NCBI GenBank assembly: GCA_905209435.1
Contig: CAJLTE010000009.1
Span: 1 to 61,040, forward strand
From: an uncultured Blautia sp.
Lineage (GTDB): Bacteria > Bacillota_A > Clostridia > Lachnospirales > Lachnospiraceae
Length of the DNA: 61,040 nucleotides
Reading direction: 5' to 3'
The translations under genes and the position numbers were made by a program. Of the stretch, positions 1 to 61,040 are shown one piece after another. The first letter of the stretch is position 1, and each line of letters starts with the position of its first letter. The notes beneath the pieces were generated by a model. It saw only the letters and a list, made by a program, of their open reading frames with translations, was not told the DNA's origin and searched no databases.

Positions 1-1592
1 CAACTGTCGATGCTGCCAATAAACGGGAAGAGGCTCTCACCCAGGAGCGGGATAATCTGAAAGAAGAGATAGACCTTCTCCGTAAAAAACTGTTTGGCAC
101 CTCCAGCGAAAAAAGAAACCTCGATATTCCAGGCCAGTTAAACTTTTTCAATGAGGCGGAACTGGAGCAGGATCCAAAAGCTGCAGAAGCAGAGGATCTT
201 GGAGCAATTCTTCCGGAAAGAACAGCAAAAAAACGAAAAGCAAGAGCTACAGATGCTGAACGTTTTAAGGGAGTTCCTGTTGAAAAAAAGTATCTGGAAC
301 TTTCTGAGGAAGAGAAACTCTGCCCTGTCTGTGGTACCCCGCTGAAAGAAATCGGGGAAGAGTTTGTACGCCGGGAACTGGTTTTTGTCCCTGCAAAACT
401 GAAAGTATATGAATACTACAGTAAAAACTATGAGTGTCCGCAGTGCAGGCTTCAGGATATTCCGGTCATCAAAAAAGGAAAAGATGGCAGAGCCCATATG
501 CTTTATGGAATGGCTTCTGCCGGAACGGTTGCCTGGGTAATGTATCAGAAGTTTTGTAATGGTCTCCCATACTACCGTCAGGAAAAGGACTGGAAACAGT
601 ATGGCGTGGAGATCACCAGAGCTACTATGGCAAACTGGGTGATCCGGAATTCTGAAGCGTTTTTTCTTCCTATGTACGAATACTTCCACAGGAAACTTCT
701 GGAACGTGGATTCGCGATGGCAGATGAGACGCCACTTCAGGTTCTGCATGAACCGGAACGCCGTGCACAGACCAAGTCATATATGTGGCTGTTCCGCAGC
801 GGTGAAGACGGAGGACCACCTATTATCCTCTATAAATACTCGGAGACCCGAGCCGGGGACAATGCCGTAGATTTTCTTCACGGCTTCAAGGGTTATCTGA
901 TGTGTGATGGCTATAGCGGATACAATAAAGTACCGGATGCCAAACGCACAGCCTGCTGGGCACATATCAGAAGATATCTGACAGATGCCATCCCTAAGGG
1001 AAAGGCTCTGGACTATACCCAGCCATCCGTACAGGGAATGCTGTACATTAACCAGCTCTTCCACCTGGAAGATGTGATCAGATCAAAGTCTTCTTCCTTC
1101 GATGCTATCAAAAAGGCGCGTCTTGAAAAAGAAAAGCCGGTAGTAGAAGGTTTTTTGTCGTGGCTTGATCAGCAGAACCCTACCCGTGGGAGCAGAATGG
1201 ATAAAGCTGTCACCTACATTCAGAACCGCCGATCCTATCTTTCCACCTATCTGGAAGACGGCCGCTGCAGTTTTTCTAATAATCTCAGCGAAAATGCGAT
1301 CCGCCCGTTTACAGTAGGACGTAAAAACTGGCTGTTCTGCGATACACCAAACGGAGCCCAGGCCAGCGCTATCGTGTACACAATAGTAGAAATGGCAAAA
1401 GCCAATGGAGTAAATGTCTATCACTATCTTACTTATCTGCTGGAAAAACTGCCTGATGATAGGATGAGCGATGATGACTTAGAACTTCTGGCGCCATGGA
1501 ACGAAAACGTCAAAGCTGAGATTGAACGTCGTGCAAACGAATCAAATCAATCATATGTGAATTGTCAAGGTGCTCCGACTACTGAAAAGTAG
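1..1592 (+). CDS. IS66 family transposase (TnpC), 5' end outside window
   Basis: DDE transposase of an IS66-type insertion sequence. The frame is open from base 3 to the stop at 1590-1592, so about 529 residues are visible and the start lies before the window. In order it shows an N-terminal coiled-coil segment (LRKKLFGTSSEK), a zinc-binding motif (CPVCG then CPQC), the DDE core (ADETPLQVL, MCDGYSGY) and the C-terminal IS66 domain with the catalytic glutamate in NLSENAIRPF. An internal ATG at 498 is not the real start because homologous coding continues upstream. The accessory genes tnpA and tnpB, if present, are upstream of the window. The frame is intact here, so the element may be active. 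Confidence 0.95.
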   Translation, partial: TVDAANKREEALTQERDNLKEEIDLLRKKLFGTSSEKRNLDIPGQLNFFNEAELEQDPKAAEAEDLGAILPERTAKKRKARATDAERFKGVPVEKKYLELSEEEKLCPVCGTPLKEIGEEFVRRELVFVPAKLKVYEYYSKNYECPQCRLQDIPVIKKGKDGRAHMLYGMASAGTVAWVMYQKFCNGLPYYRQEKDWKQYGVEITRATMANWVIRNSEAFFLPMYEYFHRKLLERGFAMADETPLQVLHEPERRAQTKSYMWLFRSGEDGGPPIILYKYSETRAGDNAVDFLHGFKGYLMCDGYSGYNKVPDAKRTACWAHIRRYLTDAIPKGKALDYTQPSVQGMLYINQLFHLEDVIRSKSSSFDAIKKARLEKEKPVVEGFLSWLDQQNPTRGSRMDKAVTYIQNRRSYLSTYLEDGRCSFSNNLSENAIRPFTVGRKNWLFCDTPNGAQASAIVYTIVEMAKANGVNVYHYLTYLLEKLPDDRMSDDDLELLAPWNENVKAEIERRANESNQSYVNCQGAPTTEK

Positions 1593-1606
1593 TCGGGGAT
1601 TTTTTC
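1575..1606 (+). terminator. Intrinsic terminator of the IS66 transposase
   Basis: A perfect 8-bp stem (CCGACTAC / GTAGTCGG) with a TGAAAA loop is followed by GGATTTTTTCT. The stop codon of the transposase lies inside the right arm. Confidence 0.85.
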
Positions 1607-1613
1607 TATCATA

Positions 1614-1633
1614 CCTAAAAATTAAGCGGTTAC
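1614..1633 (+). mobile_element. Probable right inverted-repeat end of the IS66 element
   Basis: Read inward, the sequence ending at 1633 begins GTAACCGCTTA. IS66 elements usually begin with GTAA, so the right boundary is probably at 1633. The left end is outside the window, so neither the matching repeat nor an 8-bp target duplication (expected to be 1634-1641) can be confirmed. Confidence 0.5.
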
Positions 1634-1707
1634 AGATAAACAACTATCTCTGTCTGATATTTTCCAATACATAAAATACCATTTTCATACAGGAAACTGC
1701 AATTCCA

Positions 1708-1745
1708 AAAGGAAGAGGACCTATTCCTGTTGGGAATAGATCCTC
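1708..1745 (-). terminator. Intrinsic terminator of the surface-protein cluster
   Basis: On the minus strand a 13-bp stem (GAGGATCTATTCC pairing with GGAATAGGTCCTC, one wobble) is followed by TTCCTTTT. It lies just downstream of the last gene of the cluster (stop at 1791). Confidence 0.75.
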
Positions 1746-1790
1746 TCTGCAAAATATCCATTGGTTCAATATTTTTTTCTGCTATTTCAC

Positions 1791-2759
1791 TTAATTTCCA
1801 CTTCCCGTACGGAAGTTCACCTTTTTCTGTATCTGATGAGACATCCCATATCCTGAAGTACCATAAACACCTGTATGCCAGCCTTTTGCCTGACCTTCCG
1901 GATCATAATGACAACCGTTGATGATTACCCAGCTATGTCTAGTATATCCATCCGCCGCACCATCTCTATTTCCTGGAACACGTCCACATACTACATATGG
2001 ATCATAGCCAATTTCTCTCGCCAATGCAGCAAATGCACACGCATAACCATAACAATTTCCACCACCAGTTGCAAGAGTTCTTAATGCTGTTACTCTCCAC
2101 CAGTCATTCTTTCTCAAATCCGGGTAATAACTGGATGAATAATATGTATTCCGTACTACATAATTCCAACATGCCCTTAATTTCTGGCTTTTAGACATTT
2201 TACTGTTTGTATTTCTTTTTACGATATCCATACATTTTATTTTCAAAGTACGCATATCATTCTTTACTGCCTGGCCTTTTCCATTGAATTTAATGCTTTC
2301 ATAAGTACGATTCTTGTAGAAACGTCCCCACGAATCTGCATAATACAAATTTTTATCTGAAAGATATAACCAACCAGTTGATGGATTTCCGTATTTATTT
2401 ACATAATAGGATTTTTTTCCAACATTAACAATACGGGATTTTTTTCCGTTAAGCAGTTGTCCAGAAGTATCAAACACATAAATTTTCCCACTAATTTTAT
2501 TATGATATGTTACTGCATAATATTTAGGTCCAAAATAGTAGCATTTTCCATTTATCTTCTTCCACTGATTTCTAATTTTCTTTCCATTTGTATAATAGTA
2601 ATTTTTTCCATTTTCTTTATAAAGACCATTTTTCTTTTCCGTAACAGTCGTTGCTGTTGACGTAGTTGCTGCCTGTGTTTCGTTAACTCCACCAACTATA
2701 CATATCTGTATTGCCCAGGCCATAATTACTGCCATAAATAAATATTTAATTTTTTTCAT
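1791..2759 (-). CDS. Secreted transglutaminase-like protein with cell-wall-type repeats
   Basis: About 322 residues. The start at 2759 was chosen because MKKIKYLF begins a typical signal peptide ending near TQAAT; the longer reading adds ten unlikely residues. After the signal peptide come aromatic- and glycine-rich repeats (KNGLYKENGKNYYY, KINGKCYYFG) of the kind used for cell-wall or glycan binding. The C-terminal half is a transglutaminase-like domain with an apparent Cys-His-Asp triad: GGGNCYGYAC, RHSWVIING and YDPEGQ. It is the last gene of the cluster, 26 nt after the SH3b gene. The N-terminal module is shared with the proteins at 6541 and 7209. A protease or cross-linker role is inferred only; the substrate is unknown. 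Confidence 0.8.
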   Translation of the reverse strand: MKKIKYLFMAVIMAWAIQICIVGGVNETQAATTSTATTVTEKKNGLYKENGKNYYYTNGKKIRNQWKKINGKCYYFGPKYYAVTYHNKISGKIYVFDTSGQLLNGKKSRIVNVGKKSYYVNKYGNPSTGWLYLSDKNLYYADSWGRFYKNRTYESIKFNGKGQAVKNDMRTLKIKCMDIVKRNTNSKMSKSQKLRACWNYVVRNTYYSSSYYPDLRKNDWWRVTALRTLATGGGNCYGYACAFAALAREIGYDPYVVCGRVPGNRDGAADGYTRHSWVIINGCHYDPEGQAKGWHTGVYGTSGYGMSHQIQKKVNFRTGSGN

Positions 2760-2785
2760 ACCTGCATTCCTTCCCATCCTTACAA

Positions 2786-3691
2786 TCAATACTCTTCATA
2801 TTCCACACTTCCATCAGAATATGTGATTTCATAATAACCGTGGCCACTGCCGTCACAATCATCATAAGCCTGACGTCCAACCTCTGTACGCTCTGATGAC
2901 GCAGAAGTTTCACCTTCCGACTCTGCGTCATATTCATATGAATATGATGCCTGTGCCTGCTCTTCTGCCGCCTGTGCTGCTGCTTCTGCAGCCTGTGCCG
3001 CCGCTTTCTCCTCAGATTCTTTTTTTTCCTGAACAAGTCTGTCAATCTCATCTTTATTTGAAGTAAAATAGGTATGCACAACATAACCGCTTACACCGTC
3101 ACCTTCGACTTTTAGCCATCCAGGACGTACTGCTGTTACCTTGAATTCAGTTCCAAGTGAAGTTACTTTCAAAGATTTCGATTTAGTATCTGCTTTCTCC
3201 CGAATATTCACATTTGTTTTCGCATATGTAATTACTTCATCTGTAAGTTCTTTTTCCTCAGCATTTTCTAACGCTTCCTGTACTTTCCCGTTTTTATCGG
3301 TATAGCTGATGTAAAAAATCTCATACTCATTATAAAATACCGGATTTTTCCACTCAGACGGAATCACATTTTCGAAAGTATGCTTCTGACCATCTTCCAA
3401 AGTAATTACCAGATTCTGACTGTTCCCTTCTTTTTCAGAACTGTTTTTATCTGCATCTTTCTTTTCACTATTATCAGCTTTTGTTTCCTGAAGCTTTGCT
3501 GATTTCACACCAAGGCCACTCTGATTCTTTACATCAATATCTCCAATCTTGAAACCTTCCGTCTCCTCTTTCTCATCTGCAGCTTTCTCTGTTGATAAAG
3601 CATCTTTTGCAAAAGCTGCTGTCGGCGCCCCAAAGCATATTGCTACTGATAATGTAAGGCTTAAAATCATCTGTACTGTTTTTCTTTTCAT
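2786..3691 (-). CDS. Secreted SH3b-domain protein
   Basis: 301 residues with a signal peptide (MKRKTVQMILSLTLSVAICF, cleaved near AFAKD). A bacterial SH3 domain sits at about residues 150-205 (TNVNIREKADTKSKSL, GWLKVEGDGVSGYVV), a fold that usually binds peptidoglycan. It is followed by an alanine- and glutamate-rich stretch that is probably coiled coil, then an acidic Tyr/Ser/Glu-rich tail ending YSDGSVEYEEY. The middle segment matches no family I recognise. It lies 14 nt downstream of the DHHW gene, so cotranscription with the O-acyltransferase pair is likely. Confidence 0.75.
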   Translation of the reverse strand: MKRKTVQMILSLTLSVAICFGAPTAAFAKDALSTEKAADEKEETEGFKIGDIDVKNQSGLGVKSAKLQETKADNSEKKDADKNSSEKEGNSQNLVITLEDGQKHTFENVIPSEWKNPVFYNEYEIFYISYTDKNGKVQEALENAEEKELTDEVITYAKTNVNIREKADTKSKSLKVTSLGTEFKVTAVRPGWLKVEGDGVSGYVVHTYFTSNKDEIDRLVQEKKESEEKAAAQAAEAAAQAAEEQAQASYSYEYDAESEGETSASSERTEVGRQAYDDCDGSGHGYYEITYSDGSVEYEEY

Positions 3692-3705
3692 TTCTTATGT
3701 CTCCT

Positions 3706-5103
3706 TTATAGTGTCAGTCCACCCATTATGCGAACTGAATTATTATCTCCTGTAAGAATCTCAAATTGATTTCCATCAGCTGCTAACTTATTACTGTCCA
3801 AATACAGACAAAAACCACTGCTGTCAACATTTCCATTTTCTCTGGATATATCCATTGGAAATGCTTCATAAATCTTATCATTATTAACTCTTACATAAAT
3901 CCGGCTGTTCGTATCCAGATATTCTTTGGCAACACGTCCTATAATTTTCACCAGATTTCCCATCATTTGAGTTTCCATATCCACAACACCATCTGAAACT
4001 GCATCATCTTCAGTAACAGTTACATCACATTCCGGACCTTCCATAACTGGCGGTGACTGTGCCATCTCTGGTAAAAAACGTTCCGCACGTTCTACCACTA
4101 CTGCATCTGCACTTTTCTCGTCCACCTCACTAATCTGATAAGGAACGCCTCTTGAAAAATACGCATTAGCATATGCATCAGCCATAAAAGGTAAAAGAGC
4201 ATTTCCAAAAGAATCGCGGAACATCACAAGACTTCCGAATTTCACTGGATTTACCGTTGTGATTTTAGGATCAAAATTACTTCCTACCTCACCTACATAG
4301 GCAAAAGTCGGCTGCTTATCATAATAGATTTCCTCATCTGGAGTTGTCGCAAGCGGATAAAGCATTTCATCCAAATCCCCTATAAAATCTTTTTTTACTT
4401 TATACGGTTCCTCTACATAAGATGCATGGTCCTTTCGAAGTGCAGACAGCAAAATTTCGGCTGCCATGGCCGCGCCCTTGTTGTTCCAGTGGGAATCTGT
4501 TTTATGATAAAGAACCTCATCTTCCTGTAAAAAACTTCCGTAAAGATCTGCATAAGAAACATGTTCCTGTTCCAGATATCTCTGAAGATTATTGAGATTC
4601 TTTTCTCCTGATACCTTCATACTGTCATAGTACGGCATATTCTCACCATACAGAGAATTCTTATTAGGCGCAACAGTAAAAAGAAACTTAACTCCCCTAC
4701 TCTCCAAATTCTCCTGCATCATAGATAAAGTATGTGCAATATTAAACAGACTCCTCTCCGAAAGAAGTTCCTCTCCCAGATAATCACTTAGGGAATCCTT
4801 ATAATAAAGCCATCCATCTGTTCCCTGAATCACCCCATCTGCCGTAGATGTTCCCATGACTTTTCCACTGAGAAGCGCATTAGCTGTTACAAACTCGTTA
4901 CGCAAAGCAAAATGCTCCTGAAAATATTCCCCAGCTTGCGGAAACCATTGAATATTGATTCCTTCCTCGGTTTTCAACTTAGGAAATTCTGAAAGCTGCC
5001 GATTTTCCGAGGAAGTTTCCTGCTTTGTCACTGCCATTCCCAAAGACGGTACAAGACAAGCCGCAAAAAATGCAGTAATATAGAGTATCTGCAATTTTTT
5101 CAT
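3706..5103 (-). CDS. DHHW/AlgX-like secreted O-acetyltransferase partner
   Basis: 465 residues. An N-terminal signal or anchor (MKKLQILYITAFFAACLVPS) is followed by an SGNH-hydrolase-like domain of the AlgJ/AlgX/DHHW group. Recognisable parts are DGWLYYKDSL, the Asp-x-His-Trp motif KTDSHWNNKG and the serine motif FRDSFGNALLP, which would form an Asp-His-Ser catalytic set. The C-terminal 100 residues look like a beta-rich binding domain. The neighbouring MBOAT gene ends 15 nt upstream, and this pairing is the standard two-part system in which the membrane protein exports acyl groups and the secreted partner transfers them to a polysaccharide. The target glycan is unknown. Confidence 0.85.
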   Translation of the reverse strand: MKKLQILYITAFFAACLVPSLGMAVTKQETSSENRQLSEFPKLKTEEGINIQWFPQAGEYFQEHFALRNEFVTANALLSGKVMGTSTADGVIQGTDGWLYYKDSLSDYLGEELLSERSLFNIAHTLSMMQENLESRGVKFLFTVAPNKNSLYGENMPYYDSMKVSGEKNLNNLQRYLEQEHVSYADLYGSFLQEDEVLYHKTDSHWNNKGAAMAAEILLSALRKDHASYVEEPYKVKKDFIGDLDEMLYPLATTPDEEIYYDKQPTFAYVGEVGSNFDPKITTVNPVKFGSLVMFRDSFGNALLPFMADAYANAYFSRGVPYQISEVDEKSADAVVVERAERFLPEMAQSPPVMEGPECDVTVTEDDAVSDGVVDMETQMMGNLVKIIGRVAKEYLDTNSRIYVRVNNDKIYEAFPMDISRENGNVDSSGFCLYLDSNKLAADGNQFEILTGDNNSVRIMGGLTL

Positions 5104-5118
5104 GTTTTTTGCCTCCTC

Positions 5119-6513
5119 TTAAAACCGAAAATATATAAACGGATTATAAATTCCACCTGCAAGACTAAGTACGCACAAAGCAAAACCAAACAGGCTTGCC
5201 ACATATGTAAATCCATTGTACCAGTTATACTTTTTTAATGTCAGGTTTAACGGAACTGCTGCAACAAGTGCAACTGCAAACGTTACAAGATATACTGGTG
5301 TCAGCTGCTGAAGAGTCAGACTCATAGCCGATACCTTCCACCCGAAATCTGTAAACATCTCTTTTATCCAGAAACATCCCTGCCTCATAGTATCTGCACG
5401 GAAAAACACAAAACCAATGCATACAACCAACAGTGCATAGATATGCTGGAAAAAGCTCTTGATTTTTCCTCCTTTTTTTACAATAAACGGGACATACTCC
5501 TCAATCATGAGAAAAAATCCGTGATACGCTCCCCAGAACAAGAAATTAAGGGATGCTCCATGCCAGATTCCCGTGCATAGAAAAACAATCATTTTATTAA
5601 TAACAGTACGAATTTTTCCCTTTCGATTTCCACCAAGAGGGATATATAGATACTCCTTGAACCATCCTGAAAGAGACATATGCCACCTTCTCCAGAATTC
5701 CCTGATATTTCTGGAAATGTATGGATAGTTGAAATTCTCACGAAAATGAAAACCAAACATCATTCCAAGTCCAAGCGCCATATCACTGTAACCGCTAAAA
5801 TCAAAATAAATCTGAAGCATATAAGAAACTGCTCCCAACCACGCTCCAGGGCCCGTAATCTGTGAAGTCGCAGCTCCAAAAAGATTGTCTGCTACAGCCC
5901 CCATAGTATTGGCTATAAGAACTTTTTTACACATGCCTGCCACAAAACGCCGTATTCCTCTTCCTGTTTCCTCTACAGTTTGTCTGCGACTGTTAATTTC
6001 TAGCTCCACATCATGATACTTAACTATAGGACCTGCAATCAATTGTGGAAAAAAAGAAATATACAGTAATACTTTTCCGAAATTCTTCTGAACTTTTGCA
6101 TGTCCTCTATAAACATCAATTACATATGAAAGTGCCTGAAATGTAAAAAATGAAATTCCGATTGGCATGCGTATTTCTGGTACTGGAAATCCGCTTCCTG
6201 TTATAGAATCAAAAGTCTCTACAAGAAATCCTAAATATTTAAACAGAATCAAAATTGCCAGATTCAGAATCACCGCCAGCGTCAGGAAAAACTTCTTTAG
6301 CTTCAGCTGCTTTCCTACCAGGCGTGCAAGAATATAGTTGCCAGCAGATGAAGCAACTAACAAAATCACATAAATTGGTTCACCGTATGCGTAAAAAAGA
6401 AGGCTTGCAATCACCAGCAGACAGTTTTTGGTCCGCATCCCTGGCAAAATAAGATGCAAACCAAAAACTATCGGAAGAAACACACACAGAAATACCATTG
6501 AACTGAAAACCAT
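5119..6513 (-). CDS. MBOAT family O-acyltransferase (AlgI/PatB-like)
   Basis: 464 residues with about ten hydrophobic segments. Membrane-bound O-acyltransferases move an acyl group, usually acetyl, across the membrane for modification of an exported or wall polysaccharide. Diagnostic segments are FFPQLIAGPIVKY, FWRRWHMSLSGWFKEYLY and the catalytic-histidine region GIWHGASLNFLFWGAYHG. The length matches AlgI/PatB. It is followed after 15 nt by its DHHW/AlgX-like partner. Start: AACTATG lacks a very strong upstream site, but MVFSSMVFLCVF fits the family N-terminus. Confidence 0.92.
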   Translation of the reverse strand: MVFSSMVFLCVFLPIVFGLHLILPGMRTKNCLLVIASLLFYAYGEPIYVILLVASSAGNYILARLVGKQLKLKKFFLTLAVILNLAILILFKYLGFLVETFDSITGSGFPVPEIRMPIGISFFTFQALSYVIDVYRGHAKVQKNFGKVLLYISFFPQLIAGPIVKYHDVELEINSRRQTVEETGRGIRRFVAGMCKKVLIANTMGAVADNLFGAATSQITGPGAWLGAVSYMLQIYFDFSGYSDMALGLGMMFGFHFRENFNYPYISRNIREFWRRWHMSLSGWFKEYLYIPLGGNRKGKIRTVINKMIVFLCTGIWHGASLNFLFWGAYHGFFLMIEEYVPFIVKKGGKIKSFFQHIYALLVVCIGFVFFRADTMRQGCFWIKEMFTDFGWKVSAMSLTLQQLTPVYLVTFAVALVAAVPLNLTLKKYNWYNGFTYVASLFGFALCVLSLAGGIYNPFIYFRF

Positions 6514-6540
6514 AGTTGTATGTATTCGTCAGGACAAAGC

Positions 6541-7191
6541 TTATTTACTAATCACGTCCAGAACGATTTCCTTCCCTTTCTCATCTTTGAATGTATTAAC
6601 CCAGAAATTAGTATAGTCAAGCATATATTCCTGACCATTTCCATAACATCCGGAAACTTTTTTTGTTTTTACAGGTTTGCCAAGAAGCTTTCTCAGATTT
6701 GTCGAACTTTTTTCACGTACAAACGCTTTTCTGAGCGCTGCCGTTTTTTTACTGTCATATACCCCTGTTTTAGTATTAAAGGCATAAAATCCGGCTTTAG
6801 ATGATCCATATGCAGAATATCTAATTCCTTTTACCATCTGGGCATATTTGTTAAAACCATAATATTTGCCCCCAATTTTTTTTACAACAATATAGCTTTC
6901 TCCCCAAGATGTTCCGCCTTTATAAGCCCTGCCTGTACCTGTGAAATAATAGCGGTAACTGGTTTTTTTATGTGTTTTACTGTTAGTTACAGTTACTGTT
7001 TTCCATGTATTTTTTACCTTTTTACCTTTTACATAGTAATAATACTGACCGTTCTCTTTTTTAAGACCATTTTTAACTGTTTTGGTGGTTGCTGCCTGTA
7101 CAGTTTGTAAGGTTGTCACAGGTTCCAGTACTGGAACCTGTGACAATATAAGACAAAGAACCATTGACAGAATTTTTATCCATTTTTTCAT
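6541..7191 (-). CDS. Small secreted protein with cell-wall-type repeat
   Basis: 216 residues with a signal peptide (MKKWIKILSMVLCLILSQ). The N-terminal module KNGLKKENGQYYYYVKGKK closely matches the modules in the two transglutaminase-like proteins of this cluster. The C-terminal 70 residues (LRKLLGKP, CYGNGQEYMLDYTN, EIVLDVI) resemble the small BamE/inhibitor-like fold seen in many lipoproteins, a weak inference. The signal-peptide coding region contains a 34-bp perfect palindrome (7113-7146). It lies 17 nt after the gene at 7209 and 27 nt before the MBOAT gene. Confidence 0.7.
   Translation of the reverse strand: MKKWIKILSMVLCLILSQVPVLEPVTTLQTVQAATTKTVKNGLKKENGQYYYYVKGKKVKNTWKTVTVTNSKTHKKTSYRYYFTGTGRAYKGGTSWGESYIVVKKIGGKYYGFNKYAQMVKGIRYSAYGSSKAGFYAFNTKTGVYDSKKTAALRKAFVREKSSTNLRKLLGKPVKTKKVSGCYGNGQEYMLDYTNFWVNTFKDEKGKEIVLDVISK
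7113..7146. repeat. 34-bp perfect palindrome inside a coding region
   Basis: The two 16-nt arms around a central TA are exact reverse complements; the core reads GGTTCCAGTACTGGAACC. It encodes the part of the signal peptide after the hydrophobic core. In RNA it would form a very stable hairpin about 50 nt downstream of the start codon. The palindrome ends sharply, as the flanking bases do not pair. Confidence 0.9.
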
Positions 7192-7208
7192 AATCTTCCC
7201 TCTCCTCT

Positions 7209-8024
7209 TTAAAGCACAATATCTTCACTTTCTTTTTTAGTATATGTTTTTTTCATAGCTGCAGAAGAAGCCTTTTGCATATACCATTTCACATCGCTTC
7301 TTTTAGAGTATGCCGCCGCATTTGTGTCAAAAATATACCATGTATTTCCAATCTTGATTTCTGTCCAGCCATGAAGTTGTGCTCTGCTCTTGTTAAAGGC
7401 AGTACTGGTTCCCCAGCATACACGAACAGGAAGACCTGTTGCACGTTTTGCAAGAACTGCAAAAGTTGCCGCAAAGCCATAACAGTTGCCCTTGCCTGTA
7501 AGCATAGTCTGCTGTGCATAACTGAGACTCTTGCCTTTACTAAACTGTCCCATGATACGTCCATATTTATAATTTTTTTTAGTATAAGTATACAGTTTAT
7601 TTATGGCCGCTTTTTTCTGTGCTTCAGTTGTAAGGCTTGTTGATATCTTCTGCCCTTTGATCACAGAATCTGTTTTTTTCATAAGAGAAGCATTTATAGT
7701 TTTTGATTTTCCTGTGTATTTTCCATTGGAAGCAAACTGCATAGCCTTGTAGGTGTTTCCGGATTTTACTGTATACCATCCGGTCTTTCTTACACCATTA
7801 GATCCAAAATAGTATGTTGCTCCGCTTATCTTCTTCAACTGATTGGTAACTTTCTTTCCTTTTACATAATAGCACCATCCAGCACTTTCCTTTTTCCATC
7901 CGTTTTTGACTGTTGTTTTTACAGACGTAGTTGTTGTAGCCGCTGCGGCCTGTGTAGATATCGCTCCGAATGACAGACAGAACAACATTGTAATTACAAA
8001 AAATAGGTGTCTTGTTTTTTTCAT
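7209..8024 (-). CDS. Secreted transglutaminase-like protein
   Basis: 271 residues. The signal peptide is MKKTRHLFFVITMLFCLSFG, cleaved near TQAAA. It is followed by the shared wall-binding-type module (KNGWKKESAGWCYYVKGKK, SGATYYFGSNG) and a transglutaminase-like domain. The likely catalytic triad is Cys in GKGNCYGFAATF, His in QLHGWTEI and Asp in YIFDTNAAA. It is a paralogue of the protein at 1791, with the same order of modules. It lies 17 nt upstream of the small repeat protein. Confidence 0.82.
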   Translation of the reverse strand: MKKTRHLFFVITMLFCLSFGAISTQAAAATTTTSVKTTVKNGWKKESAGWCYYVKGKKVTNQLKKISGATYYFGSNGVRKTGWYTVKSGNTYKAMQFASNGKYTGKSKTINASLMKKTDSVIKGQKISTSLTTEAQKKAAINKLYTYTKKNYKYGRIMGQFSKGKSLSYAQQTMLTGKGNCYGFAATFAVLAKRATGLPVRVCWGTSTAFNKSRAQLHGWTEIKIGNTWYIFDTNAAAYSKRSDVKWYMQKASSAAMKKTYTKKESEDIVL

Positions 8025-8054
8025 TTTCTCTCCTTCTCCTGTTCTAAAAATATT

Positions 8055-9278
8055 CTAAAAAAGGTATAAATTGCAACAATCATGTAATGGTGACTTTACT
8101 ACGCCATACCATTTAGACCCAGTAACGTAGTTTGCAGGTTTTTTTATTTTATAATAATTCACAGAAATCCACTGACAATTATCAAAATTAACATTTGCAC
8201 CATTTTTTATAGTTACACAGTTAATTTTACCATTTACTAAATAATAAGCTTCTATAGAATCCAACATATAATCCTTAGTCATCTTAATAGTAACTTTCTT
8301 CTTTCCTGAAAAGCTCTCCGAGTCATTATCTGTTCCATAGAAACTCTTTGCTATATTTTTTGATCCAACTTTAAATTTTTCAAATGGCGATGGGCTTTTG
8401 ACCACAGAAATTGTACATGATAAACTATATATCTTTTTATTCTGAATCACTTCAAACGTGATTTTTGAAGATGTTCCTGCCAGATTACTCGACTGATTAA
8501 CATTTGAAACTTCAATTGCATCCAATTCACTCCGTTTTGTTGCCTTTATTTTAGGATTTGTAGATTTTATATTAACAACCTTTGCATTCTTATCCAAATT
8601 CTTTATATAAATAAAACATTCCGGAAGAACTAAATTATTGAAAACTTTTCCAGATCCTCTTGCATATACAGTTTGACGCTCTGTACACACAGGTACCTTA
8701 CTGGTTGAAACATTCTTTTGTTTAACAGTCACTTTGCAGGTATATTTATGGTTAGCTACAGTTGCTGTTACAGTTGCTGTTCCCAGTGATTTTGCAGTTA
8801 TTTTTCCTTTATTGTTTACAGTAACTACTGACGTTTTTGAAGAACTCCAGGCAACCTTTTGTTCGGTATCCAGCATTTTTAATGTGTAGCTTCCATTTTT
8901 GTATAAAGTTACTGTTGTTTTACTAATTCTAGGAATTTCTACCTTGATTTTGCATGTATATTTTTTATTCTGTATTTTAGCCGTAATCGTAGCTGTCCCT
9001 TTTGCTTTAGTTGTAACTTTTCCATTACTATTCACAACAGCTATCTTTTTATCAGAAGAACTCCATACCACTATTCCCTCAGTACCAGTAATTTTTAACC
9101 GCACTGTTTGTCCCTTTATCAATGTAACTTTTGTTTTGTTTATTTTTACATTCGTTGCAGCTTCAACTACAGAAACTTGATTTGGTAACATAGTAAGGAA
9201 AGCAGGTGTTATTCCTGAAATAATTAATAACATTACTATTATTTTAAAACTTGATTAAATTTTAGACCTAAATTTCAT
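8055..9278 (-). pseudogene. Ig-like (Big_2) surface protein with an early stop codon
   Basis: The natural start is ATG at 9276-9278, preceded by GGAGGAG with good spacing. The eighth codon is TAA (9255-9257), after which the same frame continues with no further stop to 8055. The reading is MKFRSKI, stop, SSFKIIVMLLIISG, so the stop lies in the charged part of the signal peptide. Restart at the ATG at 9233 would give 392 residues with a shortened signal peptide. The protein has two Big_2 Ig-like domains (KINKTKVTLIKGQTVRL, VVWSSSDKKIAVV; then KTTVTLYKNGSYTL, VAWSSSKTSVVTV) and an unrecognised C-terminal 200 residues. It may be a recent pseudogene, a restart product, or a sequencing error. Confidence 0.75.
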
Positions 9279-9904
9279 ACGTTTCGCTCCTCCTCATAAA
9301 TACTTTCTTAGGCATAGCCTAAAATGTTACTTTACTTGTATTATAATAATACATTTCTTAATTTAACTATTGTTGAATCTCCCCTTTCTACTACAATATA
9401 TTTATGGTTAATCTTCCTTACCACAGTAAGGAAGCATCCATCTTGTTACTCAAACTGTTATAATTTTCTATTTCATATGCTATAAACTACTTTTTAATTA
9501 TTATCCTATGTCTCTTTCAGTACATCCAGCTAAAACCATTATTTTTCCATAACGAGATATTTTTCATACATAATTCTATTGTATCATGCTTATACGTATT
9601 TAAAATTTCTCATTTTAACTTATACTATCCATATTCTAGCATCTCTTTCATTTACAGTCAACTTTCGCACATCTGCTATTGCTAATTTTGCTCCTTCTCT
9701 TCTTGGTGTCCTTAAACTTAATAATCTGAATACCTACTGACTTCTTTCTAGCTTGCATTATATTTGAAACTTTAATCACATTACATCCCCATTTGGGTCG
9801 CATTTTCATATTTATAAGCTACAGATTACAATTTGCATTTTTAATAATAAAATATATTTTCTTCTTACCTATACGCTTACCTTTTCCTGTTATTTTCCCA
9901 AACA
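9279..9904. other. Gene-poor AT-rich region
   Basis: No reading frame of note, tRNA or clear repeat was found. The part next to 9279 must hold the promoter of the surface-protein cluster, but no consensus -35/-10 pair stands out. Confidence 0.5.
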
Positions 9905-9951
9905 AAAATAAGTAAATGAACAGCAAAACCTTATCTGTTCATTCACTTATT
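9902..9951 (-). terminator. Intrinsic terminator after rseP
   Basis: The arms AATAAGTAAATGAACAG (9907-9923) and CTGTTCATTCACTTATT (9935-9951) pair with one wobble. On the minus strand the right side runs into TTATTTTTGTTTGGG. It closes the frr-to-rseP direction of genes. Confidence 0.85.
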
Positions 9952-9961
9952 AGATTTGTTA

Positions 9962-11257
9962 CTATATAAGTTTCACGATATCATTATACATGACAAATAC
10001 CATCAATACCATCAACAGCATCAGCCCTGCAAAATGTATTGTACCTTCTACCTGTCTGTTGATTGGTTTTCTGCGTATCGCCTCTAAAACAAGGAATACC
10101 AGACGCCCGCCATCCAATGCGGGAAGAGGAAGCAGATTCATAACTCCCAGGTTTGCAGAAAGGAGAACAGCCATGTTAAGCATATTCATCCAAAGTATCA
10201 TTGTACCTTCACTCTTGCTTTCCTCATAAGTTGTTCCGATTGCATCTACCACCCCAACCGGGCCACTTAAGTCTTTCATTCCAAGCTTTCCGGTAACCAG
10301 TTCCTTCAGGCTGAGTATTGTCGTACGAACCATGTACTTTACTTCTACAGCGCCGTATTTAATCACATCCAGCCCCTTTGCTTTCTCACAGTATACATTA
10401 TAAGTAAAACCGGATTCTGCTGTGCGGTATTCTTTTGGAATAACTGTAATCTCGTACTCCTTGTCGTCGCGTAAATAAGTAAGCTGTACAGCTTCTCCTG
10501 TAAGCGGATTCTCCTGAATATATTTCTGATAATCCTCCGAGTCTGTAATCTTTACTCCGTTGATAGATGTAATCACATCTCCTGCCTGAACTCCTGCATC
10601 TTTAAGTGGCATTCCATCCATTACAGATTCGACTGTCATGGCCGAGGTATCATCTCCATTGAAATTACATCCCAGAAGATATCTGACATTTGTATCTGAC
10701 TTATAAGAAATATCCATCTTCTTTCCGTCACGTTTTACAGTCAGATTGATGGTGTCTCCTTCTTTCAGTTCATTCAGATAGGAATATACATAAAGATCCT
10801 TTCCCAGGTCAATATGGTATCCCTGATAGCTTGTAATAATGTCTCCCTCTTTCAGTCCGGCTGTCTCAGCAGCAGAACCTTCTTTAACAGAAAGTACTCT
10901 GGAAGGCTCATATCCTACAGCTCCCACAATGATCACAGACAATACAAATGCCATAATAAAATTGAAAACCGGTCCGGCAGCCACTACGGAAATCCTGCCC
11001 CATACCGATGCACTGTTAAAAGTTCCCGGTTCATTCTCTATATCTGTATCCTCTCCCAGCATGGCACAGGAACCGCCGATGGGGAGAAGTTTCAGTGAAT
11101 ATCTGGTTCCATTCTTTTCTGTACTGAGAAGTCTCGGTCCCATTCCCAGTGAGAATTCTGTGACCACAATCTTGTTCAGCTTTGCAAAGAGAAAATGTCC
11201 CAGTTCATGAAAAAGAATGATTGCACTGAATATAACAATTGCAATAATAATTTTCAA
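9962..11257 (-). CDS. rseP: Site-2 intramembrane zinc protease RseP
   Basis: About 431 residues. This family cleaves anti-sigma factors or signal-peptide remnants within the membrane. The zinc motif HELGH lies in the first membrane segment. Two PDZ-like regions follow (VLSVKEGSAAETAGL; VESVMDGMPLKDAGVQ), then the conserved NLLPLPALDGGR with the third zinc ligand. Start: the TTG at 11255-11257 gives the family N-terminus MKIIIAIVIFSAII, directly after the dxr stop with AGGTGG upstream. An in-frame ATG at 11275 would overlap dxr and add six residues. It is translationally coupled to dxr, the usual Firmicutes arrangement. Confidence 0.95.
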   Translation of the reverse strand: MKIIIAIVIFSAIILFHELGHFLFAKLNKIVVTEFSLGMGPRLLSTEKNGTRYSLKLLPIGGSCAMLGEDTDIENEPGTFNSASVWGRISVVAAGPVFNFIMAFVLSVIIVGAVGYEPSRVLSVKEGSAAETAGLKEGDIITSYQGYHIDLGKDLYVYSYLNELKEGDTINLTVKRDGKKMDISYKSDTNVRYLLGCNFNGDDTSAMTVESVMDGMPLKDAGVQAGDVITSINGVKITDSEDYQKYIQENPLTGEAVQLTYLRDDKEYEITVIPKEYRTAESGFTYNVYCEKAKGLDVIKYGAVEVKYMVRTTILSLKELVTGKLGMKDLSGPVGVVDAIGTTYEESKSEGTMILWMNMLNMAVLLSANLGVMNLLPLPALDGGRLVFLVLEAIRRKPINRQVEGTIHFAGLMLLMVLMVFVMYNDIVKLI

Positions 11258-11258
11258 T

Positions 11259-12401
11259 CTACCACCTGCCTTCAATCCAATGATAAGTTTCCTTCTCTAT
11301 CTCAAGAATCTGATCCAGATCCGGATTCTCAACTACTGTATGTCTGCTCATAGACTGCCCGATAATCTCGTAAATATCCAGAAAACTGATCTTTCTCTGC
11401 AGAAATTTGCGCACTGCCAGTTCATTTGCAGCATTAAAAACGGTCGGCATACTGCCGCCTGCCTCTGCTGCCTCAATGGCCATCGGAAGTCCTCTAAACG
11501 TCTCTCTGTCCGGTTCCTCAAATGTAATCTGCTTCAACATATGAAAATCCAGTCTGTCACCCTTTAAAAATCTTCTGTCCGGATAGCACAATGCATACTG
11601 GATCGGAAGTCTCATGTCAGGAGTACCAAGCTGTGCGATTACTGCACCGTCCTCGAATTCTACCATTGAATGGATAATGCTCTGCGGCTGGACTACAACC
11701 TGAATATGATCCAGATCTACGTCAAAAAGCCATCTGGCTTCCATAACTTCCAGACCTTTGTTTACCAGAGTCGCAGAATCTACTGTAATCTTCTGCCCCA
11801 TTACCCAGTTCGGATGCTTCAGAGTATCCTCCAGAGTTACTTTCTCCAGATCTGCAGTTTTCTTTCCGCGGAAAGGACCGCCGGAGGCTGTGATCAGCAG
11901 TTTATGTATCTGCTCTCTTTTTTCTCCGTGAAGTGCCTGGAAAATGGCGCTGTGTTCACTGTCTACCGGCAGGATCTGCACGCCGAACTGCTTTGCCAGA
12001 GGCATGATCAGATGTCCGGCAGTTACCAGTGTTTCTTTGTTTGCCAGAGCAATGTCCTTGCCTGCAAGAATCGCTTCCATAGTAGGTCTGATTCCAATCA
12101 TTCCTACAATGGCTGTTACCAGAACATCAGATTCCTCCATTCTGGCAAGTTCGATCAGCCCTCCCATCTGGCTTACGATCTTAACATTCAGATCCTGTAC
12201 CCTTACAGCCAGATCTCTTGCTGCTTCTTCTTTCCAGACAGCAACCAGCTTCGGATGAAATTCCCGAATCTGTTTCTCCAGCATTTCCACATTGCTTCCC
12301 GCTGCAAGACCAACAATTTCCAGATCTGCATTTGCACGAACTACATCCAGTGTCTGTGTTCCGATAGAACCCGTAGAGCCTAATACTGCTACTTTTTTCA
12401 T
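11259..12401 (-). CDS. dxr: 1-deoxy-D-xylulose 5-phosphate reductoisomerase
   Basis: About 380 residues, the normal family length. It converts DXP to 2-C-methyl-D-erythritol 4-phosphate in the non-mevalonate isoprenoid pathway. Visible motifs are the NADPH-binding GSTGSIGTQTLDV at the N-terminus, the metal- and substrate-binding LPVDSEHSAIFQ, TASGGPFRG and the VNKGLEVMEARWLF segment. The start at 12401 (MKKVAVLGSTGS) fits the family better than the ATG four codons upstream. It lies between cdsA and rseP, as is usual. Confidence 0.96.
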   Translation of the reverse strand: MKKVAVLGSTGSIGTQTLDVVRANADLEIVGLAAGSNVEMLEKQIREFHPKLVAVWKEEAARDLAVRVQDLNVKIVSQMGGLIELARMEESDVLVTAIVGMIGIRPTMEAILAGKDIALANKETLVTAGHLIMPLAKQFGVQILPVDSEHSAIFQALHGEKREQIHKLLITASGGPFRGKKTADLEKVTLEDTLKHPNWVMGQKITVDSATLVNKGLEVMEARWLFDVDLDHIQVVVQPQSIIHSMVEFEDGAVIAQLGTPDMRLPIQYALCYPDRRFLKGDRLDFHMLKQITFEEPDRETFRGLPMAIEAAEAGGSMPTVFNAANELAVRKFLQRKISFLDIYEIIGQSMSRHTVVENPDLDQILEIEKETYHWIEGRW

Positions 12402-12505
12402 ATAGTACCTCATTTCAACATTCAGTCAATCCGTATATCAAATCCAAACCGGATCAACTGTTAAATAAAATCAGTTATTATTATATCCTAATCTTTGAAA
12501 TCCAA

Positions 12506-13300
12506 TTATATTTCAATCATTATAACAGAAAGGAAATAAATAACCGGTGCTGTAAAGATCACGCTGTCAAATCTGTCAAGGATTCCACCGTGTCCGGGAA
12601 TTAATTTTCCATAGTCTTTGATTCCCTGATTTCTCTTAATTGCAGAAGCTGCCAGATCACCTACCATTGAAATCAGAGCACCAACTGCACAGATTACTGC
12701 ATATTCCAACATCGGTCCCTGAGTTGCAGCTGCATAGATCCCTCCCAGAAGTGCAGCCCCCACAACACCGCCTACCGCTCCTTCTACAGATTTCTTAGGG
12801 CTCAGAACCGGTGCCATTTTGTGCTTACCGATCAGCATTCCCACGCAATAGGCACAGGTATCACATCCCCAGGAACATAAGAAAATCAGCCATACATGGA
12901 ATTTTCCACCTGGCAGGCTTCTGGTAAGATAGATAAATGACAGCATAACAGCTACATAAACAATGCCAAACAATGCAGGCATTACCTGCACTGCCTCATA
13001 TGTCGGATATGTGAACACATATACAAACATGATCAGTACAAGCCCAAAAATGACAGCCAGTACTCCATATCTCTCGAAATCAAGCAGTACTGCCAGATAA
13101 TAAAGTACTGCACCTGCATATCCTGCTGCTGCCAGCAGATTAATTTTGTTATCCTGCACCTTCATTACTTTGTATAATTCTCTCATTCCAATGAGAGAAA
13201 CAGCAAGAAGTGTGAAAAAGAGCACATAGCCGCCGCTGATAATGGTAGCAAGCGCAATGATCACCAACAGGATTCCACTTAAGAGTCTCGTCTTAAACAT
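12506..13300 (-). CDS. cdsA: Phosphatidate cytidylyltransferase
   Basis: 264 residues. It makes CDP-diacylglycerol from phosphatidic acid and CTP, the branch point of phospholipid synthesis. It is a polytopic membrane protein with the family signature near the C-terminus (SAIKRNQGIKDYGKLIPGHGGILDRFDS). Its stop-start spacing to uppS is only 3 nt, so the two are coupled. Confidence 0.96.
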   Translation of the reverse strand: MFKTRLLSGILLVIIALATIISGGYVLFFTLLAVSLIGMRELYKVMKVQDNKINLLAAAGYAGAVLYYLAVLLDFERYGVLAVIFGLVLIMFVYVFTYPTYEAVQVMPALFGIVYVAVMLSFIYLTRSLPGGKFHVWLIFLCSWGCDTCAYCVGMLIGKHKMAPVLSPKKSVEGAVGGVVGAALLGGIYAAATQGPMLEYAVICAVGALISMVGDLAASAIKRNQGIKDYGKLIPGHGGILDRFDSVIFTAPVIYFLSVIMIEI

Positions 13301-13303
13301 CAG

Positions 13304-14011
13304 TTACTCCTCCTTTACTCCCCCGTATCTTCTGTCTCTCTGGTTATATTTCTCGATAGCTTTAACCAGTTCTTCCTTATTGAAATCCGGCCATGCCACA
13401 TCTGTGAAATAAAATTCTGTATAAGCCATCTGCCATAACAGGAAATTAGAAAGACGCAATTCCCCGCTTGTACGGATCATCAGATCAGGATCAGGGATTC
13501 CTGCTGTATCCAGATAATTATCAAATACATGCTCATCGATTTCCTCCGGTTTCACCTTACCGTCCACTGCATCCTGAGCAAGTTTACGGATTCCCCTGAT
13601 AATCTCATCTCTGCTGCCATAATTTAAGGCAATCTGAAAATAGATTTCATCGTATTTACTGGAATATTCCCCCAGGCGCACAATACTATCCTGAATATCC
13701 TGGTCAAATGCAGAAATCTCTCCGATTACCCGGACTCTCATCTTATTCTTGTCTGCCAGTTTAATACACTTCTTAAGATAACTGCGAAACAGCTTCATCA
13801 ATCCGTCCACTTCTTCTTTGGATCGTTTCCAGTTCTCCGTAGAAAAAGCGTATACTGTCACATATTTAACGCCCAGCTCTTTCATATAATCACAAACTGT
13901 TTCCAGATTTGCACATCCCTTTACATGACCGTAGCTTCTGGGCATTCCCTTTGCTTTCGCCCAGCGTCCATTACCGTCCAGAATAATGGCAATATGATTT
14001 GGTACATTCAT
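13304..14011 (-). CDS. uppS: Isoprenyl (undecaprenyl) diphosphate synthase
   Basis: 235 residues. It is a cis-prenyltransferase making the undecaprenyl diphosphate carrier for wall synthesis. It begins NHIAIILDGNGRWAKAKG, with the catalytic Asp and the diphosphate-binding motif. The family segments YVTVYAFSTENWKR, DLMIRTSGELRLSNFLLWQ and EFYFTDVAWPDF are all present. Confidence 0.96.
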   Translation of the reverse strand: MNVPNHIAIILDGNGRWAKAKGMPRSYGHVKGCANLETVCDYMKELGVKYVTVYAFSTENWKRSKEEVDGLMKLFRSYLKKCIKLADKNKMRVRVIGEISAFDQDIQDSIVRLGEYSSKYDEIYFQIALNYGSRDEIIRGIRKLAQDAVDGKVKPEEIDEHVFDNYLDTAGIPDPDLMIRTSGELRLSNFLLWQMAYTEFYFTDVAWPDFNKEELVKAIEKYNQRDRRYGGVKEE

Positions 14012-14185
14012 ACTTTTTCGTTTCCTTTTCTTGTTCTGTTATATTTTTATTATTACTGTTCTCAGTAACATTTTATTTGCTCTTTACCATTGCCATTACT
14101 CTGGCATTTATACCGGTAAAGAAAACAATGATCCGTTACATTTTCAGCTGTAATAAACTGCATTTTCCGACTCATTACCTTATTC

Positions 14186-14220
14186 AGACAAAAAGAGAGC
14201 CCGCATCATGGAGCTCTCCT
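14186..14220 (-). terminator. Intrinsic terminator after frr
   Basis: On the minus strand GAGAGC (14213-14218) pairs with GCTCTC (14195-14200), followed by TTTTTGTC. It separates pyrH-frr from uppS, so uppS-cdsA-dxr-rseP probably has its own promoter in 14012-14185; none is obvious there. Confidence 0.7.
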
Positions 14221-14231
14221 TTTCGTTTCCC

Positions 14232-14783
14232 TTATACGGTCATGATTTCTTTGCTCTTTGCATCCACTGCCGCATCAACTTCTTTAATATATTTGTCTGT
14301 ACTCTTCTGGATCTTATCCTCAAGCTCTTTGATTTCATCCTCAGATACATCCTGTTTTGCAAGTTTCTTGAACGCATCATTTGCATCACGACGGATATTG
14401 CGGACTGCAACTTTGGCAGCTTCGCCTTTTTTCTTTACATCTTTTACCAGTTCCTTACGACGTTCTTCTGTAAGTTCCGGAAATACAAGGCGGATTACTT
14501 TACCATCATTGCTTGGATTTAATCCCAGATCAGAAACAAGGATTGCTTTCTCGATTCCTTTGATCAGACTGCTTTCCCATGGCTGAATCTGGATCATACG
14601 TGCTTCCGGAACAGTGATATTTGCCACCTGCTGAAGTGGTGTCGGAGCCCCATAATAGTCTACTGTAAGTTTGTCAAGGATATGCGGATTTGCACGTCCT
14701 GCACGGATCGTAGCCAGTTCGCTGTCAAGGCTTGCCAGTGTCTTTTTCATTTTGTCTTCATATTTCTGAATTCTTTCATCCAT
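14232..14783 (-). CDS. frr: Ribosome recycling factor
   Basis: 183 residues. It splits post-termination ribosomes together with EF-G. Conserved segments are [35 protein letters not shown] and [13 protein letters not shown]. It follows pyrH, the typical bacterial order. Confidence 0.97.
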
Positions 14784-14828
14784 TAGGTTAGTCTCCCTCT
14801 TTTATAGTTTTTGTTCGTATATAAAACC

Positions 14829-15524
14829 TTATACTGTAACCTTTGTTCCGACAAATTTACCGTGAACTGCATTGATTATGCTGTCTTTCTCATCAAGTGC
14901 AAATACCAGCATCGGCATCTTCTGTTCCATACACATAATAGATGCTGTCAGATCCATGGCAGCCAGTTTCTTTGCAACTACTTCTTCAATAGATATCTCA
15001 TCATATTTCACTGCATTCGGATTTGTCTTAGGATCGCTGTCATAGATTCCGTCAACAGCTTTCGCAAGAAGAATCGCTTCTGCTTCAATCTCAACAGCCC
15101 GAAGTACTGTTGCTGTATCTGTAGAGAAGTACGGATGTCCTGTTCCGCCGGCAAAGAATACGATTTTCCCCTGTGCAAAACTTGCTTCTACAGCATCTTT
15201 GGAATAAAGGCTTGTAAATGCACCGCATACAAACGGAGTAAAGATCTCTGTCTTTAATCCTAGATACCTGCAGATATCAGATACATAAATACAGTTCATA
15301 ACCGTTGCAAGCATACCGATCTGATCTGCTTTATTTCTGTCAATAGTCTCGCTGGTACGTCCTCTCCAGAAATTACCGCCACCGATCACGATACCAACCT
15401 GCAGACCCTCTTCAACAATTGTCTTGATCTGCTTTGCAACTTCAATAACTGTTGCCTCATCAAATCCGGTTTTCTTCTCCCCGGCAAGGGCTTCCCCACT
15501 TAATTTTAATAATACACGTTTCAT
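14829..15524 (-). CDS. pyrH: UMP kinase
   Basis: 231 residues. It phosphorylates UMP to UDP and belongs to the amino acid kinase family. Motifs are MKRVLLKLSGEALAG at the N-terminus, VIGGGNFWRG, FFAGGTGHPYFSTDTA and KAVDGIYDSDPK. It lies 45 nt upstream of frr. Confidence 0.97.
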   Translation of the reverse strand: MKRVLLKLSGEALAGEKKTGFDEATVIEVAKQIKTIVEEGLQVGIVIGGGNFWRGRTSETIDRNKADQIGMLATVMNCIYVSDICRYLGLKTEIFTPFVCGAFTSLYSKDAVEASFAQGKIVFFAGGTGHPYFSTDTATVLRAVEIEAEAILLAKAVDGIYDSDPKTNPNAVKYDEISIEEVVAKKLAAMDLTASIMCMEQKMPMLVFALDEKDSIINAVHGKFVGTKVTV

Positions 15525-15633
15525 ATCAACTGTCTCCTAAAATTAGTTTTATCGCAGATAACAGAAGTTGATGACGCCTGGAACAAATAAGCAGACATCA
15601 CTGCTCCTCTTCTGTTACATTGGTATTTTTATT

Positions 15634-16644
15634 TTACCATATTCCGGCAACAATTTCATTACCATTTTCATCAACAGTAGTAGAAACTGTGAAATTGCTG
15701 TAATAGTGGAATCCGGTCTTGCCTGTCTCCGGATCATCCTCATAGCTGCTGCCCTGCGGAGAACCGCATGCACTTTCCAATGCATCAAGAGACTGTCCGA
15801 TATACTGCTCTGCAATTGAGATCATATCCCCGTCATTGCCAGGGTTATCGTTATTTCCGGGATCGTCAGTATTTCCACCATTGCCAGGATCATCTGAATT
15901 ACCGCCGTTTCCGTTATCGCCATTATTATCATTATTGTCGCTGTTATTATCACTGTCCGTGGAATCAGAATTATCTGTAGAATCTTTATCACTGTCGTCA
16001 GTGGAATCACTGTTATCATCCATGCCCAGACGTTTCTTTACCGCATCAAGTGTGGATACTTCTTTTGTTGAAGTACCTGTCAGATATTTTGCATAAGGAA
16101 TGGCATCCTCGTCTGTGCCGTCCATGCATAATGTAATCTGTGAGATAGTTCCCAGCGGAATATCACGGAAAAAGCACTCATTCTTATCTTCATCTGTATA
16201 TGCAATTCGGATATCATAGGAAGCTGTACTCTTATTTGCATTCTGCTGTGTATTGGCAGGAAGATAATACAGTGCTTTATCTTTGTCTGTCAGAGTGAAC
16301 ATTCCATTGATCAGATCATCTCCCCATCCGTCATCTTCATCGTCTTCACCGTCTGAACTGTCTTCATCCACATGAGTACGGATATAAAGTGACTGAATAT
16401 CATCACCTGTATTATTTACAAATATAATCTTGGATGCTGTGGAAGATTTCTCTCCCATTATATTCTTTATATCTTCATCTGTTGTCTGCTGCATATCTAC
16501 CATATCAACTGCCTTGGTAACCTCAGGAGTCGGGGTAGCTGTCGCCTGTACAGGCTCTGTCTCTGCAGTCTGTTTCTTACCGCATCCGGCAGCTGCCACT
16601 GTCATTACCAGCAGACCTGCCAGTATTAAATAACGTTTCTTCAT
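15634..16644 (-). CDS. Lipoprotein with an Asp/Asn/Ser/Gly-rich linker
   Basis: 336 residues. The signal ends in a lipobox (VAAAGC), so it is anchored to the outer face of the membrane. The N-terminal domain (about residues 55-200) is unrecognised. Residues 210-270 are a low-complexity linker of Asp, Asn, Ser, Thr, Gly and Pro that probably spans part of the wall. The last 60 residues (YIGQSLDALESACGSP, FHYYSNFTVSTTV) look like a small BamE-like fold, with some likeness to the C-terminus of the protein at 6541. The repetitive DNA of the linker is likely to vary in length between strains. The 109 bases after it contain a 9-bp inverted repeat (15557-15565 with 15608-15616) without a U-run. Confidence 0.75.
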   Translation of the reverse strand: MKKRYLILAGLLVMTVAAAGCGKKQTAETEPVQATATPTPEVTKAVDMVDMQQTTDEDIKNIMGEKSSTASKIIFVNNTGDDIQSLYIRTHVDEDSSDGEDDEDDGWGDDLINGMFTLTDKDKALYYLPANTQQNANKSTASYDIRIAYTDEDKNECFFRDIPLGTISQITLCMDGTDEDAIPYAKYLTGTSTKEVSTLDAVKKRLGMDDNSDSTDDSDKDSTDNSDSTDSDNNSDNNDNNGDNGNGGNSDDPGNGGNTDDPGNNDNPGNDGDMISIAEQYIGQSLDALESACGSPQGSSYEDDPETGKTGFHYYSNFTVSTTVDENGNEIVAGIW

Positions 16645-16834
16645 AATATATTCCCTCCTATATATGGAATATCTTTCTTCTTTTCAACAATGTCATTTTT
16701 TCAATTTCTTATTATTGCAGAGTATCGAAAACTTGTCAACCGACCCTATCTTGTTTTCATACAATTTTTAGACTTTTCGGTTTTGGTTTCTTTCTCTGCA
16801 GACATATTTTCATGAAAATCTTACATTTTCCGTA

Positions 16835-17578
16835 TCATAATTTCGTATTTCTGTATTCATTCGCAGATATTCCTTCTGTTTTCTTGAATACCCTGGAAAA
16901 ATGTGCCACATCTGTAAAACCAACCAGTTCTGCCACATCAGCAATCCTGTATGCAGGGTCTTTCAGAAATTCTTTTGCATGACGGATACGGATGCAGTTA
17001 AGAATCTCCGAAAAATTCTTTCCTTCTTCTTTATTCAGAAGTTTGCTTAAATGCCACTGGCTTACATATGTCATCTCTGCCACTTTGTTCAGCGTGAGCT
17101 TTTCATTGTAATGCTCTTCTATATACTGAACCGCATTCTTCACAACAAAATTACCAGCAGCAAGGGACTCCTCCTCTGATGTCTGTTCTCCTGTGATTAC
17201 TTTCTTGTTCAAACGTTCAGTCATTACCTTTAACGCTTCTTCAAGTTCTGCCATATTCGACGGCTTCAGCAAGAATCTGGACACACCAAGGCGGATCGCC
17301 TTCTGACAGTAATCGAACTCTCTGAATCCGGTCAGGATACTGATCTCCATATCCGGAAATTCCACTTTCAGTGCTGCGATCATAGACAACCCGTCAAGCC
17401 CAGGCATACAGATATCTGAAAAAAGGATATCCGGTCGCTCTCTGCAGATCACTTCCAGTCCCTCTTTTCCATTACAGGCAGTCGCTGCAATCTTACAATG
17501 ATACTGTTCCCACGGCAAAAGCTTTGACAAACCTTCCACAATAATCGGTTCATCATCAATGATAACCACTTTATACAT
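16835..17578 (-). CDS. Response regulator, AraC-type output domain (YesN-like)
   Basis: About 247 residues. An N-terminal receiver domain begins MYKVVIIDDEPIIVEGL with the phosphoacceptor Asp in DILFSDICMPG and the lysine in RFLLKPS. A C-terminal AraC helix-turn-helix follows (LTLNKVAEMTYVSQWHLSKLL; RIADVAELVGFTDVAHFSRVF). The start at 17578 follows GGGGGATTTTTT; a 28-residue upstream extension is rejected because it precedes the receiver domain. It partners the truncated YesM-like kinase at 20096-21420 and probably controls the sugar ABC genes between them. With the kinase broken, it may be unphosphorylated or driven by another kinase. Confidence 0.9.
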   Translation of the reverse strand: MYKVVIIDDEPIIVEGLSKLLPWEQYHCKIAATACNGKEGLEVICRERPDILFSDICMPGLDGLSMIAALKVEFPDMEISILTGFREFDYCQKAIRLGVSRFLLKPSNMAELEEALKVMTERLNKKVITGEQTSEEESLAAGNFVVKNAVQYIEEHYNEKLTLNKVAEMTYVSQWHLSKLLNKEEGKNFSEILNCIRIRHAKEFLKDPAYRIADVAELVGFTDVAHFSRVFKKTEGISANEYRNTKL

Positions 17579-17731
17579 AAAAAATCCCCCGTCCCCTATC
17601 TTTCTTATTATTGCACAAAAGGGAACACCCCCTGTAATCAGCGGATGCTCCTTTTTATGCAATACTTATATTCTTTTTACAAGATCACGTCCTGCCCGGT
17701 CTCCATGATCTAAGCTATGTTCCGTTCTCTG

Positions 17732-18595
17732 TTAACCTTTCACTGCTCCGGCAGTCATACCCTTAATAATATATTTCTGAAGGAAAATATATACAATGAT
17801 CACCGGGATAACTACCAGCGAAACCGTAGATGCCATCAATCCGTAGTTCGTGCCTTCTTTGGATGTAAGCATCTGCATTAGTCTGGTGATCGCCCAGAAC
17901 TTCTTATTTCTCAGGAAGAACATCTGTGTAAACAGGTCATTGTAGCTCCAGAGAAATGAGAAGATTGCTACTGTCGCAAAAGATGGCTTCGTCAGTGGTA
18001 CGACCACTTTGAAAAATGTCTGGAATGCGTTGCTTCCTTCCATATATGCTGCTTTCTCAAGTTCAATCGGAAGACTCTTGATATATCCTGTCAGCACTAC
18101 AATGGCAAAAGACAGGTTTCCCGCAATCTGTGGCAGGATTACACATAACAGATTCAGAAACAGAGAATTCGTTGCTGTAATCCCCATTTTGTTCTGCAAC
18201 TGATAAACCGGAATAATGGTTGAAAATACCGGGAACATCATTCCTGCAACAACCAGACTCATAAGGAATCCTCTGATCTTAAACTGGTATCTTACCAGTG
18301 CAAAAGATGCCATGCCTGCAAGCAGGATCACCGCCACTGCTACAGTTCCTGAAATGATCATACTGTTTCTGTATGCTGTCGCAATCCCCAGCCTCTCAAA
18401 CGCCATCTTATAGTTTGCAGTTGTAAAAAGATCACCTGCAGGGAGTGCAAAGGAATCAACCATAATCTTGTCTTTTACCTTAAAGGAGTTGAGCACAACC
18501 CATACGATCGGATAAATGGTTGTCACTGCCCATATGGACAGCACTGCATAAATCAGTACCATTCCGGGAGAGACTTTTTTATGTTTTTTCTGCAT
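17732..18595 (-). CDS. Sugar ABC transporter permease (MalG type)
   Basis: 287 residues with six predicted membrane segments. The coupling-loop motif (EKAAYMEGSNAFQTFFKVVVPL) identifies the second permease of a CUT1-type carbohydrate importer. It lies 13 nt downstream of the partner permease. No ATPase gene is nearby; CUT1 systems often share a common MsmK-type ATPase. Confidence 0.92.
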   Translation of the reverse strand: MQKKHKKVSPGMVLIYAVLSIWAVTTIYPIVWVVLNSFKVKDKIMVDSFALPAGDLFTTANYKMAFERLGIATAYRNSMIISGTVAVAVILLAGMASFALVRYQFKIRGFLMSLVVAGMMFPVFSTIIPVYQLQNKMGITATNSLFLNLLCVILPQIAGNLSFAIVVLTGYIKSLPIELEKAAYMEGSNAFQTFFKVVVPLTKPSFATVAIFSFLWSYNDLFTQMFFLRNKKFWAITRLMQMLTSKEGTNYGLMASTVSLVVIPVIIVYIFLQKYIIKGMTAGAVKG

Positions 18596-18608
18596 TTACT
18601 ATCCCTCC

Positions 18609-19496
18609 CTAATAATCCACTTCTTTGAAAATGGTATTAACCACTTTTGATGTGATGATTCCAAGCGCTACGATCACAACTGCGATAGCACTTCCATAGT
18701 CTACGTTCATTGCTTCCATTGTCTGATAGTACATATAGGTACCGGTCAGGAATGTGGTGCCCTGAGGCATTCCTTTCGGGAACATTACCCACGGCAGGTC
18801 AAATACTTTTAATGCACCGGTCACTGCCAGCACTACACATGTGCAGATTACATTCCTCATAAGCGGAATCGTAATATAACGGATTCTCTGCCATCTGGTG
18901 GCACCATCGATAGATGCAACCTCATAGAGATCCACGGAAATATTATTCAGTCCCGTAATCAGAATGACAAAATAAAATCCCACGTACTGCCACATAACCG
19001 GGACCATCATCGTGATCAGCGCAATTCCTTTTGCTTTCCAGTCTATCAGATCCGTATGTCCCATCTTCTCCATCAGCTGATTCATCATTCCTTTATTATA
19101 AAGGAAAATCAGATTAAACAGAAGGCCTAAGGCTGTTGCAGAGATAACGATAGGGAAAAAATATACGGTGCGGAAGAATTTACTTCCGCGCCCGATATTA
19201 TCAACCATAATTGCCAGAATAATGGCAATTCCAACCTGAAATACAATCGTTACCAACATCATGATCAATGTATTGATAAGTGCAGTATGCATATTTTTGT
19301 CACTGAGCATCTGGACATAATTCTGATACCATGGCTGATTCCAGCCTTTGGCAGGTGTTCCCAGCCTTCCGATCTGCTGAAAACTGTTTATAATGTTTCT
19401 GAAAAACGGATAGTACAGATACACGATCATGAACAGGAATGCAGGTAAGATGAAAAATATCGCAGGTTTCCTGTTTTTATAAATATTCGAACCCAT
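18609..19496 (-). CDS. Sugar ABC transporter permease (MalF type)
   Basis: 295 residues with six membrane segments and the coupling motif DLYEVASIDGATRWQRIRYI. It is the first permease of the CUT1 system. It begins 2 nt after the solute-binding-protein stop. The transporter is probably non-functional unless another binding protein serves it, because its own binding protein is truncated. Confidence 0.92.
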   Translation of the reverse strand: MGSNIYKNRKPAIFFILPAFLFMIVYLYYPFFRNIINSFQQIGRLGTPAKGWNQPWYQNYVQMLSDKNMHTALINTLIMMLVTIVFQVGIAIILAIMVDNIGRGSKFFRTVYFFPIVISATALGLLFNLIFLYNKGMMNQLMEKMGHTDLIDWKAKGIALITMMVPVMWQYVGFYFVILITGLNNISVDLYEVASIDGATRWQRIRYITIPLMRNVICTCVVLAVTGALKVFDLPWVMFPKGMPQGTTFLTGTYMYYQTMEAMNVDYGSAIAVVIVALGIITSKVVNTIFKEVDY

Positions 19497-19498
19497 AA

Positions 19499-20095
19499 TT
19501 ATTCGGCAGCGTCCTGAGTCTCTGCGTAGATTTCAAAGCCCTGTGCAACTGCATCTGCTGCGCTCACTTCGCCTGTTACGATTGACGGCATACCATCAAA
19601 TGTAGGAACGCGGCACTCGCCCTGGAAATTGTCCTGTACTGCTCCTGTATAGGATGTTACTTTGCTGCCAAAATCAATTGCTTTTACCTGAAGACTGTTC
19701 ATAACAGATGTATCAGCTTCCGGAGCATCTTTTAACGGATTTGCTGAATGCTGTGCAAATTTGAGGATCATGTCATCACTTGTCATATACTCTACAAAAT
19801 CAACTGCCGCATCTCTCTTTTCCGGATCATCCCATGCTTTCTTTGTGATGTAATATCCCATAGAAAAGCCACCGATCAGATCTGTAGTCTTTCTGCCAAC
19901 ACCCTTGGATGGCACAAAAGTCACATCAAATTTATCAAGTGCTTCTGTGTCCAGTGTCTCCGGATCATCCGGATCAGACTGGCATGCTCCAGCAATACCA
20001 CCGACTTTCCATGAACCATCCAGGAGGAATGCAGCCTTATCCTGTGTGAATAACTGGAATGTTTCATCATCTGTTGCGGATAATGTATTCTCAGG
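19499..20095 (-). pseudogene. C-terminal fragment of a sugar ABC solute-binding protein
   Basis: Roughly the last 200 residues of an extracellular binding protein. The reading is LPENTLSATDDETF, then KAAFLLDGSWKVGG and FDVTFVPSKGVGRKT, ending EIYAETQDAAE. There is no signal peptide, lipobox or start codon; upstream the frame runs straight into the histidine kinase gene in another frame. A full protein of this family has about 430 residues, so about 230 are missing. The ATG at 19924 is internal. The fragment abuts the permease genes, in the normal order. Confidence 0.85.
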
Positions 20096-21420
20096 TAAGC
20101 ATCCACATAAATCATTTCTTCTGATAATGTAATCTCAGGAAGTTTCTTGCGGTCCATAGCTGCATTCATCAGTACGGACAGTGATTCAATCATCCGGGAT
20201 ACTTTTTCATTCTCACCAAGCCGTGCCTCCCAGTTAATGATTTCAAGCGTATTGTTCATGAAATGTGGATTGATATGAGACTGCAATGCCATAATCCTTG
20301 CATCCCGCAATGCCAGTTCTTCCTCATAAATATGATCAAACTGGTATTTCAAGGTTCGTGACATGTGGTTATAGGATTCACGGAGATATTCAAATTCCAG
20401 GCTCTTGGTATCTTTTTCCAGCTGATATCCCAGGTTTCCGCTTTCGATTTCTTTTGCCTGCCCTACCATCAGTTTTAACGGATCTGTCAGATATCTGGTT
20501 GACATCCACCAGAATAAACCGAGCATCGGCAAAAGAAACAGTGTCATGAGCAGCAACAGATACCGATAATCATACAGTGGATTAAACAATTCTTTTGTAT
20601 CCGCCTCGATCACAGTGGACAGAGTAAAGTCACTTCCTTTTACCATATGGCAGATATACGCTTTCTTGTCTTTTACTGTATATACAGCAACACCTGTTTT
20701 TTCTGCTTCAGGTGCATCTTTCCAGATCTCTGTTTTTCCCTGTGTAACGATATTCTTTCCGTCCAGTACGATCTTTGCATTTGCATTGTCATAAAAATGC
20801 AGCAGCGACTCAAAACAGTAATTTAAATTCAGTCTGTGTACAAGTATACCCCATGGGCGATATGTAGCAGAATCTACAAGATTTCTCACCAGATAAAGCC
20901 TGCCGTCCGCCTGGTAAATGCCGATAGATGTATCCAGATCCTTTGCAAATTCCAGAACATTATCGCAGTCTTTTTCCCAGAATGTTTTTAACTGATTATA
21001 GCTGCCTCCTGCCGGTGTATTATAGTTTGTCATTTTGTATACTTTCGGTGCTCGTAACAACATAAATACACTACTGGAAATTTCTTTTCGTTTGCCGTAC
21101 TGTTTCGCCATATAATACTGTCCTTTATTATATACTGTATCAAAATTTACGCTGCCTTTGCGGAATTCGTCATAGTATCCATACAACGTTTTGTCATATG
21201 TAGCCTGCCGCGAATCACTGATTGCGCTGTCAATCCGCTCAATACAGTTCTGGTTATCCATCTCAAGCTGTGCAGCCATACGTTCCAGTCCGGTCTTCTC
21301 CTGTCTGTCTGCCATAACATGTCCCACAAGCAACAGCAACAGAGCAAAAGGAAGCGCCCAGTACAGCAGTATCATACTTACCATCTTCCACTTAACTGAA
21401 GTGTTTTTTCCTCTCTTCAT
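20096..21420 (-). pseudogene. N-terminal fragment of a YesM-like sensor histidine kinase
   Basis: The start at 21420 (MKRGKNTSVKWK) follows GGGGGGAATT. It contains a first membrane segment (about residues 15-35), an extracytoplasmic sensor domain, a second membrane segment near 290, a HAMP region and the phosphoacceptor motif SHINPHFMNNTLEIINWEA. The family sequence stops at EEMIYVDAYL; the rest of the HisKA dimer region and the whole ATP-binding domain are missing. Beyond about 20096 the frame reads through shifted binding-protein sequence for about 55 residues to a stop at 19921. Autophosphorylation should therefore be lost. Confidence 0.85.
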
Positions 21421-21527
21421 AATTCCCCCCATAATTTCATATAATGTTTTTAACTATTCCACGAGGTGTTATGGCATGAAAATACCAAAATCCCATCGCC
21501 CAAGCTGATAACTTTTTCTTATATAGA

Positions 21528-21559
21528 CAGAAAGGACTGCCATGCTACTCTGGCAGTCC
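21528..21559 (-). terminator. Intrinsic terminator after the cytidylate-kinase-like gene
   Basis: A perfect 9-bp stem GGACTGCCA / TGGCAGTCC with an 8-nt loop is followed on the minus strand by TTTCTG. The U-run is weak. Confidence 0.65.
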
Positions 21560-21595
21560 AATGTCATCTCTTTTCGGTTATATTCAATTATGTTT

Positions 21596-22186
21596 TTATT
21601 CGGCAAGTTTCATCAGAAGTTCTACACACTCTTCTTCTGATAAAACCGAAGTATTCAGGCAGATATCGTAGTTTTCCATCTTTCCCCATTCATGTCCTGT
21701 ATAAAAGTCATAATAATCTCTTCTCTGACGGTCTTTATATGCAATCCGGTCAAGTGCCTCTCTCTGAGAAAGATTCTTATTTTTCTTAATCCGTTTAATT
21801 CGGTCTTCCATATCAGATGCATAAATATATACACGAAGCAACTGATTATCATCTTTCAGAATCTGGTCTGCACATCTTCCTACAAACACGCACGGACCCT
21901 CCTGTGCCAGACGTTTCACAGCTTCTTCCTGAGCATGAAACATTTTCTCCGGAATTGTCAGGCGTTTTTTGTCCTGTGCTTCTTCCGACATCATTACTCC
22001 GATTGCATAGAGAAGACTGGTTTTGCCTTTAAATTCATCGATAATCTCCTGACTGATCCCATGTCTCTCTGCTGCTTTCAGCAAAAGCTTACTGTCATAA
22101 AAGGGGACTCCCATTTTTTCTGAAAGCAAAGCTGCAATGTGTCTTCCACCGCTTCCATACTGTCTGCTAATCGTGATTGTTTTCAT
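21596..22186 (-). CDS. Cytidylate kinase-like protein
   Basis: 196 residues of the AAA_26/cytidylate-kinase-like family. The P-loop region reads TISRQYGSGGRHIAALL, in which the usual GKST is replaced by a GSGG form typical of this subfamily. Other parts are VPFYDSKLLLKAAERHG and CVFVGRCADQIL. It probably phosphorylates a nucleoside monophosphate, but the substrate of this clostridial subgroup is not known to me. The real cmk of the cell is likely elsewhere. Confidence 0.8.
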   Translation of the reverse strand: MKTITISRQYGSGGRHIAALLSEKMGVPFYDSKLLLKAAERHGISQEIIDEFKGKTSLLYAIGVMMSEEAQDKKRLTIPEKMFHAQEEAVKRLAQEGPCVFVGRCADQILKDDNQLLRVYIYASDMEDRIKRIKKNKNLSQREALDRIAYKDRQRRDYYDFYTGHEWGKMENYDICLNTSVLSEEECVELLMKLAE

Positions 22187-22336
22187 AGGCCACCACTCCT
22201 TTCAGCTCATCTGCCTGAAAATGAATTGTTATTTTTTTATCTATCCACATTATAGGAATTTTCGAATATTTTTGCAATATCCATTAAAATTTTCATAACA
22301 TTTCACAATTCTAAGCTAAAGGATTTGGTAATATTG

Positions 22337-22807
22337 TTAGTAAAGGTTCTTGACCTTGAAGTCACGCTCTGCTTCTCTTCTCTGATCCTTCTTCGCAATA
22401 TCCTGTCTCTTATCATAAAGTTTCTTGCCTCGGGCCATTCCGATCTCTACTTTTACCAGACTGTCCTTGAAGTAAACCTTCAAAGGTACCAGAGTTAAAC
22501 CTTTTTCTTTGAGCTTTGCTTCAATTTTGTTGATCTCATATCTGTGAAGCAAAAGCTTACGGATTCTCAACGGATCCTTATTGAAAATATTGCCTTTCTC
22601 ATAAGGGCTGATATGCATTCCGTAAATATAAACCTCTCCATTCTCCACACGGATAAAGGACTCCTTGATGCTGCATTTGCCCATACGCAGAGATTTTACC
22701 TCTGTTCCTGCAAGGGCAATGCCAGCTTCATAAGTATCTTCTATAAAATAGTCATGAAATGCCTTTTTATTATTGGCAATCAGCTTCATTCCTTTTTTCT
22801 TTGCCAT
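22337..22807 (-). CDS. smpB: SsrA-binding protein SmpB
   Basis: About 156 residues. It binds tmRNA and delivers it to stalled ribosomes. Motifs are [41 protein letters not shown] and the basic C-terminal tail [19 protein letters not shown]. The start at 22807 follows GGAGGATATT. It lies downstream of rnr, a classic pairing in trans-translation. No tmRNA gene is seen nearby. Confidence 0.96.
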
Positions 22808-22864
22808 AATATCCTCCAAGCTATCTTCCATTTTTATACAGTTATAACATATTTTTACTGCAAA

Positions 22865-25219
22865 TTACAGACTGTCCGGTAAATCGTCATCCCAGACGTT
22901 TGAAACCAGTTCAAAGTCCACCGTCTTGAGCATCTTATCTGCATCCGCCACGCGGACACGGACTTTATCTCCCAGCTTGTAAACTTTTTTTGTCATCTCG
23001 CCGCGCAGTTCATAGGTTTCCTGGTCGAAGACATAATAGTCGTCACGCAGAGTGTTGACATGTACCAGACCTTCTACTGTATTTGGAAGTTCCACATAAA
23101 GTCCCCATCCTGTAACACCTGAGATAATTCCTTCGAATTCTTCTCCCAAATGATAGGACATGTATTCTGCTTTCTTCAGCTTGTCTGATTCACGCTCTGC
23201 CTCATCTGCACGACGTTCGCATACACTGGACTGTCTTGCAACTTCATCCAGAATTTCCGCATAATGCTCGGTTCTTCCCTCACGCATTAATCTGCCTCGC
23301 AAGTTATCCTTGATGATCCTGTGGATCTGCAGGTCAGGATAACGTCTGATCGGGGATGTGAAATGGCAGTAATATTTCGCAGCCAGTCCGAAATGGCCAC
23401 TGCACTCTGTAGTATATTTTGCCTGTTTCATGGAACGCAGTACCAGACGGCTGATCATCGCTTCATTTGGAAGTCCTTCGATACTTTCGATGATCTGTTG
23501 GATTTCCTTCGGAGTGATCTCTTCTTTTGCTTTCTGGATCTTTATCCCCTGGTTATGAAGCAGTGTCAGAAGACTTTCCACTTTCTCAGGATCTGGATTA
23601 TCGTGGGTTCTGTATACAAATGGAATTTCTTCTGTACAATATTCCTGCGCTACAGTTTCGTTTGCCATCAACATGAAGTCTTCGATGATCTTGGTTGCCA
23701 CATTTGCTTCATACGGCTTTACATCGATTGCTTTTCCTGCTGCATTCAGAATAATCTTACTTTCCGGAAAGTCAAAATCAATAGATCCTCTGTGATGACG
23801 GCTGTTTCTTAAGATTTCAGACAATTCTTTCATCATAAAGAACATAGGAATCAGAGCTTTATAGCGTTTCTTTGCTTCTTCGTCTGTATCTTCAAGAATA
23901 TTCTTTACATCAGTATAACACATACGTTCATTTACGTTAATCACAGTTTCTGCGATCTGGTGAGAAACTACTTTACCTTTTTCATTGATATCCATCAGAC
24001 AGCTTAGCGCCAGTCTGTCCTCGCCCTGATTCAGAGAACAGATTCCATTAGAAAGACGCTCCGGCAGCATCGGCACAACACGGTCCGCCAGATATACGCT
24101 GGTTCCTCGTTTCAACGCTTCTTTGTCCAGCGCACTGTTGTACTGCACATAGTTGCTTACGTCTGCGATATGAACTCCGAGGTGATAAATATCTCCCTCT
24201 TTTGTCAGAGAAATCGCATCGTCCAGGTCTTTTGCATCTTCGCCGTCAATAGTGACTGTCTGCAGATGTCTCAGATCCAGTCTTCCGTCTCTGTCTGCAT
24301 CCAGCACATGATCTGGAACACGCTGTGCCTGCTTCATTACCTTCTCCGGAAATTCGCTTGGGATTCCAAAGCTCTTGACAATTGCCAGGATGTCGGTACC
24401 AGGTGTACGGATATTTCCAAGATTTTCTTTGATTTTGCCTTCCGGATTCTTATTCTTGGAACCATAGTCTGTGACTACTGCAATTACTTTATCCCCGTTT
24501 TTAATTCCTGCAGCTTCTTTTCTCGGAATGAAAATATCTTTGGAAAATTTGGGATTATCACTGATCACGAAACCGAAATCACGATTTAACTGATAGGTCC
24601 CCACAATTTCCGGCATACCACGCTCCAGAACTTTGACAACTGTGCCTTCTTTGCGCTTGCCTTCTTTCTGACCATCACGGATAATAATTCGTACTTTGTC
24701 CTGATGCATGGCTGTTCCTGTATCAGATTCAGGGATAAAAATGTCCTCATCCTGTCCTTCGATTTCCACAAAACCAAAGCCTTTCGGATGTCCGATAAAT
24801 GTTCCTTCCGCCTGAACACCCTCAAGATGATCTTCCTTATAATTGTCCTCATCCATGAAATCTCTGTCCCGGTTTCTTCCCCGGCTTTTCTCTCTGATCT
24901 TGTCTTTGTTTTTATCTTTAAATTTGTCTTTTTTCTTTTTGCCCTGATCTGCGCCGTATTCATCCCTTCGGTCATCATAATAACGGTCATCTTTTTTCTT
25001 CTTCCATTTTCCTTTGACCTTTTCATATCTGCCTTTATTATCCACAGATACTTTTCCTTCATAACAGAGTTCATCCAGAACATCATAGAGATCTCGTTTC
25101 TCTTCTTTGGAAAGTCGCAGAAGTGTGGCGATTTCACGTAATCTCATTGGTTTATAAATGGGATCTCCCAACAGTTCCAGAATAAACTTTTTTCTTCGTT
25201 CTATATCTTTTTTCTTCAT
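22865..25219 (-). CDS. rnr: Ribonuclease R
   Basis: 784 residues. It is a 3'-to-5' exoribonuclease for structured RNA and works with trans-translation. Order: an N-terminal winged helix (KPMRLREIATLLRL), a highly charged Lys/Asp/Arg linker at about residues 70-125, cold-shock domains (GFGFVEIEGQDEDIFIPE), the RNB catalytic domain (TIDGEDAKDLDDAISL, with the metal-binding aspartates; HFTSPIRRYPDLQIHR) and a C-terminal S1 domain. The charged linker is longer than in many relatives and may bind RNA. Confidence 0.96.
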   Translation of the reverse strand: MKKKDIERRKKFILELLGDPIYKPMRLREIATLLRLSKEEKRDLYDVLDELCYEGKVSVDNKGRYEKVKGKWKKKKDDRYYDDRRDEYGADQGKKKKDKFKDKNKDKIREKSRGRNRDRDFMDEDNYKEDHLEGVQAEGTFIGHPKGFGFVEIEGQDEDIFIPESDTGTAMHQDKVRIIIRDGQKEGKRKEGTVVKVLERGMPEIVGTYQLNRDFGFVISDNPKFSKDIFIPRKEAAGIKNGDKVIAVVTDYGSKNKNPEGKIKENLGNIRTPGTDILAIVKSFGIPSEFPEKVMKQAQRVPDHVLDADRDGRLDLRHLQTVTIDGEDAKDLDDAISLTKEGDIYHLGVHIADVSNYVQYNSALDKEALKRGTSVYLADRVVPMLPERLSNGICSLNQGEDRLALSCLMDINEKGKVVSHQIAETVINVNERMCYTDVKNILEDTDEEAKKRYKALIPMFFMMKELSEILRNSRHHRGSIDFDFPESKIILNAAGKAIDVKPYEANVATKIIEDFMLMANETVAQEYCTEEIPFVYRTHDNPDPEKVESLLTLLHNQGIKIQKAKEEITPKEIQQIIESIEGLPNEAMISRLVLRSMKQAKYTTECSGHFGLAAKYYCHFTSPIRRYPDLQIHRIIKDNLRGRLMREGRTEHYAEILDEVARQSSVCERRADEAERESDKLKKAEYMSYHLGEEFEGIISGVTGWGLYVELPNTVEGLVHVNTLRDDYYVFDQETYELRGEMTKKVYKLGDKVRVRVADADKMLKTVDFELVSNVWDDDLPDSL

Positions 25220-25344
25220 ATTGCTCCTCTAATTTTCAAAATTATAACTTCTTTATTCTCAAGTTTTATTGGAAAGTGCAGTGTGATCCTGCCAGTAGAA
25301 CTCTTTATGTCATGCAAACATTACAGAATAATTTTCCAGGATAT

Positions 25345-25376
25345 AAAAAACACTCTTGCACGTGACAAGAGTGTTT
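25345..25376 (-). terminator. Intrinsic terminator after secG
   Basis: A perfect 10-bp stem (AACACTCTTG / CAAGAGTGTT, loop TCACGTG) is followed on the minus strand by TTTTATATCC. It separates secG from rnr. Confidence 0.9.
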
Positions 25377-25392
25377 CCAGTTTCATTCTAAA

Positions 25393-25629
25393 TTAACCCA
25401 GCATATTTAACGCTACAGAAATTACGAAAAATAAAACTCCCATAATAGCAGTAGCCTTAACAAGTCCGCCCTCCATAGAACGGCCTTTGTTCTTGCCCCA
25501 GTATGTTTCTGCTGCTCCGGCAATAGCACCAAGTCCCTGCTGCTTACCTTCCTGCATAAGAACTACGACTGTAAGAGCGATGCAATCTATTATGAAAATG
25601 ATACTCAGAATAATCTTAACAATCTGCAC
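25393..25629 (-). CDS. secG: Preprotein translocase subunit SecG
   Basis: About 78 residues with two membrane segments, an accessory subunit of the SecYEG channel. The GTG start at 25627-25629 gives VQIVKIILSIIFII and sits 7 nt after AGGAGGTG-type sequence. The ATG at 25650 overlaps that ribosome site and is rejected. Conserved LMQEGKQQGLGAIAGAAETYWGK is present. Confidence 0.93.
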   Translation of the reverse strand: MQIVKIILSIIFIIDCIALTVVVLMQEGKQQGLGAIAGAAETYWGKNKGRSMEGGLVKATAIMGVLFFVISVALNMLG

Positions 25630-25723
25630 TTCGTTACACCTCCTAATCAACTGTGTTTCATTGTAACATAGCCAGAAAGGGATTTCAACTACAATTCCTC
25701 TTTTTTTAAGGATTTTTGATATG

Positions 25724-27853
25724 CTATTTTACAGTTATCTTTATCTTCTTTCTGACTTTTCCTGAACTTACGGTAAGATAAGCTGTTCCTTTTTTCTTTC
25801 CGTAAATTACGCCGGATGTATTTACAGCTACAATTTTCTTATTTGAAATCGTATAGTTAACCTTCTCTCTGGAAGTAACAGGACTTATTACTGGCTTCAA
25901 GGTAACTTTGGTACCTTTTTTCAGTGTTATAGCAGATTTCAGCCCGCTTATCTTTACAGTACGAACCTTGCCAGTCTGAACGTTTACCTTTAATGTAGCT
26001 TTTTTACCGCTCTTTAAGATTACTGTAACTTTGGCTGTTCCAGTTTTATTTTGTGCTTTCAGGACACCTTTTTTATCTACAATCACGATTTTTTTGTTAC
26101 TGGAAGTCCACGACTTCACAGAATCACCATATGCCATGGTTACCTTCACTTTATTCGTACTCTGTTTTTTCTGCAGTGTAACAGAAGTAAGATTCAGTTT
26201 AATAACTGCTTTCAGTTTACTTCCATAATTTCTTGTAGTTTTCTCGCCGCAGACAGAACAGGTTCCTTCCTGTTTCGCAGCCCTGAATACCGTTGCTTTC
26301 GCAATAGTCTTCCATACGTATTTATGTGTATGCTCTGCATAATATTTTCTGGTAAGCTTCTCTGCATCTGCTCCCAGCGGATCATCCGTACGATTGTACT
26401 TTGTCAGCCACCAGCAGCCGGTTACCTCATTCTTAGGGCAGTCCGAAGTATCTATTTCCGTATTGAAGTAGACTGCACCGCTGGCTGTCTCATGGGTGGT
26501 ACAGCTTGTATCCACATATTTTACAAAACCAATGCCCTTCTCTGCACCACAGTCTGCTGCATAAGAATTATTTTCAATATCATCGATCCGGTTCAGACTG
26601 TCATAGAAACCGATAATTCCACCGATATATGCAGCCTCTTTCCCTGTACCTTTCACCTTGCCGGCAAAAACATTATTCTTCATGGTATATGCACAGTTGT
26701 TCCATGCCTGTGCCACATAAATATCCGATCCCAGGATTCCACCAACCTTATCCTGACCGGTAACTGTTCCCTCTACCATGCAGTTATCAATGGTTGCTTT
26801 TCTACCATTTGGCGCAGAAGAGTCATCGTAGCCGCCGCCCATGATTCCACCTGCCTGCTGTCCGGATGCGATCACATCGCCATAGAATTTACAATCAGTT
26901 ACTGTGCATTCACCCATGGCATTATCACGTGTACCGATGATACCGCCTACATAATCTTTTCCATAAACTATTGCATAACTTACACAGTTCGTTATCGTTC
27001 CCTGCATACGTCCCGCAAACGAACCGATTCTGTCTTCATCTTTATCATAACCGATAACAACACCCTTTTCTATGGTACAGTTCTTTATGGTTGCTCCAAA
27101 ACCGGAAGAGCATCCTGCATAAGGACTTACTGTTTTATTTGCGCCAATGAAACCGGCCTTCAGGGTACTGGAACCACTTTTCAGAGTTACGTTGTCGATC
27201 ACAACAGCACTACCGGACAGACCTACTCCCTCGAAATTGTTAACAAGACCGTATCCTGCGATTTTCTTTCCATAAATGTTCAGGTTGCGTACTTCTGTAT
27301 TGCGGACATATCCAAACAGAGGAAGTCCTCCTTCCGGAACTGTAATGGTGTGATTGTTTCCATCCAGAACCCCGCTAAATACGTTCAGATTGTCACCATC
27401 TTTCAAATCTTTTGTGCCATCTTTGGTTACACCGACAGGTTTCCAGTCCTCCGGAAGAGTAATGTCTTCAGTGAGCTGGAAATAAGTTCCTTCAAAGTTA
27501 TATCCTTCCGTATTTACCTTATCCCGCATCGCCTCCAGATCTGCTGTACTTCCGATACAATACGGTTTTTCGGCAGTGCCTTCTCCTTCCCACAAAGCAG
27601 AACCATCTGCAGCAGTAATGCACTTTGTATCAGAATATGCATACTCACTGTCTGTAATTTCATTCTGTTTTTCCACATCTTCCTGTGTTCCTTCCGGTTC
27701 TCCTGTACTAAATTCTTCTGTCTGAAATTCTTCTGCTGACGGAGTATCTCCTGCACTGAACTCTGCTCCCATAACAGAAACCGGAAGCTGACAAGCCAGA
27801 AGAACTGCAAGCAGCAGAGCTGCTATACTTTTCCAACTCTTTTTTAATTTCAT
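25724..27853 (-). CDS. Secreted GLUG-repeat and Ig-like surface protein behind a cobalamin riboswitch
   Basis: 709 residues. A signal peptide (about 1-30, ending VSVMGAE) and an acidic spacer precede a region of about 400 residues that is probably a beta-solenoid, with GLUG-type turns (VGGIIGTRDNA, AGGIMGGGYDD, VGGILGSDIYV, IGGIIGFYDS). A small Cys-x2-Cys domain (ATVFRAAKQEGTCSVCGEK) follows, then two Big_2 Ig-like domains (SVTLQKKQSTNKVKV, KSWTSSNKKIVIV; KSAITLKKGTKVTL). There is no sortase motif or membrane anchor at the C-terminus. A role in adhesion or binding a cobalamin-related ligand is suggested only by the upstream riboswitch. Confidence 0.8.
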   Translation of the reverse strand: MKLKKSWKSIAALLLAVLLACQLPVSVMGAEFSAGDTPSAEEFQTEEFSTGEPEGTQEDVEKQNEITDSEYAYSDTKCITAADGSALWEGEGTAEKPYCIGSTADLEAMRDKVNTEGYNFEGTYFQLTEDITLPEDWKPVGVTKDGTKDLKDGDNLNVFSGVLDGNNHTITVPEGGLPLFGYVRNTEVRNLNIYGKKIAGYGLVNNFEGVGLSGSAVVIDNVTLKSGSSTLKAGFIGANKTVSPYAGCSSGFGATIKNCTIEKGVVIGYDKDEDRIGSFAGRMQGTITNCVSYAIVYGKDYVGGIIGTRDNAMGECTVTDCKFYGDVIASGQQAGGIMGGGYDDSSAPNGRKATIDNCMVEGTVTGQDKVGGILGSDIYVAQAWNNCAYTMKNNVFAGKVKGTGKEAAYIGGIIGFYDSLNRIDDIENNSYAADCGAEKGIGFVKYVDTSCTTHETASGAVYFNTEIDTSDCPKNEVTGCWWLTKYNRTDDPLGADAEKLTRKYYAEHTHKYVWKTIAKATVFRAAKQEGTCSVCGEKTTRNYGSKLKAVIKLNLTSVTLQKKQSTNKVKVTMAYGDSVKSWTSSNKKIVIVDKKGVLKAQNKTGTAKVTVILKSGKKATLKVNVQTGKVRTVKISGLKSAITLKKGTKVTLKPVISPVTSREKVNYTISNKKIVAVNTSGVIYGKKKGTAYLTVSSGKVRKKIKITVK

Positions 27854-27892
27854 TTTTTTCTCCTCTTTTAAGGGGTTTTCCCTATCATCTCA

Positions 27893-28010
27893 AACCTTTA
27901 TTATTATTTTTACAGTACCATTTTTCCACTTTGCAGAAGCAGCGGTTCCTGCTTTTCCAGACCTTAGATATAGTCCGGTGTTCTCCCCCTTTCTTTTATT
28001 GGAATATTCT
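27893..28010 (-). pseudogene. Possible C-terminal remnant of an Ig-like surface protein
   Basis: Between the riboswitch terminator and the GLUG gene, one minus-strand frame reads SGKAGTAASAKWKNGTVKII and then IKV and a stop. This resembles the last strands of Big_2 domains, for example KKKGTAYLTVSSGKVRKKIK at the end of the next gene. No start codon with a ribosome site belongs to it. It may be the scar of a lost gene; the match is short and could be chance. Confidence 0.35.
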
Positions 28011-28018
28011 GTTTCCCG

Positions 28019-28050
28019 AAAAAAAAGCCGCGTCTTCCCAGACACGACTT
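28019..28050 (-). terminator. Terminator of the cobalamin riboswitch
   Basis: On the minus strand GTCGTGTCT, loop GGGA, AGACGCGGC (9 bp with two G-U pairs) is followed by eight T. It lies directly after the aptamer and should be the expression platform. Confidence 0.85.
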
Positions 28051-28228
28051 CACTCACAAAATACCGTGCCGCCCTGAAACCGAGGGTTTCCGCACTCAGC
28101 CGCAAAGATAGATCTGACTTAGAGTTTTTACTCATCACAGTAGCGTTCCTGTGCAGGATTCTCACCTGACTTCCTATGCAGATTTTTCCGATTCCTTCTG
28201 CATAAAATCCCTGTGGCATCGCCTTAAT
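28051..28228 (-). promoter_or_regulatory. Cobalamin (B12) riboswitch aptamer
   Basis: Minus-strand sequence carries the cobalamin riboswitch core: GATGCCACAGGG near the 5' end, then GGAAGTCAGGTGAGAATCC and CAGGAACGCTACTGTGATGA (the B12 box), followed by AAGTCAGATC. It is preceded by a consensus promoter and followed by a terminator. The downstream gene is a surface protein and not a known B12 transporter. The 3' part (CTGAGTGCGG) departs from the usual CCTGCC form, so ligand affinity is uncertain. Confidence 0.88.
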
Positions 28229-28231
28229 ATC

Positions 28232-28260
28232 ACCATACCCTCTACCCCAAATTTTGTCAA
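28232..28260 (-). promoter_or_regulatory. Promoter of the cobalamin riboswitch transcript
   Basis: TTGACA (28255-28260) and TATGGT (28232-28237) are separated by 17 nt. The predicted start is near 28225, just before the aptamer. Confidence 0.85.
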
Positions 28261-28330
28261 TATATTTCCAGTCAGGCCCGTATTTTCTATAATTTTCTGA
28301 ATACTTGTTTTTCCTTTCTTATATCTTTAC

Positions 28331-28372
28331 AGAAAAATGGAAGCCATTTTTCTTAATGGCCTCCATTCCAAC
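28331..28372 (-). terminator. Intrinsic terminator after eno
   Basis: AATGGAGGCCATT and AATGGCTTCCATT pair around a short loop and are followed on the minus strand by TTTCTG. It lies 27 nt past the eno stop. Confidence 0.85.
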
Positions 28373-28398
28373 TGATACACAATACTTTTTATAATAAC

Positions 28399-29736
28399 TC
28401 AACAATGATGTTCAGCTTTTGCAAAAGGATTCTCATACACTTCCAGTTCTCCTAATGCCTCATGAATACGCAAAAGCTGGTTATATTTGGCATTTCTGTC
28501 TGATCGGCATGGAGCACCTGTTTTAATCTGACCGGCTCCTGTGGCAACTGCCAGATCTGCGATAAAGGAGTCCTCGGACTCACCTGATCTGTGAGAAATT
28601 ACGGCTCTGTATCCAGATTTCTGGGCCATTTCTACTGCATCCAGTGCTTCTGAAAGGGTTCCGATCTGATTTACTTTTACCAGGATTGCATTGGCAGCTT
28701 CCAGTCTGATTCCGCAGGCAAGGCGTTTTATATTGGTTACAAACAAATCGTCGCCTACCAGCTGGATTCTTTTTCCCAGACGCTCTGTCATTTGCTTCCA
28801 GCCTTCCCAATCATCTTCTTCCAGACCATCTTCTATAGAAACGATGGGAAATTTCTCAATCAGTTTCTCGTAATAATCAATCATCTCACCTGCATCTCGC
28901 AGAACCTCTTCGCCTTTCATCTTTCCTTCACCAGGAAAAACGTATACACCTCGTTCTTCGTCATACAATTCACTGGCAGCTGCATCAATCGCGATACAAA
29001 TATCTTTTCCCGGTTCATATCCGGCTTTTTTTACTGCCTCTATGATCAGTTCCAGAACACTTTCCGAATCAGGAAGATCCGGTGCAAAACCGCCCTCATC
29101 ACCTACTGCGGTTGACAGATTTCTGTGCTTCAGGATGATTTTCAGAAACTGGTATACTTCTGCACACATGCGGATGGCATGTTCCATGTTTTTTGCACCT
29201 ACCGGCATGATCATAAATTCCTGCAAATCTACTGTGTTGTCTGCATGACGGCCGCCATTGAGAATGTTCATCATAGGTACCGGCATCTGCCTGGTATGGC
29301 ATCCGCCCAGATACTGGTATAAGGGGATTCGGAGTGCCGCTGCTGCCGCTCTTGCCACTGCCATGGACACTCCCAGCGATGCATTTGCCCCTACATTGCT
29401 CTTATTGTCTGTGCCGTCGGTATCTATAATTTTTTTATCAATAAAAGTCTGGTTCAGAGCATTTTCCCCAAGGATTGCTTCTGCCAGTTTCGTGTTTACA
29501 TTCTCTACTGCTTTCTGAACACTAAGGCCTACATAACAGTCTTTTTCTCCGTCTCGTAACTCTACTGCCTCAAATTTACCGGTTGAAGCTCCTGAAGGAA
29601 CAATTGCCCTTCCTGTATATCCATTGATCCCTATCACACCTTCGCCTACTGTAACTTCAACTTCTACAGTAGGGTTTCCTCTGGAATCCAGTACTTGTCT
29701 TGCGTGAACCCTTCTTACAGGCAGATAACGTAACAT
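28399..29736 (-). CDS. eno: Enolase
   Basis: 445 residues. It converts 2-phosphoglycerate to phosphoenolpyruvate in glycolysis. Key parts are [17 protein letters not shown], the flexible loop [26 protein letters not shown], the metal-binding [11 protein letters not shown] and [10 protein letters not shown], and the catalytic [14 protein letters not shown]. The start at 29736 follows AGGAGGTTAAAAAA. It is transcribed alone, between its own terminator and a divergent noncoding array. Confidence 0.97.
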
Positions 29737-30098
29737 TTTTTTAACCTCCTGCTTATTTTATGAAATCCGTGAATAATTGCCTCCACTTCGCTGGTGCAGA
29801 CTTCAACAAGCTCTCCCGCTGCCAGTAATCAATGTCTGTACTTCAGCATTTTATTTGTTTCATATGCATAGCATTTCCAGATACTCTGATGAATATGCGC
29901 TATATACAAGCGGTTCTTAAATGATATTTTGGTGTATTGCTCCTTGTATGTCACTTTTTCGTGCATTATACTTCTGCCTCAAAGCCAAATCCTCTCTGGT
30001 AATTTTGTAAATTTCATATAATTTTCAGAATATTTCATTATGTCAAATCGTTTTAATTGTTTCTTTTAAATATTTTTATAAATTTTTAGTTTTTACGC
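29737..30098. other. Intergenic region upstream of eno
   Basis: No gene found. It must hold the eno promoter on the minus strand; no clear consensus is visible. Confidence 0.4.
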
Positions 30099-30127
30099 TT
30101 GACATTCCAATTGTTATCTGTTATAGT
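30099..30127 (+). promoter_or_regulatory. Strong promoter of the repeat-array RNA
   Basis: TTGACA (30099-30104), a 17-nt spacer, and TATAGT (30122-30127). Transcription should begin near 30134. No reading frame of significant length follows before the terminator at 30697-30735. Confidence 0.85.
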
Positions 30128-30168
30128 AAGCTCATAAAACAAAAGGGATTACGGAAAACAAAAAAGCA

Positions 30169-30695
30169 AAGGAGTGAGACCACCGAAAACATAATTTCTT
30201 CTTTATAATTTAAGAAAGCGAGGTACAGACCACCAGAATAGTTAAAATTTCAAATTCATGATTTATAATTTATGAAAGGCAGGTACGGACCACCAAGAAC
30301 TTAAAGTTTTAAATCCAACTAAGTTTTATAAGTCCCTACTAATACAAAGGAAGGTACAGTCCAATGAAAACCTAACAATTTACCCTATTTAAAAGCAACA
30401 GCTCAATAACATAAGGACGGTATAATCCAATGGACATTTAATAATTTATCTTATTAAAAATAACCGACAATCCATACAAGGAAGGTACAATCCAATGGAA
30501 ACTTAATGATTTACCTTATTTAAAAAGCAACATCCATCAATACAAGGAAGGTACAGTCCGATGAGAACTTAACGATTTACCCTATTTAAACTAAATAAGG
30601 AAGGTACAGACCAATGGGACACTAAGTTTTTACAATAACTTTTAAATATAAGTTTATAGAAAGTGAGGTATCATCCCTTGGATACAGAATCTTAA
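30169..30695 (+). repeat. Tandem array of nine degenerate 53-71 nt units
   Basis: Spacing between successive GGTAC cores is 60, 71, 66, 65, 66, 53 and 64 nt. Units 1-3 (GACCACC type) and units 4-8 (TCCAATG or ACCAATG type) form two subfamilies. Unit 9 at 30661-30695 is most divergent. The repeats are too degenerate for CRISPR. Confidence 0.88.
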
Positions 30696-30696
30696 C

Positions 30697-30735
30697 AAGA
30701 GCCACGATGAAAAATAGATCAGTGGCTCTTTTATT
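30697..30735 (+). terminator. Intrinsic terminator of the repeat-array RNA
   Basis: A perfect 9-bp stem AAGAGCCAC (30697-30705) / GTGGCTCTT (30722-30730) is followed by TTATTTTG. It separates the array from pdaA. Confidence 0.88.
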
Positions 30736-30889
30736 TTGTATTTTTTCAGGCAATTTCCTCCTCACCTGGACAATTGAGTTTTCATACAAGTGTATAGCAT
30801 AAGTTATCTTTAAAACAATATACAAAGTCTATTGTTCTCTTTTCTTTCATATATTTAAGCAACATCCTTTCTTTTGAGGTTATCATTCT

Positions 30890-31735
30890 ATGCGTCTCAA
30901 ATACATATCCCCTGTCAAATTCTTTTCTGCAAGAACCGGACGGATTTTGCTGCTTTTTTGTGCATCTGCACTTGTGGGTTCTGCTGCCGGAAAAATTGTT
31001 TCGCATTTCACGCAGAAACAGATTGCTGTTCCCTCTTCTTCCCAGAGTTCCAGCTGGGGGCTTAGTTTTCAGGAAGAAGGAAAACGTCCTGTGGGAAATG
31101 CCACGATCGAGGAATTGTCTCAGTATGATGCTTTTTTTGCAGAAAATACGGACGAAAAGAAAATCTATCTTACCTTTGATGCCGGATACGAAAATGGAAA
31201 TACACCCGCGATCCTGGATGCACTGAAAAAGCATCAGGCTCCGGCTACCTTTTTTGTTGTGGGGAATTTCATTTCAGAAAACAAGGATCTGATCAAACGG
31301 ATGGAAGCCGAGGGGCATACTGTTGGAAATCATACGATGACGCATCCGGATATGTCAAAAATTTCTACACAAGAATCTTTTCAGAAAGAATTAGCAGGCG
31401 TGGAAGATATTTATAAAGAAATTACCGGAAAAGAAATGACGAAATTTTACCGGCCGCCGCAGGGAATTTACAGTACTCTGAATCTGTCTATGGCGAAAGA
31501 AATGGGATATCATACATTTTTCTGGAGTCTCGCTTATGTGGACTGGTACCAGGATAAGCAGCCAGATCCGCAGGAGGCTATTGCAAAACTGACGAAGCGG
31601 ATTCATCCTGGAGCTATTGTACTGCTACATAGCACCTCTTCTACTAATGCGCAGATTCTTGATGAACTGCTAAGTAAATGGGAAGAGATGGGGTATTCGT
31701 TTCATTCTTTAAATGAATTAGTTTCTTCATCTTAG
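30890..31735 (+). CDS. pdaA: Polysaccharide deacetylase, PdaA-like
   Basis: 281 residues of the NodB family. PdaA enzymes remove the acetyl group from N-acetylmuramic residues during spore cortex (muramic delta-lactam) formation. A membrane anchor lies at about residues 17-37. The catalytic motifs are YLTFDAGYENG, with the Asp pair form typical of PdaA, HTVGNHTMTHPDM with the zinc histidines, FYRPPQGIYS, and IVLLHSTSSTN. A weak GAGG ribosome site precedes the ATG at 30890. It suggests that the host belongs to a spore-forming lineage. Confidence 0.9.
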   Translation: MRLKYISPVKFFSARTGRILLLFCASALVGSAAGKIVSHFTQKQIAVPSSSQSSSWGLSFQEEGKRPVGNATIEELSQYDAFFAENTDEKKIYLTFDAGYENGNTPAILDALKKHQAPATFFVVGNFISENKDLIKRMEAEGHTVGNHTMTHPDMSKISTQESFQKELAGVEDIYKEITGKEMTKFYRPPQGIYSTLNLSMAKEMGYHTFFWSLAYVDWYQDKQPDPQEAIAKLTKRIHPGAIVLLHSTSSTNAQILDELLSKWEEMGYSFHSLNELVSSS

Positions 31736-31847
31736 ACAAATCAAGTTCCACATGCATTTTCACTCACAAAAAATAATACACAAGTCAAAAACTGTTCTGT
31801 ATCACAGATAGTCTGTCCTAATAATCTACAAAACAAGCACTTAGATA

Positions 31848-31872
31848 TCGAGGTACGGGCAGGCAACAATAT
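31848..31872 (+). repeat. Possible stray copy of the array core
   Basis: The stretch TATCGAGGTACGGGCAGGCA resembles unit 2 or 3 of the array at 30.2 kb (GCGAGGTACAGACCACCAG). It lies alone between pdaA and a terminator, without a promoter of its own. The match is short. Confidence 0.3.
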
Positions 31873-31895
31873 AACTTTTTTATAAGCCTGATTTC

Positions 31896-31950
31896 AAAAT
31901 GAGATGCACTCCACAAGGAACAAATCCCGTAGAGTGCATCTCATTTTGTT
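31896..31950. terminator. Bidirectional intrinsic terminator
   Basis: A perfect 16-bp inverted repeat, AAAATGAGATGCACTC (31896-31911) with GAGTGCATCTCATTTT (31932-31947), has a 20-nt loop. A T-run exists on the plus-strand side and an A/T-rich end on the other. It serves the converging pdaA and amino-acid ABC operon. Confidence 0.9.
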
Positions 31951-32016
31951 TATAAATCAATACTTATGAGAATATCAATTTATGGTCCGTTTTATTTAAT
32001 TTTATAATCATTCGTA

Positions 32017-32988
32017 TTATTCAGCATCTGCTGCTTCTGTTTCTTCCGGTTCTTCTGTTGTTTCTGCGTCTTTTGTATCATCGGATGCTTCCTCAGCATC
32101 TTCTGTTGCAGCATCTTCGCTATCTACAACTCCGCCTTCAACAACCAGGTCTTCAGGATTGATGTCATCGCCATAAACTGGTTTCAGAGTTTCTTCGAAG
32201 TCTTTGTGGAAGAACTGCTCGTCTGCCAGAGATTTGATTTCATCGTTGATCGCATTCAGAAGGTCTGTGTTGCCTTTCTGTACTGCAGGTGCAATTGTGT
32301 CGATATCACCAAGAGATTCAATTCCTACGGAGAATCCTTCATTCTGCTGTGCCCAAGCAAGTACCTCTGTGTTATCTGTTGAGAATGCATCTCCTCTTCC
32401 GTCAAGAAGTGCATCGTATGCTTCCTGGTATTCATCAAATTTTACAAGTTCGATGTCCGGATAGTTGTCTGTGAAGTATGTTTCTGCTGTTGTTCCTTTT
32501 ACAACGATCAGTTTCTTGCCTTCCAGATCTTTTACATCTGTAATCAGTGCATCGTCAGGAGAAACAACACCAAGAGCTACTTTCATGTATGGAAGTGCGA
32601 AGTCTACTTTCTCTGCTCTGTCATCTGTTACTGTGAAGTTTGCAAGGATTACGTCTACTTTTGCAGACTGCAGATATTCTACACGGCTTGCTGCCTCTAC
32701 ATATGTAAATTCTACATCATCTTCACTTCCAAGGAGGTCTTTTGCAAGTCTCTTACCGAAGTATACGTCGTATCCCTGAACATCACCGTTTTCATCTACA
32801 TATCCGAATGGGTTCTTGTCGCTGAATACACCGATTTTAATCTTTCCGTCTTCTTTGATCTCATCCAGAGTACGGGCCTGTACAGTATTTCCGCCATCAT
32901 CTGCTGCACTTACAAGAATACTTCCGCCAAGAAGTGTTGTTGCTGCTACACCTGTTGCTAATAAAACTGCTAATAATTTTTTCTTCAT
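32017..32988 (-). CDS. Amino acid ABC transporter substrate-binding protein with an acidic tail
   Basis: About 323 residues, family 3 periplasmic-binding type. It has a signal peptide (MKKKLLAVLLATGVAATTLL) without lipobox cysteine. Domains are IKIGVFSDKNPFGYVDENG, EAASRVEYLQSAKVDVILANF and LIVVKGTTAETYFTDNYPDI. The last 40 residues are an Asp/Glu/Thr-rich tail unusual for this family. The start at 32988 follows GGAGGAAAAGGAC. With no lipid anchor and an acidic tail, how it stays at the cell surface is unclear. It is the last gene of the operon. Confidence 0.9.
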   Translation of the reverse strand: MKKKLLAVLLATGVAATTLLGGSILVSAADDGGNTVQARTLDEIKEDGKIKIGVFSDKNPFGYVDENGDVQGYDVYFGKRLAKDLLGSEDDVEFTYVEAASRVEYLQSAKVDVILANFTVTDDRAEKVDFALPYMKVALGVVSPDDALITDVKDLEGKKLIVVKGTTAETYFTDNYPDIELVKFDEYQEAYDALLDGRGDAFSTDNTEVLAWAQQNEGFSVGIESLGDIDTIAPAVQKGNTDLLNAINDEIKSLADEQFFHKDFEETLKPVYGDDINPEDLVVEGGVVDSEDAATEDAEEASDDTKDAETTEEPEETEAADAE

Positions 32989-33110
32989 GTCCTTTTCCTC
33001 CATGTTTTAAAAAATTTTGATTTTATTATTATTTTTATAACTATCTGTTGTGGTCTCCTGCTGTTAGCCGGGTTATTGTGACCCGTTTCAGGATTTTATT
33101 TTACTGTATT

Positions 33111-33866
33111 CTATTTCTTAACTGTTTCATAATGGAAACTGTTCAGGAACTGTTTTGCTCTGTCTGTCTGTGGATTGTCAAAAAACTGTTCAGGAGTGTT
33201 CTCTTCTACGATATTTCCTTTATCCATGAAGATCACTCTGTCTGCTACAGATCTGGCAAATTCCATTTCGTGAGTAACGATCAACATGGTCATTCCTGTT
33301 TTTGCAAGTTCCAGAACTACCTGAAGTACTTCTCTTACCATCTCCGGGTCAAGAGCGGCCGTAATCTCATCCAGCAACATAATCTCCGGATGCATCAGCA
33401 TGGCACGTACAATGGCAACTCGCTGTTTCTGACCTCCGGAAAGCTGTCTTGGATAGTTGTCTTTCTTATCCAGAAGTCCAACTCGATCCAGAAGCTGCTC
33501 GGCTTCTTTTTTCACTTCTTCTTTGTTTCTCTTCTGCACTTTCAGTGGTGCCAGAAGAAGGTTATTTAAAATTGTCATGTTCGGGAAAAGATCGTAGCTC
33601 TGGAAAACCATTCCGATCTTCTCTCTGACTTTGCTGATATTCTTTTTTTCATTCTCGTAGCTTGCACCGTTAAGTTTCAGTACGCCACTGTCAATTGCTT
33701 CCAGGCGGTTGATACATCGCAAAAAAGTACTTTTTCCACATCCGGAAGGTCCTACGATTACTACCACTTCTCCTTTTTGCATAGAGAAGGAAACATCATC
33801 CAGAATAGGAACATTATTTACATATGATTTCTTTAAATGCTCTACTTCTAAAATCGGCTGTTCCAT
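33111..33866 (-). CDS. Amino acid ABC transporter ATP-binding protein (GlnQ type)
   Basis: 251 residues. The nucleotide-binding subunit has Walker [13 protein letters not shown], the signature [11 protein letters not shown], Walker [17 protein letters not shown] and the switch histidine in [10 protein letters not shown]. It is third in the operon, 19 nt after the second permease. Confidence 0.95.
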
Positions 33867-33885
33867 TCATTTATCCTCATTTCTA

Positions 33886-34563
33886 TTAGTCTGCGAACTT
33901 CTTTTCCAGGACTCTGGAGAGTCTGGAGAAAGGAAAACATATGATGAAGTACATACAGAATACTGCACCGTATACCCAGAGGGCTGCTGTCGGATTTGTA
34001 TATCGGGATGCATCAATGATCTGCTTTCCTACTTTTAATACCTCTACTACACCGATCAGGGCTACCAGTGAAGTGGTCTTGATCATTCGGGTGAGAAGGT
34101 TAACTGCGGATGGAAGAAGTCTTCGGATGGTCTGTGGAAGGATAATGTAAAGATATACCTGCCATTTGCTTAATCCAAGACCATACCCGCTGTCATACTG
34201 GTGTTTCGGGATGGAGATCAGTGCACTTCGTACCAGGTCGCCCATCTCTGCTGTTCCCCAGAAAGTAAATACAATAACTGCTGCTGTCTCACCGGTAAGG
34301 TTCATTCCCAGATGCTTGGCTGCTCCGAAATATACCAGGAACAGCAGTACCAGCTGAGGCATGATTCTTACAATCTCAAGGTAAATACGACAGATAAATT
34401 TAATTATTTTATTCGGAATGTTCATTACCATTCCAAGAAGAAATCCAAGTACAATGGAAAATACCATGGAAATCAGTGCAATTCTTATAGTTACCCACAA
34501 GCCCTGCCAGAGTCTTAATGAGTTGATTCCTTTGAAAAGAACCTCAATCCCCATATTCTGCAT
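33886..34563 (-). CDS. Amino acid ABC transporter permease
   Basis: 225 residues of the HisM/GlnP type. The family EAA-like loop reads YDSGYGLGLSKWQVYLYIIL. It overlaps the preceding permease gene by 20 nt, indicating translational coupling. The start follows GGAGAGTCCGCT. Confidence 0.93.
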   Translation of the reverse strand: MQNMGIEVLFKGINSLRLWQGLWVTIRIALISMVFSIVLGFLLGMVMNIPNKIIKFICRIYLEIVRIMPQLVLLFLVYFGAAKHLGMNLTGETAAVIVFTFWGTAEMGDLVRSALISIPKHQYDSGYGLGLSKWQVYLYIILPQTIRRLLPSAVNLLTRMIKTTSLVALIGVVEVLKVGKQIIDASRYTNPTAALWVYGAVFCMYFIICFPFSRLSRVLEKKFAD

Positions 34564-35203
34564 AGCGGACTCTCCTTTCTACAAATGAACAGATCAGCGA
34601 GATTGGTAAAAGTATGATCAGATATGCGATTACCAGTATCATCAGTGCTTCATCTGTTTTGTAATAAATTCCAATTAAGTCTTTGGTCACAAACATCAGG
34701 TCTGCAAGTGCTACTGCACTGAATACGGATGTTTCTTTAATAAGAAAGATCGCATTTGCACAGAATGCAGGGATGGAATTGGATACCGCCTGCGGCAGGA
34801 TTATATTTGTAAATACCTGACTCTTACTCATTCCGAGACTTAATGCGGATTCTACCTGAATCGGTGGAACATTATCCAGACCACTTCGGAAAGCTTCTGC
34901 CATGTAGCTGCCTCCCAGAAATGCCAGACCTGAGATTGCGCATTGTTCGGAACTAAGTACGATTCCTATCTTCGGAAGACCGAAGTACAGAAAGAATAAC
35001 TGTATCAGCAGTGGAGTGTTTCTTGATAATTCTATGTAGCATTCCACGATCTGGCAAAGTACCGGAATCTTGAAATACTTGATCATGCTACAGACAAGTC
35101 CTACGATGATCGCAAGGACCACGCCGATCACTGCCATGTGAAGGGTGAGTTTCGCAGCTTCTATATAAAGAGGTGCCTGTTCGCGGATAAATTCAAAGTC
35201 CAT
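34544..35203 (-). CDS. Amino acid ABC transporter permease
   Basis: 219 residues, partner of the permease at 33886. It has five hydrophobic segments and the loop QVESALSLGMSKSQVFTNII. It is the first gene of the four-gene operon. The substrate is probably a polar amino acid, but the sequence does not specify which. Confidence 0.93.
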   Translation of the reverse strand: MDFEFIREQAPLYIEAAKLTLHMAVIGVVLAIIVGLVCSMIKYFKIPVLCQIVECYIELSRNTPLLIQLFFLYFGLPKIGIVLSSEQCAISGLAFLGGSYMAEAFRSGLDNVPPIQVESALSLGMSKSQVFTNIILPQAVSNSIPAFCANAIFLIKETSVFSAVALADLMFVTKDLIGIYYKTDEALMILVIAYLIILLPISLICSFVERRVRYAEYGD

Positions 35204-35311
35204 GGTTACATTTTCTCCTTCTCTGATATAAGCAACTTCTCATATCAGTTTTACCTCATTTTATTCTATGTAAAATTTACATGAGATATTTTATATACTT
35301 TGTTTTGCCAT

Positions 35312-35932
35312 TTAACAGGCAAGTTTTTCATAAATTGCATCTGCAAGTTTGCGATGTCCGTATTCATCCAGATGTTCTTGGTCTGCTTCGCCCGGCTGTG
35401 CATATGCGGAAGCCTGTAAATAAGAAATGTTTCTTGCTTTTGCGATTTTTTCATATACCCGATGAAGGTTCAGGGATACTTCTCTGGATTTCTTATCGAA
35501 TTCCGGATCAAAGTCTTCTTCCCAGATTCGCTCACCAAGATAAATTGGAGATACCAGAAGAATTTTTGCATCCGGGTTTACAATGTTAATCTGGTTGAGA
35601 AGCTGTTCAATTCCCTGTCCGATTACTTCCGGGGTTGCACTGTATACGCTTTTACAGTCGTTGGTGCCAAGCATTAGTACGATAGTGTCTACCGGTCTGT
35701 GGCTCTCAAGGATTGCCGGAAGCATTTCTGTTCCTCTTCTTTCTGTGCGAAATGGGTCATCGAATACTGTAGTTCTTCCGCAAAGACCTTCTTCAATTAC
35801 TCGGTAGCCTTTCTCTCTTACTTTGTCATCCAGGATACTGGTCCAACGTGTACCCCATCCATATCTCTGATTGGATGTTCCCGGGATCAATCCGTATGTA
35901 TTAGAATCACCGAAACATAAGATTTGTTTCAT
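35312..35932 (-). CDS. SGNH/GDSL-type esterase
   Basis: 206 residues. The catalytic serine lies in CFGDSNTYGLIPG (block I). Block III is MLGTNDCK, and the C-terminal Asp-x-x-His is DQEHLDEYGH. No signal peptide, so it is cytoplasmic. Relatives are arylesterases or acetyl-xylan-type deacetylases; the substrate cannot be told. Confidence 0.88.
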   Translation of the reverse strand: MKQILCFGDSNTYGLIPGTSNQRYGWGTRWTSILDDKVREKGYRVIEEGLCGRTTVFDDPFRTERRGTEMLPAILESHRPVDTIVLMLGTNDCKSVYSATPEVIGQGIEQLLNQINIVNPDAKILLVSPIYLGERIWEEDFDPEFDKKSREVSLNLHRVYEKIAKARNISYLQASAYAQPGEADQEHLDEYGHRKLADAIYEKLAC

Positions 35933-36087
35933 GCCTTGTCACCTTCTTAACTGATTTTTTGTTTCAGGTTTTTGTTTTTCCTGTTTTCATATCGATTTGA
36001 TAGGAATACTATACAATCTTTATTTTGGTTTGTCAATCCCTTTTTTGTATTTTTTTGAAAACGTTTATTTTTATATTATAAAGGGAC

Positions 36088-36223
36088 GCTCAGAAATATT
36101 TTTATTTTCCGTGCGGTTTCGGGACCTAAGATATTCTAAGTCCTCAAAAAGCTGCTAAAACCATGAGAACTAAGAATATCTAAGATCCCTGCAAATGCAC
36201 GGAAAATAAAAATATTTCTGAGC
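36088..36223. repeat. 136-bp nested palindrome, possible miniature mobile element
   Basis: The outer arms are 27-bp perfect inverted repeats (36088-36114 and 36197-36223), starting GCTCAGAAATATTTTTATTT. Inside are 25-nt imperfect arms (36121-36145 and 36165-36189), four mismatches, with core AGATATTCT. No target duplication or reading frame is visible. It could be a MITE or a structured RNA. Confidence 0.85.
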
Positions 36224-36365
36224 TGAGCATTGATTGTGATACTTTTTCTTCGCAAGTAAAACTTTCCTGCATAAAAATACGCATTATTTCATAGACATAG
36301 ACTCGGTATCTTCAAACACTCTAAATCTCACAAATACAGCTTTTATATTGAATATTTTTTTATAA

Positions 36366-36416
36366 AGCAAAAGAGCAGCTACTACACCTGGCACATTGGT
36401 GTAATATCTGCTCTTC
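36366..36416 (-). terminator. Intrinsic terminator of the isomerase-transketolase-kinase operon
   Basis: On the minus strand AGAGCAGATATTACACC pairs imperfectly with GGTGTAGTAGCTGCTCT, followed by TTTTGC. It lies 40 nt past the kinase stop. Confidence 0.8.
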
Positions 36417-36456
36417 TTCGTGCGATATTCTGTTATAGATTATAGCACTGCCATTC

Positions 36457-37935
36457 TTATTTATGCAATACCTGTTCTACCGCATTTTTCCATCCAGCAT
36501 ATTTCTGGGCGCGTTCTTCTGACTGCATCTGTGGAGTAAAGCGAGTGCGTGTCATTTTGTTGAGAACTTCTTTCTTATTATATATGCCGACTGCGATTCC
36601 TGCTGCGTAGGCAGCTCCGATCCCGGAGAGTTCTTCGGAGGAAGGTACCTGGACGGTGACATGGGCGATGTCGCTCTGGAACTGCATGAGGTATTTGTTC
36701 TTGGTCGGACCGCCATCTACGCGGAGTTCCGAAATGTCAATGCCGGATTCGGTACTCATTGCTTTTATGACATCTGTGATCTGGTAAGCAATACAGTCGA
36801 GAGCAGCTCTTACGATTTCTTTTCGTTTCGTAGTTCTGGTCATGCCTGTAAGGATGCCTGTTGCTTCGCTGTCCCAGTATGGAGCGCCAAGACCGGTAAA
36901 TGCAGGCACCAGATAGGATTTATCTGCAGGATTAGACTCTTTGGCAAGCTGCTCTGTTTCGCCAGGAGAAGAAATCAGTTCCAGATCATCTTTGAGCCAG
37001 GTGATAACTGCACCTGTATAGTTGATGTTTCCTTCCAGAACATAATTAACTTCTCCGCCCAGTTTCCACGCAAGTGATGTTACCACGCGGTTGCTGAATA
37101 CAGGCTTATCTCCGATATTCATCATAATAGAAGAGCCTGTTCCGTAGGTAGATTTGATCATACCGGTTTCTACACATCCCTGTCCGAAAAGTGCGCCGTG
37201 AGAGTCTCCCAGTACGCCTCTGATCGGGATTTCATGATCAAGATAGCCGTCAAAATCTGTTATTCCGTAATCTCCGTCGGAGTCTGTTACTTCCGGAAGA
37301 GCGGACATCGGAATTCCGAAAAGGCCACATACCTGTTTGTCCCATTTAAGTTCTGAAATGTTGAACATCTGGGTTCTGGATGCGTTGGAGTAATCTGTGC
37401 GGAACTCTTTTCCGCCTGTGAGTTTGTATACAAGCCAGCTGTCGATGGTTCCGCAGCAGAGCTCGCCTTTATCCGCCAGTTCCTGTACCCCTCCTACATT
37501 CTTCAGTACCCAGGCAATCTTGGCCGCTGAGAAGTATGGAGATAACTGTAAACCTGTATGAGAACAGATCATGTCCGCATCTCCGACTTTTTCAATTTCT
37601 TCGCAGATCTGGGCACCTCTTGCGCACTGCCATACAACTGCGTTGTATACCGGCTTGCCTGTGGTGCGATTCCAGACCATTGCTGTTTCACGCTGGTTGC
37701 TGATTCCGAGGACTGCCAGATCGTTTTTGTTGATTCCGGCTTTCTCTACCAGATTCTTTACGACTGCCAGTGTATTTGCATAAATTTCCTCAGGATCGTG
37801 CTCTACCCAGCCCTTTTCGTTAATATACTGTTTATGAGGGAGGTCTGTTCGACAGATCAGGGTGCCCTCCTCATCAAAGAGGAGAGCTTTTGTTCCCTGT
37901 GTACTCTGGTCGATTCCTAATACATATCTGCTCAT
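36457..37935 (-). CDS. FGGY-family sugar kinase, glycerol-kinase-like
   Basis: 492 residues. It is closely related to glycerol kinase: GWVEHDPEEIYANTL, GISNQRETAMVW, AVVWQCARGAQIC, YGTGSSIMMNIG. Residues that bind glycerol in GlpK appear kept (Arg-Glu of NQRET, Trp of VVWQC, Tyr of LSPYF, Asp of GVLGDSHGALF), but the nucleotide loop is DQSTQGTKA and GDQQAALFG has become GDSHGALFG. It ends an operon with a split transketolase and a fucose-isomerase-like enzyme. The context suggests the substrate is a ketose such as D-apulose, not glycerol. No glpF or glpD is nearby. Confidence 0.8.
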   Translation of the reverse strand: MSRYVLGIDQSTQGTKALLFDEEGTLICRTDLPHKQYINEKGWVEHDPEEIYANTLAVVKNLVEKAGINKNDLAVLGISNQRETAMVWNRTTGKPVYNAVVWQCARGAQICEEIEKVGDADMICSHTGLQLSPYFSAAKIAWVLKNVGGVQELADKGELCCGTIDSWLVYKLTGGKEFRTDYSNASRTQMFNISELKWDKQVCGLFGIPMSALPEVTDSDGDYGITDFDGYLDHEIPIRGVLGDSHGALFGQGCVETGMIKSTYGTGSSIMMNIGDKPVFSNRVVTSLAWKLGGEVNYVLEGNINYTGAVITWLKDDLELISSPGETEQLAKESNPADKSYLVPAFTGLGAPYWDSEATGILTGMTRTTKRKEIVRAALDCIAYQITDVIKAMSTESGIDISELRVDGGPTKNKYLMQFQSDIAHVTVQVPSSEELSGIGAAYAAGIAVGIYNKKEVLNKMTRTRFTPQMQSEERAQKYAGWKNAVEQVLHK

Positions 37936-37936
37936 C

Positions 37937-38869
37937 TTATTTCACCAGTTCTGCTGCTTTTTCTGCGATTCCTTTTGCGTTGAGTCCGTAGTAGTCGAAT
38001 ACTTCCTGGGATGTACCTGTGATAACCGGAGCATCCGGAAGGCTCATATTTACGACTTTACGAGGGCATTCGCTGCCGACTACCTGGCTCACCATGGAGC
38101 CAAGGCCGCCGAACGGAGCGTGTTCTTCTACTGTAAGAACTGCTTTTGCATTCTCTGCTGCTTTTACAACAGCTGCTTTATCAAGAGGTTTTACACAGTA
38201 CATATCTACAACTGTTGCGCTGATTCCCTGCTCTTTTAGGATTGCTGCTGCATCTTTTGCAGGTTTTACCATTTCGCCGCATGCGATGATGGCTACGTCT
38301 GTTCCTTCGCATACAAATGTTGCTTTGTCCATTTCAAAAGGTACGTTACCTTCTTCATATACAGAATCTACGGCGTTACGGCCTACACGGATGTATGCAG
38401 GTTTTTCATCTTTTAATAATGCCTCTGTCAGTTTCTCTGTCTGTAAATGATCGCTTGGAATATAAACTCTCATATTCGGGATAGCTGCCATTGCTGCAAT
38501 ATCCTGTGCGGAATGATGACTCATTCCCAGCGCGCCATAGCTGACACCGCCACTGATTCCTATCAGTTTTACATTTGTGTTGGAATATGCTACATCAATT
38601 TTTGCCTGCTCATAGCTTCTTGTGGAAATGAAGCATGCCGGTGATACTGCATAGGATTTCTTGCCACATTTTGCAAGACCTGCAGATACACTTACCAGAT
38701 CCTGTTCTGCGATTCCGATCTCTACGAACTGTTCCGGATAAGTTTCTGCAAAAGGTGTGAAAGAACCACTTCCTCTGGAATCACTGCAGAGTGCTACGAT
38801 ATCTTTATCTGTTTTTGCCGCATCCATCAGGACCTGGCAGATCATCTGTTTATTTGCAATTTTACTCAT
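37937..38869 (-). CDS. Transketolase, C-terminal subunit
   Basis: 310 residues containing the pyrimidine-binding domain (FVEIGIAEQDLVSVSAGLAK) and the C-terminal domain of a two-subunit transketolase. The two subunits together equal one full enzyme of about 590 residues. It overlaps the N-terminal subunit gene by 8 nt and starts the kinase 1 nt after its stop. In the described D-apiose route a two-subunit transketolase splits apulose 4-phosphate; here that role is an inference. Confidence 0.93.
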   Translation of the reverse strand: MSKIANKQMICQVLMDAAKTDKDIVALCSDSRGSGSFTPFAETYPEQFVEIGIAEQDLVSVSAGLAKCGKKSYAVSPACFISTRSYEQAKIDVAYSNTNVKLIGISGGVSYGALGMSHHSAQDIAAMAAIPNMRVYIPSDHLQTEKLTEALLKDEKPAYIRVGRNAVDSVYEEGNVPFEMDKATFVCEGTDVAIIACGEMVKPAKDAAAILKEQGISATVVDMYCVKPLDKAAVVKAAENAKAVLTVEEHAPFGGLGSMVSQVVGSECPRKVVNMSLPDAPVITGTSQEVFDYYGLNAKGIAEKAAELVK

Positions 38870-39695
38870 GGAGAGCAGCCTCCTTTCTGGCGTCTAAATC
38901 TTTCATAATCTGTGCATATTCTTCATCGTTTGGTACATGGTGATGCCATGCTGCTTTGTTTTCCATTACAGAGGAGCCACAGCCTTTAACGGTATTTGCA
39001 ACCAGAAGGGTTGGTTTTCCCTTCACTGTCTTTGCTTCTTCAAATGCTGCATTAAGCTGTTCGATGCTGTTTCCGTCTTTTACATCGATGACGTTCCATC
39101 CGAAGCTTCTGAATCTCTCAGCTACATCATCCTGATGCATCACTTCTTCGGTTGTTCCGGAGATCTGGAGACGGTTTCTGTCTACAACTGCGCAGAGGTT
39201 GTCCAGTTTATACTGACTTGCGGACATTGCACCTTCCCATACGGAACCTTCTGCTAATTCGCCGTCACCCATAACTGTGTAAACTCTGTAGTTTTTGTGG
39301 TTCATTTTTCCAGCAAGTGCCATACCTACGCAGACCGGAAGTCCATGTCCAAGGGAACCGGAATTCATTTCGATTCCAGGAAGTTTGTTGTTCGGATGTC
39401 CGATAAATTTAGATCCGAATTTGCTGAATTTCTCGATGACTTCATCAATTGAGAAAAATCCTTTCTTTGCAAGAACTGCATATAATGTTTCTACGGAATG
39501 TCCTTTACTCATTACAAAAAGGTCACGGTCCGGATCGTCCATATTCTCAGGACTGATGTTCATCTGGCTGAAATATAAAGTTACCAGAGTATCCATTACA
39601 CTCATGTCACCACCGATATGTCCTGCTTTTCCTGCGCAGATCATATTGATGACATCTTTCCTCAGATCATAAGCTAAAGCTGTCAGGTTTTCCAT
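38862..39695 (-). CDS. Transketolase, N-terminal subunit
   Basis: About 277 residues with the thiamine-diphosphate domain: SKGHSVETLYAVLA, MNSGSLGHGLPVCVGMALA, and the metal and diphosphate motif VMGDGELAEGSVWEGAMSAS. The start at 39695 (MENLTALAYD) has AGGAGA ten bases upstream; three further residues are possible. The gene begins 5 nt after the isomerase stop. Confidence 0.93.
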   Translation of the reverse strand: MENLTALAYDLRKDVINMICAGKAGHIGGDMSVMDTLVTLYFSQMNISPENMDDPDRDLFVMSKGHSVETLYAVLAKKGFFSIDEVIEKFSKFGSKFIGHPNNKLPGIEMNSGSLGHGLPVCVGMALAGKMNHKNYRVYTVMGDGELAEGSVWEGAMSASQYKLDNLCAVVDRNRLQISGTTEEVMHQDDVAERFRSFGWNVIDVKDGNSIEQLNAAFEEAKTVKGKPTLLVANTVKGCGSSVMENKAAWHHHVPNDEEYAQIMKDLDARKEAALHE

Positions 39696-39700
39696 TATTC

Positions 39701-41101
39701 TCATTCTCCTCTCAAATATGCTTTGACATCTTCTTCAATCGGGTCGTAAAGATCCGGCTGGATTCCAATGTATTTACATGCTTCATAAAGTACCGGAACA
39801 ACATCTTTGTGAATACCTACGCAATGGTGGATGTATGGTCCCTCAACGATTTTTGCTTCCAAACGTTTGATGTTATCAACTTCAACCCAGAGGTAAGTTC
39901 CCATTCCTTTTGGTCCGTCGATTCCTTTTGCGTTGCCAAGAAGCAGAGAATATTCTCCGTTATCGCCGTCAAAACGTGCCAGTGTTACATCACCATGTTT
40001 TGCTTCTGCTGTGATAGCGCCCGGATAATCGAATGCCAGCGGATAAGTGATCTTTGGTGTTTCTCTTGCAACGGAGATTGGCCATGGTCCGCAGTGCTGT
40101 AAAAGTTCGCCGTTTGCATTGTCAGGATGACGGATGGTCCAGTCTGCGAAGAAACTTCTGGTCTCTCCCATTCCTGCTGCTTCTACCATCAGAGCTGTGA
40201 TAGCGCCGTGGATATCTGTCTCACAGACTACCGGGATTCCTTCTTCATTTAAGAGAGCGTTTGCTGCACACGGCATAACTCCCAGTTCGGACTGAAGCTG
40301 ATTCCAGCACTGAATTGCACCTGCCTGACATCCGTATTTGGTGATCAGGTTCTTCATGGCAACTTTCAGAGCTGCTACGTTTTCCAGTTCTTCGTCTTTG
40401 ATCTCAACGATCATGTTTGTACGGCAGTATTCGATTACTTTTTCAACTTCTGTTTTCTCTGCTTTTACTTTCTTTACTTCATCTGTAAGTTCCGGCATCG
40501 GAATCGGGGAAAGCTGGATGTTGAATTTCTCAAGAAGTTCTCCCTCGTTGCACATGGTTGTCCAGAAGTCAAACGGTCTTGTGGAGATCTGAAGGATTCT
40601 CATGTTTTTGAATTTCTTTACTACATTACATACTGCCATGAAATCACGGATTCCTCTTTCAAATACCGGATCGTTTAAACGGCAGTTGGTCATGTATGTA
40701 AACGGGATACGGAATCTTCTGAGAACCTTTCCTGTTGCGAAAAGTCCGCACTGTGTATCACGAAGTCTTGTTCCGTCCGGCTCAGGTCTCTCATCCAGAG
40801 GTCCCCAGAGAAGAACAGGTACGTTCAGCTCTTTTGCAAGACGGGCACATTCATATTCTGTACCAAAGTTGCAATGCGGAAGGAATAATCCGTCAATCTT
40901 TTCTGCTTTAAATTTCTCTGCGATTTTCTTCATGTCTTCGTCATTGTAGAGAAGTCCTTCAGCATTAATGTCTGTGATGTCTACAAAATCAATTCCAAGT
41001 TCTCTCAGGCGGTCTGCTGTGAGTCCTCTGTACTTAACTGCATCCGGAGCACTGAAAATACTTCTTCGGGTCGGAGCGTATCCTAATTTAATGTGATCCA
41101 T
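39701..41101 (-). CDS. L-fucose/L-arabinose isomerase family protein
   Basis: About 466 residues, aldose-ketose isomerase fold. The start at 41101 follows AAGGAGGAATTTACA. Family features are DGLFLPHCNFGTEYE, the metal-binding glutamate and aspartate regions (GAIQCWNQLQSELG, VVCETDIHGAITAL, FADWTIRHPDN) and the histidine of EGPYIHHCVGIHK. It is too divergent to assign to fucose or arabinose. As first gene before a split transketolase and a kinase, it may turn an aldose such as D-apiose into its ketose. No signal peptide. Confidence 0.8.
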   Translation of the reverse strand: MDHIKLGYAPTRRSIFSAPDAVKYRGLTADRLRELGIDFVDITDINAEGLLYNDEDMKKIAEKFKAEKIDGLFLPHCNFGTEYECARLAKELNVPVLLWGPLDERPEPDGTRLRDTQCGLFATGKVLRRFRIPFTYMTNCRLNDPVFERGIRDFMAVCNVVKKFKNMRILQISTRPFDFWTTMCNEGELLEKFNIQLSPIPMPELTDEVKKVKAEKTEVEKVIEYCRTNMIVEIKDEELENVAALKVAMKNLITKYGCQAGAIQCWNQLQSELGVMPCAANALLNEEGIPVVCETDIHGAITALMVEAAGMGETRSFFADWTIRHPDNANGELLQHCGPWPISVARETPKITYPLAFDYPGAITAEAKHGDVTLARFDGDNGEYSLLLGNAKGIDGPKGMGTYLWVEVDNIKRLEAKIVEGPYIHHCVGIHKDVVPVLYEACKYIGIQPDLYDPIEEDVKAYLRGE

Positions 41102-41125
41102 TGTAAATTCCTCCTTGATCATTTC

Positions 41126-41140
41126 ATGTAATCGTTTATA
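41126..41140 (-). promoter_or_regulatory. cre-like or LacI-type operator
   Basis: ATGTAATCGTTTATA matches the catabolite-responsive consensus except for one position near the 3' end. It lies about 25-40 nt upstream of the isomerase start codon. It could also be a site of the adjacent LacI-type regulator. Confidence 0.45.
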
Positions 41141-41341
41141 TTTTGCTACTTTGTCATTGCCTACTCTTGTAAAAAACAGGTTTATTTTTTATAAACATTA
41201 TTATAAACAGTTTACATTATTATTCAATATTATTTTTAATTTTATTTATATAATTATTTATTATATTCAAATTACAACATATGTTTTTGTGCTATTATTA
41301 CATATTTTTCATGATTTTCTCAATTTCTCAGTATGTATTCG

Positions 41342-41367
41342 TATAAATGTTTATATAAACATTTATA
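41342..41367. promoter_or_regulatory. 26-bp perfect palindrome, candidate operator of the isomerase operon
   Basis: The core AAATGTTTATATAAACATTT is nearly identical (19 of 20) to a palindrome upstream of the ribose-type ABC operon (52781-52800). Both lie about 210-240 nt before the first gene of their operon. The regulator is probably one of the two LacI proteins of the island. Confidence 0.6.
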
Positions 41368-41439
41368 TTTTATAATATAAACAATCATATAAATCTTATA
41401 TCACATATATACAAAACCGCAGGTCAATCTCTTCCCTTC

Positions 41440-41592
41440 CTAATTGTCAAGCGGATATTCGCAATCCGCTTCGCTACATGGCTCTACACCAAATAACTGC
41501 TCCGCAGTTTATTAGAAAGAGCTTGCACTCTTCCTGATACAAGCAAGTCCTCACCCACTGCTTATTGCTTTTTCGCAATTGAAACATGGAAC
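41440..41592. other. Cluster of short hairpins between lacI and the isomerase operon
   Basis: Several small palindromes follow one another: AGCGGATATTCGCAATCCGCT-like, CTGCTCCGCAG, AAGAGCTTGCACTCTT and ATTGCTTTTTCGCAAT. No reading frame is convincing. A similar run of short hairpins lies after the 23S gene at about 60785-60925. Confidence 0.4.
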
Positions 41593-41626
41593 TTACTTGA
41601 TTTGGTTAAAGTACAGAATATTGTAA

Positions 41627-41670
41627 TAAAAAAAGAAGCCAATACAGGTTTCTTACCTATATCAGCTTCT
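41627..41670 (-). terminator. Intrinsic terminator after the LacI gene at 41765
   Basis: On the minus strand GAAGC and ATAGGT pair with ACCT and GCTTC in an interrupted stem, followed by seven T. It insulates the regulator from the isomerase operon. Confidence 0.75.
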
Positions 41671-41764
41671 ATTATTATTCTGGATATATTAATCAGATCA
41701 TCTTCTCTATTCGAGCAAGTTTACTATCTTAAAATTTACACGCAAAGATGCTCCAGCTTTTATG

Positions 41765-42778
41765 CTATTGTCTTGAAATATTTTTTACAGTGTTTCTATA
41801 CACAATCTTCGGGCATACCTGAATTTTGATCACTGCGTCTGACGCAATTCCCTCGATCAGTTCAGACACACGGCGCACTGCCATTTTTCCCATCTCACGG
41901 TTCGGCACCCGCAGGGTTGTCAATGGCGGTGTGGATATCTCGCTGAACGGCAGATCATCAAATCCTACGATTGAAATATCCTCTGGAACGCGGTATCCCA
42001 TTTCACGTAAGGCTTTCATGACTCCAAGTGCGATCATATCATTATCCGCAAAATATGCAGTCGGAAGTTTCGGGTTCTTTTTCAGATAATCCATCATATC
42101 CTGATAAGCCCCGTTTGATGAAGTTCCCACTGTGACTGTATATTCATCTTTATATGGTAATTTATGTTTACGCAGTGCTGTCTGAAATCCCACAAAACGT
42201 GAGCGGAAACCTTTGATCCTGAAAGAACCTCTTAAATATCCCACTTCTGTATGTCCATTATCCAGCAGATGCTCTGTGATCATTCTTGCTGCATCTGCAT
42301 TGTTGATCAACACGGCGTTAAATTCCATGGATTCTGACCAGTGATCCAGGATTACCAGCGGGCATCCCGCATCTTTGTACGGTGCCAGGTCACTGTCATC
42401 CATCATCTCTGTAGCTAGAACTACCACTCCTGCTCCCTGTTCGTTCAGCAGACTCTTTACCTGATTCAGATAATCCGGATCACACTGGTCTGCACGGCAG
42501 ATTACCATCTCGTAGCCAAGTCTGTGGCATTCCTCTTCAAACCCTTCGATCAGGCTTTGAAAGAAAGGTGTATCCTCTATGATCTTTCCATTTTTCTTAA
42601 AAATCAACAGTTTAATTTTTGTCACCGCATTGGCGCTTAAATAGCCGGTTTCTCTGGCGATTCTGAAAATCTCTTCTGCTGTTTCTTTGTTTACCCCTTT
42701 TTTATGATTCAAGGCATTTGAAATCGTAGCCGGGGAAAAACCGGTCATTCGGCTTAAATCACGAATACTTATCTTCAT
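41765..42778 (-). CDS. LacI family transcriptional regulator
   Basis: About 337 residues. The N-terminal helix-turn-helix is ISIRDLSRMTGFSPATISNA with the hinge after KKGVNKETAEEI. A periplasmic-binding-like effector domain follows (GAGVVVLATEMMDD, TAYFADNDMIALGVMKAL, SIVGFDDLPFSEISTPPL). The start at 42778 follows AGGAGAAGATATT. It lies directly upstream of the isomerase operon and probably represses it in the absence of a sugar. Its terminator separates it from that operon. Confidence 0.9.
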   Translation of the reverse strand: MKISIRDLSRMTGFSPATISNALNHKKGVNKETAEEIFRIARETGYLSANAVTKIKLLIFKKNGKIIEDTPFFQSLIEGFEEECHRLGYEMVICRADQCDPDYLNQVKSLLNEQGAGVVVLATEMMDDSDLAPYKDAGCPLVILDHWSESMEFNAVLINNADAARMITEHLLDNGHTEVGYLRGSFRIKGFRSRFVGFQTALRKHKLPYKDEYTVTVGTSSNGAYQDMMDYLKKNPKLPTAYFADNDMIALGVMKALREMGYRVPEDISIVGFDDLPFSEISTPPLTTLRVPNREMGKMAVRRVSELIEGIASDAVIKIQVCPKIVYRNTVKNISRQ

Positions 42779-42973
42779 AATATCTTCTCCTGACATTTTT
42801 ATTCCTGTCTTTTACAGTCAGGCTATTTTTCGAAATTACCACAATCGGCAGGCCGTAACAACAGCCTGCCGGTTAAATTTACTATATCATGGTTTAAACA
42901 AAAGTACAAATATTTTTTATACTTGTTCATATATGAATTTTCTTATCCATCGTTCACACAGATTTTCGCCAAA

Positions 42974-43420
42974 TCAATTCTGTTTTTTCCTCACACTTCT
43001 CAGAAAATAGCAAATGGACCACGCAATACTCATTCCTGCCGCAATCCCAAACGCAAAAAGAAAGGTATCCCGTCCATATTCCAACGCCCGAACAGTATTT
43101 CCTTCCACAATACTGTTCATGCAATAATAAAGAGTACTTCCGGGAATCAGAGGAATTACAGAAGTGACAAAAAAGGAAGTAGATGTTTCTTTACAGATTC
43201 TCGCAAGAATTTCCGCATACACATCTGTAGCAAAGCCAGCCAGCAGCGTCGGGAGAAAAACATTTTCCCAGAATTCTTTTCCCAAAAGGAACACCAGCCA
43301 GCTAAGAAAACCACCAATTGCCGCCAAAGGCAAATATTTCTTTTTCATATGAAAAAGAATTCCAAATCCCACAGAGCCGATGGCTCCGGTAATCAATTGT
43401 ATAATGGTTGTTGCGATCAA
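42974..43420 (-). CDS. Threonine/serine exporter, small subunit (YjjB/ThrE_2 type)
   Basis: 148 residues with four to five membrane segments, family motif FFVTSVIPLIPGSTLYYCMN. It pairs with the larger subunit at 43417, overlapping it by 4 nt. Two-part systems of this kind export threonine, serine or dicarboxylates such as succinate; the substrate here is unknown. Confidence 0.88.
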   Translation of the reverse strand: MIATTIIQLITGAIGSVGFGILFHMKKKYLPLAAIGGFLSWLVFLLGKEFWENVFLPTLLAGFATDVYAEILARICKETSTSFFVTSVIPLIPGSTLYYCMNSIVEGNTVRALEYGRDTFLFAFGIAAGMSIAWSICYFLRSVRKKQN

Positions 43421-44181
43421 AGTCCCAGCCTCCCAAATAAAATAATTGCTCCCATAAACCCAAGTGCCAGTGCCGCAGCAAGGAGCAAAGCAGCGATCAA
43501 GCGGATAATTCCGGAGAGTGTGTCACCAATAAGCACATCCCGGATTGCATTTGTTGACATCAGCCCTGGAATTAAAAGCATAATGTCACCGATCATAATC
43601 TTGTCCATATGAAGGAATGGGCACAGCAAGGTTAATCCACAGATCGCACAACCTGTAAGAAAAGACGCGGTAAACTGAAAAGTCACTTCATTCATGCACA
43701 CCGGGCGAAGATATTGCTGTAATCCCCAGATCAGAACAGCGCCAGCTCCTGCTGCAACAGCATCTGGAATACTTCCACCATAAAAAAGAGCAAAACTACA
43801 TGCTGCCAGAAGGCTTCCAAGAAGTTTCCAGAAAGATTTCGTTTCGTTTATGTTAATTTTATCAAATTCCTTTCGAAGCTCTGCCGCAGGGACAGGATGA
43901 TTACAGAAACGGCGACTCAAGTCATTCAGTTGCTCAAGTTTAGTAAAATCATTTCCACCGCTCTCCCTGATCCGGCGGGTCTGTGTCCGTGCTCCTTCTC
44001 CTGGAAATTCCATGGTAATAACAATACTGGACGTGATCACAAAAACATTCATCTGCATAGCACCACAAGCATAGCCCATTCGGTTTAACGTATCCTCCAC
44101 GCGAAAAATCTCCGCGCCGCTGCTTAACAGCGCATCACCCATATCAAGAAAAATGCGCAAATAATCTTTGGATGTCTGCAT
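43417..44181 (-). CDS. Threonine/serine exporter, large subunit (YjjP/ThrE type)
   Basis: About 254 residues. An N-terminal soluble part (DMGDALLSSGAEIFRVEDTL) is followed by about five membrane segments with IMLLIPGLMSTNAIRDVL. The start at 44181 follows AAGGAGTAATCCT. It forms an operon with the small subunit and seems unrelated to the surrounding sugar genes. Confidence 0.9.
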   Translation of the reverse strand: MQTSKDYLRIFLDMGDALLSSGAEIFRVEDTLNRMGYACGAMQMNVFVITSSIVITMEFPGEGARTQTRRIRESGGNDFTKLEQLNDLSRRFCNHPVPAAELRKEFDKININETKSFWKLLGSLLAACSFALFYGGSIPDAVAAGAGAVLIWGLQQYLRPVCMNEVTFQFTASFLTGCAICGLTLLCPFLHMDKIMIGDIMLLIPGLMSTNAIRDVLIGDTLSGIIRLIAALLLAAALALGFMGAIILFGRLGL

Positions 44182-44325
44182 AGGATTACTCCTTTTAATT
44201 CGAAGAAAAAAGTCTGATATAATATAATCAGAGCTCATTTCTGTACTTTTGTATTTTGAAGATAGCTTAAGTATAAGGCTTAATTACAGCTAATACAACT
44301 TCTATTTTTATAGCAATTTCATAAT

Positions 44326-44373
44326 ACAAAAAAGCCGCTGCTCCACAGATTTCCATCTATTTTGCAACAGCTT
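44326..44373 (-). terminator. Intrinsic terminator after the glycoside hydrolase at 44405
   Basis: On the minus strand AAGCTGTTGC pairs with GCAGCGGCTT (10 bp with G-U pairs), followed by TTTTTGT. Confidence 0.85.
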
Positions 44374-44404
44374 CTATTTTTTGTTCGTAAGCAGAAAATG
44401 CTGA

Positions 44405-45916
44405 TTATTTTATCTCTTTCATTCTGACTGCCATATACTGGCGCGCGCCCATGCGAATACGAATTTTTCCTTCATATGTTTCCGGAAGTTCCTCTACTGT
44501 CATGTTCCAGGTATCAATCAGTTCCAGTTTATATTTTTTTCCTTCCGGAAGTTCATAGTTTCTGTACATCGGGCGGGAGAATCCATAATAGTACAGGAAG
44601 AATTCATCACCGTCATGGAGGCATACAGAATCCCAGTTTGCTTCATGGTTCTCCGGTGTAAGTTTCAGAGGCTCTGCATCTTCCGGTACTTCTGCCAGAA
44701 TATCTTTCAGAAAACCGATTCTGGAGACACTCTCTCCGTAAAGTTTTCCGCCGTGGGACCACCAGATCTGATCACCTTTTTCTACAAATGTCTCTCCATG
44801 AGAAAGGTATCCGCCACGCATGCATCCTTCCCAGAATCTTCTGGTTTCTTCTTCGCCTGTAAGATTTCCCCATCCGAAATCCATGTCACCTTCATAGCCG
44901 ACTTCATCTACAATAACCGGTTTTCTGTACTGGTTTCTCCAGTCTGTGACCATCTCTGCTGTCTTGTATACATCCACACGCTGCACGCTTACATGAGTGA
45001 TCCATGGTCTGTTATGGTCATATAACGGAATGCAGTTGTGGATAGAACGAAGATGTCCGTAAGGATCATTTTCCATAACAACTTTTGCATAAGTTTCCCA
45101 GTCCTGTACCGGTTTCCATGGCATCAGATCGTATTCATTTGCCAGAGACCACCATACATTCTTGAAATGGCTCAGTCGTCTTACCACATAAGTCAGGTAG
45201 AAAATATCCTGCTCCTTTGTCATTTTACTGAAGCCCCAGCGGTCATATGGATGAAGTAGGATAATATCTGCTTCAATTCCCAGATCATCAAGCTGACTGA
45301 TTCTTTTTTCCAGATTTTCGAAGAATACATTGTCAAAATGCTCCAGATCAAATCCGTCTGTGGCATTTCCGTGGAATGCATATCTCTCCGGATCTGTTGT
45401 ATTGTAAGTGTAGAATTTCGGGAAGATGCACATTCTGATTTTGTTAAACGGTGCTTCTGCCAGAGTTTTTAATGTCTGCTCCTGCACCTCTTCTGACTGG
45501 TTGATCCATGCATAGCAGGTAGTTCCAAAAGGCTGGAATCGTGTACCATCTTCGTATGTAAACTGGAACTCATCTTCTGTTTCGTAGAAGTTTACCTCTT
45601 TTTTCGGAAGCACATCTTTCTTCAGGCATACACGGCCATGATTTCCTTCCTGCGCCGATGTACAGGTAAATTCTCCTGCTGCACCGTCCAGCTGAGTGTC
45701 ATTGCTGTGTACTGTATAAGACCATGTGCCTTCTGTCTGTGGCATGAAACGGACAGCATACTTTCCGTTTTCTTTATAGAATCCTTTGACCGTCAGTTTC
45801 TCTGTTCCGTTGCTGAAATCTGCTGTTACTTCTACATCTTTAAATGGATTTCCTGTTTCTGTACCAGTCAGTTCCGCTTCAAAAATTTTATATTTTTCAA
45901 CAAGAATGCTACCCAT
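44405..45916 (-). CDS. Cytoplasmic DUF5060/apiosidase-like glycoside hydrolase
   Basis: 503 residues without signal peptide. An N-terminal beta-sandwich of DUF5060 type spans about residues 1-95 (YKIFEAELTGTETGNPFKDV, GFYKENGKYAVRFMPQTEG). A clan-A-like TIM barrel follows: PFGTTCYAWINQ, APFNKIRMCIFPKF, the probable acid/base in WWSLANEYDLMPW and the probable nucleophile in PVIVDEVGYEGD. A C-terminal beta domain ends the protein. DUF4038/DUF5605 proteins of this layout include the GH140 apiosidases. It follows the broken symporter gene, so it probably acts on an imported glycoside. Confidence 0.8.
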   Translation of the reverse strand: MGSILVEKYKIFEAELTGTETGNPFKDVEVTADFSNGTEKLTVKGFYKENGKYAVRFMPQTEGTWSYTVHSNDTQLDGAAGEFTCTSAQEGNHGRVCLKKDVLPKKEVNFYETEDEFQFTYEDGTRFQPFGTTCYAWINQSEEVQEQTLKTLAEAPFNKIRMCIFPKFYTYNTTDPERYAFHGNATDGFDLEHFDNVFFENLEKRISQLDDLGIEADIILLHPYDRWGFSKMTKEQDIFYLTYVVRRLSHFKNVWWSLANEYDLMPWKPVQDWETYAKVVMENDPYGHLRSIHNCIPLYDHNRPWITHVSVQRVDVYKTAEMVTDWRNQYRKPVIVDEVGYEGDMDFGWGNLTGEEETRRFWEGCMRGGYLSHGETFVEKGDQIWWSHGGKLYGESVSRIGFLKDILAEVPEDAEPLKLTPENHEANWDSVCLHDGDEFFLYYYGFSRPMYRNYELPEGKKYKLELIDTWNMTVEELPETYEGKIRIRMGARQYMAVRMKEIK

Positions 45917-46086
45917 TATTATTCTTTTCCTTTCTGACTTTCACCCTATTATATTATTTATTTCTTTACTTTAACCAAATCGCTTCGTAAAGCAGATGCT
46001 TTTATCTGTCTAACTACATTCAGGCTCACTGCCAGTTGCTTTTGACGGCAGTTGAAGCAGGAGCCTGATTTTTTGTTGCCTTTTTA

Positions 46087-46807
46087 TTATTTTACTCTTT
46101 TTTCCAGTTCTTCTACGATTGTACCATATTCTTTGTCCAGTTTATAGAACAGAAGAATTACGAACATTACTGCAAATACTACAAGTGGAACATAGAGAAA
46201 GATCACTCTGATTCCGCTAATAGCTGATGCAGGCTGTGCTGCGGATGAGCTTACGAATCCAAATGCTGCCAGAACCCATCCAAGAACTGCGGAACCAATA
46301 CCAGAACCAACTTTCTGTCCGATGGAGTTTGCACTGAATACAAGACCCTCTGCACGGATTCCGCTGTGCCAGTCATTGTACTCAACAGTATCTGCAAGCA
46401 TTCCATACATAACTCCGGAAAGTGCTGCATTTCCAATACCTTTGATCACTGCCGCTGTGTAAAGTACTGCGTAGCTTGTAGGGTTAAATAATACCATTGC
46501 ATAACCAATGAAAGAAATTGCCACACCAGAGAAGCCATGGACGTGCTTTTCCGTGTTTACTGTGAATCTTCTCCATAAAAGATCCGACGATCAGGTCACT
46601 GACACCGTCCAGCAAACGGGAGATCAGCAGGATTGTTCCAACTACACCGGCCCCCAGGCCTGCGATGTTTGTCAGGAAATAAGTGAAAAAGGAATTGACC
46701 GGTGTATACATCATGTTGTTGGCAAAATCGCCCATGCCGTAACCGATACGCTCTTTCATATGTAAGGAACGATTTTCGCCTTCATATGAGTTCTGATTTG
46801 TTTTCAT
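46087..46807 (-). pseudogene. GPH-type sugar:cation symporter with an internal deletion
   Basis: The N-terminal part from 46807 (MKTNQNSYEGENRS, start after GGAGGTAGAGCA) keeps the family start KERIGYGMGDFANNMMY and KHGKARPWLLW. Near 46525-46535 the sequence jumps, in a different frame, to a C-terminal part (VAISFIGYAMVLFNPTSY, GMLADTVEYNDWHSGIRAEG). The two parts sum to about 240 residues while the family has about 450, so roughly 200 central residues and the frame are lost. The transporter should not function. Confidence 0.85.
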
Positions 46808-46827
46808 TGCTCTACCTCCGTACATTA

Positions 46828-46848
46828 TAGGTTTAAAACGTTTATTTT
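46828..46848 (-). promoter_or_regulatory. LacI-type operator upstream of the symporter gene
   Basis: ATAAACGTTTTAAACC is a CG-centred near-palindrome of the form bound by LacI-family proteins. It lies about 25 nt before the symporter start and near the lacI gene at 47009. Confidence 0.5.
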
Positions 46849-47008
46849 TTATGATTATATTTTAACTGTTTAGTTTATATTTTTCAACTATTTTTAACCT
46901 TTTCTACGTTTTAAATAAAGCAGGCATGTCATTTTTGCACATTTTAATCATAAAACTGTGCCAGTTTTAAACAAAAAAGTTTAAATTCTGATTTTTCCGA
47001 TCTTCGTT

Positions 47009-48037
47009 TTACATACTTTTCTTATAAATCACTGTCGGCTGCGCATAAATTTTAATTTTTGCCATCTGTGGATTTCGGATCTCGATGTCCAAAAGTTCCA
47101 TTGCCATAACCGCACGATCCGCATGAGGAATCTTAATCTGGGTCAGCGGAATGTCTGCCATAATATATTCCGGAATCTCATCAATCCCTACCAGTTTCAC
47201 ATCTTCCGGGACCCGTACTCCACGTCTGCGCAACGCAGTCAGTACGCCAATGGAGATCTGATAATTTTCAAAGATAAATGCCTCCGGCAAAGCATGACTG
47301 TCCATCCATTCTGACATATGGTCTGTAATCTCAGGAATGGTATTTCCAAGTTCTACAATATCACTTCTGGTAGGCATATGGTCGTTTGCGATCAGGGCAT
47401 TTCTAAACGCATCTCTTCTTTTGCGGAAATTGTAGATTTCCTTACCTGTTCCCAGATATTTGATATCTGTGGCTCCTGCTTTCTCAAGGAGTCTCAGAGC
47501 CTCTTGTACTGCTCCTGCATTGTCGATACATACGCTGCTGTATTTGCCTTCCGGCATTTCGCAGTCGTAGATGACAATAGGTTTGTTGATCCTGTCCAGA
47601 ATCTTAAAATCGTCTCCTGCCATCTCTGTTCCAAATAAGATCACCCCTGCGATCAGAGGCATATTGCACTCTGCAATTACCGCACTGATTTCTTCTTCTG
47701 TGTCGTTCATATAGGTCAGACCGTATATGTAATGCATCTTTCTTGCCTGTGCATCAAAGGTAGTCAGCACCTCAGACCATAAGTCCAGTTCCGGGTCGCA
47801 CACTACTTTCTTTCTGTGATTCATGATCACTACTTTGATCATTCTGTCTGCAGAACCAGCTCTGTGTTCCGGCTGCATCTGCGGCAGTTTATTGCCGTTT
47901 TTCTCCAGCATTTCCATACATTCCAGAACTTTTCTGCGGGTTTCCTCGTTCACACCCGGCTTGCCGTTTACTGCCAGGGAAACCGTTGCCTTGGATACGC
48001 CCAGATATCTGGCAACATCTACCATTTTTACACCCAT
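47009..48037 (-). CDS. LacI family transcriptional regulator
   Basis: 342 residues. The helix-turn-helix is VKMVDVARYLGVSKATVSLA with hinge KPGVNEETRRKVL, followed by an effector domain (PLIAGVILFGTEMAGDD, AFIFENYQISIGVLTAL, KLVGIDEIPEYIMADIPL). It lies between the broken symporter and the ribose-type transporter operon, and could control either. It has sequence features distinct from the LacI at 41765. Confidence 0.9.
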   Translation of the reverse strand: MGVKMVDVARYLGVSKATVSLAVNGKPGVNEETRRKVLECMEMLEKNGNKLPQMQPEHRAGSADRMIKVVIMNHRKKVVCDPELDLWSEVLTTFDAQARKMHYIYGLTYMNDTEEEISAVIAECNMPLIAGVILFGTEMAGDDFKILDRINKPIVIYDCEMPEGKYSSVCIDNAGAVQEALRLLEKAGATDIKYLGTGKEIYNFRKRRDAFRNALIANDHMPTRSDIVELGNTIPEITDHMSEWMDSHALPEAFIFENYQISIGVLTALRRRGVRVPEDVKLVGIDEIPEYIMADIPLTQIKIPHADRAVMAMELLDIEIRNPQMAKIKIYAQPTVIYKKSM

Positions 48038-48157
48038 ATTAAAAATCCTCCATTTATACAGTTAACTTTCCGTTTATTTTCTTATTAATAATTTTATTCT
48101 TTAAATTTTATATCCTTATATTTAAACATTTTAAACTTTTATAAAGATTTCGTCAAC

Positions 48158-48206
48158 TAAAAAGAGACCATCGCATCAGTAACTTGCTTTTGCGACAGTC
48201 TCTCTT
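48158..48206 (-). terminator. Intrinsic terminator of the ribose-type ABC operon
   Basis: On the minus strand AAGAGAGACTGTCGCA pairs imperfectly with TGCGATGGTCTCTT, followed by TTTAGTTG. Confidence 0.8.
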
Positions 48207-48270
48207 ATAAATTTGGAGAAATATTATATCTAATACCAGCATCTATATGATACCAGTATTATTTCATATA

Positions 48271-49323
48271 TTATTTATTTTCATTACGTGCCTGAAGTGC
48301 CATTTTCGCCTGCAGGTTTCTCTGTACCTGGTCAATGATTACTGCAATAATGATCACAAGACCTCTGATAACTTTCTGCCAGAACTCTGTAACACCGCAC
48401 ATAGTCATACCATCATTGATCACACCGATTACAAATGCACCGATAATAGTACCGCCAATGCTTCCAACACCACCTGCCATAGAAGTTCCGCCAAGTACGG
48501 AAGCTGCGATAGCATTCATTTCCCAGGACTCACCGGTCTTAGGTGTTGCAGATACAAGCTGGGAAGTTGCAATGATACCTACGATTGCGGAGCAGAAACC
48601 TGAGAAAGCATAAACCCAGATTTTTACTTTATCTACTTTTACACCGGAAAGTTTTGCAGCTTTTTCATTACCGCCAATGGAAAGTACATGCCATCCAAAC
48701 GGTGTTTTCTTCAGGATCACACCTGCGATCACTGCGATTATTGCAAGAATCAGTACACCACATGGGATTGCTGTTCCGCCAAGGTTACGGCCAAATACTT
48801 CGAATCCTGTGTTTCCAAGACCTTCACTTCCTGCAAGGTTTGAGAATGTTGCACCATTGGAGCGGATATTTGCAAAACCTCTCCAGATGTACATGGTACC
48901 AAGTGTAGCGATAAACGGAGCCACTTTAAACTTGGTAATGATCACACCGTTAAGTGTACCCATTAAAGCACCAAGGATTGCTGTGATGATCACGATTACC
49001 GGTACGCTGAAATATAAGGTTACACCAAACGGTTTCAGAGTAAGACCTTCCTGGATCAGGCCGCCGGCGATCATTCCTGCAAATCCTGCGATAGAACCTA
49101 CAGACAGGTCAATACCTCCTGTTATGATTACATATGTCATACCAATGGCAAGGATTCCGTAAAGTGCCACATGCTTGGCTACTGTAAGGAGCGCTCCTGC
49201 ACTTAAGAAGTTATCTGCTGTAATTCCAAAGAAAATCATCAAAATGATCAGTACGATGAATGTACGTCCTTTTAAAAGGGTCATCATCATTTTATTATTC
49301 TGTGAAGTATTTTTCGCTGCCAT
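48271..49323 (-). CDS. Ribose-type sugar ABC transporter permease
   Basis: 350 residues of the RbsC family (CUT2), about eight to ten membrane segments. Conserved GGIDLSVGSIAGFAGMIAGG, TLGTMYIWRGFANI and GGTSMAGGVGSIGGTIIGA are present. It is the last gene of the operon, 3 nt after the ATPase. Confidence 0.95.
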   Translation of the reverse strand: MAAKNTSQNNKMMMTLLKGRTFIVLIILMIFFGITADNFLSAGALLTVAKHVALYGILAIGMTYVIITGGIDLSVGSIAGFAGMIAGGLIQEGLTLKPFGVTLYFSVPVIVIITAILGALMGTLNGVIITKFKVAPFIATLGTMYIWRGFANIRSNGATFSNLAGSEGLGNTGFEVFGRNLGGTAIPCGVLILAIIAVIAGVILKKTPFGWHVLSIGGNEKAAKLSGVKVDKVKIWVYAFSGFCSAIVGIIATSQLVSATPKTGESWEMNAIAASVLGGTSMAGGVGSIGGTIIGAFVIGVINDGMTMCGVTEFWQKVIRGLVIIIAVIIDQVQRNLQAKMALQARNENK

Positions 49324-49326
49324 AAT

Positions 49327-50886
49327 TTAACTCTCCTTTTTCTCATCTTTATGATGGCCCTTGTAAGAAGCCAGCACCAGTGTATCCTGCTGGATCTCAT
49401 CACCCATAAATTCTCCTGTTTTCAGACCGTTTGACAATACCAGGATTCTGTCTGAGATTGCTACGATCTCCTGAAGTTCAGAAGAAATCACAATGATAGA
49501 AAGTCCCTGCTGGGCGTATTTATTAATGATTTCAAAAACCTCTGTCTTAGCTCCGATATCGATTCCTCGGCTTGGCTCATCCATCAGAAGAATTTTCGGT
49601 TCTGTCAGCAGACCTTTTCCGATTACAACTTTCTGCTGATTACCACCGGACAATGACAGGATCGGAAGATGTTTGTCTGCCACTTTAATCTGGATATCTT
49701 TAATCTGTTCATCTACCTTCTTACCTTCAAGGCCGCTGTCAAGGAACGGACCTTTCTTATATCGCTTCATTGCGGAAAGAGAGCAGTTCTTTTCAATATC
49801 CAGTGTCTGGATCAGTCCCTGTGCCTGTCTGTCCTCAGGAATCAGGGCAAATCCACGGTCGATCTGCCGGGAAATGGATTTGATCTCCAGTTTCTTTCCT
49901 TCCAGATAAACCTCGCCTGTATGTTCCGGATGAAGTCCCATCAGGCATTCAAATACTTCGCTTCGTCCTGCACCCATCAGTCCGTAGATTCCCAGGACCT
50001 CTCCCTGTTTCAGTTCGAAATTCAGATGGTCTACCAGATATCCACCACCTGGTTTCGGCAAACAGAGATTCTTAACCTCAAGCACATTTGGAACTTTGTG
50101 CCAGTCTACTGTTCTGTTTCTTTTCGGATAATCTTTTGCTCCACCGGTCATCTGATGTACGATCCACGGAACATCAATGTCTTTTACATCTGCATCTGTG
50201 ACATATTTTCCATCTCGCAGGATCGTAATATGATCTCCAATCTCCATGATTTCTTCCAAACGATGAGAAATATAAACAATGGAAATTCCCTGCGCTGTCA
50301 GTTCTCTCATAATCTTAAACAGTACCTGTACCTCCTGCTGGCTCAGAGAGGATGTCGGCTCATCCATGATCAGCACTTTCAGATTATCTTCAACCAGGTT
50401 TCTGGCAATTTCGATCATCTGCTGCTGTCCTACTCGAAGTTCACCTACTTTTGCATTGAGATCAAGGGGATGCTCCAGTCTTTCCAGAACTTTTCTGGCA
50501 CCTTCCATGTGTTCCTTATCATTAAGGACCATGCGTCCTTTTGTTTTTTCCTTGTTCATATAAATGTTCTGATATACATTCATATTTGGGAAAAGACTCA
50601 GTTCCTGGTGGATGATTCCAATTCCATGTTTTCTGGCATCTGTAGTATTTTTGAAAAAGACTTCCTGATCACCGATATACATCTTTCCTTCATCCGGATG
50701 TTCGATTCCTGCGATCATTTTCATCAGTGTAGATTTACCTGCACCGTTCTCACCGATCAGAACATTTACCTTTCCTTTCAGCAGGTCAAAAGATACCTGA
50801 TCCAGGGCCTTGGTGCCGGGGTAGATCTTACTTATCTTCTCTGCGTGGAGAAATACATTCTCTTTGCATCTATATGTTTCGCCCAT
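49327..50886 (-). CDS. Ribose-type sugar ABC transporter ATPase (two nucleotide-binding domains)
   Basis: 519 residues of the RbsA family. The first domain has Walker A GENGAGKSTLMKMI, LRVGQQQMIEIA and MDEPTSSLSQQEV. The second has GLMGAGRSEVFECL, the signature LSGGNQQKVVIG and MDEPSRGIDIGAKTE. Such fused ATPases drive CUT2 importers for pentoses and related sugars. Confidence 0.96.
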   Translation of the reverse strand: MGETYRCKENVFLHAEKISKIYPGTKALDQVSFDLLKGKVNVLIGENGAGKSTLMKMIAGIEHPDEGKMYIGDQEVFFKNTTDARKHGIGIIHQELSLFPNMNVYQNIYMNKEKTKGRMVLNDKEHMEGARKVLERLEHPLDLNAKVGELRVGQQQMIEIARNLVEDNLKVLIMDEPTSSLSQQEVQVLFKIMRELTAQGISIVYISHRLEEIMEIGDHITILRDGKYVTDADVKDIDVPWIVHQMTGGAKDYPKRNRTVDWHKVPNVLEVKNLCLPKPGGGYLVDHLNFELKQGEVLGIYGLMGAGRSEVFECLMGLHPEHTGEVYLEGKKLEIKSISRQIDRGFALIPEDRQAQGLIQTLDIEKNCSLSAMKRYKKGPFLDSGLEGKKVDEQIKDIQIKVADKHLPILSLSGGNQQKVVIGKGLLTEPKILLMDEPSRGIDIGAKTEVFEIINKYAQQGLSIIVISSELQEIVAISDRILVLSNGLKTGEFMGDEIQQDTLVLASYKGHHKDEKKES

Positions 50887-50919
50887 AATTAATGTCTCCT
50901 TTTAGGTTCCCTGAATTTC

Positions 50920-51570
50920 TTATTCTGCTTCCAGTGAAATTGGAGTGATCAGCACATCTGTATTCTCTGTGGATACTGTAAATGCTCCGGTAAATGTAAT
51001 CTTCTTTCCTTCAAGAGAGGACGGATCTGCCGGCTGTACCACATTTGCATCAATTCGCTCATTAATACTTCTGGAAACTGCTGCCCATTCTTCCTGGTTC
51101 TTGTAATCGCCATATTTGATAAAGTCCAGTGAATCTCGGATAGAAGATCCTTTGTAAACAGGTCCTACCTGAATCTTAATTACCTCATTTCCGTCATATC
51201 CGTCCAGTTTCACCAGGATATATCCTGCACGGGACTCTGTATCTACTTTTTCTACTGTTCCGGTTCCTTTTACTACGTAATTTAACTGTCCGGAATCTAC
51301 CATTGTAAATTTACCGTATTTTTCTCCAAGAGATTTCAGATCTCCGTTTGCTTCTGTCAGAAGGTCTTTTAAATCTACTGCTTTCTTATTCAGTTCAGGA
51401 ACTGCTTTGCTTTCCCAGAATTCTGCTACATTAGAATCTGCATCAAAGGCAACTTCTCCTGTATATTTTCCTTCTTCTCCGATCTTGATCACTTTTACTA
51501 CACCGCATCCTGTCATCATAGACGCCGCAACTGTCAGAGCCAGAGTCACTGCTAAAACACGCTTTTTCAT
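50920..51570 (-). CDS. DUF2291-type lipoprotein linked to a sugar importer
   Basis: 216 residues with a lipobox (AASMMTGCG), so anchored outside the membrane. It matches my recollection of the DUF2291 family, which recurs next to CUT2-type importers and has no defined role. Visible parts are GEEGKYTGEVAFDADSNVAE, GTGTVEKVDTESRAGYILVK, VGPVYKGSSIRDSLDFIKYG and KKITFTGAFTVS, suggesting a beta-rich (OB-like) fold. It sits between the binding protein and the ATPase gene. A role in assembly, stability or specificity of the importer is possible. Confidence 0.75.
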   Translation of the reverse strand: MKKRVLAVTLALTVAASMMTGCGVVKVIKIGEEGKYTGEVAFDADSNVAEFWESKAVPELNKKAVDLKDLLTEANGDLKSLGEKYGKFTMVDSGQLNYVVKGTGTVEKVDTESRAGYILVKLDGYDGNEVIKIQVGPVYKGSSIRDSLDFIKYGDYKNQEEWAAVSRSINERIDANVVQPADPSSLEGKKITFTGAFTVSTENTDVLITPISLEAE

Positions 51571-51582
51571 AATGTTTCTCCT

Positions 51583-52626
<1,044 letters not shown>

Positions 52627-52740
52627 TTATAAACAGTTATATAAATATTTCAATATAATCATTTATATTGTTTCGATTTTGTTTTGTATTTTGTTTATTT
52701 AGTATGGTTTTTATTTCCGTCATTTGTATATATTGTATAT

Positions 52741-52764
52741 AAAAAGCGGTTGTTTTTAAACCGC
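52741..52764 (-). terminator. Leader hairpin or terminator upstream of the ribose-type ABC operon
   Basis: On the minus strand GCGGTTT pairs with AACCGC around an A-rich loop, followed by TTTTTATAT. It lies between the araC-type gene and the operon, so it may be an attenuator or a second terminator. Confidence 0.55.
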
Positions 52765-52780
52765 AGCACTTTTGTCCATA

Positions 52781-52800
52781 AAATATTTATATAAACATTT
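52781..52800. promoter_or_regulatory. Operator-like palindrome shared with the isomerase operon
   Basis: AAATATTTATATAAACATTT differs at one position from the palindrome core at 41345-41364. A weaker copy, AAACAGTTATATAAATATTT, lies at 52631-52650, closer to the first gene. Confidence 0.6.
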
Positions 52801-53000
52801 ATGTGAATTTTTATAAAAACATATAAATATTTTATATATTTTTTATACTGAATTTTCTATTCTGTGCTTTCAATAAAATCTTTTCATATTGTAGTTCCTT
52901 ATCGTTTGCTGAAACTGTTCTACAAAAAGTCCTATGGCTGAAGGGCTTTTCATATCATTCTATAATTGAAATATTTAAGAGGAATTTTATATATCATAAA

Positions 53001-53044
53001 CGTGAAAAAGAACCATTGCCTTAATCTGCAACGGTCCTTTTTCG
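53001..53044. terminator. Bidirectional intrinsic terminator after the AraC gene
   Basis: A 15-bp near-perfect stem AAAAAGAACCATTGC / GCAACGGTCCTTTTT with a TTAATCT-type loop. T-runs are present on both strands. Confidence 0.85.
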
Positions 53045-53082
53045 TAGTTTTTTACTGTATGTCCATGCCGGAAATATCATTA

Positions 53083-53841
53083 TTATTTCCAGTCCTGGAC
53101 TTTATATTTTTTATATTTCGCAGGTGTAGTACCTGTATATTTCTTAAAAATCTTTATAAAATAACTCTGTGTAGAAAAGCAAAGATATTCACTGATCTGT
53201 GCTGCTGTGTAATCTGAATAAGTCAACATATTGCAGGCAGCTTCTATCCGTTCTTTCTGAATATAATCAACAAAGAACATTCCTGTTTCTTGTTTAAACA
53301 ATCTGGAAAGGTAACTTGGGCTGATTCCTGCTGCTTCTGCTGTTTCTTCCAATGTGATAGGGGCATGCAGATGAAGATGGATATATTTTACTGCCGCTTC
53401 TATCGTTCTGCTGTAATTTCGCATCCCATGTTTTTGTACTTCTTCTGCAAATCGCATTGCTGCTTTTTGCGATAATTTTTCTATTGAATACTTATTTGTA
53501 CATTCTTCCACAGTCTGGATATAACCATCACTTAATGCATAGGCCGTTTCTTCCGGCACTCCTCCCTCTATTGCAGCTCTTGTAAACAGCGTAATTCCTG
53601 CGATAAACATGTTCTTGCTGTTTCGCAGTTCATTTCTGGACAGAACTCCAGGTGTTCCATCTGGTGTTTTTTGAAAAATTAACAAAACTCTGTCCGTCTG
53701 GCCATTTTTAATCGCATCGTACTGCAGACGCTCGCTGGCATAGGATGCATGTCTCTGAAGATTCTCCCGTCTCTCAAATAAAGTATCCCTGCTTCTGTTT
53801 TCTGCAATTTTTTCTTCATGATGGTTATTAATATTCTTCAT
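53083..53841 (-). CDS. AraC family transcriptional regulator
   Basis: 252 residues. The C-terminal double helix-turn-helix is ITLEETAEAAGISPSYLSRL and YTAAQISEYLCFSTQSYFIK. The N-terminal half resembles the YesN-type sensor-free region (TRAAIEGGVPEETAYALSDG) but has no receiver Asp. It is divergent from the GH3 gene and probably activates it, likely in response to a beta-glucoside. Confidence 0.88.
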   Translation of the reverse strand: MKNINNHHEEKIAENRSRDTLFERRENLQRHASYASERLQYDAIKNGQTDRVLLIFQKTPDGTPGVLSRNELRNSKNMFIAGITLFTRAAIEGGVPEETAYALSDGYIQTVEECTNKYSIEKLSQKAAMRFAEEVQKHGMRNYSRTIEAAVKYIHLHLHAPITLEETAEAAGISPSYLSRLFKQETGMFFVDYIQKERIEAACNMLTYSDYTAAQISEYLCFSTQSYFIKIFKKYTGTTPAKYKKYKVQDWK

Positions 53842-53929
53842 GGCAAATCCCTTTACAACAAAATTATGTTATTTATAGCAACATTTTACTATATTTTATC
53901 ATTTTCAGGTGATATAGTCCAGTATAGAA

Positions 53930-53972
53930 AGGACAGACAAATCGCAGGCAAAGCAAAAGACTTATCTGTCCT
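53930..53972 (+). other. Leader hairpin upstream of the GH3 gene
   Basis: AGGACAGACAA (53930-) pairs with TTATCTGTCCT (ending 53972). No T-run follows, so it is not a terminator. It may stabilise the messenger or mark a regulator site. Confidence 0.4.
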
Positions 53973-54024
53973 GATAAAATCAGTAAAAAATAATTTTATA
54001 TAAAATCTTATGGAGGTCTTTATT

Positions 54025-56295
54025 ATGGAACATGATTTAAAGAAAATTGTCAGCCAGATGACTCTTGAAGAGAAGGCTGGCATGTGCTCAGGTCTTGATT
54101 TCTGGCATCTGAAGAGTGTGGAAAGACTTGGAATCCCGGAAGTTATGGTAAGTGATGGCCCTCATGGGCTGCGTAAGCAGGATGATAAAGGCGATCATCT
54201 TGGAATGAACGACAGTATCAAGGCTGTCTGCTTCCCTCCTGCTGCTTTAAGCGCCTGCTCTTTTGACCGTGAATTAATGGAATCTATGGGTGAAACGATC
54301 GGTAAAGAGGCTCAGGCAAATGACGTATCTGTCATCTTAGGACCGGCTGTTAATATCAAACGTTCCCCACTTTGCGGAAGAAACTTTGAATATTATTCAG
54401 AAGACCCATATCTTGCAGGTGAAATCGCAGCTGCATTTATCAATGGCGTACAGTCCCAACATGTTGGAACTTCCATCAAGCATTTCGCAGCTAATAATCA
54501 GGAATATCACCGCATGAGCAATTCCTCTGAAGCAGATGAAAGAACTCTCCGCGAGATCTATTTCCCTGCATTTGAAACTGCGGTAAAGAAAGCTCAGCCA
54601 TATACATTTATGTGCTCTTACAATCAAATCAACGGCACTTTTGCTTCTGAAAACAAATGGCTTCTCACAGACGTTCTCCGTAATGACTGGGGATTTGAAG
54701 GTTATGTAATGTCTGACTGGGGTGCCGTCAATGACCGTGTGAAAGGTCTGGAAGCCGGGCTGGAACTGGAAATGCCAGGTTCCAATGGAACAAATGATGC
54801 TCTGATCGTGGAAGCTGTAAAAAAAGGCATTCTGAAAGAAGAAGTTCTGGATCAGGCTGTAGAACGTATCCTGAACATTATCTTCAAATATGCAGACCAC
54901 CGCGCACCACAGGATTTTACTATGGAAAAAGACCATGAAGAAGCACGCCGCATCGCAGAAGAATCTATGGTCCTTCTGAAAAATGCAGACCAGGTCCTTC
55001 CTCTGAAAACTTCTGAAAAGGTTGCTTTTATCGGTGGTTTTGCCAAGAAGCCTCGTTTCCAGGGCGGCGGAAGTTCTCATATCAACTGCTTCAAAGTAAC
55101 CAATGCACTGGAGTCTGTTCCTGCAGATGCACAGGTTACTTACGCAGAAGGTTTCCCTGCTGATAAAGATTTCTATGATGAAAATCTTGCCGCTGAAGCA
55201 ATTCAGGCAGCAAAAGAAGCTGACAAAGTTGTAATCTTCGCCGGACTTCCGGACAGTTTTGAATCTGAGGGATATGACCGTTCCCATATGGGGCTGCCTG
55301 AATGCCAGAACCGTCTTATCGCTGAAATTCTGGAAGTTCAGCCAAATGCAGTGATCGTTCTTCACAATGGTTCTCCTGTAGAAATGCCATGGATCAACGA
55401 TGTGAAAGGTATTCTGGAAGCTTACCTTGGAGGACAGGCAGGTGGTGCTGCTGTTGCAAATATCCTCTATGGTGTTGTAAACCCAAGCGGTAAACTTGCC
55501 GAAACTATTCCGGTGAAACTGGCTGATAATCCATCCTATCTGAACTTCGGTGGCGGCGATAAAGTAGAATACCGTGAAGGTGTGTTTGTAGGATATCGTT
55601 ATTATGATACCAAGCAGATGGAAGTTGCCTATCCATTTGGATACGGACTCTCCTATACTACTTTTGCATACAGCAATCTGCAGATTTCAAACACAACTCC
55701 GACAGAAAAAGATACTATTACCGTTTCTGTAGATGTGACAAATACAGGCAACGTTGCAGGAAAAGAAGTTGTTCAGCTCTATGTCAAAGATATGACTTCC
55801 TCTGCGATCCGTCCTGAAAAAGAACTGAAAGGTTTCGAAAAAGTCCAGCTTGCTCCTGGCGAAACCAAGACAGTTACTATGGAACTGAATAAACGTAGCT
55901 TTGCATGGTATAACACTGAATTACATGACTGGTATGCTGCAAGCGGCAAATATGAGATCCTGATCGGTGCATCTTCCAGAGATATCCGTCTCTCCGAAAC
56001 CATCGAACTCTCCAGCAGCCAGGTTATTCCGATGCATGTTCATATGAATACCACACTTGGAGAACTGCTCCGCCATCCTAAGACAAAAGAAACTGCTAAA
56101 GAGCTGACTTCTAAATATCTCTCTGCAATGAACGGCGGAAGCGAAACTGCTTCTGAATCCGCCGCAGAAGCCATCTCAGAAGAAATGGTAGAAGCAATGA
56201 CAGATTCCATGCCGCTTCGCTCTCTGTGCAGCTTTGGAGGCTTCTCACGTGCTGAAATCCAGGAGATTATTGATAAACTGCAGGTACTATGCTAA
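54025..56295 (+). CDS. GH3 family beta-glucosidase
   Basis: About 756 residues, cytoplasmic (no signal peptide). The start at 54025 follows GGAGGTCTTTATT. An N-terminal GH3 barrel (VSDGPHGLRKQ, GPAVNIKRSPLCGRNFEYYS, GTSIKHFAANNQEYHR) has the nucleophile Asp in YVMSDWGAVNDR. The alpha/beta sandwich domain (GGFAKKPRFQGGGSSHINCF) and a C-terminal fibronectin-like domain (VDVTNTGNVAGKEVVQLYVK) follow. The last 65 residues are an extra helical tail. In this island it may remove glucose from a glycoside after apiose release. Confidence 0.93.
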   Translation: MEHDLKKIVSQMTLEEKAGMCSGLDFWHLKSVERLGIPEVMVSDGPHGLRKQDDKGDHLGMNDSIKAVCFPPAALSACSFDRELMESMGETIGKEAQANDVSVILGPAVNIKRSPLCGRNFEYYSEDPYLAGEIAAAFINGVQSQHVGTSIKHFAANNQEYHRMSNSSEADERTLREIYFPAFETAVKKAQPYTFMCSYNQINGTFASENKWLLTDVLRNDWGFEGYVMSDWGAVNDRVKGLEAGLELEMPGSNGTNDALIVEAVKKGILKEEVLDQAVERILNIIFKYADHRAPQDFTMEKDHEEARRIAEESMVLLKNADQVLPLKTSEKVAFIGGFAKKPRFQGGGSSHINCFKVTNALESVPADAQVTYAEGFPADKDFYDENLAAEAIQAAKEADKVVIFAGLPDSFESEGYDRSHMGLPECQNRLIAEILEVQPNAVIVLHNGSPVEMPWINDVKGILEAYLGGQAGGAAVANILYGVVNPSGKLAETIPVKLADNPSYLNFGGGDKVEYREGVFVGYRYYDTKQMEVAYPFGYGLSYTTFAYSNLQISNTTPTEKDTITVSVDVTNTGNVAGKEVVQLYVKDMTSSAIRPEKELKGFEKVQLAPGETKTVTMELNKRSFAWYNTELHDWYAASGKYEILIGASSRDIRLSETIELSSSQVIPMHVHMNTTLGELLRHPKTKETAKELTSKYLSAMNGGSETASESAAEAISEEMVEAMTDSMPLRSLCSFGGFSRAEIQEIIDKLQVLC

Positions 56296-56388
56296 TATCC
56301 ATAAAAACATCTACTCTGCCATTTATCTTATTTCATGTAAAATATTATCCTTAATATAATTTTACATTATATATTGCTTTATATAAGT

Positions 56389-56446
56389 AAAAGCTACTGC
56401 ATATACATCCGGTAAAAATATTCCAGATTGCGCAGTAGCTTTTTTA
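56389..56446 (+). terminator. Intrinsic terminator after the GH3 gene
   Basis: A perfect 12-bp stem AAAAGCTACTGC / GCAGTAGCTTTT is followed by TTATTAA. The loop of about 31 nt is long. Confidence 0.85.
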
Positions 56447-56549
56447 TTAATATATAACTTTAACTATGATGAATCTCAAATATTGTTACATTTGTCAAAT
56501 AGCTATTCCCTGTCTATTTATATTATCTTGCACTCTGTTAACTACACTT

Positions 56550-57749
56550 TTATTTCTCTCTTGTCAGAAATTTTTTATAAGAAAAATCCATTCCAAAAGC
56601 CCCCAGTGGAGCTGTTATTATAATTGCCATAACAGCTACGGAAAGTACAATTTTGCCGCACGGCAGCCCTGCTGCAAATGGAACAGAGCCAATTGCTGCC
56701 TGTACTGTTGCTTTCGGAAGATATGCAATTACACAGAAAACTCGTTCTTTCACAGAAAGATCTGTCTTTACCGTACAGAGCAGTACGCCAAAAGATCTGA
56801 AGATCAATGCTATAAAAATCATAGCAACTGCAGCTAATCCGGCGTCCAGTGTATAACGGATATCTACGGCAGCCCCTACCAGCACAAAAAGAATTACCTC
56901 TGCGGCAAGCCAGAGTTTTCCGAATTTCTCTGACAATCTCTTTGACACGAAAGCGGTGCATTTCATTTTCAGAACACATGCCATACTTACAACTGCAAGC
57001 AATCCGGATACTGCAATTTTTCCTTCCAGCCATCCTTCAATTGCGATCAGCAGGAAAGAAAATCCAAGGACAATGATTACTTTCATACTGTTTCTTACAT
57101 AATGTTTCTTCGCATAAGCAGTCTCAAAAAATAAATACAGCAGGTATCCTACGATCGCACCCAGAATAATTCCCAGGATGATTGAAACCGGAATGTTGGC
57201 AAATGCTTTGATGTCTGCGCTGCCGCCCTGTGCCATGCTTAAGAATGTCGTAAACAATACAATAACAAAGATATCGTCACAGGATGCTCCGGCCATAATC
57301 ATCTGTGGAATCGCTTTCTCTGTTCCGTATTTCGTCTCCATCAGCTGAACCATTCTCGGTACAACGACTGCCGGAGATACTGCAGCAAGTACAGATCCCA
57401 TTACCGCAGCTTCTACTCTGGTGATTCCCAGAATCGCCGGTGCAAATAATAAATAACCTATGATTTCAAACGATGCCGGAACAAAGGACATCATGATTGC
57501 CGGTCTGCCTACTTTCTTTAGATCATCCAGATTCAATGATAAACCGGCCTTTAACAGGATGATGATCAGAGCCATTTTTCTCAGATCTGCAGAAATAGAA
57601 AGAATACTCGGATCAAGAAGATCCAGGACATACGGTCCCAGTACAATTCCGGTTGCAAGCATTCCGATAATACGCGGCAGTTTCAGTTTCTGGCAGATTG
57701 CTCCCATTGCCAGACCTACCAGAAAAATAAATGATAGTGATGTTAACAT
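56550..57749 (-). CDS. Cation:proton antiporter family protein under a fluoride riboswitch
   Basis: About 399 residues with some 12 membrane segments, CPA-type sodium/proton exchanger family (KLPRIIGMLATGIVLGPYVL, LIIILLKAGLSLNLDDLKK, MAGASCDDIFVIVLFTTFLS). The Asp pair of the ion-binding site appears as SCDD. The start at 57749 follows GAAGGAGAAATATCA; the upstream extension lies in the riboswitch terminator. Fluoride riboswitches are known to control some antiporters of this kind besides CrcB and CLC-F. It probably helps fluoride resistance; direct fluoride transport is not shown. Confidence 0.9.
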   Translation of the reverse strand: MLTSLSFIFLVGLAMGAICQKLKLPRIIGMLATGIVLGPYVLDLLDPSILSISADLRKMALIIILLKAGLSLNLDDLKKVGRPAIMMSFVPASFEIIGYLLFAPAILGITRVEAAVMGSVLAAVSPAVVVPRMVQLMETKYGTEKAIPQMIMAGASCDDIFVIVLFTTFLSMAQGGSADIKAFANIPVSIILGIILGAIVGYLLYLFFETAYAKKHYVRNSMKVIIVLGFSFLLIAIEGWLEGKIAVSGLLAVVSMACVLKMKCTAFVSKRLSEKFGKLWLAAEVILFVLVGAAVDIRYTLDAGLAAVAMIFIALIFRSFGVLLCTVKTDLSVKERVFCVIAYLPKATVQAAIGSVPFAAGLPCGKIVLSVAVMAIIITAPLGAFGMDFSYKKFLTREK

Positions 57750-57782
57750 TGATATTTCTCCTTCTTTTTTGTTTTTCGCACA

Positions 57783-57848
57783 AAAAAAGCTGACACCTTC
57801 TGCGATCAATTAACATTACTTATTAATCAATCGTAGAAGTCATCAGCT
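57783..57848 (-). terminator. Terminator of the fluoride riboswitch
   Basis: On the minus strand GCTGATGACTTCT, shared with the aptamer 3' part, pairs with AGAAGGTGTCAGC, followed by seven T. Aptamer and terminator are thus mutually exclusive. Confidence 0.85.
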
Positions 57849-57898
57849 TAAATCAGCGGTTTTGGTTTCCCTGGGGAGAACTTCATTCCCCAAAATTC
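57829..57898 (-). promoter_or_regulatory. Fluoride (crcB) riboswitch aptamer
   Basis: Minus-strand sequence shows the fluoride consensus: GGGGAATGAAGTTCTCCCC, then AAACCGCT and GCTGATGACTTCTAC. It lies between a consensus promoter and a terminator, upstream of the antiporter gene. Confidence 0.9.
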
Positions 57899-57904
57899 CT
57901 GTTT

Positions 57905-57933
57905 ATCATACTACCTGTGTTTTCTTTTGTCAA
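57905..57933 (-). promoter_or_regulatory. Promoter of the fluoride riboswitch transcript
   Basis: TTGACA (57928-57933) and TATGAT (57905-57910) with a 17-nt spacer. The predicted start is near 57898, just before the aptamer. Confidence 0.9.
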
Positions 57934-58027
57934 GTAGTGTTACTGGAAAATCACCTTACAGGTTTCGATGGAATCCCCCAGACTGAAACCATATCCGCGG
58001 TTATTACAACACCGTTCTTTTTTATAC

Positions 58028-59899
58028 CTACCAGCCAAACGCATCCCGAATCAATGCCCCAGTTTCTCCATCTATGTAAAATAATTCCTGTTCGTCCGGA
58101 GAATCTTTCCACTGGTAAGGGCAGCGGAAACTCCAGACAGGCCTGTAAACGATTCCCTCTGCAGTTTCATCAATATAATATTCCAGACAGATTTTTGTAA
58201 CTGGAATCGTGGTTGATTCCGTTTCCCCTGTATCATTCTGTTCTGTAAAAAAACCGATTTTCCCGTCTTTTACATATTGTTCCACTGATTTCAGAATTTC
58301 TTCCATAGGAAGCATAGTAACTGATTCTTCCTCTTTCACTTGAAGTGGGATCGGCATATTAAAATAGCAATCTTCAAGTTCAGGGCCAAAACCTGTATTT
58401 CCCCGATAATAATGCTGGGAAAGTCCACCCACCAATACTCCATTTAGCAGAATTTCCGTGTCGTAATAATCATATCCTACTTCCATGTCGCTGATTGATT
58501 TTCTTACAGAAGTTCCAGTTAAATTAGCTCTGGAAAGCAGCTGATTTATAATATTTAATTCCTCATCTTCCGTATTTTTTCCTAAAGATCCCAGGTCTTT
58601 TTCACTTAATCCATTACACTGTATCATTCCGTCTGAAACGAATAACTGCAGTCCTTTTTCTTTATTTTCCCAGACCATTTCATCTATCACAGATTTTTCC
58701 CAGCCATCTTTCCCACCAAACCAGGAGCGGATTTCTTCCTCTGATATGTTACATTTTTCCAGGATTCCTTTCGAAACATCGGAGATACTTCCGATAATAT
58801 CGGCCTCTATCGTAAGCGTTCCTGATTTTCCCGGCAAAGAAGCTGTTACATGACTTTCCTTTACCTGTAATACTGTTTTTTCCGAATCATATTTCTCATT
58901 TACTTCCGTAGAATCTAAAGAACTTTCTGAACTTGTTGTTTCCTGTGTACTCTCATCCAAGGAATCCGAAGTGGGTTCTACTCCAGTGGGTTCTACTCCA
59001 GTATCTTCAGCCTGCAGTTTTCCTTCTTTCCTGTATTTTTCTATGATATCCCGTACTTCATCATTTAATGGAAGGGTTAACGTAAAAGTCTGAGGCGTAT
59101 ATCCTCTGTAAACATCTTCCTCAGGCAGTGCATAAGAGAGCATTCCTTCTGAATCAGTAAAAGAACCAGTTTTAAAAATTTTTTCGTAAGCTTCATAATC
59201 TTTCCAGGTGTAATAAATCTTACCATTATAATCCGGATATGCCTGAATGGTCATGGTAACATCTACTTCGGAATCTTCTTTTAATATTTTCTCTGTCAAT
59301 GCATCATCATACAGGGTAATATGCCCATAGTAGAGATCTTCCCCGTCTATCTTATTTAAAGATGCAAGTGCATCTTCTCCATTCACTGTTGCATGGTCCC
59401 GGCAGCTGATCGTATAGTTCTTTGCCTCTTGGGAAGGCTCTCCCAAAAAGCTTAAACTACTGCCATCAAAATACGCTTCTGTAATAGACAGCATGGACTG
59501 GCTCCAATCCATCTCCTCAGGAGTTATATGATAAGAAGTCATATCTTCTACATTTTCTGCATTTGAATCAGGTTCTGTAACAATCATTTGGACAGCTTCC
59601 TGTCCAGTAACGCCCTGTTGCTCCAGCTCTTTATGAAGCCATCCAAGTTTTGTAGCAAGTACACCGGTGCTAATGCCTAATACAGCAGCCACCGGAAGAA
59701 GAATCCGAATTATTTTTTTCTTATTCCCTGAACTTTTCGTTCTTCCTTCATCTGATTTTGCGAATAATTTATTCGTGTTACTAATTCTCTCATCTGAAGA
59801 ATCTAAAATTCCTTTCAGAACATCTTCCATAGCTTTATCAACATTATCCGGTATCACAGTTTCTTCTTTTAAAATTCTTCTCATTTCTTTTTCATTCAT
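58028..59899 (-). CDS. Large single-pass membrane protein paired with an ECF sigma factor
   Basis: About 623 residues. An N-terminal cytoplasmic segment of about 65 residues (MNEKEMRRILKEETVIPDNV) is followed by one membrane helix (KIIRILLPVAAVLGISTGVL). The external part of about 530 residues includes a Ser/Thr/Glu-rich linker near residue 300 and a C-terminal domain that ends SPDEQELFYIDGETGALIRD. The start at 59899 has AGGAGG eight bases upstream; earlier in-frame starts overlap the ribosome site. Position and topology fit an anti-sigma factor with an external sensor. The external domains are not recognised with confidence. Confidence 0.75.
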   Translation of the reverse strand: MNEKEMRRILKEETVIPDNVDKAMEDVLKGILDSSDERISNTNKLFAKSDEGRTKSSGNKKKIIRILLPVAAVLGISTGVLATKLGWLHKELEQQGVTGQEAVQMIVTEPDSNAENVEDMTSYHITPEEMDWSQSMLSITEAYFDGSSLSFLGEPSQEAKNYTISCRDHATVNGEDALASLNKIDGEDLYYGHITLYDDALTEKILKEDSEVDVTMTIQAYPDYNGKIYYTWKDYEAYEKIFKTGSFTDSEGMLSYALPEEDVYRGYTPQTFTLTLPLNDEVRDIIEKYRKEGKLQAEDTGVEPTGVEPTSDSLDESTQETTSSESSLDSTEVNEKYDSEKTVLQVKESHVTASLPGKSGTLTIEADIIGSISDVSKGILEKCNISEEEIRSWFGGKDGWEKSVIDEMVWENKEKGLQLFVSDGMIQCNGLSEKDLGSLGKNTEDEELNIINQLLSRANLTGTSVRKSISDMEVGYDYYDTEILLNGVLVGGLSQHYYRGNTGFGPELEDCYFNMPIPLQVKEEESVTMLPMEEILKSVEQYVKDGKIGFFTEQNDTGETESTTIPVTKICLEYYIDETAEGIVYRPVWSFRCPYQWKDSPDEQELFYIDGETGALIRDAFGW

Positions 59900-59904
59900 A
59901 TCCA

Positions 59905-60396
59905 TCACCTCCTGATCACCCTTTTTAATTTTGCTCTTGCCCGGGAAAGTTTAGTTGATACGGTATTGCTGTTCATTTCAAGAAGAACACTAATTTCCTT
60001 TATAGAAAATTCATCAAAATAATAAAGTTCTACAATTTTCCTGCTTTCTTCATCAAGACATAAAAGTAATTGCTTCCATTCGCAAAGATTCAGGTCTTCA
60101 CAATGTACACCTTCTGCAAAATTATCCAGTTCTGCGTCATGGTTCTTTTGACGGAGAATGTCTTTACATTCGTTTATTAGAATACGCACCAGCCAGGTTT
60201 TAAAATATTTCACTTCTCTTAGTCTCTGTATATTTTCATAGCAGGACAGGATTGTATTTTGCAGTGCATCTGCAATGTCTTGCTCGTTCTGAAGATAAAC
60301 CCAAGCTGCTTTATACAGGCTCTGCTTATTCATCCGAATCAATTGAACGAACGCTTCTTTATCTCCATTTTTAGCTGCTGTTACCAAAGCATCCAT
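59905..60396 (-). CDS. ECF-type RNA polymerase sigma factor
   Basis: 163 residues. Region 2 reads YKAAWVYLQNEQDIADALQN and region 4 reads YYFDEFSIKEISVLLEMNSN followed by TVSTKLSRARAKLKR. It lies directly upstream of its likely anti-sigma partner, with stop and ribosome site overlapping. No -35/-10 of its own class is certain upstream. Confidence 0.92.
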   Translation of the reverse strand: MDALVTAAKNGDKEAFVQLIRMNKQSLYKAAWVYLQNEQDIADALQNTILSCYENIQRLREVKYFKTWLVRILINECKDILRQKNHDAELDNFAEGVHCEDLNLCEWKQLLLCLDEESRKIVELYYFDEFSIKEISVLLEMNSNTVSTKLSRARAKLKRVIRR

Positions 60397-60472
60397 TTTT
60401 ATACCCCCTTTTCATTTTTATAACTATTAGACTTGGAATGCGGGGATTTCCTTTCATAAATTTTTTATTTTT

Positions 60473-60520
60473 AAAAAAAGACACGGGCAATCGAAGATGG
60501 ATTGTCAATGTCTTTTTATT
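60473..60520. terminator. Terminator-like hairpin upstream of the sigma factor gene
   Basis: AAAAAGACA and TGTCTTTTT (60509-60517) enclose further pairing GGGCAATC / GATTGTC. T-runs occur on both strands. It may end read-through from the rRNA side. Confidence 0.65.
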
Positions 60521-60592
60521 CTCAATTTTCAAATTTGCTCATTTCGATTTGAAAAAAGGCACCTATCTGGTTCCCTTCCATTTTTTAATAAA

Positions 60593-60635
60593 ATAAAAGA
60601 GCCAGAAAGCCTTGATTTCATTGACTTTCTGACTC
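60593..60635 (-). terminator. Intrinsic terminator of the rRNA/tRNA transcript
   Basis: On the minus strand GAGTCAGAAAGTC pairs with GGCTTTCTGGCTC, followed by TTTTATTTT. It lies 8 nt after tRNA-Trp. Confidence 0.88.
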
Positions 60636-60642
60636 ACTAAAA

Positions 60643-60713
60643 CAGGGGATGAGAGAATCGAACTCCCACCAAAGGTTTTGGAGACCCCTATCATACCATT
60701 TGACCAATCCCCT
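60643..60713 (-). tRNA. tRNA-Trp (anticodon CCA)
   Basis: 71 nt. The acceptor stem AGGGGAT pairs with the 3' ATCCCCT, discriminator G. The anticodon loop CTCCAAA gives CCA, and the T arm is GGGAGTTCGATTCTC. CCA is not encoded. It is downstream of the 23S gene and probably part of the same transcript. Confidence 0.93.
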
Positions 60714-60940
60714 ACAAGTATATTTTATATACTCTCAAAACTACATACATGTTGACATTTCCTTGAGAATTAACTTCCTGCGTTGCTGAATAAATGATCT
60801 ACTCCGCGGTGGCCACTTCGCAACTCCGTTGCTCAGTGTCATTTGCTTCGCAAATGTTCAGGACCCATCATGAATGTCTCTCCACAAGCAAGCTTGCTCC
60901 GATTCATTCCTACTGTCTCCTGACCGCTCTCTCAGCTTTT
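60714..60940 (-). other. 23S-tRNA spacer with short hairpins, no 5S
   Basis: No 5S rRNA sequence is visible between the 23S end and tRNA-Trp. The region has several small palindromes such as CATTTGCTTCGCAAATG. The 5S gene may be elsewhere, for instance before the 16S gene. Confidence 0.6.
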
Positions 60941-61040
60941 TGGTCAAGCCCTCACCCGATTAGTAACAGTCAGCTCCATGTGTTACCACACTTCCACCTC
61001 TGCCCTATCTACCTCGTCGTCTTCAAGGGGGTTTACTTCT
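60941..61040 (-). rRNA. 23S rRNA, 3' end (partial)
   Basis: The minus-strand sequence contains the conserved 3' segment: GACGACGAGGTAGATAGG, GAGCTGACTGTTACTAATCG and GGGTGAGGGCTTGACC. The gene continues beyond the window. The 3' boundary at about 60941 is estimated by comparison with the family. Confidence 0.92.

Follow-up and report, generated by a model that had tools for sequence, protein, structure and literature searches.

The window analysed here, the whole stretch of 61,040 nucleotides from an uncultured Blautia sp., carries nine short repeated units between a promoter and an intrinsic terminator, and sequence comparison across related genomes firmly supports the array RNA as a real conserved family. 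Neither Rfam 15 nor the literature searched describes it, and its carriers belong to one of the dominant bacterial groups of the human gut. The best reading, which we hold tentatively and at a little short of even confidence, is that of a free-standing RNA that would dock several ribosomal subunits and titrate initiating ribosomes.

The layout of the locus is given in Table 1. A sequence-only reading had described the promoter, the nine units, the terminator and the absence of a long frame, and all of these are in place. It had also described an ATG, two varied codons and TAA in units 4 to 8, which we confirm, and CACC replacing ATG in units 1 to 3, which direct reading bears out. Its count of five units with frames among the nine has to be amended: the five ATG frames stand, but the TTG frame of unit 9 had been missed, so that six of nine units carry one. 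Units of the window follow each other at 50 to 71 nt. The unit families were recovered by a repeat search of the window, and 96 distinct arrays show its order of parts; the array is thus not a product of chance. In the window's ORF list no plus-strand ORF of at least 60 amino acids covers the array, and one 67-amino-acid ORF on the minus strand overlaps its end. A simple terminator scan of the window reported none, because its loop limit was 8 nt while the actual loop has 16 nt; an RNAfold-based search of the window gives the hairpin -12.7 kcal/mol, and places the stem 3 nt from the stop of the terminal micro-ORF (1 nt by eye).

Table 1. Features of the array locus, in positions of the window
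Feature	Position	Strand	Remarks
Enolase gene	28399..29736	-	Divergent neighbour; named by eye from translation
CodY-box-like element AATTTTCAGAATATT	30020..30034	.	79 nt upstream of the -35; one mismatch to AATTTTCWGAAAATT
Promoter TTGACA-17-TATAGT, extended -10	30099..30127	+	-35 TTGACA at 30099-30104, 17-nt spacer, -10 TATAGT at 30122-30127 (11/12 consensus), TG ahead of the -10 hexamer; pattern kept across 72 related promoters
Predicted transcript start, A	30134	+	From spacing and a conserved CA
Unit 1, type A	30160..30195	+	Core GG at 30172; startless; AAAGGAGTGAGACCACCGAAAACATAA
Unit 2, type B	30210..30245	+	Core GG at 30222; startless, CACC
Unit 3, type C	30270..30305	+	Core GG at 30282; startless, CACC
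Unit 4	30341..30376	+	Core GG at 30353; mini-frame 30364-30375 ATG AAA ACC TAA (MKT)
Unit 5	30407..30442	+	Core GG at 30419; mini-frame 30430-30441 ATG GAC ATT TAA (MDI)
Unit 6	30472..30507	+	Core GG at 30484; mini-frame 30495-30506 ATG GAA ACT TAA (MET)
Unit 7	30538..30573	+	Core GG at 30550; mini-frame 30561-30572 ATG AGA ACT TAA (MRT)
Unit 8	30591..30626	+	Core GG at 30603; mini-frame 30614-30625 ATG GGA CAC TAA (MGH)
Unit 9, terminal unit	30655..30690	+	Core GG at 30667; SD AAAGTGAGG
Terminal micro-ORF	30678..30695	+	TTG GAT ACA GAA TCT TAA (MDTES)
Intrinsic terminator	30697..30735	+	AAGAGCCAC-16 nt-GTGGCTCTT and T-run; hairpin 30697-30730
Polysaccharide-deacetylase-like gene	30890..31735	+	Neighbour; named by eye; query for finding relatives

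No family of Rfam 15 (4227 families) matches the window's array at its gathering score, the best score over it being 21.1 bits where 55 are needed, and the same holds for the arrays of 14 further loci; this agrees with the sequence-only reading, which had recognised no described RNA family. The literature searched, at the level of titles and the starts of abstracts, contained no paper on this RNA. Elsewhere in the window, a fluoride riboswitch (RF01734, 44.7 bits) lies at 57827-57899 on the minus strand, and the far end holds tRNA-Trp and a partial 23S rRNA.

The deacetylase-like query found 80 loci, the closest in Blautia sp. MSJ-9 (95%). The array lies in the flanks of fourteen of them, and in several it occupies the corresponding position, with an enolase-like gene on one side and the deacetylase-like gene on the other. 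Ten loci present a minimal RNA of four units, A-B-C-D (alignment A1), in which promoter, leader, unit cores and terminator are largely invariant; extra ATG-type units stand between C and D in the window, MSJ-9, B. wexlerae and loci L004 and L016. A sequence-only model, R1, recovered the array in all 12 genomes known to hold it, at one main place each, and in 36 of 64 Blautia-genus genomes, and a two-unit model, R2, in 38 of these 64, some genomes in the 12-genome and genus counts having supplied sequences to R1 or R2. Absence from all close relatives, which the sequence-only reading had named as refuting it, is therefore not the case: more than half of the Blautia-genus genomes have the array. 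Larger searches scored just 7 to 11 candidates per genome and missed others, and their counts err both ways: R1 matched 108 of 397 Lachnospiraceae at E<=1e-3, weak matches included, and R2 matched 15 of 391 class genomes, 7 of them also in the earlier family sample. Error in the other direction shows in the 60 regions fetched, 17 of which lacked a two-unit cluster, so that the 108 include false matches. Eight of nine genomes reached through named loci have R2 matches: two Blautia, Faecalicatena contorta, Mediterraneibacter agrestimuris, Faecalimonas umbilicata, Robinsoniella peoriensis and two strains without species name; the ninth, Butyricicoccus pullicaecorum, has none. Units above 9 bits number two each in F. 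contorta and R. peoriensis and one each in M. agrestimuris and F. umbilicata. Some genomes (for example G022, G207, G223 and G265) have matches on two contigs and perhaps carry two arrays.

Units were found at 117 loci, of which 21 were removed (17 duplicates listed by hand and 4 identical arrays). The remaining 96 distinct arrays, that of the window among them, comprise 403 units, and 35 of the 96 are genus or first loci. An array has 2 to 11 units. The 36-nt unit matrix, built from 386 unique units of the 117 loci, reads approximately RAARRRA-GGTACRGWCCA-(CC or AT or TT)-RRAAACNTAA. It selects what it describes, its seed having demanded GG and CC, and within it GG at positions 0-1 and CC at 8-9 are near invariant, with G and A mixed at -4 to -2 and some C or T. 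The most conserved letters are the GG, CC and A of GGTA....CCA, not the SD. The shared core of the sequence-only reading is upheld in the form GGTA....CCA, near-invariant, but not in its GGA, which is not conserved across units.

At the place of the start codon, the 303 non-last units with CC at the fixed place (4 of 307 lack it and are omitted from the class counts) have CCA or CCG in 156 cases, ATG or TTG in 112, and something else in 35, mostly AAG, ATC or ACA. CCR thus makes up 156 of 191 non-last startless units; as startless modules are mostly CCR and no random mix of non-starts, selection for CC itself is suggested, a point against the docking reading. Ahead of this place the modules keep a stretch GGTAYRGWCCA behind the anti-SD match, and three codons beyond it there is as a rule a stop. 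TAA is also kept in CACC units, hence TAA alone is no evidence of translation.

The 307 inter-unit intervals include 128 of 50-54 nt, 50 of 55-59 nt and 11 below 50 nt. Some 50-60 nt per site is about one 30S footprint. Intervals below 100 nt are evenly spread over the three phases (95, 95 and 82), so the array is not one long frame; a repeat-protein remnant is likewise rejected, the spacings having no 3-nt phase and stops being frequent. A recurring spacer motif resembling TAACGATTTACCYYA follows 52 of 303 units by a loose pattern, in many arrays. Phage origin was also rejected: five pattern matches in viral contigs do not exceed 6.8 bits with the unit matrix, and plasmid and phage records gave short, low-scoring matches only.

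Arrays most often end on a unit with a start codon: the last detected unit is NTG in 68 of 96 and startless in 28. A terminator was found in 86 arrays (none in the other 10), and 64 of these have an SD-led terminal micro-ORF at the terminator (9.5% in shuffles) while 22 have none under the rule applied, the search having taken the best-SD frame of each array, so that a few (e.g. L172 and L193) may be chance. Its stop lies within 3 nt of the terminator stem in 58 of the 64, and 51 of the 64 begin MD. Most have five or six codons, often MD[N/T/S]E... Among 59 unique units selected for NTG, the first base is T in 29, A in 28 and G in 2 (TTG, ATG and GTG), and codon 2 is GAC in 26 and GAT in 20; codon 4 is GAA in 28 and GAG in 6 of 58. 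Single-base differences in codons 2-5 are synonymous in 1256 of 2775 cases when read in frame; the two other frames give 487 of 2518 and 285 of 1205. These figures are descriptive, since the sequence pairs are not independent. By these measures the terminal micro-ORF appears to vary as a coding sequence does, with its amino acids kept. Could the RNA then be a messenger for a micropeptide MD[N/T/S]E.., the upstream units serving as loading or stabilising sites? The conserved first residues fit this, but the C-terminal residues vary freely and length ranges from 2 to 12 codons, and we give the proposal very little credence.

Six loci from five class-sample genomes (L236, L242, L243, L244, L247 and L251) hold a variant RNA in which each locus has between one and three ATG units and four of the six share a central stretch resembling CACGACGGTGT. 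Its terminal frame is LD..K.EQK-like, e.g. MLDIKIEQK, with the TGA inside the terminator stem (by eye). That a terminal micro-ORF joined to a terminator recurs in the variant suggests that this geometry matters. At L243, the variant array and a tRNA gene are followed by a Gut-1 RNA (RF01706, 72.6 bits) at 2101-2175.

The tight geometry of stop and terminator would also be expected of a cis-acting leader, in which translation of the terminal micro-ORF lets polymerase read into the next gene. Across the 96 arrays, the next downstream gene is on the same strand in 54 and on the opposite strand in 35, while 7 have none in the fetched stretch; the gene is thus opposed in 35 of 89, against such a leader. 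Nor does a common neighbour family appear among the flanking genes scanned, which lie at loci beyond L111: the commonest Pfam family reaches just 4 among 58 of 89 downstream genes and 3 among 57 of 95 upstream genes. Control in cis is on this evidence highly improbable, and the same two observations, the lack of a common family and the frequent opposite orientation, argue that the array is free-standing. Phosphoglycerate mutase (iPGM_N) occurs in 4 of the 58 scanned downstream neighbours, perhaps those of L142 and L143 among them by ORF length, and enolase in 2 of the 57 upstream ones; both possibly reflect just shared ancestry of place.

Do ribosomes engage the units? Predicted pairing to the anti-SD is strongest in startless units (mean -10.3 kcal/mol, n=217), then in NTG last units (-8.9, n=68) and NTG internal units (-8.2, n=112). 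The window's own genes average -6.4 (39, picked by hand), and startless units after shuffling -5.3 (single-letter shuffles, as in the micro-ORF and promoter tests). A longer match of the units to the 3' end of 16S rRNA, reaching past the SD, was weighed by eye and set aside. Counting against engagement, the SD is predicted to be no more open than the rest, with a mean unpaired probability of 0.45 versus 0.54 for whole arrays. Among internal NTG units lacking the usual stop (25 of 112), a nearby stop, one codon away from the usual place, is in frame in 16 and one base off in 3; the corresponding figures are 19 and 16 among startless units (45 of 218). The frame to the stop is thus kept somewhat better in start-bearing than in startless units (Fisher p 0.038), and this weaker retention leaves the reading frame of startless units only putative. 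Taken as hidden ORFs, 79 of 217 startless units have an upstream start in frame, and 38 and 21 in the other frames; their single-base differences are synonymous in 22956 of 45846 cases in frame versus 12837 of 44456 and 3863 of 38515, again descriptively. Of the ribosome engagement suggested by the sequence-only reading, the anti-SD match, the coding-like terminal ORF and the frame retention therefore speak in favour, at the level of sequence, whereas its TAA alone is uninformative.

The internal NTG units might act as minigenes, strong-SD modules that would release peptidyl-tRNA after two or three codons, tie up tRNAs and so slow translation. Leaving aside nine frames longer than 4 codons among the 112, 100 of the 103 short ones have 2-3 codons, 86 end in TAA and 33 have Thr as last sense codon; only these internal NTG units combine a 2-3 codon frame with a strong SD, as toxic minigenes do. 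Passages of PMC8708949 attribute the toxicity of very short ORFs to peptidyl-tRNA release outpacing recycling, and describe it as rising with a strong SD, short length and UAA, ACT being a toxic codon. Three points speak against this explanation: overproduction of the minigenes in those passages did not slow growth, internal NTG units are missing from all ten minimal arrays of A1, and the terminal ORF is longer and acidic. A minigene array is in our estimate quite improbable.

The main weakness of a docking RNA is that GGTA....CCA is better kept than the SD: ribosome binding alone does not explain it. The higher conservation of the core leaves room for an RNA-binding protein, and the array could be a multivalent sponge for a protein that reads GGUACRGWCCA and competes with ribosomes at leaders, the CACC units forming perhaps a small GGAGGU-ACRG-ACCACC hairpin. 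Beyond the SD, the core is indeed the most conserved part, and the variable number of units is as in known sponges. Pairing of the SD with ACCACC is conceivable in CCN units (115 of 179 have T2-A7), and position 7 is A in 82% of them, which would give the GGU/ACC pair, while 70-79% of NTG units favour T. But this GGU-ACC pairing is not lost when halves are swapped between CCN units. The exact 12-nt core also does not exceed its control outside the arrays of 8 genomes (12 versus 23 occurrences), and none of the ten matches inspected out of these 12 lies in a leader of another gene: nine sit in stretches open for 264 codons or more, and at the tenth (L200) the open stretch is at most 86 codons. 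A protein sponge is on balance unlikely.

The one protein named for this role by the sequence-only reading was of CsrA type. CsrA competes with ribosomes at leaders. Among the 64 Blautia-genus genomes, the CsrA family (PF02599) exceeds its cut-off in G063 alone and matches weakly in G053, and it is absent from every array-bearing genome; as the CsrA-positive genomes have no array match and GGA is not conserved, a CsrA sponge in Blautia is ruled out. The other target it had proposed, a small RNA complementary to the core, finds no support either. A small RNA aimed at ribosome-binding sites would be expected to bind repeated SD-like modules, which could then serve as its decoy, but the 12-nt complement is not in excess outside arrays, with 12 occurrences in the 8 genomes against 23 for a reversed control, which leaves such a decoy a faint chance at most.

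We found no selected structure beyond the terminator. In the ten loci, 2 of 29 predicted pairs have changes on both sides, both in the terminator; unit and spacer pair no better than when swapped (z 1.7 and -0.7); and 52 arrays are no more structured than their shuffles (mean z 0.06). A conserved hairpin or a structured RNA, such as a riboswitch or a 6S-like RNA, was accordingly rejected.

A promoter matching at least 10 of 12 positions lies upstream of 79 of 95 arrays; in 285 shuffles the maximum is 10, attained in 24. Those scoring at least 10 with a 17-nt spacer number 75, and filtering at 80% identity leaves 72, of which 32 come from the genus. The promoter of the window is not in this set, probably being too like L001. 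Conserved in the 72 are the extended -10, CA at the position predicted for the start, and a leader rich in A. With a promoter so close to consensus, the array RNA is probably abundant.

Upstream of the promoters we found a box resembling the CodY box consensus given in a passage of PMC5314169. With up to 2 mismatches, it is present in 26 of 95 arrays; shuffling the 95 regions leaves none, and permuting the pattern gives 4 of 285. With up to 3, it occurs at -84 to -76 in 35 of the 72 promoters, sharply at -79 to -77 in 33 of them; 3 of 200 palindromic permutations equal this count, some possibly being the box itself. Conservation is much stronger in the left half, AATTTTCAG, and the poorly kept right half makes another regulator possible. 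The codY gene is present in 61 of the 64 Blautia-genus genomes, and the three without it also have no array match, a number too small to carry weight. According to PMC6256015, the gene of a ribosome-hibernation factor in Staphylococcus aureus, hpf, is under both activation and repression by CodY; by analogy, a link between nutrients and ribosomes is plausible for the array RNA, though no more than plausible.

We propose that 30S subunits would dock on the modules, CCR modules holding them without starting and NTG modules starting tiny ORFs that end at once, while the terminal ORF would park a ribosome at the 3' end of the RNA. The RNA would thereby titrate initiating ribosomes and act as a decoy or brake on translation, its output possibly tied to nutrients via the CodY-like box. 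It may sequester the subunits, spend them on micro-ORFs or present them to something else. A ribosome-docking RNA is the simplest account because it covers the promoter, the terminator, the strong SDs and the spacing, and it is also favoured by the lack of selected structure, the variable unit number and the coding-like last unit. A more specific version, in which the RNA is a ribosome counterpart of 6S RNA, nutrient-regulated and presenting start-site mimics in series that sequester 30S subunits on startless CCR modules or waste them on the micro-ORFs of NTG modules, is compatible with the same sequence features but is rather doubtful. If true, it would set the number of free ribosomes across a major family of gut bacteria; and if the RNA holds ribosomes, translational control would gain a new layer, exerted by an RNA and not by hibernation proteins. 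The conserved frames, most of them five or six codons long and with stops that touch the terminator, offer a natural test case for the role of such tiny frames.

How does the array compare with known systems? With the toxic minigenes described in passages of PMC8708949 it shares very short frames, strong SDs, mostly UAA stops and often a last Thr; those minigenes act in cis on a downstream gene, whereas the array is free-standing and many of its units are startless. As in leader-peptide attenuators, a short ORF directly precedes an intrinsic terminator, but no common gene follows and the next one is often in opposite orientation. Sponge RNAs of the CsrB/RsmZ type carry many short SD-like motif copies in variable number, with their own promoter and terminator. 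The array RNA is like them in each of these respects, and differs in having no conserved GGA, in the absence of CsrA from array-bearing Blautia and in its coding-like last unit. The likeness to 6S RNA is one of idea alone: the array has no selected structure and no Rfam match, it is repeated, and it would mimic translation starts where 6S RNA mimics a promoter, yet in both cases a mimic of start sites would hold the machine that reads such sites.
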